DNA of 64,000 bases from Parasporobacterium sp. (GTDB lineage Bacteria > Bacillota > Clostridia > Lachnospirales > Lachnospiraceae). The position numbers and the translations under genes are program-made. The stretch spans positions 16,283-80,282 of the forward strand of contig JAFWOB010000081.1 in the NCBI GenBank assembly GCA_017510065.1. Reading direction: 5' to 3'. Below the pieces are notes generated by a model. It saw nothing but the letters and a program-made list of their open reading frames with translations, was not told the DNA's origin and searched no databases. Of the stretch, positions 1 through 64,000 are shown in pieces (position 1 is the first letter of the stretch; every line of letters starts with the position of its first letter).

Positions 1-2264
1 GCATGCAGTCCCGCCAGCCGACCCGATACGAATACCCAGCCCTGGGCAACGCCGCCGAGACCTAAATAGTTGCGCTCTTCGTTAAGGATCACTCCGAGAC
101 AGTCACAACCATTCGCATACAGACCGTCGATCGGAGTTTTGTGGTCCTGTCTTAAAACCCGCATCTTCGTGTCAACATCCAGTCCGCCGCTGGTCGCAAA
201 GATTACGTTCATGATCTTGATCGCGTAATAAGGACCCCCTTCTGTCCTGAGGGTCAGGAACCGGCGATCCTTCCCGAAATCTTCATCTTTGCCGGTGTCC
301 ACCAGTGCATTATACCGGCTGACACTTTCTGCCAGGGAAGAAGGATCCACCTGGATCTTATGTGCCAGTTCTTCAATGGAATCGGCCTTCCACGCCATCC
401 CTTCCTCGATACAGGCGTCGAGACAGTCATAGATCTCCGGCAGAGGCATTCCGTTCGGGACTCCTCCCTGGGAACAATAACCGTCCCAGCGGGAGATAGC
501 AGTGAAGCCGTGTTCTTTCAGATATTCTACCTGCGGCTGCGAATAGATCGCATAATAATATGGGCCGGACTTAAAAGATGGCCAGGAATCTTCCCTGATC
601 GTCAGGGAGAACAGGCTGAACATGGATTCATTGCCGAACCGGTGCCCTTGTCTGTCGACACATAAAATATCCGAGGAGACCCCCATGCCGAGAGGAATGT
701 CATTGAGCGTCCAGGTTTCATACCGGCCTGTGCGGCCGTTCAGCCGGTCGGTTTTGATATGAATCGGGTATTTCTTCAGATAGTGGGGAAGACCCTTCAT
801 CATAACGATGGGGCTCATTCCCATGTTCCATGTGCCGGCACCGATATTCAGAGCTGCCTTCATCATCTTTCCATCAGCCACACCGGTATTGGTCACCCGC
901 CTCGGACCGGCGTACTGTTCATCCAAAAGCTCAGAAAGCATTTCGTTGTTTGATGCAAAACCCCCGCACCCCATGATGATCGCTTTGGCTTTCAGGAGGT
1001 ATTCTTTCCCGGTTACCAGATTGCGGGCTTTCACTCCCACAAGCCGGTCACCGTCCATGATAAAGTCGTATGCTTCTGTTTCCAGCATGTATTCGCCGCC
1101 CTGTGAGACGACTTTGGAAAGCATGGCATCATAGTATTTTGCGATGATATTTCTCCGGTCTTCGTTCGTACCGGTATCCACATTGGAAAGAAGCACAGAG
1201 TTGAAAGCCGTCCAGGCTTCAAGATCCTGACAAGGGGAAGCCTGCATGGTGCCGAACTGCCAGCCCTGTTCATAGTGCAGCCAGTCGATCACTTTGCCGG
1301 ATTCCTCCATAAACAGTTTCACCAGATCTTCCTTGGCGCTTTGTTTTCCTTCGGACGTCGTGGTAAATGTAAGCCAGGTTTTAAGATAATCCTCTTTGTT
1401 GACGAATGTTTTCCCGGGATAGTGTTCTGCCATGTATCTCGGCGGATTCACAGCATTGGCTTCATGGGTCAGACCGGAATTGCCTCCGAGTCTGCCTGCC
1501 TTGTCAATGCCCAGGATGCGGACCCGCTTTCTGCCGCTTATTTCCTGCATTTTTTCCAGCGCGCTTACCATGGCGAAGATTCCACCGTTTCCAAGCCCCA
1601 GTACAAGGATATCCACATCGCGTTCCTCGGTGACGCCTTCCTCCTCTTTCAGCGGTACGCTGTAGAAGTGGGAGATGGCCGATCCCTTGCTGCCGCCGGC
1701 TTCCAAAGCCTTGACAAGAGCTTTCTGGACAGCGGATTTGACAGCATTGCTCGATACAGTTGCTCCTGATATGGCATCCACCATGACCGACTGATTCTCG
1801 ATCATTCTCGGGATCAGTTTTTCCTTCACGCTTTTCAGGATCACTTCTGTTTCACCGTGGGCAAATCGATCTTCCGGGAGTTCGATCTTAAGCAGAGCGG
1901 AATCATTGACCGTGATCGTAACAGGCAGTTCCCAGACGCCCAGATACCCCATGGCGCCGGCCGTGTACTTTCCGGGCTTCATATGTACATCCGAACTGTT
2001 GCCGGTAAGATTGTCATAAGCGATCTTTGCCCCGCGCATGATCGCATCTGAAGTAACAGTAGCGCCGGAAACGGCATCTACTGTACAGCTGTTATGTTCC
2101 ACAATGCTCGCCGGTATCTGCGAAAGTGCGGTGTGTGCTTTATAAGAGTTTTCTCCGGGACCTTCGGCTGTGCAGGAAATGATCCGGTCCCCCTCCATTT
2201 CGAGACTGACTGTAATATTGCCTCCGAAACCCGGAGCAGCAGCCTTTGCCAGTTTCGTATCCAT
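1..2264 (-). CDS. FAD-dependent reductase with two FMN-binding domains (partial, 3' end off window)
   Basis: The frame is open from the ATG at 2264 to the left edge (754 codons) and is truncated by the window. The start has a GGAGGG ribosome site 7 nt upstream. The N-terminal ~200 residues hold two FMN_bind-type domains, each with a flavinylation-type motif (DAVSGATVTS and DAISGATVSS), where family members carry FMN on Thr. A FAD_binding_2 / flavocytochrome c-like domain follows, with a GLGNGG dinucleotide loop and LGGNSG. It resembles the fumarate/urocanate reductase superfamily, which reduces activated C=C bonds. No signal peptide or haem motif is seen, so a cytosolic enzyme is inferred; the substrate is unknown. 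It follows the flavodoxin gene on the same strand and is probably co-transcribed with it. Confidence 0.85.
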   Translation of the reverse strand, partial: MDTKLAKAAAPGFGGNITVSLEMEGDRIISCTAEGPGENSYKAHTALSQIPASIVEHNSCTVDAVSGATVTSDAIMRGAKIAYDNLTGNSSDVHMKPGKYTAGAMGYLGVWELPVTITVNDSALLKIELPEDRFAHGETEVILKSVKEKLIPRMIENQSVMVDAISGATVSSNAVKSAVQKALVKALEAGGSKGSAISHFYSVPLKEEEGVTEERDVDILVLGLGNGGIFAMVSALEKMQEISGRKRVRILGIDKAGRLGGNSGLTHEANAVNPPRYMAEHYPGKTFVNKEDYLKTWLTFTTTSEGKQSAKEDLVKLFMEESGKVIDWLHYEQGWQFGTMQASPCQDLEAWTAFNSVLLSNVDTGTNEDRRNIIAKYYDAMLSKVVSQGGEYMLETEAYDFIMDGDRLVGVKARNLVTGKEYLLKAKAIIMGCGGFASNNEMLSELLDEQYAGPRRVTNTGVADGKMMKAALNIGAGTWNMGMSPIVMMKGLPHYLKKYPIHIKTDRLNGRTGRYETWTLNDIPLGMGVSSDILCVDRQGHRFGNESMFSLFSLTIREDSWPSFKSGPYYYAIYSQPQVEYLKEHGFTAISRWDGYCSQGGVPNGMPLPEIYDCLDACIEEGMAWKADSIEELAHKIQVDPSSLAESVSRYNALVDTGKDEDFGKDRRFLTLRTEGGPYYAIKIMNVIFATSGGLDVDTKMRVLRQDHKTPIDGLYANGCDCLGVILNEERNYLGLGGVAQGWVFVSGRLAGLH

Positions 2265-2281
2265 CTTTCATCCCTCCTCAA

Positions 2282-2315
2282 ATTCAAATAGCCATGAAGA
2301 CATGGCTATTTGAAT
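2282..2315 (-). other. Intercistronic hairpin, 15-bp perfect stem
   Basis: A perfect inverted repeat (arms 2282-2296 and 2301-2315, 4-nt loop) lies between the flavodoxin gene and the downstream FAD/FMN reductase gene. On the minus strand it is not followed by a T run but by the reductase ribosome site. It is more likely an mRNA processing or stability element than a full terminator. Confidence 0.6.
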
Positions 2316-2329
2316 CTCACTGATCTTAT

Positions 2330-3265
2330 TTATCTGGGCGGCAGTGTAAAAGTGCCGAAGTTTCTGTATCGGTCGAATTTTTCCTTGTTTTCACGGATAT
2401 ATTCCTTGAAATCCTCGTGTCTCTGGATAATGCTGTCAAAATGTTTGATACGGTATTCAGGATCGTCCACGGCGATCACATCGGGATCGAATTCCATGAT
2501 GACGTGGCCTTCCGGGTCAACCGCAAGGTGTCCCGGTTTTCCGCAGGTTGCGCAGCGGCACTCATTGTTCTGCCCGATCACGAGCATCGTGGAACGGCAG
2601 TGGGGACATACATAATCATCACCGCCGAGCCATTCCACTTCGTTTTCCGGCTTTCCCATCTGGCTTACCAGATTGCGTCCAAGCTGAGCTGCCCGTTCGA
2701 TATAATCCGGATGCATCAAGACCTGGCCCGGAGCAGGGCAGAGCGGAGCGGCCATCCGGTCTACCTGGCGCGCCTGTACGGATTTTGAAAAATGGAACAT
2801 CAGCGGGAGGCCCGTATGAAGATGTGACATAGGACCGCCGCCGACCATGATCCATGCTGCCACTCTCGGCTTATACCAACGCTGGTCTATGTTAGCGCCG
2901 CGAGCCTGGGCATAACGCTTCATTTCCCTGTCAAACGCAGGACCGCACCTGTCTCCAAGCAGACGGAACAGGCCGGGAGCTGTATTGTTAAATGCGGGAG
3001 CACTGATAATAATTCCGTCACATTCCAGGAACTTTTCACGGAAGAAATCCATGTCATCATCGTGCAGCGCAACACAATCTCCGGTACCGCCTCTGGAAGC
3101 GCTCAGGATGCAGCCGTTGCATCCGATGCATGGCTTGATGTTCATGTCATGCAGCCGGATCATTTCATATTCGACACCAAGTTCTGCTGCTGCCATCAGC
3201 GCTTCTTTCAGAAGGATCTCACTGTTGCCCATATTTCTTCCGCAGTTTAATCCCAAGATTTTCAT
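2330..3265 (-). CDS. NADPH-dependent FMN reductase / flavodoxin family protein with C-terminal zinc ribbon
   Basis: 311 residues. The N-terminus (MKILGLNCGRNMGNSE) is the flavodoxin-like beta strand and phosphate loop of the NADPH-dependent FMN reductase family, followed by a Cys-rich CIGCNGC segment (about residues 47-52) typical of iron-sulfur flavoproteins. After a long linker there is a CPHC...CRCATC zinc-ribbon-like motif near residue 220-245. Likely a cytosolic flavin electron carrier or reductase. The ATG at 3265 has AAGGAG 9 nt upstream. It precedes the FAD/FMN reductase on the same strand, and a LysR gene is divergent on the other side. An electron-supply role for the reductase is inference. 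Confidence 0.75.
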   Translation of the reverse strand: MKILGLNCGRNMGNSEILLKEALMAAAELGVEYEMIRLHDMNIKPCIGCNGCILSASRGGTGDCVALHDDDMDFFREKFLECDGIIISAPAFNNTAPGLFRLLGDRCGPAFDREMKRYAQARGANIDQRWYKPRVAAWIMVGGGPMSHLHTGLPLMFHFSKSVQARQVDRMAAPLCPAPGQVLMHPDYIERAAQLGRNLVSQMGKPENEVEWLGGDDYVCPHCRSTMLVIGQNNECRCATCGKPGHLAVDPEGHVIMEFDPDVIAVDDPEYRIKHFDSIIQRHEDFKEYIRENKEKFDRYRNFGTFTLPPR

Positions 3266-3328
3266 TCCGTATTTCTCCTTTCTGATTGTTGAAAATGCAC
3301 AAACAACAGACGGAATAAGCCCTGTAAT

Positions 3329-3357
3329 ATGTGCTATTATTATTATTTATAGCATAT
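3329..3357. promoter_or_regulatory. Dyad in the divergent LysR/flavodoxin promoter region
   Basis: ATGTGCTAT (3329-3337) and ATAGCATAT (3349-3357) form a 9-bp dyad with one mismatch. It lies 64 bp upstream of the flavodoxin start and ~180 bp upstream of the LysR start. LysR proteins bind such dyads in divergent promoters, so this is a candidate operator; nothing here proves it. The rest of 3266-3534 is AT-rich with no other gene visible. Confidence 0.4.
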
Positions 3358-3534
3358 GAGCGGGGTAAAATAAATGAAAGAGATAAGTATTTCATAAATA
3401 ATAAGGAAAAGGCAGGTATTATGCATAAATGAAGATCGTCGTTCCGGCGAGTGCACGGCAGGATTTGTTTTTCGAAGAAAAATATGTTAAGTTATTAACC
3501 AGGCGGTTCAAAAAAGATTCCGAGGTATCCGGCT

Positions 3535-4461
3535 ATGCTGAGTGAGATCAAAAATTTTATAGTCCTGGCTGAATGTAAAAACTATACAACTGCTTCTAAT
3601 ATCCTTTTTCGCTCCCAGTCGACACTGAGCAAACAGATTTCAAAACTTGAAGAAGAGCTGGGAGTTGTCCTGTTTAAGAGAACTACCAGAAGCGTTGAAC
3701 TGACAGCAGCAGGACAGGCACTTCTGGAGAAGAGCCATGTGTTTTACAATTTCTGCAATACTATTCAGAACAATTATCCGGGCAACGCTTTTGTGAACAG
3801 CGACAGAGGACTGATCATCGGCATTGCAGACGGTATGAAGACAGAACCCATTGTTCCGATCTTATCCGAATATTTTCTGGAGAATCCGAAAGAAAATGTT
3901 TCCTATATGCAGGATAAAGATGACGGACTGTTTACCAGCCTGCTGGAGAATGAAACAGATGTTATCTATACCTTCAAGACCCTGATCGAGGATTACGTCC
4001 AGTTTGATTATGTCATTGTAAAACCGCTGCGGCTCAGGGTTGTTCTATGGAAAGGACATCCTCTTGCCTCAAGGGAGAGGATTAAACTGTCGGAACTGAG
4101 TGAAGAATTCTTTATCTCCAACACAGGAGCGCCGAACCTGTTGAAAAGGCAGCTCCACGCATTGTTTGAAGCCAATGGATTTTTCCCGAAGATCTGCGCA
4201 AAAGTCGAATCCAATCCACTTTCCCTGCTGATGGTTAGTTCTCAGCAGGGAATTATGCTGACTACTTTCGGCTCGGAGACCGACAGCCCGAAATCCAACC
4301 TGGTCTTCAAGGAGATCGATGACAACGGTCAGAAAGATCTGCTGGAAAACGCCAGTGTACTGGTCTGGAGCAAAAAAGCTTATCATGAGAATCCGAGCAC
4401 CAGGAAGTTTGCGGATTTCTTAAAAAATTACGAGAAAGACCATCTTGCAATGAATCAATAA
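3535..4461 (+). CDS. LysR family transcriptional regulator
   Basis: 308 residues, the normal LysR length. The first ~60 residues form the winged helix-turn-helix with the family pattern (FIVLAECKNYTTASN, then SQSTLSKQISKLEEELG, then LFKRTTRSVELTAAG). The remainder is a LysR-type effector-binding domain. It is divergent from the flavodoxin/reductase pair and convergent with the UroD-family gene, whose end lies 8 bp away. It probably controls one or both of these neighbours in response to a small molecule; the effector cannot be deduced. Confidence 0.9.
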   Translation: MLSEIKNFIVLAECKNYTTASNILFRSQSTLSKQISKLEEELGVVLFKRTTRSVELTAAGQALLEKSHVFYNFCNTIQNNYPGNAFVNSDRGLIIGIADGMKTEPIVPILSEYFLENPKENVSYMQDKDDGLFTSLLENETDVIYTFKTLIEDYVQFDYVIVKPLRLRVVLWKGHPLASRERIKLSELSEEFFISNTGAPNLLKRQLHALFEANGFFPKICAKVESNPLSLLMVSSQQGIMLTTFGSETDSPKSNLVFKEIDDNGQKDLLENASVLVWSKKAYHENPSTRKFADFLKNYEKDHLAMNQ

Positions 4462-4468
4462 ATACAGG

Positions 4469-5437
4469 CTATTTGTGGCTGCGGGCAAATTCTGCCAATA
4501 TCCGGGAGTCTTCGGGCGACAGCCAGCGTGGATAATCCAGGATGATCTTTTTTCCCTTATACAACTCGTACAGATCGGCAGCTTTACGCTGTACTGTTTC
4601 ACGGTCATCGGAGAAATCTTCGGTGACCATGACTTTATAAACGAACCTGTCGCCATATTGATCCACCAATGCTTTTTTGTCGTTCAGCTCCTGCTGGCCT
4701 CTCCATGTGAAAACGCCGGTTTCTATGAGACTCGGCATAAGAAGGTCCAGCTTTCCGCAGGAGTGAAGTTCCGGGAGAACCCCGATCTTTCTGACTCCTT
4801 CGGCAAATTTCCTGACGTAAGGGGCGATGACCTCCCGATGGGTTTCGATTGACATTAAGGGACCTCTCTGACTGCCCCAGTCGTCATGGATATCCAGCAT
4901 TCCGAGACCGTAATACCGCTTCATATAGCTTACCAGTTCGATATAAAAATCAGCCAGCGCATCAAAGAGTTCTTTTACGCTGTCCTGACTGTCTTCATCG
5001 ATCAGGGCTACCAATGCTTCGGAGAAACCGATAAAGGAGATCAGCCTTTCAAAGAAACCGGTGTAGATGGTCGTGGAAAGGATCTGATCGGTCGTGAGAA
5101 ACTCTTTGTTTTCTTCAGCACTTTTTTCCCAGTCCAGTTTTGACAGATCCGGGAATCGCACATAATCTTTCCAGTCGTTGATATCTTCAAACAGGATCCC
5201 GTCTTCCATGGATCCGCCCATTCCGCAGGCGGTCGGATCAAAGGTCCAATGGACACCAAACCAGTCATATCCGCCGTACAGGCTCCTGTCAAAAGGCTTC
5301 TGCTGGATTACGGTTCCCCTGGCGATATTGTCGGGAACGATTTCCGGCATGAAAAGTTTCTGGTCATAACTGCAGGGAATCCATTCATATTCTTCTCCGT
5401 TCAGATAATTCAGATAGTTCTGTTTTGGTGTCAGCAC
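4469..5437 (-). CDS. Uroporphyrinogen decarboxylase family protein (methyltransferase-like)
   Basis: 322 residues. A GTG start at 5437 is supported by GGAGG 8 nt upstream. Sequence features match the UroD (TIM-barrel) family, including a late HSCGK motif (around residue 226) resembling the His/Cys zinc site of corrinoid:CoM or demethylase-type methyltransferases rather than the haem enzyme. No haem genes are nearby. A role as a methyl-transfer enzyme is inferred from that motif and from its neighbours (LysR, flavoproteins). No corrinoid protein is encoded in the window, so the partner and substrate are unknown. Confidence 0.75.
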   Translation of the reverse strand: MLTPKQNYLNYLNGEEYEWIPCSYDQKLFMPEIVPDNIARGTVIQQKPFDRSLYGGYDWFGVHWTFDPTACGMGGSMEDGILFEDINDWKDYVRFPDLSKLDWEKSAEENKEFLTTDQILSTTIYTGFFERLISFIGFSEALVALIDEDSQDSVKELFDALADFYIELVSYMKRYYGLGMLDIHDDWGSQRGPLMSIETHREVIAPYVRKFAEGVRKIGVLPELHSCGKLDLLMPSLIETGVFTWRGQQELNDKKALVDQYGDRFVYKVMVTEDFSDDRETVQRKAADLYELYKGKKIILDYPRWLSPEDSRILAEFARSHK

Positions 5438-5655
5438 AGTATTATCCTCCTATTTTTTGCGGTTTATGTCCTTTTTTATTATTTTATTACGTTTTTTAAA
5501 AAGAACATATTCTTTTTTTGCCCTGTCAGCACCTTATTATGTATTAACAGGCATAAATGGAAAGAAGGATTTTACAATTGACTGCCGGAATGATAGGATT
5601 TGTTCAGAATGAAGGCCTCGGAAGGCTGTGACTTGATAAAAGAAGGGAGCGTCGG

Positions 5656-6405
5656 ATGGACAGAGCGAAAGAACTGTTAATGCAGTACGATAATATGACA
5701 TTTTCCGGTGATGAGGAGAGGGAAGCATGGCTTTTGAATATATGCAGGGAGTATGACCGCTCTGACCGGGATGACAGGTGCGGCAGAGCGTCCCTTTACA
5801 ATGAACTGGGATCTTTTTATCGAAACCTGAAAAAACTCGATCAGGCGGAAGCTGCCTACCGGATGGCGATCGATCTGATGGAAACTCCTGTTAAGATCGG
5901 TACCAGTCAGCCGGTCTGCAGATCCTGCTCCTTTGAGATCGATTGTGTGAGCATAGAGGGGAATACGGATGTATACACGGGGGATTATGCGACCATCCTG
6001 AATAACCTGGCAGGATGCTACCGGCTTCAGGGAAGAACACAGGAGGCGCTGGACACCTTTGACCGGGCATACCTGATCTATGCTTCCTTCCCGGATCTTC
6101 CAAAGTCTCTGCCTGCCAGCTGCAAAAACAACAAGGGTCTTGTTTATCTGGATATGAATCTGCCGGAAGAAGCCGAAATATGTTTCCGGGAAGCTTTTAA
6201 ATTGCTGGAAGAGGGGCATCTGGAAGGCTATGAACTCGCCATGACATATGGTAATATGGCGGTAGCGCATTACAGAATGGGCAGGACGGAGGAAGCATTA
6301 AAAGAAACGGAACAGGGGCTTTCCATCCTGAAAAACGTCACCGGAGAAGATGCCCCGGTATATCAGGGACTCCTTCGAATGAAGCAGGCCATGGAAGGCA
6401 GATAA
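5656..6405 (+). CDS. Tetratricopeptide repeat protein
   Basis: 249 residues, soluble, with no signal peptide. At least four TPR-like helical pairs are visible (for example NELGSFYRNLKKLDQAEAAY near residue 50, NNLAGCYRLQGRTQEALDTF near 115, and NMAVAHYRMGRTEEALKETE near 205). It is followed 12 bp later by the DUF4037 gene, a pairing that suggests one operon. TPR domains mediate protein-protein contacts; the partner is not evident. The ATG at 5656 is preceded by AGAAGGGAG. Confidence 0.85.
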   Translation: MDRAKELLMQYDNMTFSGDEEREAWLLNICREYDRSDRDDRCGRASLYNELGSFYRNLKKLDQAEAAYRMAIDLMETPVKIGTSQPVCRSCSFEIDCVSIEGNTDVYTGDYATILNNLAGCYRLQGRTQEALDTFDRAYLIYASFPDLPKSLPASCKNNKGLVYLDMNLPEEAEICFREAFKLLEEGHLEGYELAMTYGNMAVAHYRMGRTEEALKETEQGLSILKNVTGEDAPVYQGLLRMKQAMEGR

Positions 6406-6417
6406 TACCATAAGAAT

Positions 6418-7359
6418 ATGACAGAGATCCTTCGGCTTTCAAAAGATTTATTTGATCAGGTGTTCATGCCATTGCTCCTTGAGACGGCTCCGGAAGCGGA
6501 GCCTTTTCTGGCTGCGGGTCTGGTGGGCGAGGGATCGGAATGCTTCGGGTACGACGATGTACTGAGTTGTGATCACGATTTCGGTCCCGGATTCTGTGTC
6601 TGGCTGACAAAAAATCATTATGAGAGATTGGCTGCTCCATTGGAACAGATCATTCTGCGTATGCCGGATTCTTTTGCCGGGAAAAAGACGTTTCTGGAGA
6701 AACCGAGAAGAGGGATCCTGAAACTGGAAGCATTCTGTCAAGGGCTGACCGGGTGCGATCCGGTATTTCTGCTGGAAAATCTGCCGAGGGAAGAGAGCAA
6801 CCGGAAATGGCTTTCCATGTCTGAAGCGGGACTTGCAGCTCTTTCCAACGGTATGCTGTTTACTGACCGGGAAGGGACGTTTACGAAGATCAGGACTGTT
6901 CTTGAGAAGGGATATCCTGAAGATGTAAGATTATATAAACTGGCACAGAACCTGATCTGCGCCGGTCAGATCAGTCAGTATAATTATCCGAGAACCTGTG
7001 AAAGGGATGACAAGCCTGCCCTGACGATCATGAGAGGCAGGCTGACAGAGTATTACTGTTCTGTGGCATGTCTTCTGAACCATCGGTTTAAACCCTATTA
7101 CAAATGGTCGGCAAGAGCTCTGAAAGGGCTTTCCATACTTGGAGATGCAATGTATAAAAAGCTGACGCTGCTGTATACGCTGGATGACGGTGAGCAGACC
7201 TATGATGTCATGGCACAGATCAACAGCATGATCGTAGCTGCCCTGCACAGCGAAAAACTGTCGGAAAACAGCAGTGTGTTCCTGACGGATCACTGCAGGG
7301 ATATCCTGCTGAAAATAAAAGACCGGAACCTGCTGAAGGATCCGATCCCTTTGTTGTAG
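6418..7359 (+). CDS. DUF4037 domain-containing protein (nucleotidyltransferase-like)
   Basis: 313 residues. The early segment (LVGEGSECFGYDDVLSCDHDFGPGF) resembles a nucleotidyltransferase-fold core, with GEGSE followed by an acidic DHDFG pair that could bind metal. The C-terminal half is helical, with the pattern typical of DUF4037 proteins. No biochemical role is established that I can name. It is paired with the upstream TPR gene (12 bp gap) and convergent with the aminopeptidase gene. Confidence 0.75.
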   Translation: MTEILRLSKDLFDQVFMPLLLETAPEAEPFLAAGLVGEGSECFGYDDVLSCDHDFGPGFCVWLTKNHYERLAAPLEQIILRMPDSFAGKKTFLEKPRRGILKLEAFCQGLTGCDPVFLLENLPREESNRKWLSMSEAGLAALSNGMLFTDREGTFTKIRTVLEKGYPEDVRLYKLAQNLICAGQISQYNYPRTCERDDKPALTIMRGRLTEYYCSVACLLNHRFKPYYKWSARALKGLSILGDAMYKKLTLLYTLDDGEQTYDVMAQINSMIVAALHSEKLSENSSVFLTDHCRDILLKIKDRNLLKDPIPLL

Positions 7360-7395
7360 TGTGTTCTTTTGCCGTAGGCCGGGGGTTCCGGTGCG

Positions 7396-8730
7396 TTATC
7401 TGCGCACAGTAACAGTTCCGTCCGGCAGGAAGTTCACAGACGCGTCATAAAACGCTTCCATCGCTTTGATCATATAGAATGTATCTTTGGTTCCCGCTGT
7501 TTCATAAGGCGAATGCATCGCCAGCTGCGCACAGCCGATATCGGCACAGTTTACGGAAACATGGGAGGAAGAGATATTGCCCAGGGTGGAGCCGCCCGGC
7601 AGATCGGAATGATTGAAATACGTTTGTACAGGGATATCGGCTTCCCGGCAGATGCTGCGGAAAACAGAAGCGGAAACAGCGTCAGTGGTATATTTCTGAT
7701 TCGCATTGTATTTCAGCACAACACCACCGTTCATAAACGGTCTGTTGACAGGGTCGGCCTTGTCCGGATAATTCGGGTGAACCGCATGGCTGTTGTCTGC
7801 TGACAGCATGAAACTGGAAGAGAGCATGATCAGAAGCTGTTCACGGTCCCATCCCATAGATGTGCCGATCCTTTCCAGGATGTCCTGCAGGAATGTGGAA
7901 TCCGCCCCCTGTTTTGTACGGCTTCCCACTTCCTCGTTGTCGAACAGACAGCAGACGGAGATACTGTCTGCTTCCGGAGAGTTCTCCGCTGCAGCATGAA
8001 GGATTGCCCGGAGTGAGGCATAGGCACACTGCAGATCATCCAGCCTGGGGCTGGAGAAGAATTCCCTGTCGGCTCCCCATATCGAATAAGGCGTCCTGTT
8101 GTAAAGAAACAGGTCATATCCGACGATCGATTCCACGAGGACGCCGGCTTTTTCCGCCATCTGCCTGAGGAAACTTCCGAAAGAATTCTCATCTCCGAAT
8201 ATCGGCAGCATCTCAGACTGGACAGAGCTGTGCGCTGTTTCATTTGCCTTCCGATCCATATGGATGGCAAGGCTTGGGATCATCAGAAGGTCCTCTCCGG
8301 AATCGGCCAGGATCTGTCTGATCGTATCGCCTTCACAGACCATCAGCCGTCCGGCGATGCCAAGGGGCCGGTCGAACCAGGGTGCTTTCAGCATACCGCC
8401 ATAGGATTCTATATTCAAAGTGACATAATGGTCTGCTTTCCTGATCTCCGGTTCTTCTTTGATCCGGAAAGAAGGGGAATCACTGTGAGATGCTACGATC
8501 TGAAAATGATGAGGAGACCCGGCGGGAATGTGGAAGGCGATCAGGGAAGATCCGGAACGGATCACATAATAGCTTTTTTCCGGCTTGATCTCCCAGCGCT
8601 CCTGCTCGGAAAGACGCTGAAACCCCTGTTTTTCCAGAAGTGATGCTCCCTGACTGATCACATGGTAACAGCTGGGGGCACCTGCAATAAATTCACACAG
8701 ATCCCTTGTGACTGATTCATATTCGTTCAT
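7396..8730 (-). CDS. M18 family aminopeptidase
   Basis: 444 residues starting at the ATG at 8730 (MNEYESVTRD), which has AAAGGAG 7 nt upstream; a longer in-frame start lacks a ribosome site. M18 metal-site motifs are present: ASHSDSPSFRIK near residue 82, FDNEEVGSRTKQGADS near residue 265, and a late HVS segment near 395. M18 enzymes are cytosolic, dodecameric zinc aminopeptidases that trim acidic or neutral N-terminal residues from peptides. The gene is monocistronic, convergent with DUF4037 (36-bp gap, no clear terminator). Confidence 0.92.
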   Translation of the reverse strand: MNEYESVTRDLCEFIAGAPSCYHVISQGASLLEKQGFQRLSEQERWEIKPEKSYYVIRSGSSLIAFHIPAGSPHHFQIVASHSDSPSFRIKEEPEIRKADHYVTLNIESYGGMLKAPWFDRPLGIAGRLMVCEGDTIRQILADSGEDLLMIPSLAIHMDRKANETAHSSVQSEMLPIFGDENSFGSFLRQMAEKAGVLVESIVGYDLFLYNRTPYSIWGADREFFSSPRLDDLQCAYASLRAILHAAAENSPEADSISVCCLFDNEEVGSRTKQGADSTFLQDILERIGTSMGWDREQLLIMLSSSFMLSADNSHAVHPNYPDKADPVNRPFMNGGVVLKYNANQKYTTDAVSASVFRSICREADIPVQTYFNHSDLPGGSTLGNISSSHVSVNCADIGCAQLAMHSPYETAGTKDTFYMIKAMEAFYDASVNFLPDGTVTVRR

Positions 8731-8836
8731 GGACAGACTCCTTTCCTGGGTCAACTGACACGTTTATTATATTCACAAATGCGTAAAAATCAATCCGGCT
8801 ATAAAGGAATGGACAAGGTTCTGTTTCGGACCTTGG

Positions 8837-8865
8837 TTGAAAGAGACTTTCGGAAATGATAAGAT
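8837..8865 (+). promoter_or_regulatory. Sigma-A-type promoter for the acyltransferase gene
   Basis: TTGAAA (8837-8842), a 17-bp spacer, and TAAGAT (8860-8865) lie 32 bp upstream of the acyltransferase start. The spacing is ideal and both hexamers are close to consensus. Confidence 0.6.
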
Positions 8866-8896
8866 AACCATTGATTACAGACAGCAGGGAACCCTT

Positions 8897-9910
8897 ATGG
8901 AACAAAGAAAAAGCATCAATTATCTGAAAGCCTTTGCCATCATACTGGTGGTTATCTACCATGCCTGCAATCTGACCGGGGTCTCCTATCAGAGCATGAC
9001 GGCTGTCCGGTTTTCCTATGCCCTCAGGACCATACATGTTCCGCTGTTTATCCTGATCGCGGGCTATCTGTGCCGCAGACAGCCCATACGTCCTTTTTAC
9101 GGAAAGAAGATCCGGCGGATCCTGGTGCCGTTCCTGTTCATGTCTTTCCTGAAACTCATCATGAACAATGTACTGCCGGTGGGGTATGGCCATGGCAGCA
9201 GCCTGCTTTCCCAGCTGGTGGATGCTTTTGTCTGCGGACAGCTGTACTGGTTTTGCTATTGTCTGCTGATCATGTTTGCTGTCGCTCCGCTTTTATGGGA
9301 CCGTAAACTGCTGAAGGCTGTGCTTCTGATACTTTTGATCGGCATCAATCTGTTTCTGGGGATCCGGGAAATCCATCTGACGGACTGGCTTCAGCTTCAT
9401 AATGTGCTGTATTACTTTCCGTATTTTCTCCTGGGAATGCTTCTTAAGGAGCTTCATTTTTCGGAAAAATTCAGTGGTGTAGGACAGAAGGAAAAAGGCG
9501 TGGTCCGGAGAAACCGGATACTTCTGTGTGCGGCCGCCTTTCTGACCGGCGGGATCAGCGGATATCTGATCTTTTACAGACTCGTGATCTACTTCTATAT
9601 CCTGGATTTTCTGTTCGGCCTCAGTGTTATGGCTCTCATGTTTCTGCTGACATCGTTTCTGAGCGGCCTTTCGTTTCCATTCCGATATCTGGATGCTGTC
9701 GGACGGTATTCCTTCCAGATCATGCTACTGGATCCTTTTTTTCATGCCGCTCTCTATATGCTTTTGTCACTGTTCCTGCAGGAAGGACCCTTTATGGTGG
9801 TCCTGATCACGGTACCGGACCTGGTCCTGTCATTCCTTGTGTGCAAGGGACTGGAAAGAGTACCGGTTCTTTCGGATCTGCTGGGGCTTGGCCTGGTGCA
9901 AAGAAACTGA
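8897..9910 (+). CDS. Membrane acyltransferase (acyltransferase 3 family)
   Basis: 337 residues. The ATG at 8897 (MEQRKSINYLKAFAIILVV) has AGGGA 6 nt upstream; an upstream in-frame TTG overlaps the -35 box and is unlikely. It has about ten hydrophobic segments and the family N-terminal signature YLKAFAIILVVIYHACN, with the conserved His in TM1, plus a basic loop RKIRRILVPF. Family members O-acetylate cell-surface sugars or other envelope molecules from the cytoplasmic acyl donor. The acceptor here is unknown. The LCP gene downstream fits a cell-wall glycopolymer role. Confidence 0.85.
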   Translation: MEQRKSINYLKAFAIILVVIYHACNLTGVSYQSMTAVRFSYALRTIHVPLFILIAGYLCRRQPIRPFYGKKIRRILVPFLFMSFLKLIMNNVLPVGYGHGSSLLSQLVDAFVCGQLYWFCYCLLIMFAVAPLLWDRKLLKAVLLILLIGINLFLGIREIHLTDWLQLHNVLYYFPYFLLGMLLKELHFSEKFSGVGQKEKGVVRRNRILLCAAAFLTGGISGYLIFYRLVIYFYILDFLFGLSVMALMFLLTSFLSGLSFPFRYLDAVGRYSFQIMLLDPFFHAALYMLLSLFLQEGPFMVVLITVPDLVLSFLVCKGLERVPVLSDLLGLGLVQRN

Positions 9911-9911
9911 T

Positions 9912-9940
9912 TGACGTTCTTCTGTAATATTGATAAACTA
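9912..9940 (+). promoter_or_regulatory. Promoter for the LCP gene
   Basis: TTGACG (9912-9917), a 17-bp spacer and TAAACT (9935-9940) lie 60 bp upstream of the LCP start, right after the acyltransferase stop codon. Confidence 0.55.
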
Positions 9941-9947
9941 ACCTTTG

Positions 9948-9980
9948 CTGTTTTTTTGAAACAGCTATTTTTCATTTTTA
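9948..9980 (+). terminator. Weak hairpin with T-rich tail between acyltransferase and LCP genes
   Basis: GCTGTTT (9948-9954) pairs with AAACAGC (9960-9966), followed by a T-rich tract. It may end the acyltransferase transcript. It also sits at the expected start of the LCP transcript, so it could instead be a 5' leader hairpin. Confidence 0.4.
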
Positions 9981-9999
9981 TAAGAAGGAAATTTTGCGC

Positions 10000-11709
10000 A
10001 TGAGCAGCAGACAGCCGAAAAGGATCACAAACGAATCTCCCCACCAGAAACTGGACCCCAGGGAAGTAAAAAATAAAGCAACCGCCAGACGGAATGAGCA
10101 GTACTCGGATCACGAAATCTACCATGATGATTTCGAGATCGAAGAATTTGTTACTTATACAGATATCTATGATGATGTCCGAAATTACCGCAGAAGGCCA
10201 TCCGGTCCTTCAAAGGGAAGACGTGTCATCGGGAAGATCCTTCTGTATCTTCAGCTGGCTGTTTCGATCCTTGTATATGTCCTGCTTTTTCGATTCAAGA
10301 TCCTGAATACCAGGACGCTTGTGATCATCGGGAGTGTGCTTTTGGTACTCTGGCTGATCGTTTTTATTTCCCAGCGGAAATGGTTTAAAAAGATCCAGGC
10401 TGCAGGAATGATCCTGTCCATTGTTCTGAGTATCATACTTGCCATGACTTCTTTATATCTGGCGCGGACGAATTCCATGCTGAAGACAGTCACTTCCGGA
10501 AAACAGTATGACATCAACCTGTATGATGTGGTGGTGCGGGCACAGGACGGTGCACAGACGGTCCAGGATACAAAAGGATATCGTTTTGCTGTTCAGCCTA
10601 CCTTTCGGCAGGAGGAACTGGCATCTGTGATCAGTCAGCTGGAAGAAGAACTTGGAGGAGAAGTAGAAACCGTTGCCCTGGATTCTGCTCTTGGCCAGGC
10701 GCAGGCTCTGCTTGAAGGAGAAGTTGACGCGCTCGTGTACAACGATGTATTCAATTCTTCTATTGCGGAACAGCTGGAAGGGTATGAAGAGCAGGTCCGG
10801 ATCCTTGATACCTATACAGTTAAAATAGAAGCGGAAACCGTTCAGGCTGTGGATGTGGATATTAAAGATGCCGCGTTTCTTGTCTATATCAGCGGAACCG
10901 ATTCGGAAGGAACGATCTCCATGACAGGACGTTCCGATGTCAATATCGTTGCCGGGATCAATACTGCCAGTAAACAGATCATACTTATATCTATTCCAAG
11001 GGATTATTATGTGGAATTTCCCGGGATCACTGCGGCGGGAAGCAGGGATAAACTGACCCATGCAGGTATCTACGGGATGGATGAACTGATTGCAACGGTA
11101 CGGGAACTCCTGGGGCATGAGATCAACTACTATGTCCGGGTCAATTTCTCCTCCATGATGGATATTGTGGATGCGATCGGCGGGGTGACGGTCTACAATG
11201 AGGAAGCGTTTATTTCCCACGGCGGCTATTACTTCCCGGCGGGGATGGTTGATATGAACGGTGAGTATGCTTTGCATTATGTCCGGGAACGGTTTGCCTT
11301 TGAGGACGGGGATTTTGCCAGGGGCAGAAACCAGATCAAGGTGATTCAGGCTATGATGGACAAACTGATCTCGGTCAATACCCTCGCTAATTACAATTCC
11401 CTGATGACAGCGATCACAAACAGTGTGGCGACGAATATCCCGGAAGAGGATCTGAAGGCGGTCATCAATATTCAGCTGAACCAGAATCCCCAGTGGCATG
11501 TAGTCAGCTACCAGATGCTTGGAAATGTGATGTTCCAGCCATGCCAGAGCACCGGCGGGAGCTTTTTGTCCGTGGATATGCCGTACCTGGAGTCTGTTGA
11601 AAATGCGCAGATCCTTCTGGAACAGCTGTTCGCGGGAGAACCGCTTTCCGAAGATCTTCAGCTTGCCGATAACGGTCAGCTGACTTTTATCACAAACCCG
11701 GCCGGTTGA
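10000..11709 (+). CDS. LCP (LytR-CpsA-Psr) family cell-wall glycopolymer transferase
   Basis: 569 residues from the ATG at 10000 (AAGAAGGAA lies 9 nt upstream; a TTG two codons earlier is less likely). It has a basic/acidic cytoplasmic N-terminus of ~80 residues, about three hydrophobic segments (roughly 80-165), an accessory extracellular region, then the LCP catalytic domain from about residue 305. That domain has the hallmark ISIPRDYYVE, the DAIGGV segment, and the late RxRHxxxDxxR-like ALHYVRERFAFEDGDFARGRNQ. LCP enzymes attach lipid-linked glycopolymers to peptidoglycan outside the membrane. Confidence 0.9.
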   Translation: MSSRQPKRITNESPHQKLDPREVKNKATARRNEQYSDHEIYHDDFEIEEFVTYTDIYDDVRNYRRRPSGPSKGRRVIGKILLYLQLAVSILVYVLLFRFKILNTRTLVIIGSVLLVLWLIVFISQRKWFKKIQAAGMILSIVLSIILAMTSLYLARTNSMLKTVTSGKQYDINLYDVVVRAQDGAQTVQDTKGYRFAVQPTFRQEELASVISQLEEELGGEVETVALDSALGQAQALLEGEVDALVYNDVFNSSIAEQLEGYEEQVRILDTYTVKIEAETVQAVDVDIKDAAFLVYISGTDSEGTISMTGRSDVNIVAGINTASKQIILISIPRDYYVEFPGITAAGSRDKLTHAGIYGMDELIATVRELLGHEINYYVRVNFSSMMDIVDAIGGVTVYNEEAFISHGGYYFPAGMVDMNGEYALHYVRERFAFEDGDFARGRNQIKVIQAMMDKLISVNTLANYNSLMTAITNSVATNIPEEDLKAVINIQLNQNPQWHVVSYQMLGNVMFQPCQSTGGSFLSVDMPYLESVENAQILLEQLFAGEPLSEDLQLADNGQLTFITNPAG

Positions 11710-11754
11710 GACAAAGCAGCCGTGAAGCGCGGCAATCATCATATTGCAAAGAAA

Positions 11755-11794
11755 AAGGTCAAGTGATACACTTTTAACGTAGTCACTTGACCTT
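11755..11794 (+). other. 12-bp perfect inverted repeat between LCP and upp
   Basis: AAGGTCAAGTGA (11755-11766) is exactly repeated inverted at 11783-11794 around a 16-nt spacer, ending 6 nt before the upp ribosome site. An inner alternative hairpin (AAGTG/CACTT, 11761-11773) competes with the left arm. There is no strong T run. It may be a weak terminator, or a leader or operator element for upp. Confidence 0.5.
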
Positions 11795-11818
11795 AGTTAT
11801 TTAAAGGAGGAGGTTTTC

Positions 11819-12439
11819 ATGCTGACAGTTCTTAACCATGCTCTGATCAAACATAAGATCAGCATCATGAGAAACAAAGATACTTCTACGTATATTTTCA
11901 AACAGAACCTGGATGAGATCGCAAAGCTAATGGCTTATGAGGTTACCAGAGAGATCCCGTTGAGAGAGAAGATCATCGAGACCCCGATCTGCCAGACCGT
12001 TGGCTATGAAGTGGATCAGCCGCTGGTGCTTGTACCGATCCTTCGGGCAGGTATCGGACTTGTGGATGGATTCCGTGATATCATTCCGACTGCCAAGATC
12101 GGACATATCGGAATGTACAGGGATGAAACCACGCTGGAACCTATAGAGTACTATGCCAGGTTTCCGAAATGCATGCCGGAATCCATTGTAATCGTAACTG
12201 ACCCAATGCTTGCAACCGGCGGAAGCGCATCCATGGCGATCACCAATATCAAAAAACGGGGCGCGAAAAAGATCCTTCTCGTGTGCCTTGTAGGAGCTCC
12301 GGAGGGCGTGGAGAGGATCCAGAAGGATCATCCTGATGTAGATATCACACTGGCTGCCCTGGACGAAGGACTGAATGAACGCGGCTATATCGTCCCCGGT
12401 CTGGGAGACGCAGGCGACAGACTGTTCGGAACAGACTGA
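11819..12439 (+). CDS. upp: Uracil phosphoribosyltransferase
   Basis: 206 residues, the normal length. It converts uracil and PRPP to UMP (pyrimidine salvage, cytosol). The diagnostic motifs are present: [15 protein letters not shown], the PRPP-binding loop [12 protein letters not shown] (about residues 124-135) and [13 protein letters not shown] near the C-terminus. The start has a strong AAAGGAGGAGG site. It is followed by the metallo-hydrolase gene after 23 bp. Confidence 0.97.
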
Positions 12440-12462
12440 AAAGGACGGGAGGAATCACATAA

Positions 12463-13053
12463 ATGGCAGAAATCTTATACCAGGGACATTCCAGTTTCAG
12501 GATCATTACCGCGAAAGGTCTGGTGATCTATGTGGATCCTTTTGCAGGAGAAGGGTATGATGTTCCGGCAGATGTCCTGTGTGTTACTCACAAACATTAT
12601 GATCATTATGTGCCGGAACTCGTTCCGATGAAACCGGACTGTACGGTGATCACCAACGATGAAGCCTATACGGACGGAGAGTACAATACCTGGGAGATCA
12701 ACGATATTGTGATCGAAGCAGTGCCTGCCTATAACAGCCATCATCCCAAGGGTACCGGAGTAGGCTATATCATACAGTTCGACGGACGGACAGTATATTT
12801 CCCCGGGGACACTTCTATTACGGAGGAAATGAAGGAGTATTCCCAGAGACATATTGACCTGATGTTTGTTCCCTGTGACGGATTTTATACCATGACGCTC
12901 CAGGAGGCAAAAGAGTGTTCCTTCCTGGTAAACCCAGACTTTACGGTTCCCATCCATACCAGCGCCGAAAAACCGTTTGACATGGAAGTGGCGAGACAGT
13001 ATGAAGGCAAGGAAAAATTCATCGTGAAACCCGGTGAAAATATTTACACATGA
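12463..13053 (+). CDS. MBL-fold metallo-hydrolase (UlaG-like)
   Basis: 196 residues. The metal-binding HKHYDHY motif (about residues 44-50) matches HxHxDH of the metallo-beta-lactamase fold. GHSSFRI at the N-terminus and FPGDTS near residue 111 fit the L-ascorbate-6-phosphate lactonase (UlaG)-like or generic MBL hydrolase group. The C-terminal His is in VPIHTSAEKPF. The substrate is unknown. The stop overlaps the start of dgt (ATGA), indicating translational coupling. Confidence 0.85.
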   Translation: MAEILYQGHSSFRIITAKGLVIYVDPFAGEGYDVPADVLCVTHKHYDHYVPELVPMKPDCTVITNDEAYTDGEYNTWEINDIVIEAVPAYNSHHPKGTGVGYIIQFDGRTVYFPGDTSITEEMKEYSQRHIDLMFVPCDGFYTMTLQEAKECSFLVNPDFTVPIHTSAEKPFDMEVARQYEGKEKFIVKPGENIYT

Positions 13054-14051
13054 CATTCAGAGAAGAACGAGAAGAATTTGAAGCCAGGATGTTAAGTCCT
13101 TATGCGGTAGCGGCAAAGGATTCAAAGGGCAGGGAGATTGAGATCGAACCCTGCCCTTTAAGGACCTGCTTTCAGAGAGACCGGGATCGGATCCTTCACA
13201 GCAAGTCCTTCCGGAGGCTGAAGCATAAAACCCAGGTGTTTCTTGCGCCCGCCGGAGATCATTACAGGACAAGACTTACCCACACACTGGAAGTATCCCA
13301 GATCGCCAGGACGATTTCCAGAGCCCTGTGGCTCAATGAGGATCTGACAGAAGCGATCGCCCTGGGCCATGACCTGGGACATACTCCTTTCGGACATGAA
13401 GGAGAGCGTGCCCTTAATACAAGATGTCCCTTTAAACATAATATCCAGAGCCTCAGGGTCGTGGAGAAGATCGAAAACGGAGGGAAAGGTCTGAATCTGA
13501 CCTGGGAGGTCCGGGATGGAATCGTCAATCACAGTCTGTCCAGAAAAGCGGCAACCCTGGAGGGCAGGGTCGTTCGCATATCCGATAAGATTGCCTACAT
13601 CAATCATGATATGGACGATGCCATGCGTGCTGGAATCCTGCGGGAAGAGGATGTACCCGAAACAATTCGGGAGGTTTTAGGCCCTACCCGGAAAGAGAGA
13701 CTGGATTTTCTCATCAAGGACATTGTAGCCAATTCCACAGGAAAAGCGGATATCTATCAGTCGCAGGATGCCTATGACGCCCTGATGGGTCTGATCCGCT
13801 TCATGTCAGATAATCTGTACTTCAATCCGGTGTGCAAATCCGAAGAAGCCAAGGCCAATACCATGATCCTGTCCCTGTTCGATTATTATTGCGAACACCC
13901 TGATAAGATGCCTGATGAGTATCTTGGCCTGATGGAGAAATATGGCCAGTCGCTGGAACGGACCGTCTGCGATTATGTTTCCTGCATGACGGATTATTAT
14001 TCGGTCGAACGTTTCAACGAACTGTTCGTACCGGAATTCTGGAGGAGATAA
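13050..14051 (+). CDS. dgt: Deoxyguanosinetriphosphate triphosphohydrolase-like HD protein
   Basis: 333 residues. HD-domain dNTPase of the short dGTPase type: RLKHKTQVF, then RTRLTHTLEVSQIARTI with the first His, and AIALGHDLGHTPFGHEGE with the HD pair. Family members cleave dGTP/dNTPs to the nucleoside and triphosphate. It overlaps the upstream metallo-hydrolase gene by 4 nt, and its TAA stop shares one base with the dnaG ATG. This dgt-dnaG order is common in Clostridia. Confidence 0.93.
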   Translation: MTFREEREEFEARMLSPYAVAAKDSKGREIEIEPCPLRTCFQRDRDRILHSKSFRRLKHKTQVFLAPAGDHYRTRLTHTLEVSQIARTISRALWLNEDLTEAIALGHDLGHTPFGHEGERALNTRCPFKHNIQSLRVVEKIENGGKGLNLTWEVRDGIVNHSLSRKAATLEGRVVRISDKIAYINHDMDDAMRAGILREEDVPETIREVLGPTRKERLDFLIKDIVANSTGKADIYQSQDAYDALMGLIRFMSDNLYFNPVCKSEEAKANTMILSLFDYYCEHPDKMPDEYLGLMEKYGQSLERTVCDYVSCMTDYYSVERFNELFVPEFWRR

Positions 14052-15820
14052 TGCTTTATCCGCAGGAAACAATCGAACAGGTGCTGGAAGCCAGCAATAT
14101 TGTGGATATTATTTCCGAATATGTGAAGCTGAACAAGAAAGGCTCCACTTACTTTGGCCTGTGCCCGTTCCATAATGAGAAGACGCCTTCTTTTTCGGTA
14201 TCGGACAATGGCGGAAGAAAGATGTTTTACTGTTTTGGCTGCCATACAGGCGGCAATGTGATCACCTTCCTGATGAAATATGAGAATTACACCTATACGG
14301 AAGCGCTGAAAGTACTTGCGGACAGGGCGGGGATTACCCTTCCGAAACCGGAGTATTCCAGGGAGGATTCAGAAAAAGCCAGGCGCAGGGAACAGATCCT
14401 GGAAGTGTATAAGGAAGCGGCGGTCTACTATTATCATCTGCTGAAATCGCCCCGGGGACAGCAGGCTTATCAGTATCTGAAAAACCGGCAGCTGAGCGAT
14501 GAGACAATCCTGAAATTCGGTCTTGGTTATTCCGATAAATACAGAGACGATCTGTACCGTTATGTGAAAAGCAAAGGCTATACAGATGAAGTGCTGAAGG
14601 AGACGGGACTTTTCTCCATCCGGGAAACAGATGTGCATGATTATTTTTGGAACCGGGTCATGTTTCCGATCATGGATACAAGGAACAAAGTGATCGCTTT
14701 CGGCGGCAGGGTCATGGGGGAAGGAGAACCTAAATATCTCAATTCCCCGGAAACAGCCGTCTTTGAAAAAAGAAAAACACTCTTCGGCCTGAATACTGCT
14801 AAAAAACACAAAGGCAATGAGCTGATCCTCTGTGAAGGATATATGGATGTGATCTCTCTTCATCAGGCCGGATTCACCAATGCCGTTGCTTCCCTGGGAA
14901 CGGCGCTCACGCCTTCCCATGCCGCCGTACTGAAACGGTATACGTCGGGTGTTGTCCTGTCTTATGATTCAGACGGCGCCGGCCGGAATGCTGCTGTCAG
15001 GGCGATCCCGATCCTGAAAAACGCAGGGCTCGGCGTCAGGGTCATCCGGCTGGATCCGTATAAGGATCCGGATGAGCTGATCAAGGCGGAAGGTACGGAT
15101 TCCTATAGGAAAAGGCTGAAAGAAGCCAGAAACGGCCTTCTGTTTGAAATCGATGTTTTGAGTGAATCCTTCGATCTGACAGATCCGGAAGGGCAGACGG
15201 CTTTTTATCATGAGACTGCAAGACGGCTCAGTTATCTGGACGATGAGATAGAACGGGAAAACTACCTGAAGACGATCGCGTCCCAGTTTCGGCTGGATCA
15301 AAAACTGCTGAAGGACAGGACGATCAGACTGGTCCTGAACCGGGACAGCAGCCGAACCTATGGCTCTGTTCCGACGCAGCCACCGATCCGCCGTTCAGAA
15401 AAAAAAGAACCGGAAGGTCTTTTGGAAAGTCAGAAGACAGTTTTGGCATATCTGGCAGAACATCCCGGATTTCTGGAAAAAGCGGGTAATATCCTCTCAC
15501 CGGAGGATTTTACACCTGGATTATACAGGGATGCGGCTGAGCTTTTGTTTACGCAGATCAGACAGGGCCGCATCAGCATTTCCGGTATCATCGGCGCTTT
15601 TTCAGATGAGGAGTCCCAGGAGCAGGCCGCGGACATTTTCCGCCCGGAACAGCCGCCTGCCGATGAAGGGGAGTACCGAAGGCTTGCTGCTGACAGTATT
15701 ATCCTGATCCGTCAGCATTCTCTGGAACAGCAGATGGAGAAGGAACAGGATGTCGGAAGGATCCTGGAACTAAAAAAGGAACAGGAGAATCTCAGGAAAT
15801 GTCCATTTCTTTTCGACTGA
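14051..15820 (+). CDS. dnaG: DNA primase
   Basis: 589 residues. It makes RNA primers at the replication fork. The zinc finger is C38-H41-C61-C64 (CPFHNEKT and FYCFGC). The Toprim core has EGYMDV (E262) and DSDGAG (D306), with the metal-binding acidic residues intact. The C-terminal ~150 residues form the DnaB-binding domain. The expected next gene in most Clostridia, rpoD, is not there; instead trmK starts 22 nt before the dnaG stop. Confidence 0.97.
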   Translation: MLYPQETIEQVLEASNIVDIISEYVKLNKKGSTYFGLCPFHNEKTPSFSVSDNGGRKMFYCFGCHTGGNVITFLMKYENYTYTEALKVLADRAGITLPKPEYSREDSEKARRREQILEVYKEAAVYYYHLLKSPRGQQAYQYLKNRQLSDETILKFGLGYSDKYRDDLYRYVKSKGYTDEVLKETGLFSIRETDVHDYFWNRVMFPIMDTRNKVIAFGGRVMGEGEPKYLNSPETAVFEKRKTLFGLNTAKKHKGNELILCEGYMDVISLHQAGFTNAVASLGTALTPSHAAVLKRYTSGVVLSYDSDGAGRNAAVRAIPILKNAGLGVRVIRLDPYKDPDELIKAEGTDSYRKRLKEARNGLLFEIDVLSESFDLTDPEGQTAFYHETARRLSYLDDEIERENYLKTIASQFRLDQKLLKDRTIRLVLNRDSSRTYGSVPTQPPIRRSEKKEPEGLLESQKTVLAYLAEHPGFLEKAGNILSPEDFTPGLYRDAAELLFTQIRQGRISISGIIGAFSDEESQEQAADIFRPEQPPADEGEYRRLAADSIILIRQHSLEQQMEKEQDVGRILELKKEQENLRKCPFLFD

Positions 15821-16275
15821 AATACATTGCCGGACTGGTAAGTCCGGGCTATACCGTTGCGGATATAGGCACAGACCATGGGTATGTGCCTGTCTTTCTG
15901 CTGCGGGAGAAAATCATCCCGCATGCCATTGCAGTAGACCTCAGCAAAGGATCTCTGGAAAAGGCCAGGGAACTGGCGGAGCAGGCAGGACTGCGGGAAC
16001 AGATGGACTGCCGCCTTTCAGACGGCCTTTCCGATGTGAAACCGGGGGAGGCACAGTGTATCATCATCGCCGGGATGGGAGGTATTCTGATGCGCAGGAT
16101 TCTGGACAGCGGCCTGGAGACAGTCCTGGCAGCAGACGAACTGATCCTGTCTCCACACAGGAATCCGGAACTGATCCTGGATTTTTTGGAAGAACATTCT
16201 TTTCGTGTTGTATCGGATGAGATCATAACGGATAAAAAAAAGCAATACAGGGTCATAAAAGCTGTACGTCTTTGA
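15799..16275 (+). CDS. trmK: tRNA (adenine(22)-N1)-methyltransferase, short form
   Basis: 158 residues. It has a Rossmann methyltransferase core with VADIGTDHGYVP (SAM loop), the acidic IAVDLSKGSLEKA, and IAGMGGILMRRIL (catalytic region), as in TrmK, which methylates A22 of tRNA. It ends soon after the last strand of the fold (KKQYRVIKAVRL), so the ~70-residue helical C-terminal domain of typical TrmK (~225-235 aa) is missing. The usual downstream Nif3-like gene is absent. It overlaps dnaG by 22 nt without its own clear ribosome site. The truncation may impair tRNA binding; this could be a reduced gene. Confidence 0.8.
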   Translation: MSISFRLKYIAGLVSPGYTVADIGTDHGYVPVFLLREKIIPHAIAVDLSKGSLEKARELAEQAGLREQMDCRLSDGLSDVKPGEAQCIIIAGMGGILMRRILDSGLETVLAADELILSPHRNPELILDFLEEHSFRVVSDEIITDKKKQYRVIKAVRL

Positions 16276-16298
16276 TTCTTACATGAAATCTGCATACT

Positions 16299-16369
16299 CG
16301 CCTGTTGTCAGAACCCCTGCAGAAAACGCATTTGCTGATTGTTTTCTGCAGGGGTTCTGACAGCAGGCG
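16299..16369. repeat. 29-bp near-perfect inverted repeat between trmK and ppdK
   Basis: Arms 16299-16327 and 16341-16369 pair over 29 bp with a single G-U wobble around a 13-nt loop. The stem is GC-rich at its middle. There is no T tract on either strand, so it is not a textbook terminator, though it may still block transcription into ppdK or protect mRNA ends. Confidence 0.8.
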
Positions 16370-16454
16370 TGTGTACAAACTTCGTACAGGGTAAAAATGT
16401 ACAATTTTTTGTTCTATTTTCAGATAACTTTAATGATTGTTTTGTATTGGAATG

Positions 16455-16463
16455 TGATATACT
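16455..16463 (+). promoter_or_regulatory. Extended -10 promoter element for ppdK
   Basis: TGATATACT is an extended -10 (TGn plus TATACT) 56 bp upstream of the ppdK start codon. Only a poor -35 is seen. Confidence 0.5.
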
Positions 16464-16519
16464 GCATCATGGTGTTTAAGAGAAACTAACAGATATAGAT
16501 TTTGAAGGGAGAATTGCAA

Positions 16520-19195
16520 ATGGCAAAGAAGTATTGTTACCTGTTTTCAGAAGGAAATGCCACCATGCGCGAATTACTGGGCGGCAAGGGTGCTAACCTT
16601 GCTGAGATGACCAACATCGGACTTCCGGTTCCTCAGGGATTCACGATCACAACGGAAGCTTGTACTCAGTATTACGATGACGGCCGTACCATCAATGACG
16701 GTATCATGGCTGAGATAATGGAATATGTGGAGAAAATGGAGGAGATCAACGGCAAGAAGTTTGGGGATCCTGTTAATCCGCTGCTTGTTTCCGTCCGTTC
16801 CGGCGCCAGGGCATCCATGCCTGGTATGATGGATACGATCCTGAACCTTGGTCTTAATGACGATGTTGTCGCATCGATGATCAAAGGTAATCCGGATCCG
16901 AATTTTGAGCGTTTTGTTTACGACTCCTATCGCCGTTTTATCCAGATGTTCTCAGATGTAGTCATGGAAGTAGGCAAGAAATACTTCGAGCAGCTGATCG
17001 ACCGGATGAAAGAACAGAAAGGTGTAGTTTTTGACGTAGATCTTTCTGCACAGGATCTTAAGGAACTGGCAGAACAGTTCAAGGCAGAATATAAGAAACA
17101 GATCGGCAGTGACTTCCCTTCAGATCCGAAAGTTCAGCTTTATGAAGCTGTAAGAGCTGTGTTCCGTTCCTGGGACAACCCGCGTGCCAACGTTTACAGA
17201 CGTGACAACGATATCCCGTATTCCTGGGGTACTGCTGTCAATGTTATGCCTATGGTATTCGGTAATCTGAACAACAATTCCGGAACAGGCGTTGCCTTTA
17301 CAAGAGATCCCGCAACAGGCGAGAAGAAGCTCATGGGTGAGTTCCTGATCAATGCCCAGGGCGAAGACGTGGTAGCCGGTGTCAGAACTCCGATGCCGAT
17401 CGCGCAGATGGCTGAGCATTTCCCGGAAGCTTATGCGGAATTTATCAGCGTATGTGATCTCCTTGAAAAACATTATCATGATATGCAGGATATGGAATTT
17501 ACCGTTGAGAACGGCAAACTCTACATGCTTCAGTGCCGTAACGGCAAACGTACCGCTCAGGCAGCCCTTAAGATCGCATGCGATCTGGTTGATGAAGGCA
17601 TGAAGACGGAAGAAGAAGCTGTCCTCATGATCGATCCGCGTAACCTGGATACCCTGCTTCATCCGCAGTTCGACGCCGCTTCCCTTAAGAAGGCAGAAGC
17701 CATCGGCAGAGGTCTCGGCGCTTCTCCGGGAGCAGCCTGCGGCAAAGTGGTATTTACTGCTGAGGACGCTGCAGCATGGGCTGAAAGAGGCGAGAAAGTC
17801 GTACTGGTAAGACTGGAGACTTCTCCGGAAGATATCACCGGTATGAAAGCAGCAGAAGGCATCCTGACCGTCAGAGGCGGTATGACTTCTCATGCAGCCG
17901 TTGTTGCCAGAGGTATGGGCAAATGCTGCGTATCCGGATGCGGTGATATCGTCATGGATGAAGAAGCCAAGGAATTCACCCTGGCCGGCAGGACTTTCCA
18001 TGAAGGAGATGTGATCTCCATCGACGGCTCCACCGGTAACATTTACGGTGGAAAGATTCCTACCACAGACGCTACGATCGCCGGCGAATTCGGACGCATT
18101 ATGAGCTGGGCAGACAGCTTCCGTAAGCTGAAAGTACGTACCAACGCGGATACTCCGGACGATGCAAAGAGAGCAAGAGAACTTGGCGCAGAAGGCATCG
18201 GCCTGTGCCGTACCGAGCACATGTTCTTTGAAGCAGACAGAATTGCTGCTTTCCGCGAGATGATCTGTGCAGATACCAAGGAAGAACGCGAAAAAGCTCT
18301 GGATAAGGTACTTCCATATCAGCAGGCTGACTTTGAAGCAATCTTTGAGGCAATGGCAGGCCTTCCGGTCACGATCCGTTTCCTGGATCCGCCGCTTCAT
18401 GAGTTTGTTCCGACAGAAGAAGCAGATATCGAATTGCTGGCGAAATCCCAGGGCAAGACAGTTGAGCAGGTAAAGGCTGTGATCGAATCCCTGAAGGAAT
18501 TCAACCCGATGATGGGACATCGTGGATGCCGTCTGGCAGTCACTTACCCTGAGATTGCCAAGATGCAGACACAGGCTGTGATCCGTGCCGCGATCAACGT
18601 TACACGCAAAGATCCTGCCAATGCCGTTGTTCCGGAGATCATGATCCCGCTGACCTGCGACTCCAAGGAATACAACTTCGTAAGAAAAGTTGTTGTAGAT
18701 ACAGCAGATGCTGAGATCGCCGCAGCCGGTATCAAGATCGATTATGAAGTTGGTACCATGATCGAGATCCCGAGAGCCGCGATCGTGGCCGACGAGATCG
18801 CTCCGACCGCTGACTTCTTCTGCTTCGGTACGAACGACCTTACCCAGATGTGCTTCGGTTTCAGCCGTGACGACGCTACCAAGTTCCTTGGTGCATACTA
18901 CGATCACAAGATCCTGGAGAATGATCCGTTTGCAAGACTTGACAGAGACGGTGTCGGAAGACTGATGAGCCTGACTCTGAAACTCAGCAAACCGGTTAAT
19001 CCGAAGATGCATTACGGTATCTGCGGTGAGCACGGTGGTGATCCGACTTCTGTGGAAATCTGTCATGAACTGGGACTGGACTATGTATCCTGTTCACCGT
19101 TCCGTGTACCGATCGCAAGACTGGCAGCTGCACAGGCGGCGATCAAAATGCCGAATGTACCAAAGGAGCAGAATCTGGTCATGGCCGACCTGTAA
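16520..19195 (+). CDS. ppdK: Pyruvate, phosphate dikinase
   Basis: 891 residues from the ATG at 16520 (GAAGGGA 9 nt upstream). It interconverts pyruvate + ATP + Pi with PEP + AMP + PPi. Domain order: N-terminal ATP-grasp nucleotide domain, swivelling phosphohistidine domain with GGMTSHAAVVARG (His458, matching His455 of the Clostridium symbiosum enzyme), then the PEP/pyruvate TIM barrel ending in ICGEHGGDPTS with the catalytic Cys near 835. PPDK is often used glycolytically in anaerobic Clostridia. Strong codon bias (GGT, CTT, CGT) suggests high expression. A strong terminator follows. Confidence 0.98.
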   Translation: MAKKYCYLFSEGNATMRELLGGKGANLAEMTNIGLPVPQGFTITTEACTQYYDDGRTINDGIMAEIMEYVEKMEEINGKKFGDPVNPLLVSVRSGARASMPGMMDTILNLGLNDDVVASMIKGNPDPNFERFVYDSYRRFIQMFSDVVMEVGKKYFEQLIDRMKEQKGVVFDVDLSAQDLKELAEQFKAEYKKQIGSDFPSDPKVQLYEAVRAVFRSWDNPRANVYRRDNDIPYSWGTAVNVMPMVFGNLNNNSGTGVAFTRDPATGEKKLMGEFLINAQGEDVVAGVRTPMPIAQMAEHFPEAYAEFISVCDLLEKHYHDMQDMEFTVENGKLYMLQCRNGKRTAQAALKIACDLVDEGMKTEEEAVLMIDPRNLDTLLHPQFDAASLKKAEAIGRGLGASPGAACGKVVFTAEDAAAWAERGEKVVLVRLETSPEDITGMKAAEGILTVRGGMTSHAAVVARGMGKCCVSGCGDIVMDEEAKEFTLAGRTFHEGDVISIDGSTGNIYGGKIPTTDATIAGEFGRIMSWADSFRKLKVRTNADTPDDAKRARELGAEGIGLCRTEHMFFEADRIAAFREMICADTKEEREKALDKVLPYQQADFEAIFEAMAGLPVTIRFLDPPLHEFVPTEEADIELLAKSQGKTVEQVKAVIESLKEFNPMMGHRGCRLAVTYPEIAKMQTQAVIRAAINVTRKDPANAVVPEIMIPLTCDSKEYNFVRKVVVDTADAEIAAAGIKIDYEVGTMIEIPRAAIVADEIAPTADFFCFGTNDLTQMCFGFSRDDATKFLGAYYDHKILENDPFARLDRDGVGRLMSLTLKLSKPVNPKMHYGICGEHGGDPTSVEICHELGLDYVSCSPFRVPIARLAAAQAAIKMPNVPKEQNLVMADL

Positions 19196-19238
19196 GAGCA
19201 TGCTGACTGAACTGAATTATTGCTTGTTTTAGGAAATC

Positions 19239-19288
19239 ACGACCCGCAGCCGGGTGAAATTTCAGGCTGCGGGTCGTTTTTTCTTTTT
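19239..19288 (+). terminator. Rho-independent terminator of ppdK
   Basis: A 13-bp perfect stem (19239-19251 with 19265-19277) is followed by a run of T residues to 19288. Confidence 0.9.
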
Positions 19289-19335
19289 GCGAGATTGCGT
19301 GATGCTGCTGCAGTCTGGTGTCCGGTCATGGATTT

Positions 19336-19578
19336 TCATGCGAAATTATAAAAATGTCAATTTCACATAATGGATTGAGTGCCTTTATCATGCGGGATTT
19401 TAAAAATGCTGATTTCGCATGATAAATTAAGTGCCATTTTCATGCAAAAATAAAAAAACTCAGATTTCGCATGAAAAATCAGTCAAAAAACTAGTGTGAA
19501 AATTTCAAAATTGAATTTTCGCATGAAAACTTCGCCCGAAAACTCATGCGAAAAACCGTTTTCTCACATTTTGCATGA
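19336..19578. repeat. Phased array: 10 alternating 9-bp motifs every 26 bp (5 units of 52 bp)
   Basis: TCATGCGAA-type motifs start at 19336, 19388, 19440, 19492 and 19544. Their reverse complement (TTCGCATGA type) starts at 19362, 19414, 19466, 19518 and 19570. Every step is exactly 26 bp with strictly alternating orientation. Matches to the 9-mer are 9, 7, 7, 9, 8, 9, 6, 9, 9 and 8 of 9. Units 1 and 2 are similar throughout, whereas spacers of units 3-5 have diverged strongly with no length change. No gene is present between 19196 and 19673; this array, the ppdK terminator and a downstream -10 element are its whole content. Confidence 0.85.
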
Positions 19579-19640
19579 AATTCCAAAAAGCGCACTTCTT
19601 CAGAGAAAGCTGTTCTGCCGGGAACAAATAAAGAGAATCG

Positions 19641-19649
19641 TGATATAAT
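19641..19649 (+). promoter_or_regulatory. Extended -10 promoter of the DUF523 gene
   Basis: TGATATAAT gives a consensus TATAAT with the TGn extension, 25 bp upstream of the start codon. No good -35 is seen; the phased array ends 63 bp upstream. Confidence 0.6.
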
Positions 19650-19673
19650 CCTTTAAAAGTGAGGAGGATAAAG

Positions 19674-20108
19674 ATGAAGATCATGGTCAGTGCCTGCCTG
19701 CTGGGGGAAAACTGCAAGTATAACGGAGAAAACAACTATAATGAGAATGTTTTGGCATTTGTGCAGGGGCATGACGTGATCCCTGTCTGTCCGGAGGTTA
19801 TGGGCGGACTGCCCACTCCGAGAGTTCCTTCAGAGATCCGTCAGGGGATCGTTATCAATCAGGAAGGGGTTTCTGTTGACAGACAGTTCCGGGCTGGCGC
19901 GAAGGAGTGCCTGGCCATCGCGCTGAAGGAACAGCCGGAACTTGTGATCTTTAAGGCGCGAAGCCCCAGCTGCGGTAAGAAGCAGCATTATGACGGAACA
20001 TTTACACAGACTCTGACGGACGGACCGGGGATCACTGCCGCCCTTCTGCGCGAAAACGGATTCCGCATTATAGAGGAAGATGAGATTGCGGCAGATTTTG
20101 AAAAGTGA
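19674..20108 (+). CDS. DUF523 domain-containing protein
   Basis: 144 residues from the ATG at 19674, which has GAGGAGG 6 nt upstream. It has the family hallmarks VSACLLGENCKYNG at the N-terminus, PVCPEVMGGLPTPR near residue 38, and FKARSPSCG near residue 92, with conserved Cys residues probably binding metal or a cluster. The family is widespread and its biochemical role is not settled. cysK follows 49 bp later and may be co-transcribed. Confidence 0.9.
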   Translation: MKIMVSACLLGENCKYNGENNYNENVLAFVQGHDVIPVCPEVMGGLPTPRVPSEIRQGIVINQEGVSVDRQFRAGAKECLAIALKEQPELVIFKARSPSCGKKQHYDGTFTQTLTDGPGITAALLRENGFRIIEEDEIAADFEK

Positions 20109-20157
20109 TAACATAATCACATAATTAAAAACAAAATGACAGGAGTTTATTAATGCT

Positions 20158-21081
20158 ATGAGAGTGTATAAGTCTATTGCAGAACTGATCGGAAGGACGC
20201 CGCTTCTGGATCTTTCCGGAAAAGCGAAGGGCATACTGCCTGGAACGAAGATCTACGCGAAACTGGAATGCTTCAATCCGGCGGGCTCTTCCAAGGACAG
20301 AGTGGCAAAGACGATGATCGAAGATGCAGAGCAGAAAGGGATCCTGAAGCCAGGTGCTGTGATCATAGAACCCACCAGCGGCAACACCGGGATCGGTCTG
20401 GCGGCAGTGGCAGCGGAGAGAGGATACCGGGTAATCCTGACTATGCCGGAAACCATGAGCGTGGAGCGAAGAAATCTGCTGAAGGCTTATGGGGCGGAGA
20501 TCGTTCTGACGGATGGGACGAAAGGGATGACCGGGGCAATTGAAAAAGCACAGGAATTACATGATTCGATCCCGGGAAGCTTTGTACCGGGACAGTTTAC
20601 CAATCCGGCCAATGTCCGGGCACATTTTGAAACGACAGGGCCGGAGATCTGGAACGACACGGAGGGAAGAACAGATATCTTTGTGGCTAGTGTGGGGACA
20701 GGCGGTACCATTACAGGAACAGGCGCTTATCTGAAAAACCGTAATCCTGCCGTGAAAGTTGTGGCAGTAGAGCCCGCAGGATCCCCCATGCTTTCCAAAG
20801 GCGTTTCGGGAAGTCATCAGATCCAGGGGATCGGAGCGGGATTTGTACCGGAAATACTGGATACAGACCTTTTGGATGAGATCGTCGCTGTCACAGATGA
20901 GGATGCATTTGCAGCCGGGAAAAAGCTTGCCGAGGATGGACTTCTGGTCGGCATCTCCTCGGGTGCTGTCTTTCATGCTGCTGAGCAGCTGGCTAATCGG
21001 CCGGAAAACAAAGGAAAGATCATTGTGGCTCTGCTTCCTGATTCGGGGGAACGGTATTTATCAACGCCTATGTTTTCATAG
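20158..21081 (+). CDS. cysK: Cysteine synthase A
   Basis: 307 residues. PLP-dependent O-acetylserine sulfhydrylase. The PLP lysine is K46 in [14 protein letters not shown], the substrate loop is [12 protein letters not shown] (about 70-81), and the PLP phosphate loop is [11 protein letters not shown] (about 180). The AGGAG site lies 12 nt from this ATG but only 7 nt from an ATG at 20153 that encodes the two-codon frame ATG-CTA-TGA. The TGA of that frame overlaps the cysK start, so re-initiation coupling is possible. An AraC gene follows 13 bp later. Confidence 0.95.
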
Positions 21082-21094
21082 TGAGGAAAAGCGA

Positions 21095-22030
21095 ATGGAT
21101 AACGAACAGGAGAAGCGAAATACAGTCGGCTATACGGAGAGCAGTGACTATAGATGTCTTGAGGATCTGGAAGAAACCCGTTTCATGGAAAACAGTAAAA
21201 TGATCCGTCTGGATTACTGCGGAATGGAACGGTGTACTCCCGGATATGCATTCGGACCGTATATCAGAGAGAACTATGTTATTCATTTTGTTGTGGAAGG
21301 AAAAGGAACTCTGCAGGTCGAAGGAAAATACTATGAGATCGGAAAAAACCAGGCGTTTCTTCTGCGCCCGGGAGTGGAAACGATCTATCAGGCAGATCGT
21401 AAAGATCCATGGATGTATGCATGGATCGGATTCCATGGATACCCGTGTGAAAACCTGATCGAACGGATGGGCTTTTCCACACAGCAAGATGTTATAGATG
21501 TTGGTGATGCCGGGATCCCGGCAGGCTATATCAGTCAAATGCTGGATCACAGAGAACTTACTTTTGCGGATTATCTCAGAAGGGGGGCCTTTCTGGAACT
21601 GCTGCTTGCGGATGTCATTGCCTATGCGGATGTGCCGGAAAAGAAAGAGCATTTCAGTGAGGAAGCATATGTGGAACTGGCCGTGAAAGAGATCATTGCC
21701 AATTATGGACATCCCGTTCGTGTCTCAAGTATCGCCAATAAGATCGGGATCAACCGGAGCTATCTGTCGATTATCTTTAAAAAACGCATGGGGGTATCGC
21801 CTCAGCAGTATCTGATCGATTTCCGCCTGGAAAAAGCGGCAGAGCTGATCCAGGAAACCGGTATGGCGGTACGTGCTGTGGCAGCTGTAGTAGGGTATAC
21901 AGATCCCCTGACGTTTTCCAAAGCGTTCAAACAAAAATACGGATGCAGTCCCAGCCTGTTCCGTGAGAAATCCCCGGAACTCATGAAAACGGATCTGAAG
22001 GGGAAATACGCCGGGATCCATAATCTGTAG
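21095..22030 (+). CDS. AraC family transcriptional regulator (MsmR/RafR-like)
   Basis: 311 residues from the ATG at 21095, where GTGAGGAAAAG provides the ribosome site. The N-terminal ~150 residues form a cupin-like sugar-sensing domain (VIHFVVEGKGTLQVEGKYY, then FLLRPGVETIY). The C-terminal ~100 residues hold two helix-turn-helices (VSSIANKIGINRSYLSIIFK and VRAVAAVVGYTDPLTFSKAF). Such regulators activate alpha-galactoside or multiple-sugar operons. It lies immediately upstream of the binding protein gene, so it is the likely activator of the operon from 22240 onward. Confidence 0.9.
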   Translation: MDNEQEKRNTVGYTESSDYRCLEDLEETRFMENSKMIRLDYCGMERCTPGYAFGPYIRENYVIHFVVEGKGTLQVEGKYYEIGKNQAFLLRPGVETIYQADRKDPWMYAWIGFHGYPCENLIERMGFSTQQDVIDVGDAGIPAGYISQMLDHRELTFADYLRRGAFLELLLADVIAYADVPEKKEHFSEEAYVELAVKEIIANYGHPVRVSSIANKIGINRSYLSIIFKKRMGVSPQQYLIDFRLEKAAELIQETGMAVRAVAAVVGYTDPLTFSKAFKQKYGCSPSLFREKSPELMKTDLKGKYAGIHNL

Positions 22031-22111
22031 ATAGTGACATTTGCACATACTCCAGTAACAATCTATGGTATAAATGTACAAAAAACAGATTCGAGATTTG
22101 GCATCTTGTTG

Positions 22112-22141
22112 TTGACAAGTTACAAAAACAGTAAACATTAT
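22112..22141 (+). promoter_or_regulatory. Promoter of the sugar ABC / alpha-galactosidase operon
   Basis: TTGACA (22112-22117), an 18-bp spacer and CATTAT (22136-22141) lie ~100 bp upstream of the binding-protein gene. The imperfect -10 fits an activator-dependent promoter. AraC half-sites would be expected just upstream (22030-22110), but I cannot define them. Confidence 0.5.
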
Positions 22142-22239
22142 GCTGGCATAAAACAACATTTATCCATATTGCATCGAATAAAAACCAAGTAAAATTTAAA
22201 CGTAATATTGTTATAAAACTATATACGGGAGGAATGAAA

Positions 22240-23538
22240 ATGAAAATCAAAAAAATCATTGCTGTTATTCTTTGCGCGACCCTGGTGCTGGGCTTTTCCG
22301 CTATGCCGGCAAGTGCATATGATGTAACAGAGATCAACGTTAACATCTGGGATAATAACCAGCTGGCAGGTCTTCAGCAGATCGCTGACGAATGGACTGC
22401 AACATCAGGTGTTAAGGTCAACATCAACGTCATCGGTTGGGATGAGTACTGGACACTGCTTGCAGCAGGTGCTCAGGGCGGTACTATGCCGGACGTATTC
22501 TGGATGCATTCCAACACAGCTTCTATGTATATGGAAGAAGGACTGCTCCTGAACCTGGATGAGTATATTGCAGCTGATGAGAACATGGATCTGTCTGTAT
22601 ACTATCCGGGCATCACAGAGCTGTACAGCATGGATGGAAGCCAGTTCGCGATCCCGAAGGATCATGACACCATCGCTCTTCTTTACAATGAAGCAATCTT
22701 CAACGAGTATGGCGTAGATGTTCCGACCGATGATTGGAACTGGGGCGATGTAGCAGCAGCTACCAAGGCTATCACCGAAGCATCCGGCGGCAAGGTATAC
22801 GGTTATGCCATGAATACCTCCAACAACCAGGACGGCTGGTACAACCTGGTGGAAGGCTATGGCGGACATATCATCACCGATGATCACAAGGGCACTACCA
22901 TCGGCAGCGACGAAGCAAAAGCCGGTATGGAGCAGATGCGTCAGATCCTGGAATACGCTGTTCCGCAGACTTCCCTGTCTGAATCCGGAACAGATCAGCA
23001 GTTCATCTCTGGAACCGCAGCTATGATCTCCCAGGGATCCTGGATGATCAACAACTTCTATTCTGCAGATAATTCCGCAGATTTCAAGTGGGTAATGCTT
23101 CCTTACAGTGATGCCAACGGCAACGGCCAGGAAGATGAAGGCGAAAGAGTATCCTGCTATAACGGCCTTGGCTGGGCAGCAGCTTACAATGTAAAAGATC
23201 CGCAGGCCTGCTATGATCTGATCGCATGGTTCTGCTCCGAAGAAGGACAGAAAAAACAGGCTGAACTTGGTGTTACCATGGCAGGTATGCCGGGTATCTC
23301 CGATGCTTTCGCAAGCGCTTTCGAAGGAATGGATGTTTCTGCATTCACCAAGATTGAAGAAGTTGGAAAACTGTACTTCAGACCATACACACAGAACACC
23401 CCTGTCTGGGAAGATGCTCTTCAGCAGCAGGGTGGATTCCTGGATGCATGGCTGGATCCGACCAATCCGGATACTATGGCAGCTGCATGTGATCATGCAC
23501 AGGCGATCATTGAGGATGCTATCGCACAGGAATGGTAA
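22240..23538 (+). CDS. Sugar ABC transporter substrate-binding protein
   Basis: 432 residues. The ATG at 22240 is chosen because GGGAGG is 7 nt upstream (an ATG two codons earlier is too close). A signal peptide is clear (MKIKKIIAVILCATLVLGF... ending PASA before YDVTE), with an AxA signal peptidase I site. The one Cys is in the hydrophobic core without a lipobox. The mature part is a family 1 extracellular solute-binding protein (MsmE-like; VNIWDNNQLAGLQQIADEW at its N-terminus). With the neighbouring permeases and alpha-galactosidase it probably binds raffinose-type galactosides. Confidence 0.92.
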   Translation: MKIKKIIAVILCATLVLGFSAMPASAYDVTEINVNIWDNNQLAGLQQIADEWTATSGVKVNINVIGWDEYWTLLAAGAQGGTMPDVFWMHSNTASMYMEEGLLLNLDEYIAADENMDLSVYYPGITELYSMDGSQFAIPKDHDTIALLYNEAIFNEYGVDVPTDDWNWGDVAAATKAITEASGGKVYGYAMNTSNNQDGWYNLVEGYGGHIITDDHKGTTIGSDEAKAGMEQMRQILEYAVPQTSLSESGTDQQFISGTAAMISQGSWMINNFYSADNSADFKWVMLPYSDANGNGQEDEGERVSCYNGLGWAAAYNVKDPQACYDLIAWFCSEEGQKKQAELGVTMAGMPGISDAFASAFEGMDVSAFTKIEEVGKLYFRPYTQNTPVWEDALQQQGGFLDAWLDPTNPDTMAAACDHAQAIIEDAIAQEW

Positions 23539-23610
23539 AATGATCCTGTAAAGGTGATCCTGCCCGGTACGGCGGAAACCGTATGATGTGGCAGGCAGTA
23601 AAAAGTTTCC

Positions 23611-23649
23611 GCAGGACAGGCGGCAGCATGACCATGCTGCCTGTCCTGC
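23611..23649 (+). other. Strong stem-loop between binding protein and permease genes
   Basis: GCAGGACAGG...CAGCATG pairs with CATGCTGCCTGTCCTGC (a 17-bp stem with a 3-nt bulge). It lacks a T run and ends 6 nt before the permease ribosome site. Such structures let the binding-protein mRNA outlast the permease part. Confidence 0.7.
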
Positions 23650-23667
23650 TATCAGAGGGAGACTATT

Positions 23668-24564
23668 ATGGGAAATGTTAAAAAGAAAAAGAAATCTGCG
23701 GCGATGAGAAGCGAGGCGAGATGGGGATGGTTCTTCGTGGCTCCGACCATGATCGGTCTGATCATCCTGAACTTTTACCCAATCGTCAGTACGATCATCG
23801 AATCATTGCACAGAACAAAAGGACTTACCGGATCCCAGTTCGTCGGATTCCAGAACTATCTGACAGCTTTTCAGGATTCCACCACCTGGCAGGCTTTGCT
23901 GAATACCGTGAAGTATGCCATTATTGAAGTTCCTTTCTCGATCGTGATCGCTCTTGTTCTGGCTGTTTTTCTGAACCGCAAGATGATTGGCCGTTCAATC
24001 TACAGAACCATCTTTTTCCTGCCGATGGTCTGCGCTCCTGCAGCTGTAGCCATGGTATGGAAATGGCTCTACAATCAGAATTTCGGTCTGATCAACAATC
24101 TCCTTGGTACAAATGTTGCATGGGTCAATAATCCGAATATTACCTGGATCTCGATTGGTATCATCGGTGTCTGGTCCGTGCTTGGTTATAATATCGTCCT
24201 GTTCATTTCCGGACTTCAGGAAATTCCCGGGGATTACTATGAAGCAGCCCAGATCGATGGTGCCGGCGGTATCCGCCAGTTCTTCAATATCACGGTACCG
24301 CTTCTGTCCCCAACCACATTCTTTATCGTACAGACCCGTATCATCGGCGCTCTGACGGTATTCGACCTGATGTTCATGGTTCTGGACAAGACCAGCCAGG
24401 CGCTGCAGAAGACCCAGTCAATGGTATACATCTTCTATGATTTTGCCTTTACCAAGAACAATAAAGGTATGGGTGCGACTATCGTTGTCATCCTGCTGAT
24501 ATTCATCCTGATCATTACCTTCATTCTTCAGCGTTTGGAGAAGAAGATGGTGTTCTATAACTAG
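23668..24564 (+). CDS. Sugar ABC transporter permease (MsmF/UgpA type)
   Basis: 298 residues with six predicted membrane segments and a basic N-terminus. The EAA loop that contacts the ATPase is YYEAAQIDGAGGIRQFFNIT (about residues 190-210). It is followed 15 bp later by the partner permease. Together with the 22240 protein and the ATPase at 29669 it forms a CUT1-type importer for oligosaccharides. Confidence 0.93.
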   Translation: MGNVKKKKKSAAMRSEARWGWFFVAPTMIGLIILNFYPIVSTIIESLHRTKGLTGSQFVGFQNYLTAFQDSTTWQALLNTVKYAIIEVPFSIVIALVLAVFLNRKMIGRSIYRTIFFLPMVCAPAAVAMVWKWLYNQNFGLINNLLGTNVAWVNNPNITWISIGIIGVWSVLGYNIVLFISGLQEIPGDYYEAAQIDGAGGIRQFFNITVPLLSPTTFFIVQTRIIGALTVFDLMFMVLDKTSQALQKTQSMVYIFYDFAFTKNNKGMGATIVVILLIFILIITFILQRLEKKMVFYN

Positions 24565-24579
24565 GAAGGAGCGGATTCA

Positions 24580-25422
24580 ATGGAAAGCGTAAGAACAAAA
24601 CAGCGTGTTACACGCATCGTCATCCATGTGATCCTGATCATTTTCTCCATCATTATGATCGTTCCCTTCTTATGGATGATTATCACGGCACTGAAGACCA
24701 ATCAGGAGGCGATCTCCATCAATCCGTTCTATCTTTTCCCGCAGTCAGGTCTGCACTGGGAAAACTTTGCAACGGTGTGGAAATCCTATAACTTCCTGCT
24801 TCTGTATATCAACACCCTGGTGCTCATCGTACTGCGTGTTGTCTGTGCATGCCTGACAGCTACTATGGCTGGCTATGCTTTCGGACGTCTGAGGTTCCCG
24901 GGCAAGAAGTTCCTCTTCACCCTGGTCCTGATCCAGATGATGGTTCCCGCACAGATCTTTATTATTCCGCAGTATGTCATGATCTCCAAACTGGGTGCAG
25001 TTGATACCATGTTCGGTCTTCTGTTCCCCGGAATTGTTACAGCATTTGGTACCTATCTGCTGAAGACCGGTTATCAGGGACTTCCTATGGATCTGGAGGA
25101 AGCCGCCGGAATTGACGGATGCAATACCGGGCAGAAGTTCCTGCGTATCATGATGCCTCTGACCAGGTCATCCATGGTATCTTTGGGGATCTTCACAGCG
25201 GTATTTGCATTCAAGGACCTGATGTGGCCGATGATCGTCTGCCCGACGATCACCAAAACGACCCTGTCTGCTGCTCTTGCCAAGATGCAGGGACAGTTCT
25301 CCAGTGACTATCCGACCATGATGGCCGGAGCCGTTCTGGCAGTTATTCCGATGGTCGTCATTTATGTGATCTTCCAGAAACAGTTCGTTGCTGGTATTGC
25401 AACTTCCGGCGGAAAACTGTAA
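24580..25422 (+). CDS. Sugar ABC transporter permease (MsmG/UgpE type)
   Basis: 280 residues with six predicted membrane segments. The EAA motif is LEEAAGIDGCNTGQKFLRIM (about 173-192). It ends FVAGIATSGGKL, typical of the CUT1 second permease (…AGLTAGAVKG-like tail). The start at 24580 has GAAGGAG upstream. Partner of the 23668 permease in the galactoside importer. Confidence 0.93.
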   Translation: MESVRTKQRVTRIVIHVILIIFSIIMIVPFLWMIITALKTNQEAISINPFYLFPQSGLHWENFATVWKSYNFLLLYINTLVLIVLRVVCACLTATMAGYAFGRLRFPGKKFLFTLVLIQMMVPAQIFIIPQYVMISKLGAVDTMFGLLFPGIVTAFGTYLLKTGYQGLPMDLEEAAGIDGCNTGQKFLRIMMPLTRSSMVSLGIFTAVFAFKDLMWPMIVCPTITKTTLSAALAKMQGQFSSDYPTMMAGAVLAVIPMVVIYVIFQKQFVAGIATSGGKL

Positions 25423-25459
25423 GATGGCGTTCACGGAAAACAGATCTGACAATGATCAT

Positions 25460-25534
25460 AACTGGGGCTGATCCTTCGGCCCCAGTTGTACTGTCATCTG
25501 CTGATAATGGACTGGTTTTATTATCGGCAGATGA
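25460..25534 (+). other. Two consecutive hairpins between permease and alpha-galactosidase genes
   Basis: The first hairpin is a 9-bp GC-rich stem (25460-25468 with 25479-25487). The second is a 15-bp stem with one wobble (25494-25508 with 25520-25534), followed by a short AT-rich tract. They may partly terminate or process the message before the glycosidase gene. Confidence 0.65.
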
Positions 25535-25561
25535 GAGTATTATTTTACAGGAGTAAAGACA

Positions 25562-27829
25562 ATGGGTATTACTATAAATGCAGAAAAAAAGATTTTTACA
25601 CTGGAAACGGCTCATTCTGCCTATCAGATGCAGGTGGATGACAGAGGGTTTCTGAGGCATCTTTATTATGGCAGCAGAGTGAACGGCAGCGATATGAGTT
25701 ACATGCATATTGATTATGACAGGAGCTTTTCTGCCAATCCGAACTGTGCCTATCCTGTACGCGGGTATTCTCTGGATGTGATCCCGCAGGAGTATACCGG
25801 CTGCGGTCTTTGTGACTTCAGGATCAGCAGTATCGGAGTGATCAATCCGGACGGCAGTTTTGCGGCGGAATTTCATTATGATTCCTTTGAAGTAAGAAAA
25901 GGGAAATATACAATTCCCGGACAGCCTGCCGTATTCGAGAACGGAGAGGAGGCGGAAACGCTTGTGATCATGCTTTCAGATCCGGCAACAGGCCTTTCGT
26001 TGGAACTTCTTTACGGGGTCTTTCCGGAAAAGGACGTGATCACACGGGCTGCCCGCATCATCAATCGTACAGCCGGAACTGTTATGATCACGAAAGCCGG
26101 TTCCATGTCACTGGATTTTTCCTATGGAGACTTTGATCTTCTCAGCTTTCATGGCCGTCATGCCATGGAAAGAGTTATGGAAAGAACACCTATCGTGCAT
26201 AACGTGACATCGATCCGTTCCAGAAGAGGACAGAGCAGTCATCAGCACAATCCGTTTGTGATCATCTGCGAAAAAGGCGCAAACGAAGATTACGGAAACT
26301 GCTATGGATTTATGCTGGTCTATTCAGGCAATTTCCGGGCGGAAACAGAGAAAGACCAGTTTGATTCCACCCGTATTGTCATGGGAATCGAACCTGAGTC
26401 GTTCCGCTGGAAACTGGAGCAGGGAGAAGCTTTTGATACACCGGAAGTGATCCTGAGTTTTTCCGCCCATGGTTTTACTGAACTGTCCCATCAGTATCAC
26501 AGGATCATCCGGCACAATATCTGCCGCAGCAAATATAACTTTGCAAGAAGGCCGGTACTGCTGAACAGCTGGGAAGGATCTTATTTCTCCTTTGATGATC
26601 AGAGCCTTCTGAAAATGGCAGCCGGAGCGAAGGAACTGGGCGTGGAACTCTTTGTCCTGGATGATGGCTGGTTCGGCGTCCGCAATGATGATAATTCCGG
26701 ACTTGGCGACTGGTTTGTGAACGAAGCGAAGATCCGCTGCGGCCTGCCGAAACTGGTGGATGATATCAATGCTATGGGACTGAAGTTCGGTATCTGGATC
26801 GAGCCCGAAATGGTAAATGAAGATTCGGATCTGTATCGTGCGCATCCGGACTGGGCATTGAATATCCCGGGAAGAGGTCCGTGCAGAGGCAGAAATCAGC
26901 TGGTTCTTAATATGTCAAAACCGGAAGTCAGGGATTATGTTTTTGACAGTATTTCCAAAGTGCTGAAAAGTGCTAATATCGAATATGTCAAATGGGATGT
27001 AAACCGCAATGTGGCGGATGTCTATAACGAGCAGTTTCCTGTTGACCGACAGGGGGAGATTGCCCACAGGCATATCCTGGGAATCTATGATCTTCTGGAG
27101 CGCTTTACAGGGACGTTCCCGGATATCCTTTTTGAAGGCTGTTCCGGCGGCGGCGGACGGTTCGATGCGGCAATGATGTATTATTATCCGCAGATCTGGT
27201 GTTCCGATGATACCGATGCGATCCCGAGGATCGCGATCCAGCATGGGACCTCCTTCGGATATCCGGTCAGCACCATCGGCGCTCATGTCAGTGCATCGCC
27301 GAATCATCAGACCGGTCGTATCACTCCGGTCAATACAAGAGCTGTTGTGGCTATGCACGGTACTTTTGGCTATGAGCTGGATCCTGCAAAACTGACCGAA
27401 GAAGAGAAGAAAGAGATCAGAAGCCAGATCCTGTATTTCAAGGAACATTATGATGTGATCCAGAACGGTCTGTATTACAGATTGACCAATATCGGGGAGC
27501 AGTATTTCGAAGCCTGGGAGCAGGTATCTGAAGACAGGAGTGAAGCTCTTTTGAGTGTTGTCATCACTGTGACACAGCCCAATGCCCGGCTGATCCATAT
27601 CAAGATGAAAGGCTTGGATCCGGAAGTGGATTACCGTATGGATGTGCGGACTGATATTGATGAGAAAGTGTTTACGATACCTGATTTCCCGGGTGGAAGC
27701 CAGTTGAAAGAGTTCCTTCAAAAAGAAGGAAGAGTATACAGCGGCGCAGCGCTTATGAACGGAGGGATCACACTTCCATGGCTCATGGGTAATTATCTGG
27801 CTATGCAGCTGTCTTTCCGAAAAGTCTGA
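25562..27829 (+). CDS. Alpha-galactosidase, GH36
   Basis: 755 residues, the normal size of clostridial/bacillar GH36 (AgaR/RafA type). It hydrolyses terminal alpha-1,6-galactose from melibiose, raffinose or stachyose. The beta-sandwich N-domain leads to the TIM barrel with DDGWFG (about 372-377). The nucleophile is in KWDVNR (D near 479) and the acid/base in WCSDDTD (near 549). There is no signal peptide, so it acts in the cytosol on imported sugar. It lies between the transporter genes and YesL. Confidence 0.95.
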   Translation: MGITINAEKKIFTLETAHSAYQMQVDDRGFLRHLYYGSRVNGSDMSYMHIDYDRSFSANPNCAYPVRGYSLDVIPQEYTGCGLCDFRISSIGVINPDGSFAAEFHYDSFEVRKGKYTIPGQPAVFENGEEAETLVIMLSDPATGLSLELLYGVFPEKDVITRAARIINRTAGTVMITKAGSMSLDFSYGDFDLLSFHGRHAMERVMERTPIVHNVTSIRSRRGQSSHQHNPFVIICEKGANEDYGNCYGFMLVYSGNFRAETEKDQFDSTRIVMGIEPESFRWKLEQGEAFDTPEVILSFSAHGFTELSHQYHRIIRHNICRSKYNFARRPVLLNSWEGSYFSFDDQSLLKMAAGAKELGVELFVLDDGWFGVRNDDNSGLGDWFVNEAKIRCGLPKLVDDINAMGLKFGIWIEPEMVNEDSDLYRAHPDWALNIPGRGPCRGRNQLVLNMSKPEVRDYVFDSISKVLKSANIEYVKWDVNRNVADVYNEQFPVDRQGEIAHRHILGIYDLLERFTGTFPDILFEGCSGGGGRFDAAMMYYYPQIWCSDDTDAIPRIAIQHGTSFGYPVSTIGAHVSASPNHQTGRITPVNTRAVVAMHGTFGYELDPAKLTEEEKKEIRSQILYFKEHYDVIQNGLYYRLTNIGEQYFEAWEQVSEDRSEALLSVVITVTQPNARLIHIKMKGLDPEVDYRMDVRTDIDEKVFTIPDFPGGSQLKEFLQKEGRVYSGAALMNGGITLPWLMGNYLAMQLSFRKV

Positions 27830-27884
27830 TGCAGGCATTCCGGCGTATTTTTGAACAGAAAAGACATCCTTGAGGAGGTCCGGG

Positions 27885-28586
27885 TTGGGTTCCGGTTTTC
27901 TGAAAAAAGAAAAAAAGAAAATAAAAGAGATCCAGGGGATCCAGGATAAGCTTCTGTATATCTGGGATTATTATAAGCTGTGGATCGTCGGATTCCTGGC
28001 ACTCATTGTGGCAGGAATCTATTTTCTGACCCGCCTCAGCAGTGCCCATTCGGAATATTGGTTCTACCTGATCCTGGCGAACACCATGGAGGACGTCGGT
28101 ACCGGTTCCAGACTGTATAAAGAATATCTGGAACAGACAGATTTCGATCTGAAGGAAAAATCCGTTGCATTTAATAACCAGATCTATTTTGACTTTACAC
28201 TGAATACGACAGGAAACACGTATTTTGAATCGTTCATCGTATTGTCGGAAGCGGGAACCCTGGACGCGATCACGATGGAAAGCAATTCTCTGACAGCGTT
28301 GGGACAGACCGGACGTCTGATGGATCTGGACAGCGAAGAAGCTGCGCCAATCAAGGCTAAATACGAAGACCGGTTCCTGTATTATGAAACAGAGGATGAA
28401 GAGGGCAATCCGGTATCCTATCCGGTGGGGATCGATGTGACAGACAGTATTCTCATGACAGAATATCATATCTACGGCAAAACCTGTGCCCTGGGGCTGG
28501 GAATTAATTCACACAATATAGAAGCAACGGAAAAATTCCTGGACTATATACTGAACAGTCCGTCTGCGCAGGAGGAGAAAAGTTGA
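27885..28586 (+). CDS. Single-pass membrane protein of unknown function, next to YesL
   Basis: 233 residues. The chosen TTG start at 27885 lies 6 nt after GAGGAGG; the reading from 27870 would put the ribosome site inside the gene. It has a lysine-rich cytoplasmic N-terminus, one membrane segment (about residues 32-52), and an acidic extracytoplasmic domain of ~180 residues. I do not recognise a defined family. Its stop overlaps the YesL start (TTGA), so both are translationally coupled and probably act together, perhaps with the sugar transporter. Confidence 0.75.
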   Translation: MGSGFLKKEKKKIKEIQGIQDKLLYIWDYYKLWIVGFLALIVAGIYFLTRLSSAHSEYWFYLILANTMEDVGTGSRLYKEYLEQTDFDLKEKSVAFNNQIYFDFTLNTTGNTYFESFIVLSEAGTLDAITMESNSLTALGQTGRLMDLDSEEAAPIKAKYEDRFLYYETEDEEGNPVSYPVGIDVTDSILMTEYHIYGKTCALGLGINSHNIEATEKFLDYILNSPSAQEEKS

Positions 28587-29323
28587 ACCGTTTCGTTTCC
28601 GGGTTTTTAAGCAATGACAGCTTTTTCGGAAAGCTGATGACCAGGATTGCGATCATCGTCGGCGCCAATCTTATGTTTCTGGTGTTCTGCATTCCCGTCG
28701 TTACCATAGGGCCTTCGATCGCTGCCCTTTACTACGTGATGCTGGAAACCCTATACAGGAATAGTGCCTTAAATCCGTTCAAAACTTTCTGGAAAGGGTT
28801 CAAAATGAACCTGAAGCAGGGGATCCTTACCTGGCTGATCGCTCTGGCGATTATTGCATTAGCGTACTTTGACATTCGCTTCAGCAGTTGGGCAGGCGGT
28901 GTTTTCTCTGTGTTTCTGGTCGGTATCTATATTGTAGTCGCAGCAGCTGTTATCATTTACAGCTATCTTTATCCGGTGATGGCATCCTTCAACGGAACAA
29001 TCAGAGAACTGTACGTCAACACGATTTATTTTGCTTTTAAGAAACCTCTCAGGATGATCCTGTTGATAGGAGTCGAAACCGGTGCCGCCTTTTTGACATA
29101 CGGGTTCCTGGATATGCTTCCTTTATGGGCGTTCTGCTGGTTCTTCTTCGGGTTCGGCGCCATCGCATTGCTGGGTGCAAAACTCTTGCTGCCGCTGTTT
29201 AAACCTTTTCAGGAGAAAAAGCCTGCTGCCGGAAGTGCAGCGCAATCTGCGGATGCGGAATTCAAACTCTCGGATGATGACGAAGATTCCATGGATGAAC
29301 TAAAGAAAATGGACGGAATGTAA
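28583..29323 (+). CDS. YesL family (DUF624) membrane protein
   Basis: 246 residues with a TTG start (AGGAGG 7 nt upstream). It has five or so membrane segments with the YesL N-terminal pattern (NRFVSGFLSNDSFFGKLM, then FCIPVVTIGPSIAALYYV) and an acidic C-terminal tail. YesL-type genes accompany CUT1 sugar transporters in many Firmicutes, but their function is not established. It overlaps the upstream gene by 4 nt. Confidence 0.88.
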   Translation: MNRFVSGFLSNDSFFGKLMTRIAIIVGANLMFLVFCIPVVTIGPSIAALYYVMLETLYRNSALNPFKTFWKGFKMNLKQGILTWLIALAIIALAYFDIRFSSWAGGVFSVFLVGIYIVVAAAVIIYSYLYPVMASFNGTIRELYVNTIYFAFKKPLRMILLIGVETGAAFLTYGFLDMLPLWAFCWFFFGFGAIALLGAKLLLPLFKPFQEKKPAAGSAAQSADAEFKLSDDDEDSMDELKKMDGM

Positions 29324-29559
29324 TCAAAGACTACTTTTTCTGCAAATCCTGAATTGTGTTAATATTTCACAGAAAACGCAGAATATTTTTGACATTTAAT
29401 CGTCATTATACACAACATACAACAAATTAACTAATTAAAGAAACAAATCACCATATTCGATAGTGGTGCGTGTTTGATAGAATCAGAATATCTAAATCTA
29501 TGGCATCGTTCCACTCCACTCAATGGGCGGTGTACATAAAGAAAAGGAGAAGATCCCTT

Positions 29560-29676
29560 ATGATTCAGGGTGCGGCAGTGTGGAGACCTGTCGTAAAGCG
29601 TTCCGGGTCAGACTCCCGGTTCTGTGAGGTGTTCGTTAGCGGTAGCTGGGACACTGGAATCATGATAAATGGCTGA
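29560..29676 (+). CDS. Candidate 38-residue leader peptide overlapping the ATPase gene; region also folds as RNA
   Basis: The ATG at 29560 has AAGGAG 10 nt upstream. The frame runs 38 codons (beginning MIQGAAVWRPVV) and ends at TGA 29674-29676, so it overlaps the ATPase start (29669) by 8 nt. The ATPase ATG has no ribosome site of its own, which fits coupling to this frame. The same stretch can form a closing stem (29560-29566 with 29657-29663), hairpins 73-78/88-93 and 603-607/615-619 (offsets from 29500 and 29000), and a fourth at 29629-29654. The non-coding part upstream (29324-29559) is AT-rich with no recognised element. Leader peptide and structured RNA are both possible. Confidence 0.5.
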   Translation: MIQGAAVWRPVVKRSGSDSRFCEVFVSGSWDTGIMING

Positions 29677-30823
29677 GGTTAGCATCAGAAACTTGTTGAA
29701 GGTGTATGACAACAACATCACATCCGTACATAACTTCAATCTTGAGATCAAAGACAAAGAGTTTATTGTACTGGTTGGTCCTTCCGGATGCGGTAAATCC
29801 ACATCCCTGCGTATGGTTGCAGGCCTGGAGGACATTACGGACGGAGAGCTGTATATTGATGGCAAGCTTATGAATGACATTGCACCGAAGGACAGGGATA
29901 TTGCCATGGTTTTCCAGAACTATGCGCTGTATCCGCACATGAGTGTCTATGACAACATGGCATTCGCATTGAAGCTGAAGAAAACCCCTAGAGCAGACAT
30001 TGACAAGAAAGTGAAGGAAGTTGCTGAGATCCTTGACATCACTCAGTATCTTGACCGTAAGCCGAAAGCTCTTTCCGGCGGTCAGAGACAGCGTGTGGCC
30101 ATTGGACGTGCCATGGTCCGTGATCCTAAGGTATTTCTCATGGATGAGCCTCTTTCCAATCTGGATGCCAAGCTGCGTAACCAGATGAGAGCTGAGATCA
30201 TCAAGCTCCGTAAGAAGATCGATACCACATTCATGTATGTGACCCATGATCAGACGGAAGCTATGACCCTGGGTGATCGTATCGTGATCATGAAAGACGG
30301 TTATGTCAATCAGATCGGTACTCCGCAGGATCTGTTCGACCGTCCGGTGAACCTGTTTGTTGCAGGATTTATCGGAATGCCGGTCATGAACTTCTTTGAC
30401 GGCAGCAAACTGGAGCTGAAGGACGGCAAATACTATGCCAATATCAAAGGCGCAGTGTTCGAACTCAGCGAGTTCCAGCAGAAAGCCCTGGCTCTGAATG
30501 GTCAGAAACCGTGCGATATCATCGCCGGTATCCGTCCGCAGTATGTACAGGTAGGAAGCGGAGAACTGGAAGGCGAAGTAGAAGTATCCGAGATGCTCGG
30601 AAGTGAAGTGGACCTGCATGTAAACTGCGGCGGCGACGACGTTGTGATGGTCCTTCAGACCATGGATCTTAACGAAGATGTCTCCATCGGTGCAAAACTC
30701 AAATTCACCGTACAGCCGAGACTGATCCAGCTGTTTGACAAAGAAACCGGCAATAACCTGATCTGGTATGACCAGGAATCTGTTGACAGGCATGAAGCAC
30801 ATTGCAAAGAATACAATTTCTAG
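29669..30823 (+). CDS. ugpC: Sugar ABC transporter ATP-binding protein (MsmK/UgpC)
   Basis: 384 residues. The Walker A (GPSGCGKST, about 37-45), Q-loop, signature LSGGQRQRVAIGRA (about 134-147), Walker B FLMDEPLSNLD and switch His (YVTHDQTEAM) are all intact. A C-terminal TOBE/MalK-type regulatory domain follows. It energises CUT1 importers, probably the 22240-25422 one and perhaps others, since MsmK-type ATPases are often shared. It has its own terminator. The start is that conserved in the family (MAEVSIRN) but lacks a ribosome site. Confidence 0.96.
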   Translation: MAEVSIRNLLKVYDNNITSVHNFNLEIKDKEFIVLVGPSGCGKSTSLRMVAGLEDITDGELYIDGKLMNDIAPKDRDIAMVFQNYALYPHMSVYDNMAFALKLKKTPRADIDKKVKEVAEILDITQYLDRKPKALSGGQRQRVAIGRAMVRDPKVFLMDEPLSNLDAKLRNQMRAEIIKLRKKIDTTFMYVTHDQTEAMTLGDRIVIMKDGYVNQIGTPQDLFDRPVNLFVAGFIGMPVMNFFDGSKLELKDGKYYANIKGAVFELSEFQQKALALNGQKPCDIIAGIRPQYVQVGSGELEGEVEVSEMLGSEVDLHVNCGGDDVVMVLQTMDLNEDVSIGAKLKFTVQPRLIQLFDKETGNNLIWYDQESVDRHEAHCKEYNF

Positions 30824-30870
30824 GTAAAATGTCTTTATAGCCGGCATTCGTTGAATATCAGTTTTTACCT

Positions 30871-30905
30871 ACCGCTCCGGCCAACGCCGGAGCGGTTTGT
30901 TTATA
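30871..30905 (+). terminator. Rho-independent terminator of the ATPase gene
   Basis: An 11-bp perfect GC-rich stem (30871-30881 with 30886-30896) with a CAAC loop and a TTTGTTTATA tail. It ends only 5 nt before the next start codon. Confidence 0.85.
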
Positions 30906-30909
30906 CAAT

Positions 30910-32868
30910 ATGGACAGAGATTATTACAGCCTTGCGTTAAAGGCAGGACAAAAACAACTGCGGGAAGCAGCCGCCAGGTCGGAAAAGCCGTATCTTCCGG
31001 CCCTGGATGACATGCTTTCTGTTGACAGACTGGTTTCAGGCGTGGATCTGGGACTGGTCCAGATCCCGGTGAAATATATCGTCGGGACTAAATCTACCGG
31101 CCGAACCTCTTCCTTTGCTTCCAATTTCATGCCTGTCGCGGAAGAAAATTCCGAATTCGCTTCCAAATGGAAGAGTCTTTGCAGCAGCCATCTTCAGGAG
31201 GGGATCAGGGACCCTGTCAAGGCCTATGAGTATAAGAACCGGTTCTATATCGAAGAAGGCAATAAAAGGGTCAGTGTCCTGAAGTTTTTTGATGCTGTCA
31301 GCATCCCAGGTTATGTGACCAGGATCCTTCCTGACAGGGATGGCAGCGAAGAAGCGGAACTGTATTATGAATTTGTGGATTTCTATCAGATCTCCAAAGT
31401 CAATTTTATCGAGTTTACGAAAAGAGGGTCTTACAAAAAGTTTCTTCAGCTGCTGGGGCGGGAAACGAAAGAAGGCTGGAACGAAGATATCATCAAGAAA
31501 CTTCGGACCGACTATTATTATTTTGAGAAAGCATTCCTGGAACTGGGTGGAGATAAACTGGACATTACAGCCGCAGATGCGATGCTGCTGTATATGACGA
31601 TCTATGGATATGATTCCCTGCGTGCCAGAAGCCAGACAGAGATCAAGGGGATCCTTTCAAAAGCATGGCCGGAGATTGCCCTGATCCAGGAAGAGCAGCC
31701 CATCGATATCATTGAAGATCCGGAACATGACGATTCTCAGGGGCTTTTATCGAAGATCATTCCGATCATCCCGATCATTCCCTGGAGCAAACCTACAGTG
31801 AAAGCCCTGTTCCTGTACGGCCGCAGGCCGGAAGATTCCGCCTGGACAGCAGGCCACGAAAAAGGCAGGCTGGAAGCTCATATGAGGATCCAGAACCAGA
31901 TGGAATCCATGACGGCAGTCTGTACGACGGAAGAAGAAGCTGAGCAGACTATGCGGGAAGCCATTGAAAAGGACAAGGTCAATGTGATCTTTGCTACGGC
32001 AGCAGAAATGATGAATGCCTGTCTGAAGACGGCGATCGATCATCCCCAGGTGGATATCCTGAACTGCTCCCTGAATGTTTCCCACAAGGCTGTGCGAATG
32101 TATTATCCGAGAATGTATGAAGCCAAATTCATCTCCGGAGCGATTGCTGGTGCCATGTGCGACAACGATATGATCGGTTATATCAATAACTATCCGGTCT
32201 TCGGCAGCATTGCGGAGATCAATGCATTTGCCCGGGGAGTTCAGCTGTCCAATTCCCATGCGAAAGTTTATCTGGAGTGGGCAAATGATGCTTCGCTGAA
32301 TGAAAAGGCGAAAGAACTGATCGATAAGGGGATCTCCCTGATCTCCGTCAGAAACCGCAGCCAGAACGGAGAACGGGAGAGAAATCTGTTTGGTCTGCAG
32401 TATATCAGGGATAACTCTGTCACAGAACTGGTGGCACCTGTCTGGAACTGGGGAGCTTATTATGAGCAGATTATCCGCAGTATTCTGGAAGGGAGCTTCC
32501 ATGAACAGGACAGCAAAAGCACAAAATCCCTGAACTATTATTGGGGCATGTCTTCCGATGTGGTAGGGATCGTGTTCTCCGACCAGCTTCCCAGGGGGAT
32601 CAGATATCTGGGCGAACTGATCCAGAAAGCGATCCGCATGGGAGTATGCAGGCCGTTTTATGATCCGCAGATCGATGAAAATGGAAAAGTGAAATGGCAT
32701 AATATCAAAGCGACGATCAGTATGGAAGAGATTATCCGTATGGATTGGCTGGAAGACAATATCATCGGAGCGATCCCGACTTATGATCAGCTGGATGAAA
32801 AAACTCAGAAGCTGGTTGATGTGATCGGCGTACAGTCTGCCAGAAAGGATCCGGAAGAACCTGTATGA
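30910..32868 (+). CDS. Cytosolic BMP-like ligand-binding protein with ParB-like N-terminal region
   Basis: 652 residues, no signal peptide. The N-terminal ~120 residues include LVQIPVKYIVGTKSTGR and FYIEEGNKRVSVLKFF, resembling a ParB/sulfiredoxin-like fold. The C-terminal ~350 residues (from KPTVKALFLYG) resemble the BMP/PnrA periplasmic-binding domain used in nucleoside ABC importers, with AGHEKGR and WNWGAYYEQIIRSIL segments. Similar proteins exist in Lachnospiraceae, but I know no assigned function. A cytosolic sensor is one possibility. There is no ribosome site: the ATG comes 5 nt after the preceding terminator and the only GGAG lies inside its stem. Confidence 0.7.
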   Translation: MDRDYYSLALKAGQKQLREAAARSEKPYLPALDDMLSVDRLVSGVDLGLVQIPVKYIVGTKSTGRTSSFASNFMPVAEENSEFASKWKSLCSSHLQEGIRDPVKAYEYKNRFYIEEGNKRVSVLKFFDAVSIPGYVTRILPDRDGSEEAELYYEFVDFYQISKVNFIEFTKRGSYKKFLQLLGRETKEGWNEDIIKKLRTDYYYFEKAFLELGGDKLDITAADAMLLYMTIYGYDSLRARSQTEIKGILSKAWPEIALIQEEQPIDIIEDPEHDDSQGLLSKIIPIIPIIPWSKPTVKALFLYGRRPEDSAWTAGHEKGRLEAHMRIQNQMESMTAVCTTEEEAEQTMREAIEKDKVNVIFATAAEMMNACLKTAIDHPQVDILNCSLNVSHKAVRMYYPRMYEAKFISGAIAGAMCDNDMIGYINNYPVFGSIAEINAFARGVQLSNSHAKVYLEWANDASLNEKAKELIDKGISLISVRNRSQNGERERNLFGLQYIRDNSVTELVAPVWNWGAYYEQIIRSILEGSFHEQDSKSTKSLNYYWGMSSDVVGIVFSDQLPRGIRYLGELIQKAIRMGVCRPFYDPQIDENGKVKWHNIKATISMEEIIRMDWLEDNIIGAIPTYDQLDEKTQKLVDVIGVQSARKDPEEPV

Positions 32869-33470
32869 AGATCTTAGTACTGGCTGATCAGGAATCCAAA
32901 TACTATTATGACTACTACACGCCGGGACGATTATCTGAGATAGACCTGATCATCTCCTGCGGGGATCTTCGCCGGGAATACCTGGAATTTCTGGTAACCA
33001 TGGCAAGGTGTCCTTTGATCTATGTTCATGGAAACCATGACGATCGTTTTGATACCAAGCCGCCGGAGGGCTGCATCTGCATTGAAGATGACATCTTTGT
33101 CTATCGGGGGATACGTTTTTTCGGACTGGGAGGATCTTACCGCTATAAAGATGTGGGAGAACATATGTATACGGATACCCAGATGACGATACGTGCCTGG
33201 AAAGCAGGGTTCAAACTGCGGAAAAACAAAGGGTTCGATGTGCTGGTGACGCATGCCCCGGCATTGGGGATCGGAGACAGTGAACATATATCCCACAGGG
33301 GATTCAAGACGTTTCTGGACCTGATGGACCGGTACAGGCCAGCTTATCTGCTGCACGGACATATGCACAGAAATTATGGCCCAAAGATCCCCCAGGTACA
33401 GCATTATAAAGATACAACGATTATCAACGCGTATGAATATTACTTATTGGATTATCAGGAGCAGACATGA
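32865..33470 (+). CDS. Metallophosphoesterase
   Basis: 201 residues. Calcineurin-like phosphoesterase motifs: a degenerate first block (VLADQES, where D-x-H is usual), GDLRR (D of block II), GNHDDR (about residues 56-61), THAP and GHMHRN. These bind two metals in the family. The first His is replaced (ADQES), so one metal site may be altered. The substrate is unknown. The start overlaps the upstream stop (ATGA), and the next gene overlaps by 4 nt, so this is a tightly coupled operon. Confidence 0.85.
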   Translation: MKILVLADQESKYYYDYYTPGRLSEIDLIISCGDLRREYLEFLVTMARCPLIYVHGNHDDRFDTKPPEGCICIEDDIFVYRGIRFFGLGGSYRYKDVGEHMYTDTQMTIRAWKAGFKLRKNKGFDVLVTHAPALGIGDSEHISHRGFKTFLDLMDRYRPAYLLHGHMHRNYGPKIPQVQHYKDTTIINAYEYYLLDYQEQT

Positions 33471-33874
33471 TTTATTATCTGGGTTTATTTTTACTAATGT
33501 GGGCGATGATCTTCAGCGCTGCAAGATTCCTTCAGTATTTCAGGATCGTGAGACACTATAAAGAACGGGCAACGGCAACTGTAGTAAACGTGACAAAACG
33601 CATGGAACTGAGAAAACATGAGCGGAAGGCCGTCAATGTCACGCTGGAATACGAGATTGACGGAACTACAGGACGCAGCGAAGTAGTCATAGAGTCCAAG
33701 TATGCGGGCAATTTTGCTCTTGGACAGGAAGTGCCGATCCGTTATTATATCGCATCCAACGGAGCGGTACATATTGCCTCGGACAATGATCACATCAAAA
33801 AGTTCATGTTCGGCCATCTGGCGGCGATCATACTGGAGCTTGCAGCGTTTGTGCTGATCTGGATCTTTATGTGA
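33467..33874 (+). CDS. Small membrane protein, DUF3592-like
   Basis: 135 residues. One N-terminal membrane segment (about 3-20), a soluble ~80-residue beta-rich middle (VTLEYEIDGTTGRSEV then VPIRYYI), and one C-terminal membrane segment (about 113-133). This hairpin layout and the VPIRYY pattern fit DUF3592-type proteins, which have no known activity. It overlaps the phosphoesterase gene by 4 nt and precedes the GH13 gene. Confidence 0.65.
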   Translation: MIYYLGLFLLMWAMIFSAARFLQYFRIVRHYKERATATVVNVTKRMELRKHERKAVNVTLEYEIDGTTGRSEVVIESKYAGNFALGQEVPIRYYIASNGAVHIASDNDHIKKFMFGHLAAIILELAAFVLIWIFM

Positions 33875-33888
33875 AAAGGGAAAAGAGT

Positions 33889-38780
<4,892 letters not shown>

Positions 38781-38792
38781 CAGGAGAAGATC

Positions 38793-39806
38793 ATGATGAC
38801 AAAAATAACAGATGTAACAGCGCTTGGAGAATTACTGATCGATTTTACAGAATCCGGTATCAGCCCGCAGGGAAACCGTCTGCTGGAGGTGAATCCGGGA
38901 GGAGCCCCCTGCAATGTACTGGCAATGCTGAACAAGCTGGGACACAGCACCTGCTTTATCGGAAAGATCGGAAAGGACATGTTCGGCGATCTTCTGGAAG
39001 GAGTTCTGAAAGAAGCCGGGATCGGCATCGAAGGCTTGTCCAGAGATGACAAGGTCAATACCACACTGGCTTTTGTCCACACCAGGGAAGGCGGGGACAG
39101 GGAGTTTTCCTTTTACCGAAACCCAGGCGCTGACATGATGCTTTCGGAGGAGGATATCGATCCGGCTCTCATCGATCAGGCGAGGATCTTCCATTTCGGG
39201 ACGCTTTCCATGACCCATGAAGGATGCAGGAAAGCTACGAAAAAGGCAGTAGAGACAGCAGAAAAGGCCGGGTGTCTGATCTCCTTTGACCCGAATCTGC
39301 GGGAGCCTTTGTGGGACAGTCTGGAGACTGCCCGGGAACAGGTGGATTTCGGTCTGCGTCATTGCCATATCCTGAAGATCTCGGATAATGAGATCCAGTG
39401 GTTTACCGGGGAGCTGGATTTTGAACATGCCCTGGATAAACTGCAGTTTGAATATGGGACCGAGCTGATCCTTCTTTCTCTGGGAAAGGATGGAAGCATG
39501 GCTGTCTGCGGGAAAAAACGTGTTTTTGTCCCGGCAATACTGAATCCGGATACGGTGGAGACCACCGGAGCCGGAGATACCTTCGGTGCGTGTGTGCTTC
39601 ATTATGTTCTGGAACATTTTAAAGGTGACGCATTCTCCGGCGTATCCGGGCCTGAAGGACTGTTCCGGTTTACGCCTGAACAGCTGAAGGAGATGCTTTT
39701 ATTTGCCAATGCAGCTGCCAGCATCATCACGACAAGAAAAGGCGCTCTGAAAGTGATGCCTTCCGAAGAAGAGGTTCGTGCTCTGCTGACAACGTATTCA
39801 GACTGA
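38793..39806 (+). CDS. PfkB family carbohydrate kinase (probable fructokinase)
   Basis: 337 residues. PfkB signatures: GELLIDFTESG at the N-terminus, NPGGAPCNVLAMLNKLG (about 30-46), and the ATP/catalytic motif TTGAGDTFGACVLHY (about 252-266). It phosphorylates a hexose such as fructose to the 6-phosphate; specificity is inferred from the amylosucrase-like neighbour that would release fructose. It is 12 bp after lacZ and 24 bp before the TlpA-like gene. Confidence 0.88.
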   Translation: MMTKITDVTALGELLIDFTESGISPQGNRLLEVNPGGAPCNVLAMLNKLGHSTCFIGKIGKDMFGDLLEGVLKEAGIGIEGLSRDDKVNTTLAFVHTREGGDREFSFYRNPGADMMLSEEDIDPALIDQARIFHFGTLSMTHEGCRKATKKAVETAEKAGCLISFDPNLREPLWDSLETAREQVDFGLRHCHILKISDNEIQWFTGELDFEHALDKLQFEYGTELILLSLGKDGSMAVCGKKRVFVPAILNPDTVETTGAGDTFGACVLHYVLEHFKGDAFSGVSGPEGLFRFTPEQLKEMLLFANAAASIITTRKGALKVMPSEEEVRALLTTYSD

Positions 39807-39830
39807 ACAGAGCAGGAAGAAAGGAAAGAT

Positions 39831-40700
39831 ATGAAACGAACAATAAAATGGTTAGTTGCTGTAATGCTGTGCCTTCTTATGACAGGCAGTATCGCTTGGG
39901 CAGAAGAAGGAACGGCCAAGGAGCAGGCTGCTGTCCGGTTCCCGGGAGAAACAGAGGAGTTTGACGCACAGGAAGCGCTGCTTGCGGAGTACAGCAGGGA
40001 AATCGGTTTGCTTGACAGGATCGCACAGCTGTATGATATTTCCTATACAGAGGAAGAGGTGGACAATGCGATCCTCGCCCGGATGCAGGAAAGCGGACTG
40101 GACGAACAGTATTCCCTGGAAGAGTTCAAGGAACTTCGGGGGGCAGACTGGGTGTATCTGGTAGAGAAACTGGATGTGGAATATCAGAAAGTCACGGAAG
40201 AACTGGATAAGATCCTCTCTTATACCTACGAGGATGAGGAGTATACAGAACCGGAAGATACACAGTTTCATGCATTGTCTTCTTTCACCGCCCAGACGCT
40301 GGACGGAGGCGTTTTCACCCAGGAGGATCTGGCCAAAAAGGACATTACCATCATGTATGTCTGGACTACGTTCTGCGGATTCTGTGTTGATGAAATGCCG
40401 GAACTGAAGGAATATGCAGAATCGCTCCCGGAAAATGTACAGCTCATTACTTATTGCGGAGACGGAAGCTTCAGCCAGGACCTGGCAAAAAAGATCCTGG
40501 ATGAAAACGGAATAGAGCTGGTGACACTCATCAGCGGGGATGGAGATTTCCGAAAACTGGATTATGAACTGATGTATACGCCGACTGCGGTGTTTTTCAA
40601 CAGCAAGGGCGAAGTGGTTGGAGAGTTTCTGATCGGTGCAGGCAATCTGGCCGAACGGTATGGTCAGGCGCTGGAGCATGCGCTCGAACAGGTCGGATAA
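39831..40700 (+). CDS. Exported TlpA/thioredoxin-like protein
   Basis: 289 residues. A signal peptide ends AWA before EEGTAKE, with no lipobox. A helical, acidic linker (~110 residues) precedes a thioredoxin fold containing WTTFCGFCVDEMPEL; the redox pair is C182/C185. The cis-Pro segment is YTPTAVFF near 248. Likely an extracytoplasmic thiol-disulfide oxidoreductase. The CXXC peptide gene and the NapH-like ferredoxin gene follow directly, a grouping seen in Clostridia, which suggests electron delivery across the membrane. Confidence 0.88.
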   Translation: MKRTIKWLVAVMLCLLMTGSIAWAEEGTAKEQAAVRFPGETEEFDAQEALLAEYSREIGLLDRIAQLYDISYTEEEVDNAILARMQESGLDEQYSLEEFKELRGADWVYLVEKLDVEYQKVTEELDKILSYTYEDEEYTEPEDTQFHALSSFTAQTLDGGVFTQEDLAKKDITIMYVWTTFCGFCVDEMPELKEYAESLPENVQLITYCGDGSFSQDLAKKILDENGIELVTLISGDGDFRKLDYELMYTPTAVFFNSKGEVVGEFLIGAGNLAERYGQALEHALEQVG

Positions 40701-40703
40701 AAG

Positions 40704-40862
40704 ATGCGGATGAAGAGAAAACAGATTGCCATTATGATTCTGCGGGCAGCAGCCATTGTCCTTGGCATCCTGTTCCTGGTGATCGGGATCTTAAGAGGGG
40801 AACCGGGAGAGATCCTTTTTAAGGCGGTGAAGATATGTCTGGAATGCATCGGGATCGGGTAA
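40704..40862 (+). CDS. CD1871A family CXXC motif-containing small membrane protein
   Basis: 52 residues. It has a basic N-terminus (MRMKRKQ), one membrane segment (about residues 8-29), and the family hallmark KAVKICLECIGIG at the extreme C-terminus with C45/C48. It starts 3 nt after the TlpA-like stop and overlaps the ferredoxin gene by 28 nt, so the three are translationally linked. The CXXC pair beside the membrane could pass electrons between the NapH-like protein and the TlpA-like protein. That role is inference. Confidence 0.85.
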   Translation: MRMKRKQIAIMILRAAAIVLGILFLVIGILRGEPGEILFKAVKICLECIGIG

Positions 40863-41740
40863 AGGCCACGCCTCTTAAAAAACAAAACCGGATCCGCCTC
40901 CTGATCCAGCTGGCAGCCGCCGCTGTACTTAACGGATATGCGGCAGGATTTATGAAAGGAAAGATCTTTACCGGAAAGACCAAGCTGTTTTGTGTTCCGG
41001 TGCTGAACTGCTATTCCTGCCCCGGTGCTCTTGGCTCTTGCCCCATCGGCGCTCTTCAGGCTGTCGCGTCAGGGACCGGACGTCAGATCTCCTTCTATGT
41101 ACTGGGGATCCTGATGCTGTTCGGAGTTCTGCTGGGGAGATTTCTCTGTGGCTTTTTATGTCCGTTCGGACTGATCCAGGATCTTCTGCATAAGATCCCC
41201 GGAAGGAAATTCAAAATACCCTCCGGGATCGACAAAACGGGAAGATATCTGAAATACGTGATCCTGGTGCTGGTTTTTCTGCTTCCTGCAGTTCTGGTGG
41301 ACGGCTTCGGACTGGGGACGCCTTTTTTCTGCAAATACTTCTGTCCGGCGGGTACGCTGGAAGGCGGAGTATTTCATGTACTGGTGAACGGGCAGTTAAG
41401 GTCGCTTGTCGGAGGCTTGTTCTGGCTTAAGGCAGCGATCCTGGCGATCATTATTGTCGGAGCTATTCTGACGGAACGGCCATTTTGCCGGTATTTCTGC
41501 CCACTAGGGGCGTTTTATGGGTTGTTTAACAGATTCTCCCTGTATGGGATCAGAATGGATGAATCCAGATGCATCCGCTGCGGGAAATGTGAGACGGTAT
41601 GTCCGATGGACGTGAAAATCACGAAGAAGATCAATACTGCGGAATGCATCCGCTGTGGAAAATGCCGGGCTGTCTGTGAGAAAGAGGCAATCAGTATCCG
41701 GTTTATGCTGAAAACAAAACAGGAAAAGGAACAGTTGTAA
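40835..41740 (+). CDS. NapH-like membrane polyferredoxin (4Fe-4S)
   Basis: 301 residues. About five membrane segments. Cys-rich loops GRFLCGFLCPFG and CKYFCPAG/CRYFCPLG match the NapH/CcoG-type CxxxCP motifs. Near the C-terminus two classic clusters, CIRCGKCETVCP and CIRCGKCRAVCE, each bind a 4Fe-4S. A probable membrane electron carrier delivering reductant to the outer CXXC/TlpA pair. The start overlaps the preceding CXXC gene. Confidence 0.9.
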   Translation: MSGMHRDRVKATPLKKQNRIRLLIQLAAAAVLNGYAAGFMKGKIFTGKTKLFCVPVLNCYSCPGALGSCPIGALQAVASGTGRQISFYVLGILMLFGVLLGRFLCGFLCPFGLIQDLLHKIPGRKFKIPSGIDKTGRYLKYVILVLVFLLPAVLVDGFGLGTPFFCKYFCPAGTLEGGVFHVLVNGQLRSLVGGLFWLKAAILAIIIVGAILTERPFCRYFCPLGAFYGLFNRFSLYGIRMDESRCIRCGKCETVCPMDVKITKKINTAECIRCGKCRAVCEKEAISIRFMLKTKQEKEQL

Positions 41741-41743
41741 CCT

Positions 41744-42445
41744 ATGGCAGCTATTTATTATGCGGACGATGAAGAGAATATCAGAGAAGTAGTGGGCTCT
41801 TTCCTGGCCAATGAAGGTCACGAGGTCAGGACCTTTGAGAACGGTGATCTTTTGTTCGAAGCATTTGAGAAACAGGAATGCGATCTGGTGATCCTGGATA
41901 TCATGATGCCGGGAACCGATGGGATCGGGATCCTGCAGAAGATCCGGAAGATCTCCAATGTGCCGGTGATACTGCTGACTGCCAAGGATACGGACATGGA
42001 TTATTATAACGGACTGGCATTGGGGAGCGATGATTATCTGACAAAGCCTTTTAAGCCGTTAATCCTTTCTGCCAAGATCAATGCCTTGCTGAGGCGGTCC
42101 AGGTATGAAAACACGGCAAAAAAAAGGGAAGAGGAAAAAGACCTGTCCTGCGGCAATGTAAAGTACAGCCGGGTAAAGCACGAGGTAACCGTGAACCATG
42201 CAGTCATCTCCCTGACGCCGACGGAGATGAGGTTTCTGGCTTACATGATGCAGCATTTTGAAGAGGCAGTACAAAAAGAGGTGCTGCTGGATGAGATCTG
42301 GGGGATCAACAGTGAGATCGAATCCCGCGTGGCGGATGAAACAAACCGCAGGCTTCGGAAAAAACTGACCGCCGCCGGAGCGGATGTCTATATCCAGACG
42401 GTGTGGGGATACGGGTTTAAGCTGACAAGGATCAGCGAACAGTGA
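41744..42445 (+). CDS. OmpR-family response regulator
   Basis: 233 residues. Receiver domain with acidic pair (DDEE, 6-9), phospho-acceptor D52 in VILDIMMPG, and the Lys in TKPFKPL (about 104). The C-terminal winged helix has LTPTEMRFLAYMMQH and the YIQTVWGYGFKL wing. It overlaps the kinase gene by 4 nt (GTGA). It probably controls the redox genes upstream or an envelope stress response; no binding site was identified. Confidence 0.94.
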   Translation: MAAIYYADDEENIREVVGSFLANEGHEVRTFENGDLLFEAFEKQECDLVILDIMMPGTDGIGILQKIRKISNVPVILLTAKDTDMDYYNGLALGSDDYLTKPFKPLILSAKINALLRRSRYENTAKKREEEKDLSCGNVKYSRVKHEVTVNHAVISLTPTEMRFLAYMMQHFEEAVQKEVLLDEIWGINSEIESRVADETNRRLRKKLTAAGADVYIQTVWGYGFKLTRISEQ

Positions 42446-43638
42446 CGATCCATATGAAGACAGCACAGAAGCAGCCACATAGTAAATACGTAAACCGGAA
42501 GATCATCAGACGGATGCTTATCCTGATCTCTCTGATCATAGCGATCGTGCTGGCACTGATCTGGTACATTCAATACCGGGATATTGATATCCGGGCGGAG
42601 CAGTCTCTCCGCACCTATCTGTATGCAAGGGATCAGTACTTTGACGGCCGGTCTTTTTTTGGCGTCTATGAATGTTTTGTCGGTTCAGACGATCTGAAGT
42701 ATTATGATGAAACAGATGAGGAACTGGCCCGTTATTATAAAAAGTATCCGGAACGATTTTCGGTAGACACGGTAACCAGATACTCGGATTTCAATACATT
42801 TATCCTGGCACAGCCGATCAGGGCGTCTTTTCGTTCCTACATGCCGGAGGAGCCGGTGGAATACATTCTGATCTGCTGCGATGTCAGCTACTATACCAAT
42901 CTGGTCCGCAATAACATGCTGGTGCTGTTTGGTGCTTTGGCAGGGTTTATTCTCCTATTGTTCGCGATCTCCCGAAACACGATCCACGCCCTGGATAAAA
43001 AAGATGAAGCAATGAACAATTTCTTCGCCAATGCATCGCATGAAATGAAGACTCCTCTCATGGCAATCAAAGGAAATGCGGATGGGATCCTGCACGGTTA
43101 CGTGGAGCAGGAAAAAGGATGCGAGATCATTGAAAAGGAAGCGGACCGGATGTCCGGGCTGATCAGCAGCATCCTGGATATCTCCAGACTGGACAGTGGG
43201 GCAGTAAGCCCGGACCTGGAGCAAAATGATGTCCGTGAGATTATCTATGATGCGATCTCTTCTGTCATGCAGGAGGCGGTTAACAGAAACATCGAATTAT
43301 CTGTTGATCTGAAAGAACCGGCATTTCGAAAATGTGATGAGAGAATGATGTATTCCGCCTTTTCCAATATCCTGACAAATGGCCTCAGATATGCGGACAG
43401 TCTAATCAGAATTTATGATGAGAAACCTGAAGAAGGCAAAATTCGTTTTGTCTTTGAGAATGACGGGACTCCTATCAGCGAAGAGGACGCTTCTCATATA
43501 TTTGAACGATTCTACAAAGGTGACCGTGGGCAGAGCGGCATCGGCATGGCTTTGGCACAGGAATATATCATGCTTCACGGCAGCAGGATCGAGGTTGGCG
43601 TCAGAGAAGGGCGGACTGCTTTTTCCATCACTTTGTGA
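42442..43638 (+). CDS. Sensor histidine kinase
   Basis: 398 residues from a GTG at 42442 overlapping the upstream stop; an ATG at 42454 is the alternative. Two membrane segments (about 30-50 and 158-178) flank an extracytoplasmic sensor of ~105 residues. H-box FFANASHEMKTPLMAIKG carries H200. The ATPase domain has SNILTNGLRYAD (N-box), FENDGTP (G1) and GQSGIGMALAQEY (G2). Partner of the adjacent response regulator. The signal is unknown. Confidence 0.93.
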   Translation: MTIHMKTAQKQPHSKYVNRKIIRRMLILISLIIAIVLALIWYIQYRDIDIRAEQSLRTYLYARDQYFDGRSFFGVYECFVGSDDLKYYDETDEELARYYKKYPERFSVDTVTRYSDFNTFILAQPIRASFRSYMPEEPVEYILICCDVSYYTNLVRNNMLVLFGALAGFILLLFAISRNTIHALDKKDEAMNNFFANASHEMKTPLMAIKGNADGILHGYVEQEKGCEIIEKEADRMSGLISSILDISRLDSGAVSPDLEQNDVREIIYDAISSVMQEAVNRNIELSVDLKEPAFRKCDERMMYSAFSNILTNGLRYADSLIRIYDEKPEEGKIRFVFENDGTPISEEDASHIFERFYKGDRGQSGIGMALAQEYIMLHGSRIEVGVREGRTAFSITL

Positions 43639-43660
43639 ACGTAATCGGAAGGGATCATAC

Positions 43661-44392
43661 ATGTATCATTTTTTTGTCAGACCGGAAAATATTCTGGAAG
43701 ATCATATCCTGATCGAAGGATCTGATGTCAATCATATCAAAAATGTTCTTCGCATGAAGGAGGGGGAGACCTTGTTGCTGAGCGACGGGGAAGGTCGTGA
43801 CTTTACCTGCTGCATTGAAACGCTGGACAATGATACAGTTCGCTGCAAAGTCCTGGCGGAGGAAGCTTCCGGCACAGAACCCTCTGTTAAGGTTTATCTG
43901 TTCCAGGGACTTCCCAAGTCCGATAAGCTGGAACACATTATCCAGAAATCCGTGGAACTCGGTGTATACCGGATCATTCCTGTAGAAACCGCTCGGTGTA
44001 TTGTGAAATATGATGCCAAGAAACTGAAATCCAAGCTGGAACGCTGGCAGAAGATCGCGGAAAGCGCTGCCAAGCAGAGCAGGCGTGGGATCATCCCGCA
44101 GGTAGAGCCTGTGATGAAGTTCAAAGATGCTTTGGAATATGCCTCTGATCTGGATCTGGTTCTGATCCCATACGAAAACTACAAAGATATGCAGCGGACC
44201 AAAGAGATTCTGGCCGGCATCAGGCCGGGGATGAAGATCGGGATCTTTATCGGTCCGGAAGGCGGCTTTGAGCAAAATGAGATAGAAATGGCAGACCATG
44301 CATTCCCCATTTCCCTTGGATCCAGGATCCTTCGGACGGAGACGGCCCCGTTGATGCTCCTTTCTGTGTTGCTGTTCGGCCTGGAGGAATAA
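43661..44392 (+). CDS. rsmE: 16S rRNA m3U1498 methyltransferase
   Basis: 243 residues from the ATG at 43661 (GGAAGGG 7 nt upstream). N-terminal PUA-like domain (HIKNVLRMKEGE), then the SPOUT knot with LPKSDKLEHIIQKSVELGV, SAAKQSRRGIIPQV, IGPEGGFEQNEIE and the C-terminal LGSRILRTETAPLMLLS. It methylates U1498 in the 30S decoding region. It sits 22 bp after the kinase gene and may be read from the same transcript. Confidence 0.96.
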   Translation: MYHFFVRPENILEDHILIEGSDVNHIKNVLRMKEGETLLLSDGEGRDFTCCIETLDNDTVRCKVLAEEASGTEPSVKVYLFQGLPKSDKLEHIIQKSVELGVYRIIPVETARCIVKYDAKKLKSKLERWQKIAESAAKQSRRGIIPQVEPVMKFKDALEYASDLDLVLIPYENYKDMQRTKEILAGIRPGMKIGIFIGPEGGFEQNEIEMADHAFPISLGSRILRTETAPLMLLSVLLFGLEE

Positions 44393-44518
44393 CTCCGGTT
44401 TGCTGTCAGCGCTCCTTTATCAGTCTTGCTTTACTAAGCTAAAACGTTATTTTTTTAACTTAAGTTTCCGTTAAGGTTCTCATTGTATGATGATTTCAGA
44501 AACGGAAAGGAGCAGGAT

Positions 44519-45193
44519 ATGAATCTTGTACATGAGTCGATCCACCGAATCAATAAGACAGATGTTTTGACCCTTGAGCATAGATTATCAACTGTAATGA
44601 GACCTGATACGAATGCTCCTTCAGGCTGTTGCAGAGTGTTCTGCCTGTACTTTGAACGGGACAAGGATTTTTCCTTCTATGAAAGTACAGGAGCCTACAA
44701 AAGAGATGAGTATCGGATCGTCTACTACAATAACAATCCGAACCGTCTTATTCTCTCCAGGAAATCCGAGATGAACGGATTGTCCGGCATCGTAACCTGT
44801 GAGGTAACCAGGGAATTTGTCCAGATCATTCTGAATAACCGTTTTGGAGAAGTGATCAGTGATCCCATGGGAAGGACAGGGGAGGAAATGGATCCTCTGC
44901 TGCAGGAGTTTTATTGGGAAGTAGTAGGAAAGGGCTTGAGGCCGAGAGTACTGGTGGATTATGACAGCAAGATCTTCGTAAACACCAAAGGCAACACGCA
45001 GATCACCATAAACTACAATCCCAGATCCAGCGTGAACCTGAATGCTTTCCTGGATCCGTACCATGCAACTGTACCGATCAGGGATGACAAAGTGATCGTT
45101 CACGTCAAGTGGAACAGCTTCCTTCCGGATGTGATCAGAAGTGCCGTGACTATGAGCGGATCTTTTTCCGGAAACTACTCTTATAACTTATAG
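44519..45193 (+). CDS. VTC/polyphosphate-polymerase-like domain protein, divergent
   Basis: 224 residues from the ATG at 44519 (AAGGAGC 6 nt upstream). The pattern matches the VTC tunnel fold: VFCLYFERDKDFSFYE, YRIVYYN, LILSRKSEMNG, the LRPRVLVDYDS pair of Arg, and VHVKWNSFLPDVIRSAV. In usual bacterial members the last strand reads LEVKYD with a metal-binding Glu; here it reads VHVKWN, so that Glu is His. It may have altered or lost catalysis. It is monocistronic with its own terminator; no membrane partner is adjacent. Confidence 0.7.
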   Translation: MNLVHESIHRINKTDVLTLEHRLSTVMRPDTNAPSGCCRVFCLYFERDKDFSFYESTGAYKRDEYRIVYYNNNPNRLILSRKSEMNGLSGIVTCEVTREFVQIILNNRFGEVISDPMGRTGEEMDPLLQEFYWEVVGKGLRPRVLVDYDSKIFVNTKGNTQITINYNPRSSVNLNAFLDPYHATVPIRDDKVIVHVKWNSFLPDVIRSAVTMSGSFSGNYSYNL

Positions 45194-45241
45194 TTATCTT
45201 TTCAGATGTCTATATAGAATTGCAACTCCTCTCTTTTTGCA

Positions 45242-45280
45242 GGAACGAGCCATACTTTACAGTATGGCTCGTTCCGTTTT
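45242..45280 (+). terminator. Terminator of the VTC-like gene
   Basis: A 15-bp perfect stem (45242-45256 with 45261-45275), TTAC loop, then GTTTT. Confidence 0.88.
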
Positions 45281-45333
45281 AGGGGGTAATTTTCCTGTGC
45301 ATACCCGGGGTTTTGTACAGCAGTTTATCATAT

Positions 45334-45362
45334 AAAAAAGGAGCACCCTGAAGGGGTGCTCC
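45334..45362 (-). terminator. Terminator of the PPIase gene
   Basis: On the minus strand a 9-bp GC-rich stem (45354-45362 with 45340-45348) is followed by six T residues (45339-45334). Confidence 0.92.
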
Positions 45363-45388
45363 GGAAATGTTTAATATGGCAGAACAGA

Positions 45389-46768
45389 TTATTTGTCTGT
45401 CACTTCGGAAACTTCTTCTGCAACTTCGGAGACTTCTTCTGCAACCTCTTCTGTGGCTTCGGAGACTTCCTCTGCAACTTCTTCCGCGGCTTCGGAGGCT
45501 TCCTCTACAACTTCTTCCGCGGCTTCGGAGGCTTCTTCTACAACTTCTTCTGCTGCATCGGAAACTTCCTCAACTACCTCTTCCGCAGCTTCAGAAACTT
45601 CTTCCGCAGTTTCTTCCACCGGAGATTCTACCATGACAACGTTCTGCTTCAGATAATCCATGACCTTCGGCATCAGAACTTCTGTTTCACGGACAAGGAA
45701 ATTGAATGCATCGCCAGACTGGGCTTTGAATTCATCCAGCGTTCCTTCAAAGTTCTCCTGTTCCATATATTTGGTGACCACCTCATCCAGCTCTTCTTCT
45801 GTGAAGGTGATATTCTGTTCTTCGGCCACTTTGTCGACCATCATGGTCTGATCCAGAGTCCGCTTTGCTTCTGCATCGGCATATGCATCAGCAGATTCAT
45901 ATCCCATCATGGAAGCATACTGCGATGCATCGACACCAAACATGGATGCGTAGTAGGAAACAGCAGACATATTATAGGTAGTCAGATCAGCAAGATCTTT
46001 TTCGTTATAATATTTGACATGTGTCTTTTCACCCATTGCGCTGAGGATTGCTGATTCCAGATTGTTGTTTCTCTGGTTCTCGGCATAGTATTCTCTGAGT
46101 TCCCCGATGGTAGAGAATTCCTGATCAAGATGTTCGGCAGAGTAGTGCTGTACCAGTTCGTCGGTAAGTTCCGGAACATTGGCAACATGCTTGCTGTTGA
46201 TCGTGATGGTAAATACGGCATTCTTGCCGGCAAGGTCTTCCGTGGAATAATCTTCCGGGAATGTTACATTGATATCGAATGTTTCACCGATCTCATGACC
46301 GATGATCTGATCTTCAAATCCGTCGATCATGGTGCCGGAACCCAGTGTCAGGGACTGTCCCTGCGCTGTGCCGCCTGCAAACGGTTCTTCCTCGCCCTCC
46401 AGGACGCCGGAGTAATCCAGGTTGATGGTGTCACCGTCCTGCACGGTACCTTCTGTGACATCTTCATAGGTCGTTTCGGCAGAGACAACATTGTTCATAT
46501 AGTTATCGATGGTGCTTTCAGTTACTTCCACCTGAGACTCATCAATCTCGAGTACGGAATAGTCATCGAGTTCCACTTTGCCGTTGATCATATCCTGTGT
46601 TTTAAACCATCCGTTGTTGCCGCCGATGATGGCCAGGATGCCGAGTACGATGACGGCGATCACGATAACCCATGCTGTCGTTTTCTTGGTCCATTTGCTC
46701 TTGGGTTTGATGTGTTCGGGCTGATTGTAGGCACGGCCCTTGGTCTTTTTCACATTCTTGTCTTCCAT
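45389..46768 (-). CDS. Membrane-anchored FKBP-type PPIase / trigger-factor-like protein with acidic repeat tail
   Basis: 459 residues. Basic cytoplasmic N-terminus, one membrane segment (about 31-49), then an FKBP-type domain (GDTINLDYSGVLEGEE, LGSGTMIDGFEDQIIGHEIGE, about 112-170) and a helical trigger-factor-like C-domain. The last ~75 residues are 11-residue repeats of the type SEAAEEVVEEV, strongly acidic and probably helical. It is likely an extracytoplasmic folding chaperone. The repeat tail is encoded by a 33-bp tandem DNA repeat (about 45395-45610). Its own promoter and terminator are visible. Confidence 0.85.
   Translation of the reverse strand: MEDKNVKKTKGRAYNQPEHIKPKSKWTKKTTAWVIVIAVIVLGILAIIGGNNGWFKTQDMINGKVELDDYSVLEIDESQVEVTESTIDNYMNNVVSAETTYEDVTEGTVQDGDTINLDYSGVLEGEEEPFAGGTAQGQSLTLGSGTMIDGFEDQIIGHEIGETFDINVTFPEDYSTEDLAGKNAVFTITINSKHVANVPELTDELVQHYSAEHLDQEFSTIGELREYYAENQRNNNLESAILSAMGEKTHVKYYNEKDLADLTTYNMSAVSYYASMFGVDASQYASMMGYESADAYADAEAKRTLDQTMMVDKVAEEQNITFTEEELDEVVTKYMEQENFEGTLDEFKAQSGDAFNFLVRETEVLMPKVMDYLKQNVVMVESPVEETAEEVSEAAEEVVEEVSDAAEEVVEEASEAAEEVVEEASEAAEEVAEEVSEATEEVAEEVSEVAEEVSEVTDK
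45395..45610 (-). repeat. 33-bp tandem coding repeat (hendecad tail)
   Basis: About six imperfect 33-bp units encode consecutive SEAAEEVVEEV-type peptides at the C-terminus of the PPIase. The last units are shorter. Such repeats can change copy number by slippage. Confidence 0.8.
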
Positions 46769-46786
46769 GTTTTATCCTCTTTTCTG

Positions 46787-46840
46787 TTCCGGAAGCACGG
46801 GTGCACCGGAAGTATTTTACATGCAAACTGCATTTTATCA
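46787..46840 (-). promoter_or_regulatory. Promoter and 5' leader hairpin of the PPIase gene
   Basis: On the minus strand TGATAAAAT (46840-46832) is an extended -10. Downstream, TTCCGG/CCGGAA (46811-46806 with 46792-46787) plus an inner GCAC/GTGC stem forms a hairpin ending 19 nt before the start codon. Confidence 0.5.
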
Positions 46841-47010
46841 TATTGAATTATGAATATAAAGTAATTTATGACAGGATGCTTAAAATTGCCTTAATGATCA
46901 GAAAAATGTGAGTGCATTGCAGAGAAACAAAATAAAATTCAAAAAAATGTAATAGCCGAAAAAAATAATGCACAATCCGTATTCGGACATTTTAGGGAGG
47001 ATAGCTAGAA

Positions 47011-47049
47011 ATGCCGGCCATAATTGTTTTCTTACAGCAATTGTGTTAA
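47011..47049 (+). CDS. Possible 12-residue upstream ORF before the ribose-type ABC operon
   Basis: An ATG at 47011 follows a strong AGGGAGG (10-nt spacing). The frame MPAIIVFLQQLC ends at TAA 47047-47049, 50 nt before the ATPase gene. A hairpin (CATAATTG/CAATTGTG) overlaps it. It may be a leader peptide or a chance frame. The rest of 46769-47099 is AT-rich non-coding sequence containing the PPIase promoter. Confidence 0.35.
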   Translation: MPAIIVFLQQLC

Positions 47050-47099
47050 AAAATATATGTTATAAACTTCAGTTACTCTGGCTGATTAGGAGGAAATAC

Positions 47100-48596
47100 A
47101 TGAGCTCAGAATTGATTCGTGCTGAGAATATTGTCAAAAACTTTGGTTTGACGAAAGCTCTGCAAGGGGTGGATTTTGCACTTAATGCTGGAGAGATCAG
47201 AGGACTCATCGGAGAAAACGGTTCCGGTAAATCCACGATCTGTTCCATCATTTCCGGTATCTACGGATGTGATTCGGGTTCCCTGTTCCTGAAGGGAGAA
47301 CCTTATACCCCGACCAGTATGGTGGATGCCCAGCAGCATGGCGTGGCAATGATCATGCAGGAAATGGGAACGATTTCCAATATCAAAGTCTGTGACAACA
47401 TCTTCATCGGAAAAGAAGCTTTGTTTACCAAAAACGGGGTTGTGAACAGGCGTGCCATGAGAAAAGCTGCCGGAAAGATCCTGGAGGAACTCGGAGCAGG
47501 GGATATCGATCCATGGGCTCCCATTGATACTCTGAATTTTGAAAACAGGAAGCTGGTGGAGATTGCCAGAGCCATGTATGACGATCCGGATATCCTGATC
47601 GTTGACGAGACAACAACCGCCCTGTCCCAGAGAGGAAGAGACATCATCTATAATCTGTGCGATAAGATGTCGTCCCAGGGTAAAGGCGTGATTTTTATCT
47701 CCCACGACCTGGATGAGATCATGGAACACTGTACCGCTCTTACTGTGCTGCGTGACGGTGTTCTGATCGATACACTGGAGAAGGAACGTATGGAGCCGTC
47801 TCTGATCAAGTCCCTGATGGTAGGCCGTGAGATGGTAGGTGACTATTACCGAAGTGATTATGACGGAAGCTACGGTGAGGAAGTAGTTCTTTCCATGAAA
47901 GATATCTATGACGGCCGTGAACTGAAAGATTTCAATCTGGAACTCCATAAAGGCGAGATCCTCGGTATCGGAGGCTTGTCGGAATGCGGCATGCATGAGG
48001 TCGGCCGTCTGGCTTTCGGCATTGAAAAACCCTTGCAGGGCAGCGTAACGCTGGCAGACGGAACGGAGATCAACCAGCCTTATGTAGCGACGAAACACAG
48101 AGTGGGATACATTTCAAAGAACCGTGATCAGGAATCCATGATGATCACGGCTACGATCCTGGATAATATCGTGCTTCCGTCTCTGAAGGATATCACGCGA
48201 AGCGGACTGCTGTTCCGAAGCGATGAAAAAAAGATGGCGGAGGAGCAGAGAAAGCTGCTTTCTATTAAATGCAATAATGTAGACCAGCCGGTGAAAGGAC
48301 TGTCCGGCGGTAATAAACAGAAGGTTGTATTTGGCCGCTGGATCGCCAATAAGTCAGAAATCCTGATCCTGGACTGCCCGACCCGAGGCGTGGATATCGG
48401 AGTAAAGCAGGCTATGTATCAGCTGATCTACAAACTGAAGCAGGAAGGCAAATCCGTGATCCTGATCTCGGAGGAACTGGCAGAGATCATCGGAATGAGT
48501 GACCGGATCATCATCATGAAAGATGGCGCTGTAAGCGGAGAGTTTGCGAGATCTGAGGATATTACAGAACACAAGCTCATCGAGTATATGATCTAA
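47100..48596 (+). CDS. Ribose-type sugar ABC transporter ATP-binding protein (RbsA/MglA-like, two domains)
   Basis: 498 residues from the ATG at 47100 (TAGGAGG). It has two fused nucleotide-binding domains. First: Walker A GENGSGKST (about 38-46), signature replaced by LNFENRKLVEIARAM, Walker B ILIVDETTTAL. Second: degenerate Walker A (GIGGLSECGMHEVG), good LSGGNKQKVVFGRWI, and Walker B LILDCPTRGVD, where the usual Glu of DEPT is Cys. So each composite site lacks one canonical element. It drives a CUT2 importer with the two permeases and binding protein that follow. Confidence 0.93.
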   Translation: MSSELIRAENIVKNFGLTKALQGVDFALNAGEIRGLIGENGSGKSTICSIISGIYGCDSGSLFLKGEPYTPTSMVDAQQHGVAMIMQEMGTISNIKVCDNIFIGKEALFTKNGVVNRRAMRKAAGKILEELGAGDIDPWAPIDTLNFENRKLVEIARAMYDDPDILIVDETTTALSQRGRDIIYNLCDKMSSQGKGVIFISHDLDEIMEHCTALTVLRDGVLIDTLEKERMEPSLIKSLMVGREMVGDYYRSDYDGSYGEEVVLSMKDIYDGRELKDFNLELHKGEILGIGGLSECGMHEVGRLAFGIEKPLQGSVTLADGTEINQPYVATKHRVGYISKNRDQESMMITATILDNIVLPSLKDITRSGLLFRSDEKKMAEEQRKLLSIKCNNVDQPVKGLSGGNKQKVVFGRWIANKSEILILDCPTRGVDIGVKQAMYQLIYKLKQEGKSVILISEELAEIIGMSDRIIIMKDGAVSGEFARSEDITEHKLIEYMI

Positions 48597-48608
48597 GGGA
48601 GGAATATC

Positions 48609-49544
48609 ATGGAATTTATCAAAAGAAACTCAAGGACCATACTTCCTTTTGTGGGTCTGGTTGCGGTGATCATTATCCTCCTGATCGTTTCAGGCGGACG
48701 TATCTTTGATCCGGGCAACCTGAATAACATACTTGATCAGAGCTATACGGTAGTACTGCTGTCAGTAGGCTGTTCTTTTCTGTATGCTCACGGAGGTTTT
48801 GATCTGGCGGTCGGCGGTATCTATGGCTTGTCCATGATGATCCCCGGAATACTCATTCTGAGAACCAGCATGAGTATCTGGTTTGCACTTCCAATCTGTA
48901 TCGTGGTGTCTCTTGTATGCTATCTTTTAATGGGAATCGTAACCGTAAAGCTGCAGCTGCCGGCTTTTATCACTTCTTTGTGTATGCAGTTTATCTGCCG
49001 CGGTATTGTAACGACCATCTCAAAAGGCAATATTACGCTTCCTGCTGATTTTGCGGCAGGAGACAGCTGGGTCCTTAAGATTATCGTACTGATCGTTCTT
49101 TTGGGAGGCGCTTATATCCTTTTGCAGCGTACCGCATTCGGAAAATTCAACCGGGCGATCGGTGAGAACCCGGTAGCCGCAAGACAGAGTGGAATTAATA
49201 TTGATAAAGTACGGCTTCTGGCTTATGCCGTTGCAGCTTTGCTGGTGGGTGTAGCAGGATTCTTTTCCATGTGCTCCTCTCGTACAGTGGCTACCCTTGC
49301 CGGTTCCGGTTATGAGATGAATGTGATCGTGGCGATCGTTCTCGGCGGCATGAGCCTGAACGGCGGTATGGACAGTTCCGTTCGTGCGGCGATTGTCGGA
49401 ACGCTTATCGTAAAACTTCTGGAAAATGGTCTGGTGATCATCGGCGTATCCAGCACCTGGACCAACTTCGTGATCGGCGTTGTATTCCTGGTAGTCATCC
49501 TGTTCAACTATAAGAGAAATAAATCGGGATTCCTTCCCAGGTAA
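48609..49544 (+). CDS. Ribose-type ABC transporter permease (RbsC-like)
   Basis: 311 residues, eight to ten membrane segments. The family landmarks GFDLAVGGIYGLSMMIPG (about 63-80), AIGENPVAARQSGINIDKVR (about 186-205) and VIVAIVLGGMSLNGGMDSS are all present. It starts 12 nt after the ATPase stop with a GGAGG site. First permease of the CUT2 importer. Confidence 0.93.
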   Translation: MEFIKRNSRTILPFVGLVAVIIILLIVSGGRIFDPGNLNNILDQSYTVVLLSVGCSFLYAHGGFDLAVGGIYGLSMMIPGILILRTSMSIWFALPICIVVSLVCYLLMGIVTVKLQLPAFITSLCMQFICRGIVTTISKGNITLPADFAAGDSWVLKIIVLIVLLGGAYILLQRTAFGKFNRAIGENPVAARQSGINIDKVRLLAYAVAALLVGVAGFFSMCSSRTVATLAGSGYEMNVIVAIVLGGMSLNGGMDSSVRAAIVGTLIVKLLENGLVIIGVSSTWTNFVIGVVFLVVILFNYKRNKSGFLPR

Positions 49545-49570
49545 GACAGGCCGGATGAAACAGGCTTTAC

Positions 49571-49599
49571 GGAACTGTTTCGCTGTTGTAAACAGTTCC
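49571..49599 (+). other. Hairpin upstream of the second binding-protein gene
   Basis: A 10-bp perfect stem (49571-49580 with 49590-49599) lies ~30 nt before the binding-protein start. No T run. Possibly an mRNA 5' stabiliser or processing site. Confidence 0.55.
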
Positions 49600-49630
49600 T
49601 TAGCATAAAAAAGAAAAGGAGTGATTTAAA

Positions 49631-50722
49631 ATGAAAAAGTTAGTTGCATTAATCCTTGCCGCTGTCCTTTGCATCGGTATGTTCTCTTCACTGGCTTATG
49701 CCGGGGAAGCCAAGGATTCCTACAAAGTAGGCGTGATCCTGTATGATACCGAGTGCCAGTGGGCGAAAGACATTATGGGTGGTCTGAGAGCGATCGGAGA
49801 GCCTCTGGGTGTTACCTTCGAGACAGGTCGCGGCGGACAGGATCCGGAAGAAGAGATCCAGACGGTGCAGAACTTTGGCGCCGGCGGCTATGATGGTATT
49901 GTAAACCTGCATCCCGGAACGATCATGCCGAAGATGCTGGAGATTTGTGAAGAGTACGGTATGTTCATGGTTACCTCCAATGATATGACTCATACTTGCG
50001 AAGGATTTGAGGAGTTTTCCAAGAGCCCGTCCTATGTAGGATCTGTTTGGGAAGATGAGCAGGTGGCTGCTGATGCGATCATCGAAGACATGGTTGCCAA
50101 GGGAGCTACAGAATTTGGCCTTCATGGATTCCCCTATGGTCTGTCTGCACAGATGGATAAGAGACTTATCTTTGCGAAAGAAAAACTGTTAGAACTGGGA
50201 ATCTCCGAAGACATGATCCATGAAGGACAGTCCTTCGACAAAGCCGGTGCTGCAGAAGAGCTGCTCGCACAGTATCCGAATCTGAATGCGATCTTCTCAT
50301 CTGTTGAGACAGTTTCTACAGTATACCAGCCGCTGATCAACTCCGGAAGGAGCGGAGAAGTGCTTCTGAACTGCTACGATCCCAACGATGATGCTCTGTC
50401 AGCATTTTATGATGGTACCCTGTCTTATGCTACCACCGGTACCTGTGCAGATTCCATGATCGCTTTTGTACTGCTGTACAATGCTATGACAGGCAACAGG
50501 ATGGTCCAGGATGACGGAAGCGCTCCGTCGATCAACATGAAGTATCTGTTCTGCACCTCTGCAGAAGATATGGAAAATGCTATTAATTATTGCTCTGAGA
50601 GCAATCCTCCTTATACTCTGGAAGAACTTCAGCCCTTCATCGGACCGGATGCGTCCTATAATGATCTGAAGGCATTTGCTGAGAAATTCTCACTGGAAGA
50701 TCTTCTTGAACGTCACGGTTGA
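49631..50722 (+). CDS. Ribose-type substrate-binding protein
   Basis: 363 residues. Signal peptide MKKLVALILAAVLCIGMFSS... ending AYA before GEAKDS, signal peptidase I type, with no lipobox (the one Cys sits in a VLC context in mid-core). The mature part has the periplasmic-binding-4 fold (VGVILYDTECQWAKDIMGGL, then GYDGIVNLHPG). The ligand is probably a sugar or sugar-like molecule; no catabolic gene is adjacent to narrow it. It lies between the two permease genes of the operon. Confidence 0.9.
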   Translation: MKKLVALILAAVLCIGMFSSLAYAGEAKDSYKVGVILYDTECQWAKDIMGGLRAIGEPLGVTFETGRGGQDPEEEIQTVQNFGAGGYDGIVNLHPGTIMPKMLEICEEYGMFMVTSNDMTHTCEGFEEFSKSPSYVGSVWEDEQVAADAIIEDMVAKGATEFGLHGFPYGLSAQMDKRLIFAKEKLLELGISEDMIHEGQSFDKAGAAEELLAQYPNLNAIFSSVETVSTVYQPLINSGRSGEVLLNCYDPNDDALSAFYDGTLSYATTGTCADSMIAFVLLYNAMTGNRMVQDDGSAPSINMKYLFCTSAEDMENAINYCSESNPPYTLEELQPFIGPDASYNDLKAFAEKFSLEDLLERHG

Positions 50723-50748
50723 TAAGGAATGATCTGAGTCGTTTTTTT

Positions 50749-50798
50749 CGGGCAGGGGCAGGATCGCGGCTTCTGCGCAGCGAAACTTCTCCTGCCCG
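50749..50798 (+). other. Stem-loop after the ribose-type binding-protein gene
   Basis: CGGGCAGG (50749-50756) pairs with CCTGCCCG (50791-50798) around an inner stem (TCGC...GCGA). A T run precedes it rather than follows it, so it is not a terminator for the plus strand. Likely a 3' mRNA-protecting structure before the second permease gene. Confidence 0.6.
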
Positions 50799-50876
50799 GA
50801 ACCATTCAGGAACATGTAACAGGCATGGACAAAAAGCTGCTTAACCGCTGTCGCATGCTATAGCAAGAAAGGTTGT

Positions 50877-51920
50877 ATGACCATGACTTTTAAAAGAATT
50901 GCCGGAAATACCTGGAAAACATTGATCTGGCCGGTGGCTGTATTTGTGATCTTCTTCGTTTTATGCAAGATCTTCAGCCCGCAGGCAGCGTTCGGTACTG
51001 CAAGGAGTATGGAAAGTATCCTGAAACAGGCGATCCTCAGCTCCTCGATCGCGATGGCAATGGCCTGCAACATGCTGAATGACCGTTGGGATTTTTCCAT
51101 GGGTATCATCTGCGTGTGCACCAGCTTCATCGCTTCTCCGATCGCCAAGGCTATCTGCGGAGGTATGATCAAGGAAAATGGCAAGACTACGGCACCTTCC
51201 TGGGTGCTGTTGGTGCTGTGTATCCTGATCTGTATGGGACTGTGCATGATCAATGCCATCCTGTATCTGGTGATAAAGGTACCCATGCTGGTGATCAGTA
51301 TCGGTCTGATGCTGGTCTATGAGACGATGGTCAGAGTCGTAAACGGCGGTGCGGGAGCACAGCTCAGCGGATTGAATTATACGGTATTCGGGCGTTCTCC
51401 ATGGATCTATATCCTGGCTGTATTTACCATTCTGCTCTTTATGTTCCTGTATACATTTACGAAGTTCGGCTACAATGTCAGGTCTCTGGGCAATAACCAG
51501 CAGATTGCCAACAATATCGGCGTCAATGAAAAGAAAAATGTGATCCTGAGTTATCTGCTTTGCGGACTGATCCTCGGTATTGCAGCCACCATTAACGTCG
51601 GACTCTCAGGCAAGATCGAGTCTTCCTCGACCTTCAATAATAATATGGGTATGATGTTCCAGGCATTTCCGGCAGTTTTTATCGGTCTGTACCTTTCCCG
51701 GTATACCAATTTCTCCATTGGTATCTTTATCGGTGCTTTCTGCATCAAGATGATGACTGCAGGCGTGGTCGCTCTGGGGCTGCCTTCGGCTGTACAGGAT
51801 ATCGGTGTCGGTGCCTTCCTGTTCTTCTTTATTGCACTTACTACCAACCAGGGACGTTTCCTGGACTGGAGTGCAAGAAAGGCTGCCATGAAGATGGCAA
51901 GGGCCGGAGGAACCAAATAG
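50877..51920 (+). CDS. Second ABC transporter permease of the ribose-type importer
   Basis: 347 residues, about nine membrane segments. CUT2-permease landmarks: MACNMLNDRWDFSMGIICV (about 61-79) corresponds to the first conserved loop, and SLGNNQQIANNIGVNEKKN (about 203-221) to the coupling-helix motif. The start is either 50877 or the in-frame ATG at 50883; AGAAAGG lies just upstream. Two different permeases suggest a heterodimeric channel. A strong terminator follows. Confidence 0.88.
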   Translation: MTMTFKRIAGNTWKTLIWPVAVFVIFFVLCKIFSPQAAFGTARSMESILKQAILSSSIAMAMACNMLNDRWDFSMGIICVCTSFIASPIAKAICGGMIKENGKTTAPSWVLLVLCILICMGLCMINAILYLVIKVPMLVISIGLMLVYETMVRVVNGGAGAQLSGLNYTVFGRSPWIYILAVFTILLFMFLYTFTKFGYNVRSLGNNQQIANNIGVNEKKNVILSYLLCGLILGIAATINVGLSGKIESSSTFNNNMGMMFQAFPAVFIGLYLSRYTNFSIGIFIGAFCIKMMTAGVVALGLPSAVQDIGVGAFLFFFIALTTNQGRFLDWSARKAAMKMARAGGTK

Positions 51921-51934
51921 AATATAAGAGTCAG

Positions 51935-51971
51935 GAAAAAGCCGTGAATGCATTCACGGCTTTTATTTTTT
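51935..51971 (+). terminator. Terminator of the ribose-type ABC operon
   Basis: A 14-bp perfect stem (51936-51949 with 51950-51963) flanked by A and T runs. It could work on both strands. Confidence 0.92.
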
Positions 51972-52002
51972 TGAAAAATGTTATGGTCTGTAGCACTTTT
52001 TC

Positions 52003-52011
52003 CTGATACAA
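52003..52011 (+). promoter_or_regulatory. Extended -10 promoter of the glycerophosphodiester/lic operon
   Basis: TGATACAAT (TGn plus TACAAT) lies 79 bp upstream of the binding-protein start. The -35 is weak. Confidence 0.5.
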
Positions 52012-52089
52012 TATATGAGGTGGTTTTTGTTCCAAGATAATATGTATTATTTGGCGGAAGCCGAGACCATTATTCTTAAGGAGGCAATC

Positions 52090-53154
52090 ATGAAAAAAAC
52101 AATATCAATAGTTCTTTCGGTTGTTATGGTAATGCTGATGGCAAGCACAGTTTTTGCGGCAGAAGATCTGAACAGCTATACGCTTGACGAGATCGTTGCG
52201 AAAGCACAGGAAGAGGGCCATGTAGAGTCCGTCGGTATGCCGGATTCCTGGGCTAACTGGGGACTGAGCTGGCAGGGTCTGACAGAAACCTACGGCATCG
52301 AGCATTCTGATGAAGACATGAGCAGTGCGGAAGAGCTGAGCATGTTCATGAACGACAGCACACGTGATATCGGGGATGTCGGTCTGGCATTTACGCAGCA
52401 GGCAATTGACAATGATCTGGTACAGGCTTATAAGACCAGCTACTGGGACAGTGTTCCGGATTGGGCAAAGGCAGAAGACGGAAAATGGATGATCGCTTAT
52501 ACAGGATGCACCAGCTTCATTTACAACAATGATCTGTGTGAAGAGCCGATGCCGACCAGCTGGGAAGATGTCCGCAATGGCAGCTATAAGCTGACGATCG
52601 GTGACGTTGTCGGCGGCGCTACAGGACAGGGCGTTGTTGTTGCCACAGCTTATGCATTCGGCGGCGACCTGGACAATCTGGAGCCGGCTTTTGAGTTCTG
52701 GACAGAAATGGCCAAGGCGGGCCGTATCGACAGCGGTGATATCCTTCTTGCCCGTATCCAGGCAGGTGAGGTAGAATGCGGTGTATCATGGAGCTATAAC
52801 GTTCTGACTTATCGTGACAGCACACCGAATTACGATCTGACCGTTGGTATTCCTTCCGATGGTTCCATCCTGGTAGGTTATGCAAGCGTAATCAGCAAGA
52901 ATTCAGACAACCCGTTCGCTGCAGCACTGGCCCGTGAGTATATCTTCTCGGACGAAGGACAGATCAACCTGGCGAAAGCCGGCGCTGTTCCGACCAGGAC
53001 CGATGTAGAGATACCGGAAGAAGTCGTAGCGGCGACCTTTGATCCCAGCACCTATGCAGATGCTGTAGGTATCTCTGATGCGCAGCATTATGCTGAAGTC
53101 TGCGAAGAGATCTCCGAATGGTGGGAAGAGAACATTATTCCTCTGCTGAACTGA
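52090..53154 (+). CDS. Substrate-binding protein, spermidine/iron/phosphonate-type fold
   Basis: 354 residues from the ATG at 52090 (AAGGAGG 7 nt upstream). Signal peptide ends VFA/FAA before EDLNSY, with no Cys at all in the first 30 residues, so it is not a lipoprotein. It is a type 2 periplasmic-binding fold (family 1 solute-binding; VESVGMPDSWANWGLSW, GAVPTRTDVEIP near the end). The context (glycerophosphodiesterase and lic enzymes downstream) suggests a glycerophosphodiester or amino-alcohol phosphate ligand. That is inference. Confidence 0.85.
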   Translation: MKKTISIVLSVVMVMLMASTVFAAEDLNSYTLDEIVAKAQEEGHVESVGMPDSWANWGLSWQGLTETYGIEHSDEDMSSAEELSMFMNDSTRDIGDVGLAFTQQAIDNDLVQAYKTSYWDSVPDWAKAEDGKWMIAYTGCTSFIYNNDLCEEPMPTSWEDVRNGSYKLTIGDVVGGATGQGVVVATAYAFGGDLDNLEPAFEFWTEMAKAGRIDSGDILLARIQAGEVECGVSWSYNVLTYRDSTPNYDLTVGIPSDGSILVGYASVISKNSDNPFAAALAREYIFSDEGQINLAKAGAVPTRTDVEIPEEVVAATFDPSTYADAVGISDAQHYAEVCEEISEWWEENIIPLLN

Positions 53155-53177
53155 TCAGGCAACTGTTTGTATGCAAT

Positions 53178-53216
53178 GGAGCATGCCGCTGATAAGGGCG
53201 GCATGCTCCCGTTTTT
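53178..53216 (+). terminator. Terminator-like hairpin between binding-protein and permease genes
   Basis: A 12-bp perfect stem (53178-53189 with 53198-53209) followed by CGTTTTTC. Inside an operon this probably causes partial termination, giving more binding protein than permease. Confidence 0.8.
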
Positions 53217-53237
53217 CATAGGGATGAGGCAAATGAA

Positions 53238-54125
53238 ATGGTAAAAAAGGGCAGACTGAAAACAGTATCCAATCGCAGTATGCGGTATTACTATTTGCTG
53301 GCGCTGCTTCCTTTCCTGTTTCTGGTAGTCATGTATGAGCTGCTTCCTCTGATCATGCTCATCATTGACAGTTTCCAGCTGGACAAAGACCCCAGTGTGG
53401 CATTTACCCTGGATAATTATATTAAGATCTTTTCCACTCTCAGCTACAAAACGGCTATCCTGAACAGTCTGAAGATCACTTTCATTTCAACGGCTGTCGG
53501 CATTGTGATTGCTTTTCTGGGAGCACGGGCAGCACACAATTCCCGCGGAAAGTTCAGGAATGTCTTTCTGACAGTCCTGAATATGACATCCAACTTTGCA
53601 GGAGTGCCGCTGGCATTTGCTTATATGATCATTCTGGGAAATGCCGGCGTGATCAAGCAGATCGCCAATATGTACGGTATCGGATTTTTGCAGAATTTTG
53701 ATCTTTATACCAGTACAGGCCTGACCATCATGTATATCTATTTTCAGATTCCTTTATCCACCTTGCTGCTGATCCCGTCATTCAACGGAATCCGAAAGGA
53801 ATGGAGCGAGGCTAATATGCTGCTGGGTGGGACAAATGCGCAGTTCTGGGGCCATGTGGGGATCCCCATGCTGCTTCCCAGCATTTTTTCCACGATCAGC
53901 GTCCTGTTTGCCAATGCATTATGTGCATATGCAACAGCCTATGCATTGCTGATGAATAATTTCTCGCTGCTGCCGGTCAATATATCGGCGTCATTCGTTG
54001 GAGATATCAAGACAAAGCCCAAACTGGGGGCGGCTCTTTCGGTGGTTATGATGCTGATCCTGTGCATTGTCATACTGATCAACAATTACATCACCAAAAA
54101 GACCGCTAAATGGGAAAGCAGGTGA
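53238..54125 (+). CDS. ABC transporter permease (PotB/AfuB type)
   Basis: 295 residues, six membrane segments, basic N-terminus. The EAA loop is RKEWSEANMLLGGTNAQFWGHVGIPML (about residues 186-212). It is partner to the next permease, 6 bp downstream. It belongs to the importer with the 52090 binding protein and 54946 ATPase. Confidence 0.9.
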   Translation: MVKKGRLKTVSNRSMRYYYLLALLPFLFLVVMYELLPLIMLIIDSFQLDKDPSVAFTLDNYIKIFSTLSYKTAILNSLKITFISTAVGIVIAFLGARAAHNSRGKFRNVFLTVLNMTSNFAGVPLAFAYMIILGNAGVIKQIANMYGIGFLQNFDLYTSTGLTIMYIYFQIPLSTLLLIPSFNGIRKEWSEANMLLGGTNAQFWGHVGIPMLLPSIFSTISVLFANALCAYATAYALLMNNFSLLPVNISASFVGDIKTKPKLGAALSVVMMLILCIVILINNYITKKTAKWESR

Positions 54126-54131
54126 GAGCAT

Positions 54132-54941
54132 ATGGCAAAAGGTTCAAAAGTATCTGCCAATATCGTAATGACGATCGTGATCATATGGCTGCTGATCCCT
54201 TTGGCGGCAACCATTGTGTATTCACTGTTTGAAGATTGGACCGGCATTATCCCCAAGGGATTTACCCTGGCCAATTATGAACTGATCTTTTCGGATTCCT
54301 CTTTTCTGACAGCAATGTACCAGACGGTCCTGATCTGTATCGTACCGATCGTGATCACCATCATACTTGTTCTATTGGCACTGTTTGTCGTGACAGTGTA
54401 TTTTCCGAGGCTTGAAAAATACATGCAGATCCTGTGCATGATTCCCTATACGATACAGGGAGTTATTCTGTCGGTTTCGATCCTGGTACTGTATGCGAAA
54501 AACGGATCGATCCTAAGCGACCGGATGGTCATGCTGATCGGGGCATACTGCATTATTATCCTGCCGCATATCTATAACGGGATCCGGAATGGTATGCGGG
54601 CGATCAATATGAACATGCTGCTGGAGGCGGCGGAAATGCTTGGCGACAGCAAACTGAAAGCATTTTTCAAGGTGATTGTTCCCAATATCATCACCGGTAT
54701 CACGGTATCCAGTCTGCTGGCTGTCAGTCTGCTGTTCGGGGATTATGTCATCATCCGTAATCTGTCCAGCACCAATGTCAACAATATGCAGAAGTTCCTG
54801 TACCAGGCGATGAAACGGTCCAGTACGGAAGCTTCCGCCGTGTTTGTTGTGATCATGCTGATCACCTGCGCGATCACGGCAATTGTCCTTAGCCTGCAGA
54901 GCAGAAGCGGAGCAGAGAAGGTAAGTAAGCAGGGGGAATAG
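54132..54941 (+). CDS. ABC transporter permease (PotC type)
   Basis: 269 residues, six membrane segments. The EAA loop is LLEAAEMLGDSKLKAFFKVI (about 162-181). It is followed 4 bp later by the ATPase gene. Second membrane subunit of the probable glycerophosphodiester importer. Confidence 0.9.
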   Translation: MAKGSKVSANIVMTIVIIWLLIPLAATIVYSLFEDWTGIIPKGFTLANYELIFSDSSFLTAMYQTVLICIVPIVITIILVLLALFVVTVYFPRLEKYMQILCMIPYTIQGVILSVSILVLYAKNGSILSDRMVMLIGAYCIIILPHIYNGIRNGMRAINMNMLLEAAEMLGDSKLKAFFKVIVPNIITGITVSSLLAVSLLFGDYVIIRNLSSTNVNNMQKFLYQAMKRSSTEASAVFVVIMLITCAITAIVLSLQSRSGAEKVSKQGE

Positions 54942-54945
54942 AGGG

Positions 54946-55956
54946 ATGTCATATATTCGTTTTGAAAATATCAACAAATCGTTTGGCTCAAACCATGTTC
55001 TGAAGGATATTAACCTGGAAGTGGAAAAGGGACGGCTGGTAACCCTTCTGGGGCCTTCCGGATGTGGTAAATCAACGCTTCTTCGCTGTCTTGCCGGGCT
55101 GGAGCAGGTGAGTGACGGGCACATCTACCTGGACGGACAGGAGATTACGGATATCGTTCCCCGTAAGCGCGGGATCGGTATGGTTTTTCAGCAGTATTCC
55201 CTGTTTCCCAATAAAAATGTGCGAGATAATGTTGCTTACGGACTGAAATTGAAGAAGATGCCTAAGGCGCAGATCCAGCAAAAGGTGGAAGAGATGCTGG
55301 ACATAGTAGGCTTAAGTGACAAGATCGATCAGTATCCGTCTTCTCTGTCAGGAGGACAGCAGCAGCGTGTTGCGCTTGCCAGGGCAATGGTCACCGCGCC
55401 GAAGGTTCTTCTGTTGGATGAGCCCTTAAGTGCCATTGATGCGCTTCTTCGGAAGAACCTGCAGATCGAGATCCGTCGGATCCAGCAGCAGCTGGGGATC
55501 ACAACGATCTTTGTGACCCATGACCAGGATGAAGCCATGGTCATGTCTGATATGATCCATCTGTTCCATGACGGGAGGATCGAGCAGTCCGGAACACCGG
55601 AACAGATTTACACCAGCCCTGCTACCAAATTCGCGGCGACGTTTATCGGCAACTATAATCTGCTGAAAACAGAGGATTTCAACCGGATCTTCCGGGCAGA
55701 TCTTCCGGGAAACGATGTGGCAGTGCGTCCTGAGATCGTGCAGCTTGGCAGAACCGATGAGAAAGAAAATCCCAGGGAACTTATGGCGGAAGGGATCATT
55801 GTCAATCATATCCCGCATGGCAGCTTGATCCGTTATCAGGTGGACTGCCAGGGCATTTCCCTGAATGCGGATGTTGTATTTGAGAAACAGATGGAATTTC
55901 ATGAAGGGGACCATGTGTTTGTCAGAGTTGATCCGGATCTGGTGATCCGGCTGTAG
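54946..55956 (+). CDS. ABC transporter ATP-binding protein (PotA/FbpC type)
   Basis: 336 residues. Walker A GPSGCGKST (about 36-44), signature LSGGQQQRVALARAM (about 132-146), Walker B VLLLDEPLSAID, and switch His VTHDQDEAM are intact. A C-terminal TOBE domain follows (VAVRPEIVQLG onward). ATPase of the four-gene importer. The GDPD gene follows 9 bp later, tying uptake to phosphodiester cleavage. Confidence 0.95.
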   Translation: MSYIRFENINKSFGSNHVLKDINLEVEKGRLVTLLGPSGCGKSTLLRCLAGLEQVSDGHIYLDGQEITDIVPRKRGIGMVFQQYSLFPNKNVRDNVAYGLKLKKMPKAQIQQKVEEMLDIVGLSDKIDQYPSSLSGGQQQRVALARAMVTAPKVLLLDEPLSAIDALLRKNLQIEIRRIQQQLGITTIFVTHDQDEAMVMSDMIHLFHDGRIEQSGTPEQIYTSPATKFAATFIGNYNLLKTEDFNRIFRADLPGNDVAVRPEIVQLGRTDEKENPRELMAEGIIVNHIPHGSLIRYQVDCQGISLNADVVFEKQMEFHEGDHVFVRVDPDLVIRL

Positions 55957-55965
55957 GAATAGAAT

Positions 55966-56739
55966 ATGATTCAGAAGATTTATGCTCATCGGGGGGCTTC
56001 GGGTTATGCGCCGGAGAATACACTGGAGGCATTTGCCCTGGCTGCTGAGATGGGGGCTCACGGTGTGGAGCTGGATGTACATATTTGCAAAGACGGGGAA
56101 CTGGTAGTTTCCCATGATGAGAGTATTGAGCGGGTCTCTGACGGGACCGGCTTTCTCTGTGACTTTACCCTGAAGGAACTGAAATCCTTTTCTTTTAACA
56201 AGACAAAACCGGAGTATCAGGATGCCAGGATCCCGACGCTGAAGGAAGTGTTTGAGCTATTAAGACCTACCGGACTGGGGATCAATATCGAACTGAAGAA
56301 CAGTCTGATCGACTATCCCGGACTGGAGAAGCAAGTCGTAGAACTGACTGCGAGGGAGTTTTCCCTGGATCGGGTGATCTTTTCGTCTTTCAATCATTAC
56401 AGCATGCTGCGCCTGAAAGAACTGGACCGCTCCCTTACCTGCGGGCTTTTGTATGAGGCGTCCCTTGTAAGCCCCTGGGAATACGCCTCCTCGCTGGGGA
56501 TGGAAGCGCTGCATCCGCATTATTCCCAGGTAATCACGCCGGGAGGATTCTGCCGGAAGGCTCACGAAGCAGGAATTGCCGTTCATACATGGACGGTCAA
56601 TTCCAGAGATGAGATGATCCGTGTGCTGGAGGAAGGGGCGGATATTGTGATCACAAATTATCCGGATACAGCGGTGAAACTGCTTGAGGAAACAGTTTCA
56701 AAACAAGATCCGGAGGCACAGGAGGATAGAACGTGCTGA
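55966..56739 (+). CDS. Glycerophosphodiester phosphodiesterase
   Basis: 257 residues, no signal peptide, so cytosolic. GDPD signatures: AHRGASGYAPENTLEAF (catalytic His and Arg at about residues 7-8), GVELDVHICKDGELVVSHDESIERV with the metal-binding Glu/Asp and second His, and INIELKN. It cleaves glycerophosphodiesters such as glycerophosphocholine to glycerol-3-phosphate and the alcohol. Placed after an ABC importer and before choline-type kinase and cytidylyltransferase genes, the predicted substrate is an imported GPC-like compound. It overlaps the next gene by 7 nt. Confidence 0.93.
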   Translation: MIQKIYAHRGASGYAPENTLEAFALAAEMGAHGVELDVHICKDGELVVSHDESIERVSDGTGFLCDFTLKELKSFSFNKTKPEYQDARIPTLKEVFELLRPTGLGINIELKNSLIDYPGLEKQVVELTAREFSLDRVIFSSFNHYSMLRLKELDRSLTCGLLYEASLVSPWEYASSLGMEALHPHYSQVITPGGFCRKAHEAGIAVHTWTVNSRDEMIRVLEEGADIVITNYPDTAVKLLEETVSKQDPEAQEDRTC

Positions 56740-57653
56740 ATCGTTATGAGTTTGAGGTGTTGAGTTATCTGGAAAGAGAAAGGAAGGGTAAGTTCTCTGT
56801 CCGCCGGTTAAGCGATACGCTCTGTATTTCCGGCACAGCCGTAATGGAGTGTCTGAAAAGTCTGAAAGAAGATGGATTTATTGAAGGGGAAGACGAGGTG
56901 TTGGATATAACACCAGAAGGGCTTGCTGCACTGGAACCTTACCGTGTCAAGCGCGCGATCGTTCTGGCGGCCGGCTTCGGATCCCGTATGATGCCGGCAA
57001 CGGCGGACAGACCGAAACCCATGGTACGGGTGAACGGTGTGCGGCTGATCGATACTTTACTGGATGCCCTGACGGCAGTAGGGATCAACGATATTACAGT
57101 GGTGGGCGGCTACCGGTTTGAAAAACTCTATGATCTTCTGGAAAAATATCCCTTTCTCAGGTTGATCGACAATAAAGATTATGCCCGGACCAATAATATT
57201 TCCTCTGCGGTATTGTCATCGGATTATCTGAAGGACGGGTGTTACTATTGTGAAGCGGATCTTTATATCACGAATCCGCAGGTGATCACGAAATATCAGT
57301 ATGCCAGTAATATTCTGGGCTCCTGGTCCATGGAAACCGATGACTGGAGCTTCCGGATGGATCCGGACGGATATCTGATCGATTATCAGAAGGGCAATAC
57401 ATTCTGCTATAATTATTACGGAATCGCCTACTGGAGTCCGGAAGACTGCAGAAAACTAAGGGAAGATTTTGCGCAGATCTATCAGGAGCCGGAGGGAAGG
57501 GACTATTTCTGGGAGTTTATTCCATTTGTCCTGCGCCATGAAAAGTACAAAGTGGAGATCCGGCAATGCAGGAAACAGGATATTATGGAGATCGATAATT
57601 ACTATGAGCTGGTGCAGTTAGATCACAGCTATGCTCCGAAAGGGATCAAATGA
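56733..57653 (+). CDS. Winged-helix-fused phosphocholine-type nucleotidyltransferase (LicC-like)
   Basis: 306 residues, GTG start with GGAGGATA 7 nt upstream. The first ~70 residues form a MarR-like winged helix-turn-helix (VLSYLERERKGKFSVRRLSD...ALEPYRV). From residue ~74 the nucleotidyltransferase domain begins: VLAAGFGSRMMPATADRPKPMV, then EADLYITNPQVI with the metal Asp. LicC-type enzymes make CDP-choline from phosphocholine and CTP. Fusion to a DNA-binding-type domain suggests self-regulation or a regulatory heritage. Confidence 0.82.
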   Translation: MLNRYEFEVLSYLERERKGKFSVRRLSDTLCISGTAVMECLKSLKEDGFIEGEDEVLDITPEGLAALEPYRVKRAIVLAAGFGSRMMPATADRPKPMVRVNGVRLIDTLLDALTAVGINDITVVGGYRFEKLYDLLEKYPFLRLIDNKDYARTNNISSAVLSSDYLKDGCYYCEADLYITNPQVITKYQYASNILGSWSMETDDWSFRMDPDGYLIDYQKGNTFCYNYYGIAYWSPEDCRKLREDFAQIYQEPEGRDYFWEFIPFVLRHEKYKVEIRQCRKQDIMEIDNYYELVQLDHSYAPKGIK

Positions 57654-59416
57654 CAAAAAACGAGTTTTATGTGCTGAATAATCTTTATGACGGATCCATC
57701 GGACGTGCGCAGAGCACGACAGATGTTTTCCTGGATCGGGCGATCTCTTCCAGGGAGACCTTTGCTCAGCTGGTCGGGAAGGGTTGCATTGACAAAAACA
57801 GCGGGGAACTGACATCTGTGGGCAGAAAAATACTTGAGCCTTATCGGGTGGAAAGCGCCGTGATCCTTGCAGCAGGATCCGCAACAAGGTTTATTCCGTT
57901 ATCCCTGGAGCAGCCGAAGGGATTGTATGAGGTGCGCGGAGAACGGCTGATCGAAAGGCAGATTCAGCAGCTTCAGGAAGCAGGGATCCGGGATATTACG
58001 ATCGTACTCGGATATAAGAAGGATATGTTTGCCTATCTGAAGGAAAAGTACAATGTCCGTCTGCTGTTCAATCCCGCCTATAACGTCAAGAACAATATCG
58101 AAAGCCTCCTGGTTGCAAAAGAATATATAGGAAATTCCTATATCTGTGTATGCGACAGCTACTATAAGGAGAATCCGTTCCACACCTTCGAATATGATAC
58201 CTTTTATGCCGGATTCGGTACTACTGAGAGCAGACTGGAAATGTATGCCCGTATCGGAGCGGACGGCCGCATTCTTCAGATGGAACGAGGACTGGACGGG
58301 GGATTGATGCTGCTGGGCCATTCCTTCTGGAAAAAGGATTTTTCCCAGGCATTCCTGCGGCTTGCTGAGAAGGACCGGGAGACGGGACGGTATGATAAAA
58401 AGTTCTGGGAATGGCTCGTCAAAGATTATCTGAATGAGCTTCCGCCCATGTATTTCAAGGAATATGTTCCGGGAGCCATCCAGGAGTTTGATTATTTTGA
58501 ACAGTTACGGGAGTTTGATCCCGGATATGTCAGTCACGCACACAGCGATATTATACGGAATATCAAACTGGTCTTCCGCTGCGATGAAGAAGACGTTGTG
58601 GAATTCCGGACGGTGAGCGAGGGGCTGACCAATACATCCTTTATTTTCCGGATCGGCGGGGAGGACTATATATACCGGCACCCGGGTGATGGGACAGAAC
58701 ACATCATCAATCGGCGCAACGAGAAAACTTCTCTGATCAAGGCCAGGGAACTGGGCATCGATCCAACCTATATTTATATGGATATCAACGAGGGGTGGAA
58801 GATTTCCCGCTTTATTCATCAATTCCGGGAACCGGATTACGGAAATTTTGAAGATTCAAAAAAGGTTATCCGGGTGCTTCGAAAACTTCATTCTTCTTCT
58901 GTAAAAGTAGATTACGGACTGAGACCATGGGAAGATTCCCTTTCAATAGAGCAGCTCCTGAAGGAAAAGGATGCTTCCTGTTTTGTCCCCTATGAAACAC
59001 TGAAACAAAAAGTCGGTGCATTATATCGGAGTATCGAAGATGATGGGGTGGAGAAATGCTTCTGCCATGGAGATACCTATAAACCAAACTGGATGATCGA
59101 ACCGGACGGCAATGTGATCCTGATCGATTGGGAATACTCCGGTTTTGCAGACCCCGGGATCGATGTGGGATACTATATCGTGGATGCCATGTATGAGCCG
59201 GAGGAGGCGATCCGCTTTATTCGGGAATATCTGCAGGAAGGACGTACCAAGCAGAAAGAATACCATTTCCTGGTGTATACAGCGCTGATCGCTTACTACT
59301 GGTTCGTCTGGGCGATGTATAGGAAATCCTGTGGAGCGGACATGGAAGAGTCCTTGGAAAACTGGCATAAAATGGCAGAACGATATGTCAGATTCCTGGA
59401 ACAGGAGTCTGTTTGA
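57650..59416 (+). CDS. Fused winged-helix / cytidylyltransferase / choline kinase-like protein (LicC-LicA)
   Basis: 588 residues, overlapping the upstream gene by 4 nt. Order: winged helix (1-~70), nucleotidyltransferase (~74-290: VILAAGSATRFIPLSLEQPKGL, VCDSYYKENPF), then a choline/aminoglycoside-kinase domain (~315-588) with EGLTNTSFIFRIG (P-loop), CFCHGDTYKPNWM (Brenner motif, catalytic Asp) and LIDWEYSGFADPGIDVGYY. It would phosphorylate choline or a similar amino-alcohol and activate it with CTP. No LicB transporter or LicD transferase is in the window, so the final acceptor is unknown. Confidence 0.87.
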   Translation: MTKNEFYVLNNLYDGSIGRAQSTTDVFLDRAISSRETFAQLVGKGCIDKNSGELTSVGRKILEPYRVESAVILAAGSATRFIPLSLEQPKGLYEVRGERLIERQIQQLQEAGIRDITIVLGYKKDMFAYLKEKYNVRLLFNPAYNVKNNIESLLVAKEYIGNSYICVCDSYYKENPFHTFEYDTFYAGFGTTESRLEMYARIGADGRILQMERGLDGGLMLLGHSFWKKDFSQAFLRLAEKDRETGRYDKKFWEWLVKDYLNELPPMYFKEYVPGAIQEFDYFEQLREFDPGYVSHAHSDIIRNIKLVFRCDEEDVVEFRTVSEGLTNTSFIFRIGGEDYIYRHPGDGTEHIINRRNEKTSLIKARELGIDPTYIYMDINEGWKISRFIHQFREPDYGNFEDSKKVIRVLRKLHSSSVKVDYGLRPWEDSLSIEQLLKEKDASCFVPYETLKQKVGALYRSIEDDGVEKCFCHGDTYKPNWMIEPDGNVILIDWEYSGFADPGIDVGYYIVDAMYEPEEAIRFIREYLQEGRTKQKEYHFLVYTALIAYYWFVWAMYRKSCGADMEESLENWHKMAERYVRFLEQESV

Positions 59417-59424
59417 CCACTGCG

Positions 59425-60693
59425 TTACAGCAATTTCCTGGGAATATATGCTTCCACATAAATCCCATTTTCTGTATATCGTTCGCTGAGCAGCTCACCG
59501 TATTTGCGGATGAGCTGTATTTTTCCGGCGTCTTCATAGGAATACAGACGTTCCACATAAACTTTGTCCTGCCGAAGGAGCCTCTCGATGGCTTCGCAGA
59601 TCTGCGCAGGCGCATTTTCCGAGATCACGGAAGTACGAAGTACTTCCTTTGCATGAGAATCGGAAAATACCTTGTCCGTATCTTCTTTCGTCAGAAGATC
59701 CATTTTATTAAAGATCGTAATGATAGGCTTATCCGTGACACCGAGGTCAGTCAGGGTCTGGTAGGTGATAGCCATCTGTCTTTCCATCTGAGGATCGGAA
59801 GCATCCACCATATGAATGAGAAAATCCGCATGGCAGGCTTCCTCCAGTGTACTTCGGAATGCGTCGATCAGATGGTGGGGAAGTTTGCGTACAAAGCCGA
59901 CGGTATCGGTCAGAAGGACCTGTTGACCGTTGGACAGCGACAGATTGCGGGTAGTGGGATCCAGCGTAGCAAAGAGTTTATCTTCTTCCAGCACACCTAC
60001 TTTTGTCAGCCGGTTCAGAAGTGTGGATTTGCCGGCATTGGTGTATCCTACGATAGCTCCTACGGGTACGGTAGAATCACTGCGCTTTTTACGCTGCAGC
60101 TGCCGGTTATCTTCCATTTCCAGGATCTTATGCTTCAGGACAGAAATCCTTTTGCTGATAGTACGGCGGTCCAGTTCCAGCTGTTTCTCTCCGGGACCTC
60201 TGGAACCTATTCCACCGCCCTGTCTCGAAAGAAAACGCCACATACCGGTCAGATGGGAAGCTGTATACCTGAGCTGAGCGAGTTCCACCTGCAGCTGCCC
60301 TTCTTTGGAAACTGCTCTTTGGGCAAAAATGTCCAGGATCACCATGGTCCTGTCCATTACTTTGACTTTCAGGGCATCTGTAAGGTTCTGCATCTGAGCA
60401 GGGGAGAGCTCATCATCGCAGACAATTCCCGTCGCGTGCTGTTCTTCGATCAGCTCCCGGATCTCTTCGATCTTTCCGCTCCCTACATAAGTGACAGGAT
60501 GAGGTTTGTCCCGGAACTGCATGACATAAAAAACAGCCTCAGCGCCTGCTGTCTCCACCAGCTCCGCCAACTCGTCCAGGGAGTTTTCCGCTTCGCTGCC
60601 ATTCGGCGAAGCAGCCGGGTCGATCCCCACCAGGATCAGCCGTTCCGGCTCTTCTTTATATTCAATATATCTGTGCTGATCGTCTGCTGCCAT
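59425..60693 (-). CDS. hflX: Ribosome-splitting GTPase HflX
   Basis: 422 residues. N-terminal HflX domain (FRDKPHPVTYVGSGKIEEI), the linker GGIGSRGPGEKQLELDRR, then the G domain: G1 GYTNAGKSTLLN (about 205), G3 DTVGF, G4 NKMD. HflX binds ribosomes and dissociates stalled or stressed 70S particles. It is convergent with the lic fusion gene (8-bp gap). A tRNA-Leu gene lies directly upstream on the same strand. Confidence 0.95.
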   Translation of the reverse strand: MAADDQHRYIEYKEEPERLILVGIDPAASPNGSEAENSLDELAELVETAGAEAVFYVMQFRDKPHPVTYVGSGKIEEIRELIEEQHATGIVCDDELSPAQMQNLTDALKVKVMDRTMVILDIFAQRAVSKEGQLQVELAQLRYTASHLTGMWRFLSRQGGGIGSRGPGEKQLELDRRTISKRISVLKHKILEMEDNRQLQRKKRSDSTVPVGAIVGYTNAGKSTLLNRLTKVGVLEEDKLFATLDPTTRNLSLSNGQQVLLTDTVGFVRKLPHHLIDAFRSTLEEACHADFLIHMVDASDPQMERQMAITYQTLTDLGVTDKPIITIFNKMDLLTKEDTDKVFSDSHAKEVLRTSVISENAPAQICEAIERLLRQDKVYVERLYSYEDAGKIQLIRKYGELLSERYTENGIYVEAYIPRKLL

Positions 60694-60713
60694 ATATCAT
60701 CCTTTAATACAGA

Positions 60714-60744
60714 GAAAGAGCCCGTTAAGAAGGCTCTTTCTTTT
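60714..60744. terminator. Hairpin between tRNA-Leu and hflX
   Basis: A 9-bp stem (60714-60722 with 60732-60740) is followed by T residues on the plus strand but only TCTCTG on the minus strand. It may be a weak terminator of the tRNA transcript or allow read-through into hflX. Confidence 0.55.
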
Positions 60745-60748
60745 ATGA

Positions 60749-60828
60749 TGCGGGCGACAGGACTTGAACCTGCACGGTCTCCCACCAGGACCTAAACCTG
60801 GCGCGTCTGCCAATTCCGCCACGCCCGC
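60749..60828 (-). tRNA. tRNA-Leu (UAG anticodon)
   Basis: 80 nt, class II. Acceptor GCGGGCG/CGCCCGC, D arm, anticodon arm CCAGG-TTTAGGT-CCTGG giving anticodon UAG (reads CUA), short variable arm, T arm with GTTCAAGT. The discriminator is A; CCA is not encoded. Confidence 0.96.
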
Positions 60829-60845
60829 TTTTTCCGCGCTTTGTT

Positions 60846-60874
60846 ATGATAACTGAAAGGAGCCTTTTTTACAA
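60846..60874 (-). promoter_or_regulatory. Promoter of tRNA-Leu
   Basis: On the minus strand TTGTAA (60874-60869), 17-bp spacer, and TATCAT (60851-60846) lie just upstream of the tRNA 5' end (60828). Confidence 0.65.
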
Positions 60875-60902
60875 GGTGTTTTCGCTTGGATGGCAAAGCA
60901 GC

Positions 60903-61199
60903 TTTCTTACCATAGTTGATCGAAGAGAAGAAAAATGATTGTTTCGTATCAACCTATGCTACGAAGAGAGAAAAAAAGATATTTTCGTATCAGGCTATGC
61001 TACAAAGAGAGGAAAAAGTATCATTTCGTATCAGTCCTATGCTACGAAGAGAGGAAAAATGATTCTTTCGTATCAGGTTTTGCTACGAAGAAAACAAAAA
61101 ACCGTATTTCGTATCAAAAATTAGATACGAAACAATAGTTTTTTTTCTCTTCGTATCATCGCTTGATACGAAAGAAAGATTTTCTTTCTCTTCGTATCA
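60903..61199. repeat. Phased array of 41-42-bp palindromic units
   Basis: TTCGTATCA starts at 60943, 60984, 61025, 61067, 61108, 61150 and 61191 (steps 41, 41, 42, 41, 42, 41), 9/9 each. An inverted partner (TGCTACGAA or TGATACGAA) follows each of the first six by 14-15 bp, at 60957, 60998, 61040, 61081, 61123 and 61164. A decayed unit precedes at 60903-60924. Each pair can form a 6-9-bp hairpin; spacers between units are A-rich and variable. No gene is found from 60829 to 61264: tRNA promoter, this array, and the radical SAM promoter fill it. Confidence 0.88.
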
Positions 61200-61219
61200 T
61201 CTCCTCGCAGCAGACAGGC

Positions 61220-61247
61220 TTGCCAAACCATTACAGGTGTTTATAAT
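61220..61247 (+). promoter_or_regulatory. Promoter of the radical SAM gene
   Basis: TTGCCA (61220-61225), 16-bp spacer, TATAAT (61242-61247), 18 bp before the start codon. It begins 21 bp after the last array motif. Confidence 0.65.
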
Positions 61248-61264
61248 AAAAACGGTGAAATGAA

Positions 61265-62176
61265 ATGACAGATCAAAACTTTTATTCCCTGAATCAATAT
61301 CTCAGAGAGCATTTCCATGAAAAGGTCTATAAACTGGCCCTTCATGGCGGGGATTCCTGCCCGAATCGTGATGGTACGGCAGGATATGGCGGCTGTATTT
61401 TCTGCGGGGAGGGAAGCGGCAGTTTTGCCAGTGAAACGATAAATGAGGCGATCGGCAGGCTGTCCCAGAAACACATCGGCAGCAGATACATCGCCTATTT
61501 TCAAAGTTACACCGCAACTTACCGGATAACAAAGCAGCTTGTAAGCAGAATGCTTGAAGCGGCAGAAGATAACAGGATCGCTGCCATTTCCATCGGAACC
61601 AGACCGGACTGCCTGGGAGCAGATGTTATGGAGCTGCTGACGGAACTGGTTCAGAAGAAGCCTGTCTGGGTGGAGTTGGGACTTCAGACGATCCACCCCG
61701 GATCAGCAGCGTTTATTCGACGCGGCTATGATCTTCCGGTCTTTGAAGAAGCGGTGAAAAAACTGAGATCTTACGGGATTGATATAATTGTTCATCTGAT
61801 CCTCGGACTTCCGGGAGAAACAAAAGAACAGATACTGGAAAGTGTGAAATACCTGAACCGATGGGATATTCAGGGAGTGAAACTCCAGCTCCTGCATGTG
61901 CTGCGAGGGACAGATCTGGGAAGAATGTTTGAAGACGGTGAGAGTAAAGGGAATCCTGAAGAGTATCCATTTTCCCTGGAAGAATATGCAGAGCTGATCG
62001 GTGAATGCATCAGAAATCTCAGACCGGATATCGTGGTACATCGTATTACCGGAGATGCACCGAAAAAGGATCTTTTGGCGCCGTTGTGGAGTGCAGACAA
62101 AAAGAAGGTGCTGAACACGATCCATCAGTATCTGAAGCAGCAGAAGGTCCGGCAGGGAGAAGAATGGCAGAAGTAA
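61265..62176 (+). CDS. Radical SAM protein, TIGR01212/YhcC family
   Basis: 303 residues. N-terminal LHGGDSCPNRDGTAGYGGCIFCGEGSG carries the cluster Cys residues C32, C44 and C47 in the CX11CX2C spacing of this family (rather than CX3CX2C). IHPGSAAFIRRGYD, VHLILGLPGET and the HRITGDAP segment are also family marks. A role in RNA or protein modification is suspected for the family but not proven as far as I know. The transcript leader is very short (~10 nt). An RlmI-like methyltransferase gene follows. Confidence 0.9.
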   Translation: MTDQNFYSLNQYLREHFHEKVYKLALHGGDSCPNRDGTAGYGGCIFCGEGSGSFASETINEAIGRLSQKHIGSRYIAYFQSYTATYRITKQLVSRMLEAAEDNRIAAISIGTRPDCLGADVMELLTELVQKKPVWVELGLQTIHPGSAAFIRRGYDLPVFEEAVKKLRSYGIDIIVHLILGLPGETKEQILESVKYLNRWDIQGVKLQLLHVLRGTDLGRMFEDGESKGNPEEYPFSLEEYAELIGECIRNLRPDIVVHRITGDAPKKDLLAPLWSADKKKVLNTIHQYLKQQKVRQGEEWQK

Positions 62177-62216
62177 GAGGAGCTTTTGCGGCAGAAAACG
62201 AAGAAAGGTACAGAAT

Positions 62217-63500
62217 ATGCTGGAATCCAATACAGTGGTGACACTGAAAAAAGGAGAGGGAAGAACGATCAAGGCAGGCGGTGCCTGGATCTTTGACAAT
62301 GAGATCGCTGCCATAACAGGGACCTTTAAAAACGGGAGCATCATAAGGGTGCAGGACTTTGACGGCTATCCTATGGGAAAAGGATTTATCAATCAGAATT
62401 CCCATATCCGGGTGCGTATGCTTACCAGAAAAGAAGAACCGGTGGATGAAGCCTTTCTGGAACAGAGAATCCGCAGGGCATGGGAATATCGAAAGACAGT
62501 TATGTACGGGGGAAATGACACAGCCTGCGAAGAGATCGGCTGTGAAGCGCTTTTTGCCGGTTGGACAGGAAGAAAGGATCTGAACTGCTGCCGGCTGCTT
62601 TTCGGGGAAGCCGATGGCTTTCCGGGGCTTGTCGTTGATAAATATGCAGATGTGCTTGTGGTGGAATGTCTGGCTCTAGGCATGGAGTTTCTGAAAGGGG
62701 ACATCCTAAGGATCCTGGTGGAAGTTCTGAAAGAAGATGGGATCAGCATCAGAGGGATCTATGAACGCTCTGACGCTCCGGTACGGAAAAAGGAAGGCTT
62801 GCAGCCCTATAAGGGCTTTATCGGCAGGGAATTTGATACTGATGTGGAGATCACGGAAAACGGGATTCGTTATCTGGTGGATGTGGTGAATGGACAGAAA
62901 ACGGGGTTTTTCCTGGATCAGAAATACAACCGTCTTGCTATGCAGCGGATCTGTCGGGGGAAGGAAAAGGTGCTGGACTGCTTTACCCATATGGGAACAT
63001 TCGCCCTGAATGCAGGACTGGCTGGTGCGAAAGAAGTTCTGGGGCTGGATATTTCCGAATATGCCGTCAGCCAGGCCAGGGAAAATGCTGTCCGCAACCA
63101 TCTGGAAGACCGGGTGCATTTCCGTACAGCTAATGTACTGGACGAACTTCCCAAGTTCTATGAGCAGGGAGAACAGTTTGATGTTGTCATTCTGGATCCG
63201 CCGGCGTTTACCAAATCCCGGGAAGCTACCAAAAATGCTATAAAAGGCTATCGGGAGATCAACCGGAAAGGCATGCTGCTGGTAAAGGACGGAGGCTATC
63301 TTGCTACATGCTCCTGTTCTCATTTTATGACACAGGAACTGTTCACAAAGACCATCGGACAGGCGGCGGCCAGTGCCCACAAGGCGCTTCGGCAGGTGGA
63401 ATTCAGAACCCAGGCGCCGGATCATCCGATCCTGTGGAATGCCCAGGAAAGCTATTATCTGAAATTTTATATTTTTCAGGTATTGACATTAACGCGTTAA
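62217..63500 (+). CDS. Class I rRNA methyltransferase with PUA domain (RlmI-like)
   Basis: 427 residues. N-terminal PUA domain (about 1-75: KAGGAWIFDNEIAAITG), an EEHD-like linker, then the Rossmann methyltransferase: VLDCFTHMGTFALNAGLAGAKEVLGLDIS (SAM site, about 243-271) and the cytosine-C5-type catalytic VVILDPPAFTKS (about 323-334), CSCSHFM later. RlmI-family enzymes make m5C in 23S rRNA. Its last codons overlap the promoter of the downstream operon. Confidence 0.92.
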   Translation: MLESNTVVTLKKGEGRTIKAGGAWIFDNEIAAITGTFKNGSIIRVQDFDGYPMGKGFINQNSHIRVRMLTRKEEPVDEAFLEQRIRRAWEYRKTVMYGGNDTACEEIGCEALFAGWTGRKDLNCCRLLFGEADGFPGLVVDKYADVLVVECLALGMEFLKGDILRILVEVLKEDGISIRGIYERSDAPVRKKEGLQPYKGFIGREFDTDVEITENGIRYLVDVVNGQKTGFFLDQKYNRLAMQRICRGKEKVLDCFTHMGTFALNAGLAGAKEVLGLDISEYAVSQARENAVRNHLEDRVHFRTANVLDELPKFYEQGEQFDVVILDPPAFTKSREATKNAIKGYREINRKGMLLVKDGGYLATCSCSHFMTQELFTKTIGQAAASAHKALRQVEFRTQAPDHPILWNAQESYYLKFYIFQVLTLTR

Positions 63501-63511
63501 AGTACTAGTAT
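63483..63511 (+). promoter_or_regulatory. Promoter of the TrpX-type operon, with palindrome in its spacer
   Basis: TTGACA (63483-63488), a 17-bp spacer and TAGTAT (63506-63511). The spacer contains the perfect 12-bp palindrome TTAACGCGTTAA (63489-63500), ideally placed for a repressor. Confidence 0.8.
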
Positions 63512-63534
63512 AGGCTTCAAATCAGGAGACCTTT

Positions 63535-63600
63535 ATGAAACAGATTAATTTCGCATATTTTAATGACGCATTTGCTTATTACTTTTTCAGAAATGATTAA
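63535..63600 (+). CDS. Aromatic-rich 21-residue leader peptide (attenuator)
   Basis: The ATG at 63535 has AGGAG 6 nt upstream and is ~17 nt from the predicted transcription start. The 21-codon frame begins MKQINFAYF and contains Phe at positions 6, 9, 13, 17 and 18 and Tyr at 8, 15 and 16: 8 of 21 residues are aromatic. The stop (63598-63600) abuts the 5' arm of an antiterminator. This matches the design of pheA-type leader peptides, where stalling at Phe or Tyr codons controls a downstream terminator. Too short for ordinary gene finders. Confidence 0.8.
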   Translation: MKQINFAYFNDAFAYYFFRND

Positions 63601-63677
63601 GTATCTGTTTGTGCAGTCAGAATATTGTGAAATCGGACAATACAAAGCTTCACAGACAGATGTGAAGCTTTTTTATT
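63601..63677 (+). promoter_or_regulatory. Attenuator: antiterminator and rho-independent terminator
   Basis: Terminator: an 11-bp stem (63644-63654 with 63661-63671) then a T-rich tail to 63677. Antiterminator: 63603-63613 pairs with 63651-63661 over 11 bp (one wobble), consuming the left arm and loop of the terminator. The two structures are mutually exclusive. A ribosome at the leader stop would cover 63603-63613 and allow termination; one stalled upstream would leave it free. Confidence 0.82.
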
Positions 63678-63734
63678 TACCGGCATGGAGTAAATGAGGG
63701 CTTCGGAAAATCAAACATACCTGGAGGACTAAAA

Positions 63735-64000
63735 ATGAAAAAGAAAATCACAGCAGTTTTCAGTATTCTTATGGCAGTGTTACTGATTGACAGCTTTGTC
63801 GCTTATGCGGGCGAGGCAGAGGATGCTGTCTATACGGTCGGTATCTGTCAGCTTGTACAGCACAATGCCCTTGACGCGGCAACACAGGGGTTCAAGGATG
63901 CTCTGGTTGAGGCGCTCGGAGAAGACCATGTGGTATTTGATGAGCAGAATGCAGCCGGCGACAGCGCTACATGCGCAACGATCACCGCGGGATTTGCGGC
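63735..64000 (+). CDS. TrpX-type ABC transporter substrate-binding protein (partial, 3' end off window)
   Basis: 88 codons are present. The ATG at 63735 has CTGGAGG upstream. Signal peptide MKKKITAVFSILMAVLLI... ending AYA before GEAEDA, with no Cys, hence no lipobox. The mature start (VGICQLVQHNALDAATQGF) is typical of the ABC_sub_bind (TrpX/DUF534) family, linked in Firmicutes to aromatic amino-acid uptake. The aromatic leader peptide upstream supports a Phe/Tyr-type ligand. Confidence 0.85.
   Translation, partial: MKKKITAVFSILMAVLLIDSFVAYAGEAEDAVYTVGICQLVQHNALDAATQGFKDALVEALGEDHVVFDEQNAAGDSATCATITAGFA

Follow-up and report, generated by a model that had tools for sequence, protein, structure and literature searches.

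Fixed words and fixed distances in dispersed intergenic arrays of alternating 10-bp motifs in a bacterial genus

The window, a 64,000-bp stretch of Parasporobacterium sp. DNA, carries between two genes an array of ten short motifs in alternating orientation. Arrays with the same word and layout, hereafter family a, recur at other sites in the same genome and in two further genomes of the genus. Across these arrays the words and the distances between them are kept while the intervening letters drift. The reading that best fits this pattern, and that we consider probable, is an extragenic phased array on duplex DNA that is bound by a putative protein.

Results

The array in the window

The original prediction described ten alternating motifs without an indel, and the array of TCATGCGAAA and TTTCGCATGA words at 19336-19578 agrees with that description.

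19336..19578, unstranded: whole family a array, five 52-bp units, or ten alternating motifs
19336..19345, + strand: motif 1 (>), TCATGCGAAA, exact
19361..19370, - strand: motif 2 (<), TTTCACATAA, 2 mismatches
19388..19397, + strand: motif 3 (>), TCATGCGGGA, 2 mismatches
19413..19422, - strand: motif 4 (<), TTTCGCATGA, exact
19440..19449, + strand: motif 5 (>), TCATGCAAAA, 1 mismatch
19465..19474, - strand: motif 6 (<), TTTCGCATGA, exact
19492..19501, + strand: motif 7 (>), TAGTGTGAAA, degenerate, 3 mismatches
19517..19526, - strand: motif 8 (<), TTTCGCATGA, exact
19544..19553, + strand: motif 9 (>), TCATGCGAAA, exact
19569..19578, - strand: motif 10 (<), TTTTGCATGA, 1 mismatch

Exact 10-mers make up five of the ten motifs; two others differ by one base, two by two and one by three. 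The predicted 26-bp step is correct for the centers of 9-mers, and the motif starts step by 25 bp (> to <) and 27 bp (< to >), with a period of 52 bp. TRF likewise reported a 52-bp period over 19332-19479 (score 147). The layout has a chain score of 103.4 in the window. When the full window was shuffled 20 times the best score was 17.4, and when the local 500 bp were shuffled 2000 times it was 19.4, which excludes a chance origin of the array. A coding repeat was also ruled out, because neither 52 nor 26 is a multiple of 3. In the base profile of 18 arrays, no 10-bp A/T rhythm such as A-tract curvature would give was seen by eye.

The array stands in the following surroundings.

16520..19195, + strand: left neighbor, pyruvate phosphate dikinase (Pfam PPDK_N, PEP-utilizers)
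19233..19283, + strand: inverted repeat rich in G+C with a T run after it, resembling a terminator by eye (19-nt arms, 89%)
19674..20108, + strand: right neighbor, small protein with the Pfam domain PF04463 (2-thiouracil desulfurase)

The inverted repeat is placed between the dikinase gene and the array, and a scan for consensus terminators found no terminator-like site. TATAAT occurs at 19644; a promoter scan listed no promoter at that position and only four weak ones, all inside the window array. A search of the named genomes for the PF04463 neighbor returned three weak matches, of which two cover just 19 residues; they point to an affinity with Lachnospiraceae. In G001, no array was seen in the approximately 200 bp 3' of the dikinase gene, up to the contig end.

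Dispersed copies and range of family a

In its own genome (G000; 3.47 Mb in 242 contigs) the word TTTCGCATGA occurs 14 times per strand, compared with 2 and 1 occurrences of a reversed control. Searched with at most three mismatches, the paired pattern was present at 33 places and its control at 0; as the pattern is self-complementary, the same 33 places were reported on both strands. Full or partial family a arrays were recognized at 14 loci of this genome, including L121, and L034 is a single unit. The arrays are commonly built of five 52-bp units and stand beside unrelated genes. Exactly ten words, the first > and the last <, are present in eleven arrays (seven in G000 and four in G012), and other arrays have 2 to 14 words.

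With up to two mismatches, the pattern was matched in 8 of the 145 genomes searched. Match counts were 21 in G000, 14 in G012 and 10 in G001, three of the 14 genomes of one genus; outside those three there were two in G016 and one each in G029, G031, G053 and G069. The control pattern gave a single match in each of two of the 145 genomes, and both G016 matches are isolated near-perfect hairpins. At the search sensitivity used, family a is confined to part of one genus.

Family a arrays lie between open reading frames (ORFs) whose orientations are mixed, with co-directional pairs included, and the L025 array lies between ORFs that point apart (the ORFs were chosen mechanically in all of these cases). 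At L055:1988-2004, the array abuts the gene end, with a dihydroorotase ORF ending 4 bp past its last word. Among 19 neighbor proteins of the 14 loci (Pfam scan at E 1e-8; one protein without a Pfam match), the families are unrelated and no shared regulator, transposase or partition gene was found, which speaks against a common neighboring regulator among them. A phage or plasmid origin was rejected, as blastn searches against phages and plasmids gave no match. The one exact pattern match in viral contigs (L201) is a palindrome pair and not an array. This pair looks like parS. As for a parS/Noc site, the family a word differs from the parS 10-mer by one or two bases but is not palindromic.

Conserved words and distances beside diverging spacers

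Conservation was assessed in a table of 94 units from 18 arrays (11 from G000, 3 from G001 and 4 from G012). The table leaves out L067, an orthologue of L024, together with short, broken or contig-end arrays (L034, L037, L058, L059, L060, L062, L063, L065, L070 and L121-L124), and the weak half-motifs at the ends of L030 and L055 were cut off. Both members of the orthologous pairs L029/L071 and L054/L069 are in it, as are the first units of L053 and L064, which have no good > motif in register. In these units TCATG is nearly invariant, with at least 89 of 94 in agreement at each position. A pyrimidine-purine (YR) step occupies positions 6-7 in nearly all cases, and A or T predominates at positions 8-10, giving the consensus TCATG-YR-WWW, while information in the spacers is at most 0.93 bit at every position.

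Distances are similarly strict. Intervals were counted between consecutive exact TCATGYR words at most 70 bp apart at 31 loci in three genomes, with the short, broken or contig-end arrays, except L070, included. Exactly 25 bp separates 112 of the 119 >< pairs and exactly 27 bp separates 86 of the 91 <> pairs; where a word is skipped, 18 of the 22 intervals are exactly 52 bp. Deviating intervals are 24, 26 and 51 bp, plus a few far values. These intervals are not all independent, because the search pattern itself fixes one 25-bp interval for most loci and three orthologous pairs are counted twice.

Spacers of the same index agree between arrays at a mean of 44%. For spacers of any index, identity is.458 within arrays and.386 between them, where composition alone gives 30%, so that family a spacers are near-random, or near saturation. 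In some arrays the spacers are more alike and the arrays seemingly recent (L061.80, L030.61). The expectation of conserved motifs and spacing beside drifting spacers was borne out by the 94-unit profile and by diverged orthologous pairs; motifs that drift in relatives, or freely varying spacing, had been named as the contrary outcome, and in relatives the cores are kept and no small indels are present.

The YR step also tends to be uniform throughout an array. It is the same in.559 of pairs within arrays and in.292 of pairs between arrays, with a permutation maximum of.369. In L054, L055 and L056, all 30 of 30 words carry TA, and within-array spacer identity is.40-.43. Since the spacers of these three arrays have diverged, recent duplication does not explain the uniformity.

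These data bear on the proposal that the arrays are ordinary tandem repeats, whose similarity is kept by slippage, recombination and gene conversion with motif and spacing unselected. Unit number does vary, spacers are slightly more alike within than between arrays, and L061 and L030 look recent, all as such a process would have it. Yet in many arrays core and length are fixed beside spacers that are near-random, conversion copying would have preserved the spacers as well, and an identical layout is held at unrelated loci. We regard this proposal as very improbable.

Inverted partners do not covary

The original prediction allowed for a repeated structure in place of a protein-binding array. 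Taken as a hairpin, this part was not upheld: among the 94 units of 18 arrays, no covariation between inverted partners was found in three pairing schemes. Agreement at positions 6-7 was.729 for 25-bp partners (.739 in within-array shuffles, p.75),.757 for 27-bp partners (.737 in shuffles, p.24) and.729 for nested partners (.739 in shuffles, p.76). A long hairpin of the whole array was rejected, as nested pairing is not in excess. Within units, positions 6-7 are Watson-Crick in 137 of 188 cells and G-U in 26, and the RNA of the window array folds better than shuffles (z -6.7 and -5.2), as expected of an inverted repeat; both this pairing and the good folding follow from the array-wide uniformity of the words. 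The missing covariation makes a maintained hairpin unlikely for family a arrays.

It is conceivable that the inverted pairs fold as RNA or single-stranded DNA, either like the REP/BIME elements on which Y1 (RAYT-type) transposases act or in the manner of a 3' mRNA structure. The strong predicted folding agrees with this, TCATG and CATGA are nearly always complementary, and the central pair of another family (family d, below) covaries in its word prefix. Moreover, Y1 transposase genes (PF01797) are present in five of the 14 genus genomes, among them G000 and G001, which have family a. However, the other three (G002, G008 and G013) are without family a matches, and no such gene was found in array-rich G012, which is 79% complete. 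Beyond the core, Watson-Crick pairs make up only 116 of the 282 cells at positions 8-10, hairpins would not need loops of exactly 15 or linkers of exactly 17, and the L025 array lies between the diverging ORFs of the mechanical choice. Rfam returned no match at gathering score for the arrays of the window or of six other loci, which also speaks against a known structured RNA, and in a further Rfam scan of arrays nothing but microRNA families came up, far short of their gathering scores. With the absence of covariation, this leaves the folding explanation unlikely.

Other array families

Several motif families, family a among them, share a genome, and the layout of each is fixed or nearly so. 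A k-mer survey looked for clusters of words in both orientations; 398.5 kb of G000 yielded 14 and 400 kb of G001 yielded 8. In G000, 12 of the 14 clusters were read as arrays, one of the 12 being perhaps an IS21-type miniature element, and in G001, 6 of the 8 carry array words; in both genomes these are all of the clusters that were inspected. The survey missed both family a arrays known in the surveyed G000 stretch. The further families are placed as follows.

60921..61201 of the window, unstranded: second array, of family b, with arms of TTTCGTATCA / TGATACGAAA type and a 41/42-bp period
L131:15240-15560, L139:3230-3570, L142:1340-1640, L145:1520-1830 and 16090-16400, and in G012 L176, L177, L179, L181 and L200: family d, TATGCATGATTTT words
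L129:1510-1724, L131:8644-8850, L139:18141-18354 and L187: family e, TTAGAAAA/TTTTCTAA words
L063:1730-1960, L065:2080-2300 and L160:18065-18280, in G001: family c, with a CGAAAATCTCACGCAATGCTGCA unit every 61-62 bp

The family b array of the window consists of TTTCGTATCA-N5/6-TGCTACGAAG units every 41-42 bp with a turn of polarity. Ten dispersed G000 loci, this one included, carry the family (two overlapping contig ends were counted as one); its units are 40 to 43 bp long, and most of its steps are 15/16 or 26/27. Variants of family b contain GTAG. Family d words are arranged around a central hairpin, and the layout 41/41/33-34/31/41 or its mirror image is held in all ten arrays of at least four words. 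This layout is asymmetric and thus has a direction, and two of its allowed steps are about one helical turn apart. In the central pair of family d the prefix covaries (.85 vs.66 between arrays) and the core does not (.85 vs.87), nor do the outer pairs covary (.68 vs.65). The family e layout is symmetric about its center, with offsets 0, 34, 50, 84, 122, 156, 172 and 206 identical in four of four arrays (three loci and one orthologue). Units are mirrored about the center in families a, b, d and e.

DNA has approximately 10.4 bp per helical turn. At this value 31, 41-42 and 52 bp are near 3, 4 and 5 turns, and 61-62 and 50/72 bp fit less well. Phasing to whole turns is not general, as is seen from family c (61-62 bp) and family e (50/72 bp).

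A solitary family a unit stands beside family c in both L063 and L065. Also in G001, GGCGGGTA words at steps of approximately 65 bp form an array at L166:15240-15530. The cluster of AGAATACA/TGTATTCT and GTTCTT/AAGAAC words at L135:2830-3150 is perhaps a further array family. At L145:9951-10214, three 30-bp direct repeats face three inverted ones across approximately 130 bp, and these look like a miniature element of the IS21 type.

Change, gain, loss and exchange at orthologous sites

Four orthologous pairs differ by substitutions and whole units, and not by small indels. At the livM-type permease site, G000 and G012 are identical at 241 of 243 positions, with no indel inside the array and four gaps in the flanks shown. 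The gyrB-gyrA site has five units in one genome and six in the other, which amounts to one whole 52-bp unit gained or lost; spacers are 85% and cores 97.5% identical, with no small indel inside and four gaps in the flanks. The orthologous pair of family e has no gap inside the array and six in its flanks.

The fourth pair is at an ABC-ATPase site (the gene was read by eye). Between G000 and G012 the core is identical at 50 of 50 positions and the spacers at 64%, with no indel inside the array and three gaps in the adjoining flanks; a stretch farther to the left is not homologous. Positions 6-7 agree at 0 of 20, since all ten words carry TA in G000 and CG in G012. The 64% spacer identity is the highest of 66 same-orientation pairs, although the non-orthologous pair L066/L069 reaches 62%, so that replacement of the array is indistinguishable here from change in place.

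Presence and absence were also seen. Between hemW and rplS, G012 has an array that G000 does not, and the matching flanks in G000 are 13 bp apart; between pyrC and carB, the array of G000 is absent from G001, where the matching flanks are 76 bp apart. At an asparaginase site, family a in G012 is exchanged for three family d words in G000, in which one step is 42 rather than 41. By eye, no clean target duplication and no precise element borders were found at these two empty sites and the exchanged site.

It might be supposed that the arrays are miniature elements derived from transposons, in which ends with several transposase-binding sites meet at the center, forward units to the left and reversed units to the right. 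The dispersed copies, the presence or absence of arrays and the exchange in the same slot would suit such an origin. So would a central change of polarity: the excess of T over A is higher in the left half of 17 of 18 family a arrays (sign-flip p.0002), and by eye the polarity of families b and d turns at the center as well, with exceptions such as L114. Against it stand the empty and exchanged sites with neither duplication nor precise borders, the lack of a transposase among the 19 neighbor proteins, and the conservation of motifs in strongly diverged copies, which requires continuing selection. Such an origin is therefore quite unlikely. A MITE, with terminal inverted repeats and a target-site duplication, was rejected by reason of the same empty and exchanged sites. 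A CRISPR array was also rejected: its repeats would be direct, nearly identical and 20-40 bp long, between unique spacers, and the words here are 10 bp long and of alternating orientation.

Discussion

A duplex array read by a protein complex is the explanation that we prefer, because words and distances appear to be under selection, inverted partners do not covary, and words change throughout an array. A putative sequence-specific protein would recognize the 10-bp word TCATG-YR-WWW, of which approximately ten copies would be held in alternating orientation with copies of the same direction exactly 52 bp apart, or about five helical turns. A multi-subunit or filament-forming complex, binding the duplex cooperatively, may occupy the whole 243-bp strip, and selection would hold the words and distances while the intervening letters drift. 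Within the genus, the array is one of a set of dispersed BIME-like elements, which appear, disappear and replace one another at sites between genes of unrelated kinds. The benefit may lie in the organization of the chromosome or in the spread of the element itself. Restriction to few genomes, gain and loss, and the exchange in one slot argue against an essential host role of any single array.

The original prediction of a phased protein-binding array or structure is upheld in part. Conservation of motif and spacing agrees with it; the hairpin form is not favored, given partners that do not covary, and no binding protein was found among the 19 neighbors. Made from one window, the prediction did not extend to the copies elsewhere in the genome, to the second array family of the window or to the orthologous sites that lack an array. 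It had also placed motifs of opposite orientation on opposite faces of the helix. Inverted neighbors are 26/26 bp apart by 9-mer centers and 30/22 bp apart by TCATG centers, and whether they lie on opposite faces depends on the base pairs that are contacted.

More speculatively, the arrays could represent an undescribed class of chromosomal nucleoprotein sites. Such a class would comprise several orthogonal families of rigid, center-mirrored arrays, with a separate oligomeric protein as the reader of each; the families would swap at intergenic slots and change their word array-wide (CG to TA) like a co-evolving partner system. We hold this broader view to be doubtful, if worth entertaining.

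Among known systems, BIME/REP arrays come closest to the family a arrays. According to PMC2817692, BIMEs are REP palindromes that are extragenic, dispersed, multicopy and regularly spaced in alternating orientation; PMC6379681 describes gyrase binding and cutting at E. coli BIME-2, and PMC3733652 a GTAG or CGTC tag beside the REP palindrome. Family a is likewise extragenic, dispersed and multicopy, with 14 own-genome loci between ORFs, and regularly spaced in alternating orientation. Unlike REP, its word has no GTAG or CGTC tag, and its arms, 15 or 17 bp apart, do not covary as a paired stem would. The exact layout with diverged spacers and the several families per genome are also unlike BIMEs. 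Binding by gyrase, IHF or Pol I is a further trait of REP/BIME arrays. According to PMC3049150, the BOX elements of streptococci are composite intergenic repeats in which distinct A and C end modules flank tandem boxB repeats whose number varies among strains. A variable number of modules is all that family a has in common with BOX, as its 10-bp words switch orientation from one to the next and it showed no end modules.

Some arrays adjoin terminator-like hairpins between genes (by eye), as Rho-independent terminators or 3' mRNA hairpins would. In contrast to these, the arrays are separate from such hairpins; they are found as well between genes of the same direction and, at L025, between diverging ORFs. 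Plasmid centromere and iteron arrays of the sopC type are single loci by par or rep genes; their tandem units are phased and carry inverted words, to which a spreading dimeric protein binds. Phased tandem units with inverted words are common to these and family a, whereas family a occupies many chromosomal loci beside unrelated genes, and no ParA or ParB domain was found at E 1e-8 among the 19 neighbor proteins of the 14 loci.

If cooperative protein binding is true, the many natural arrays of several families within one genome are replicates for finding the protein and for testing effects of the arrays on chromosome shape, on transcription between neighbors and on their own spread. Through the strict distances, sequence alone would then reveal the geometry of the complex. 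If the arrays are selfish, they would form a BIME-like group within a branch of the bacteria where the literature consulted, in the portions available, mentions no such arrays. In the accessible portions of the open-licence literature we found no description of such arrays in this bacterial group, and PMC2267715 reports stem-loop clusters in two Clostridium species.

Other features were observed in the window and loci. A malK-I RNA, a known cis-regulatory RNA, is located at 29496-29674 of the window (Rfam RF03069, 112 bits), and a second one is found at L054:3371-3542, beside the array locus. A 33-bp tandem repeat at 45402-45617 of the window encodes the acidic, E/A/V-rich tail of a - strand ORF (45389-46768), the 459-aa product of which looks by eye like a trigger-factor-type chaperone.
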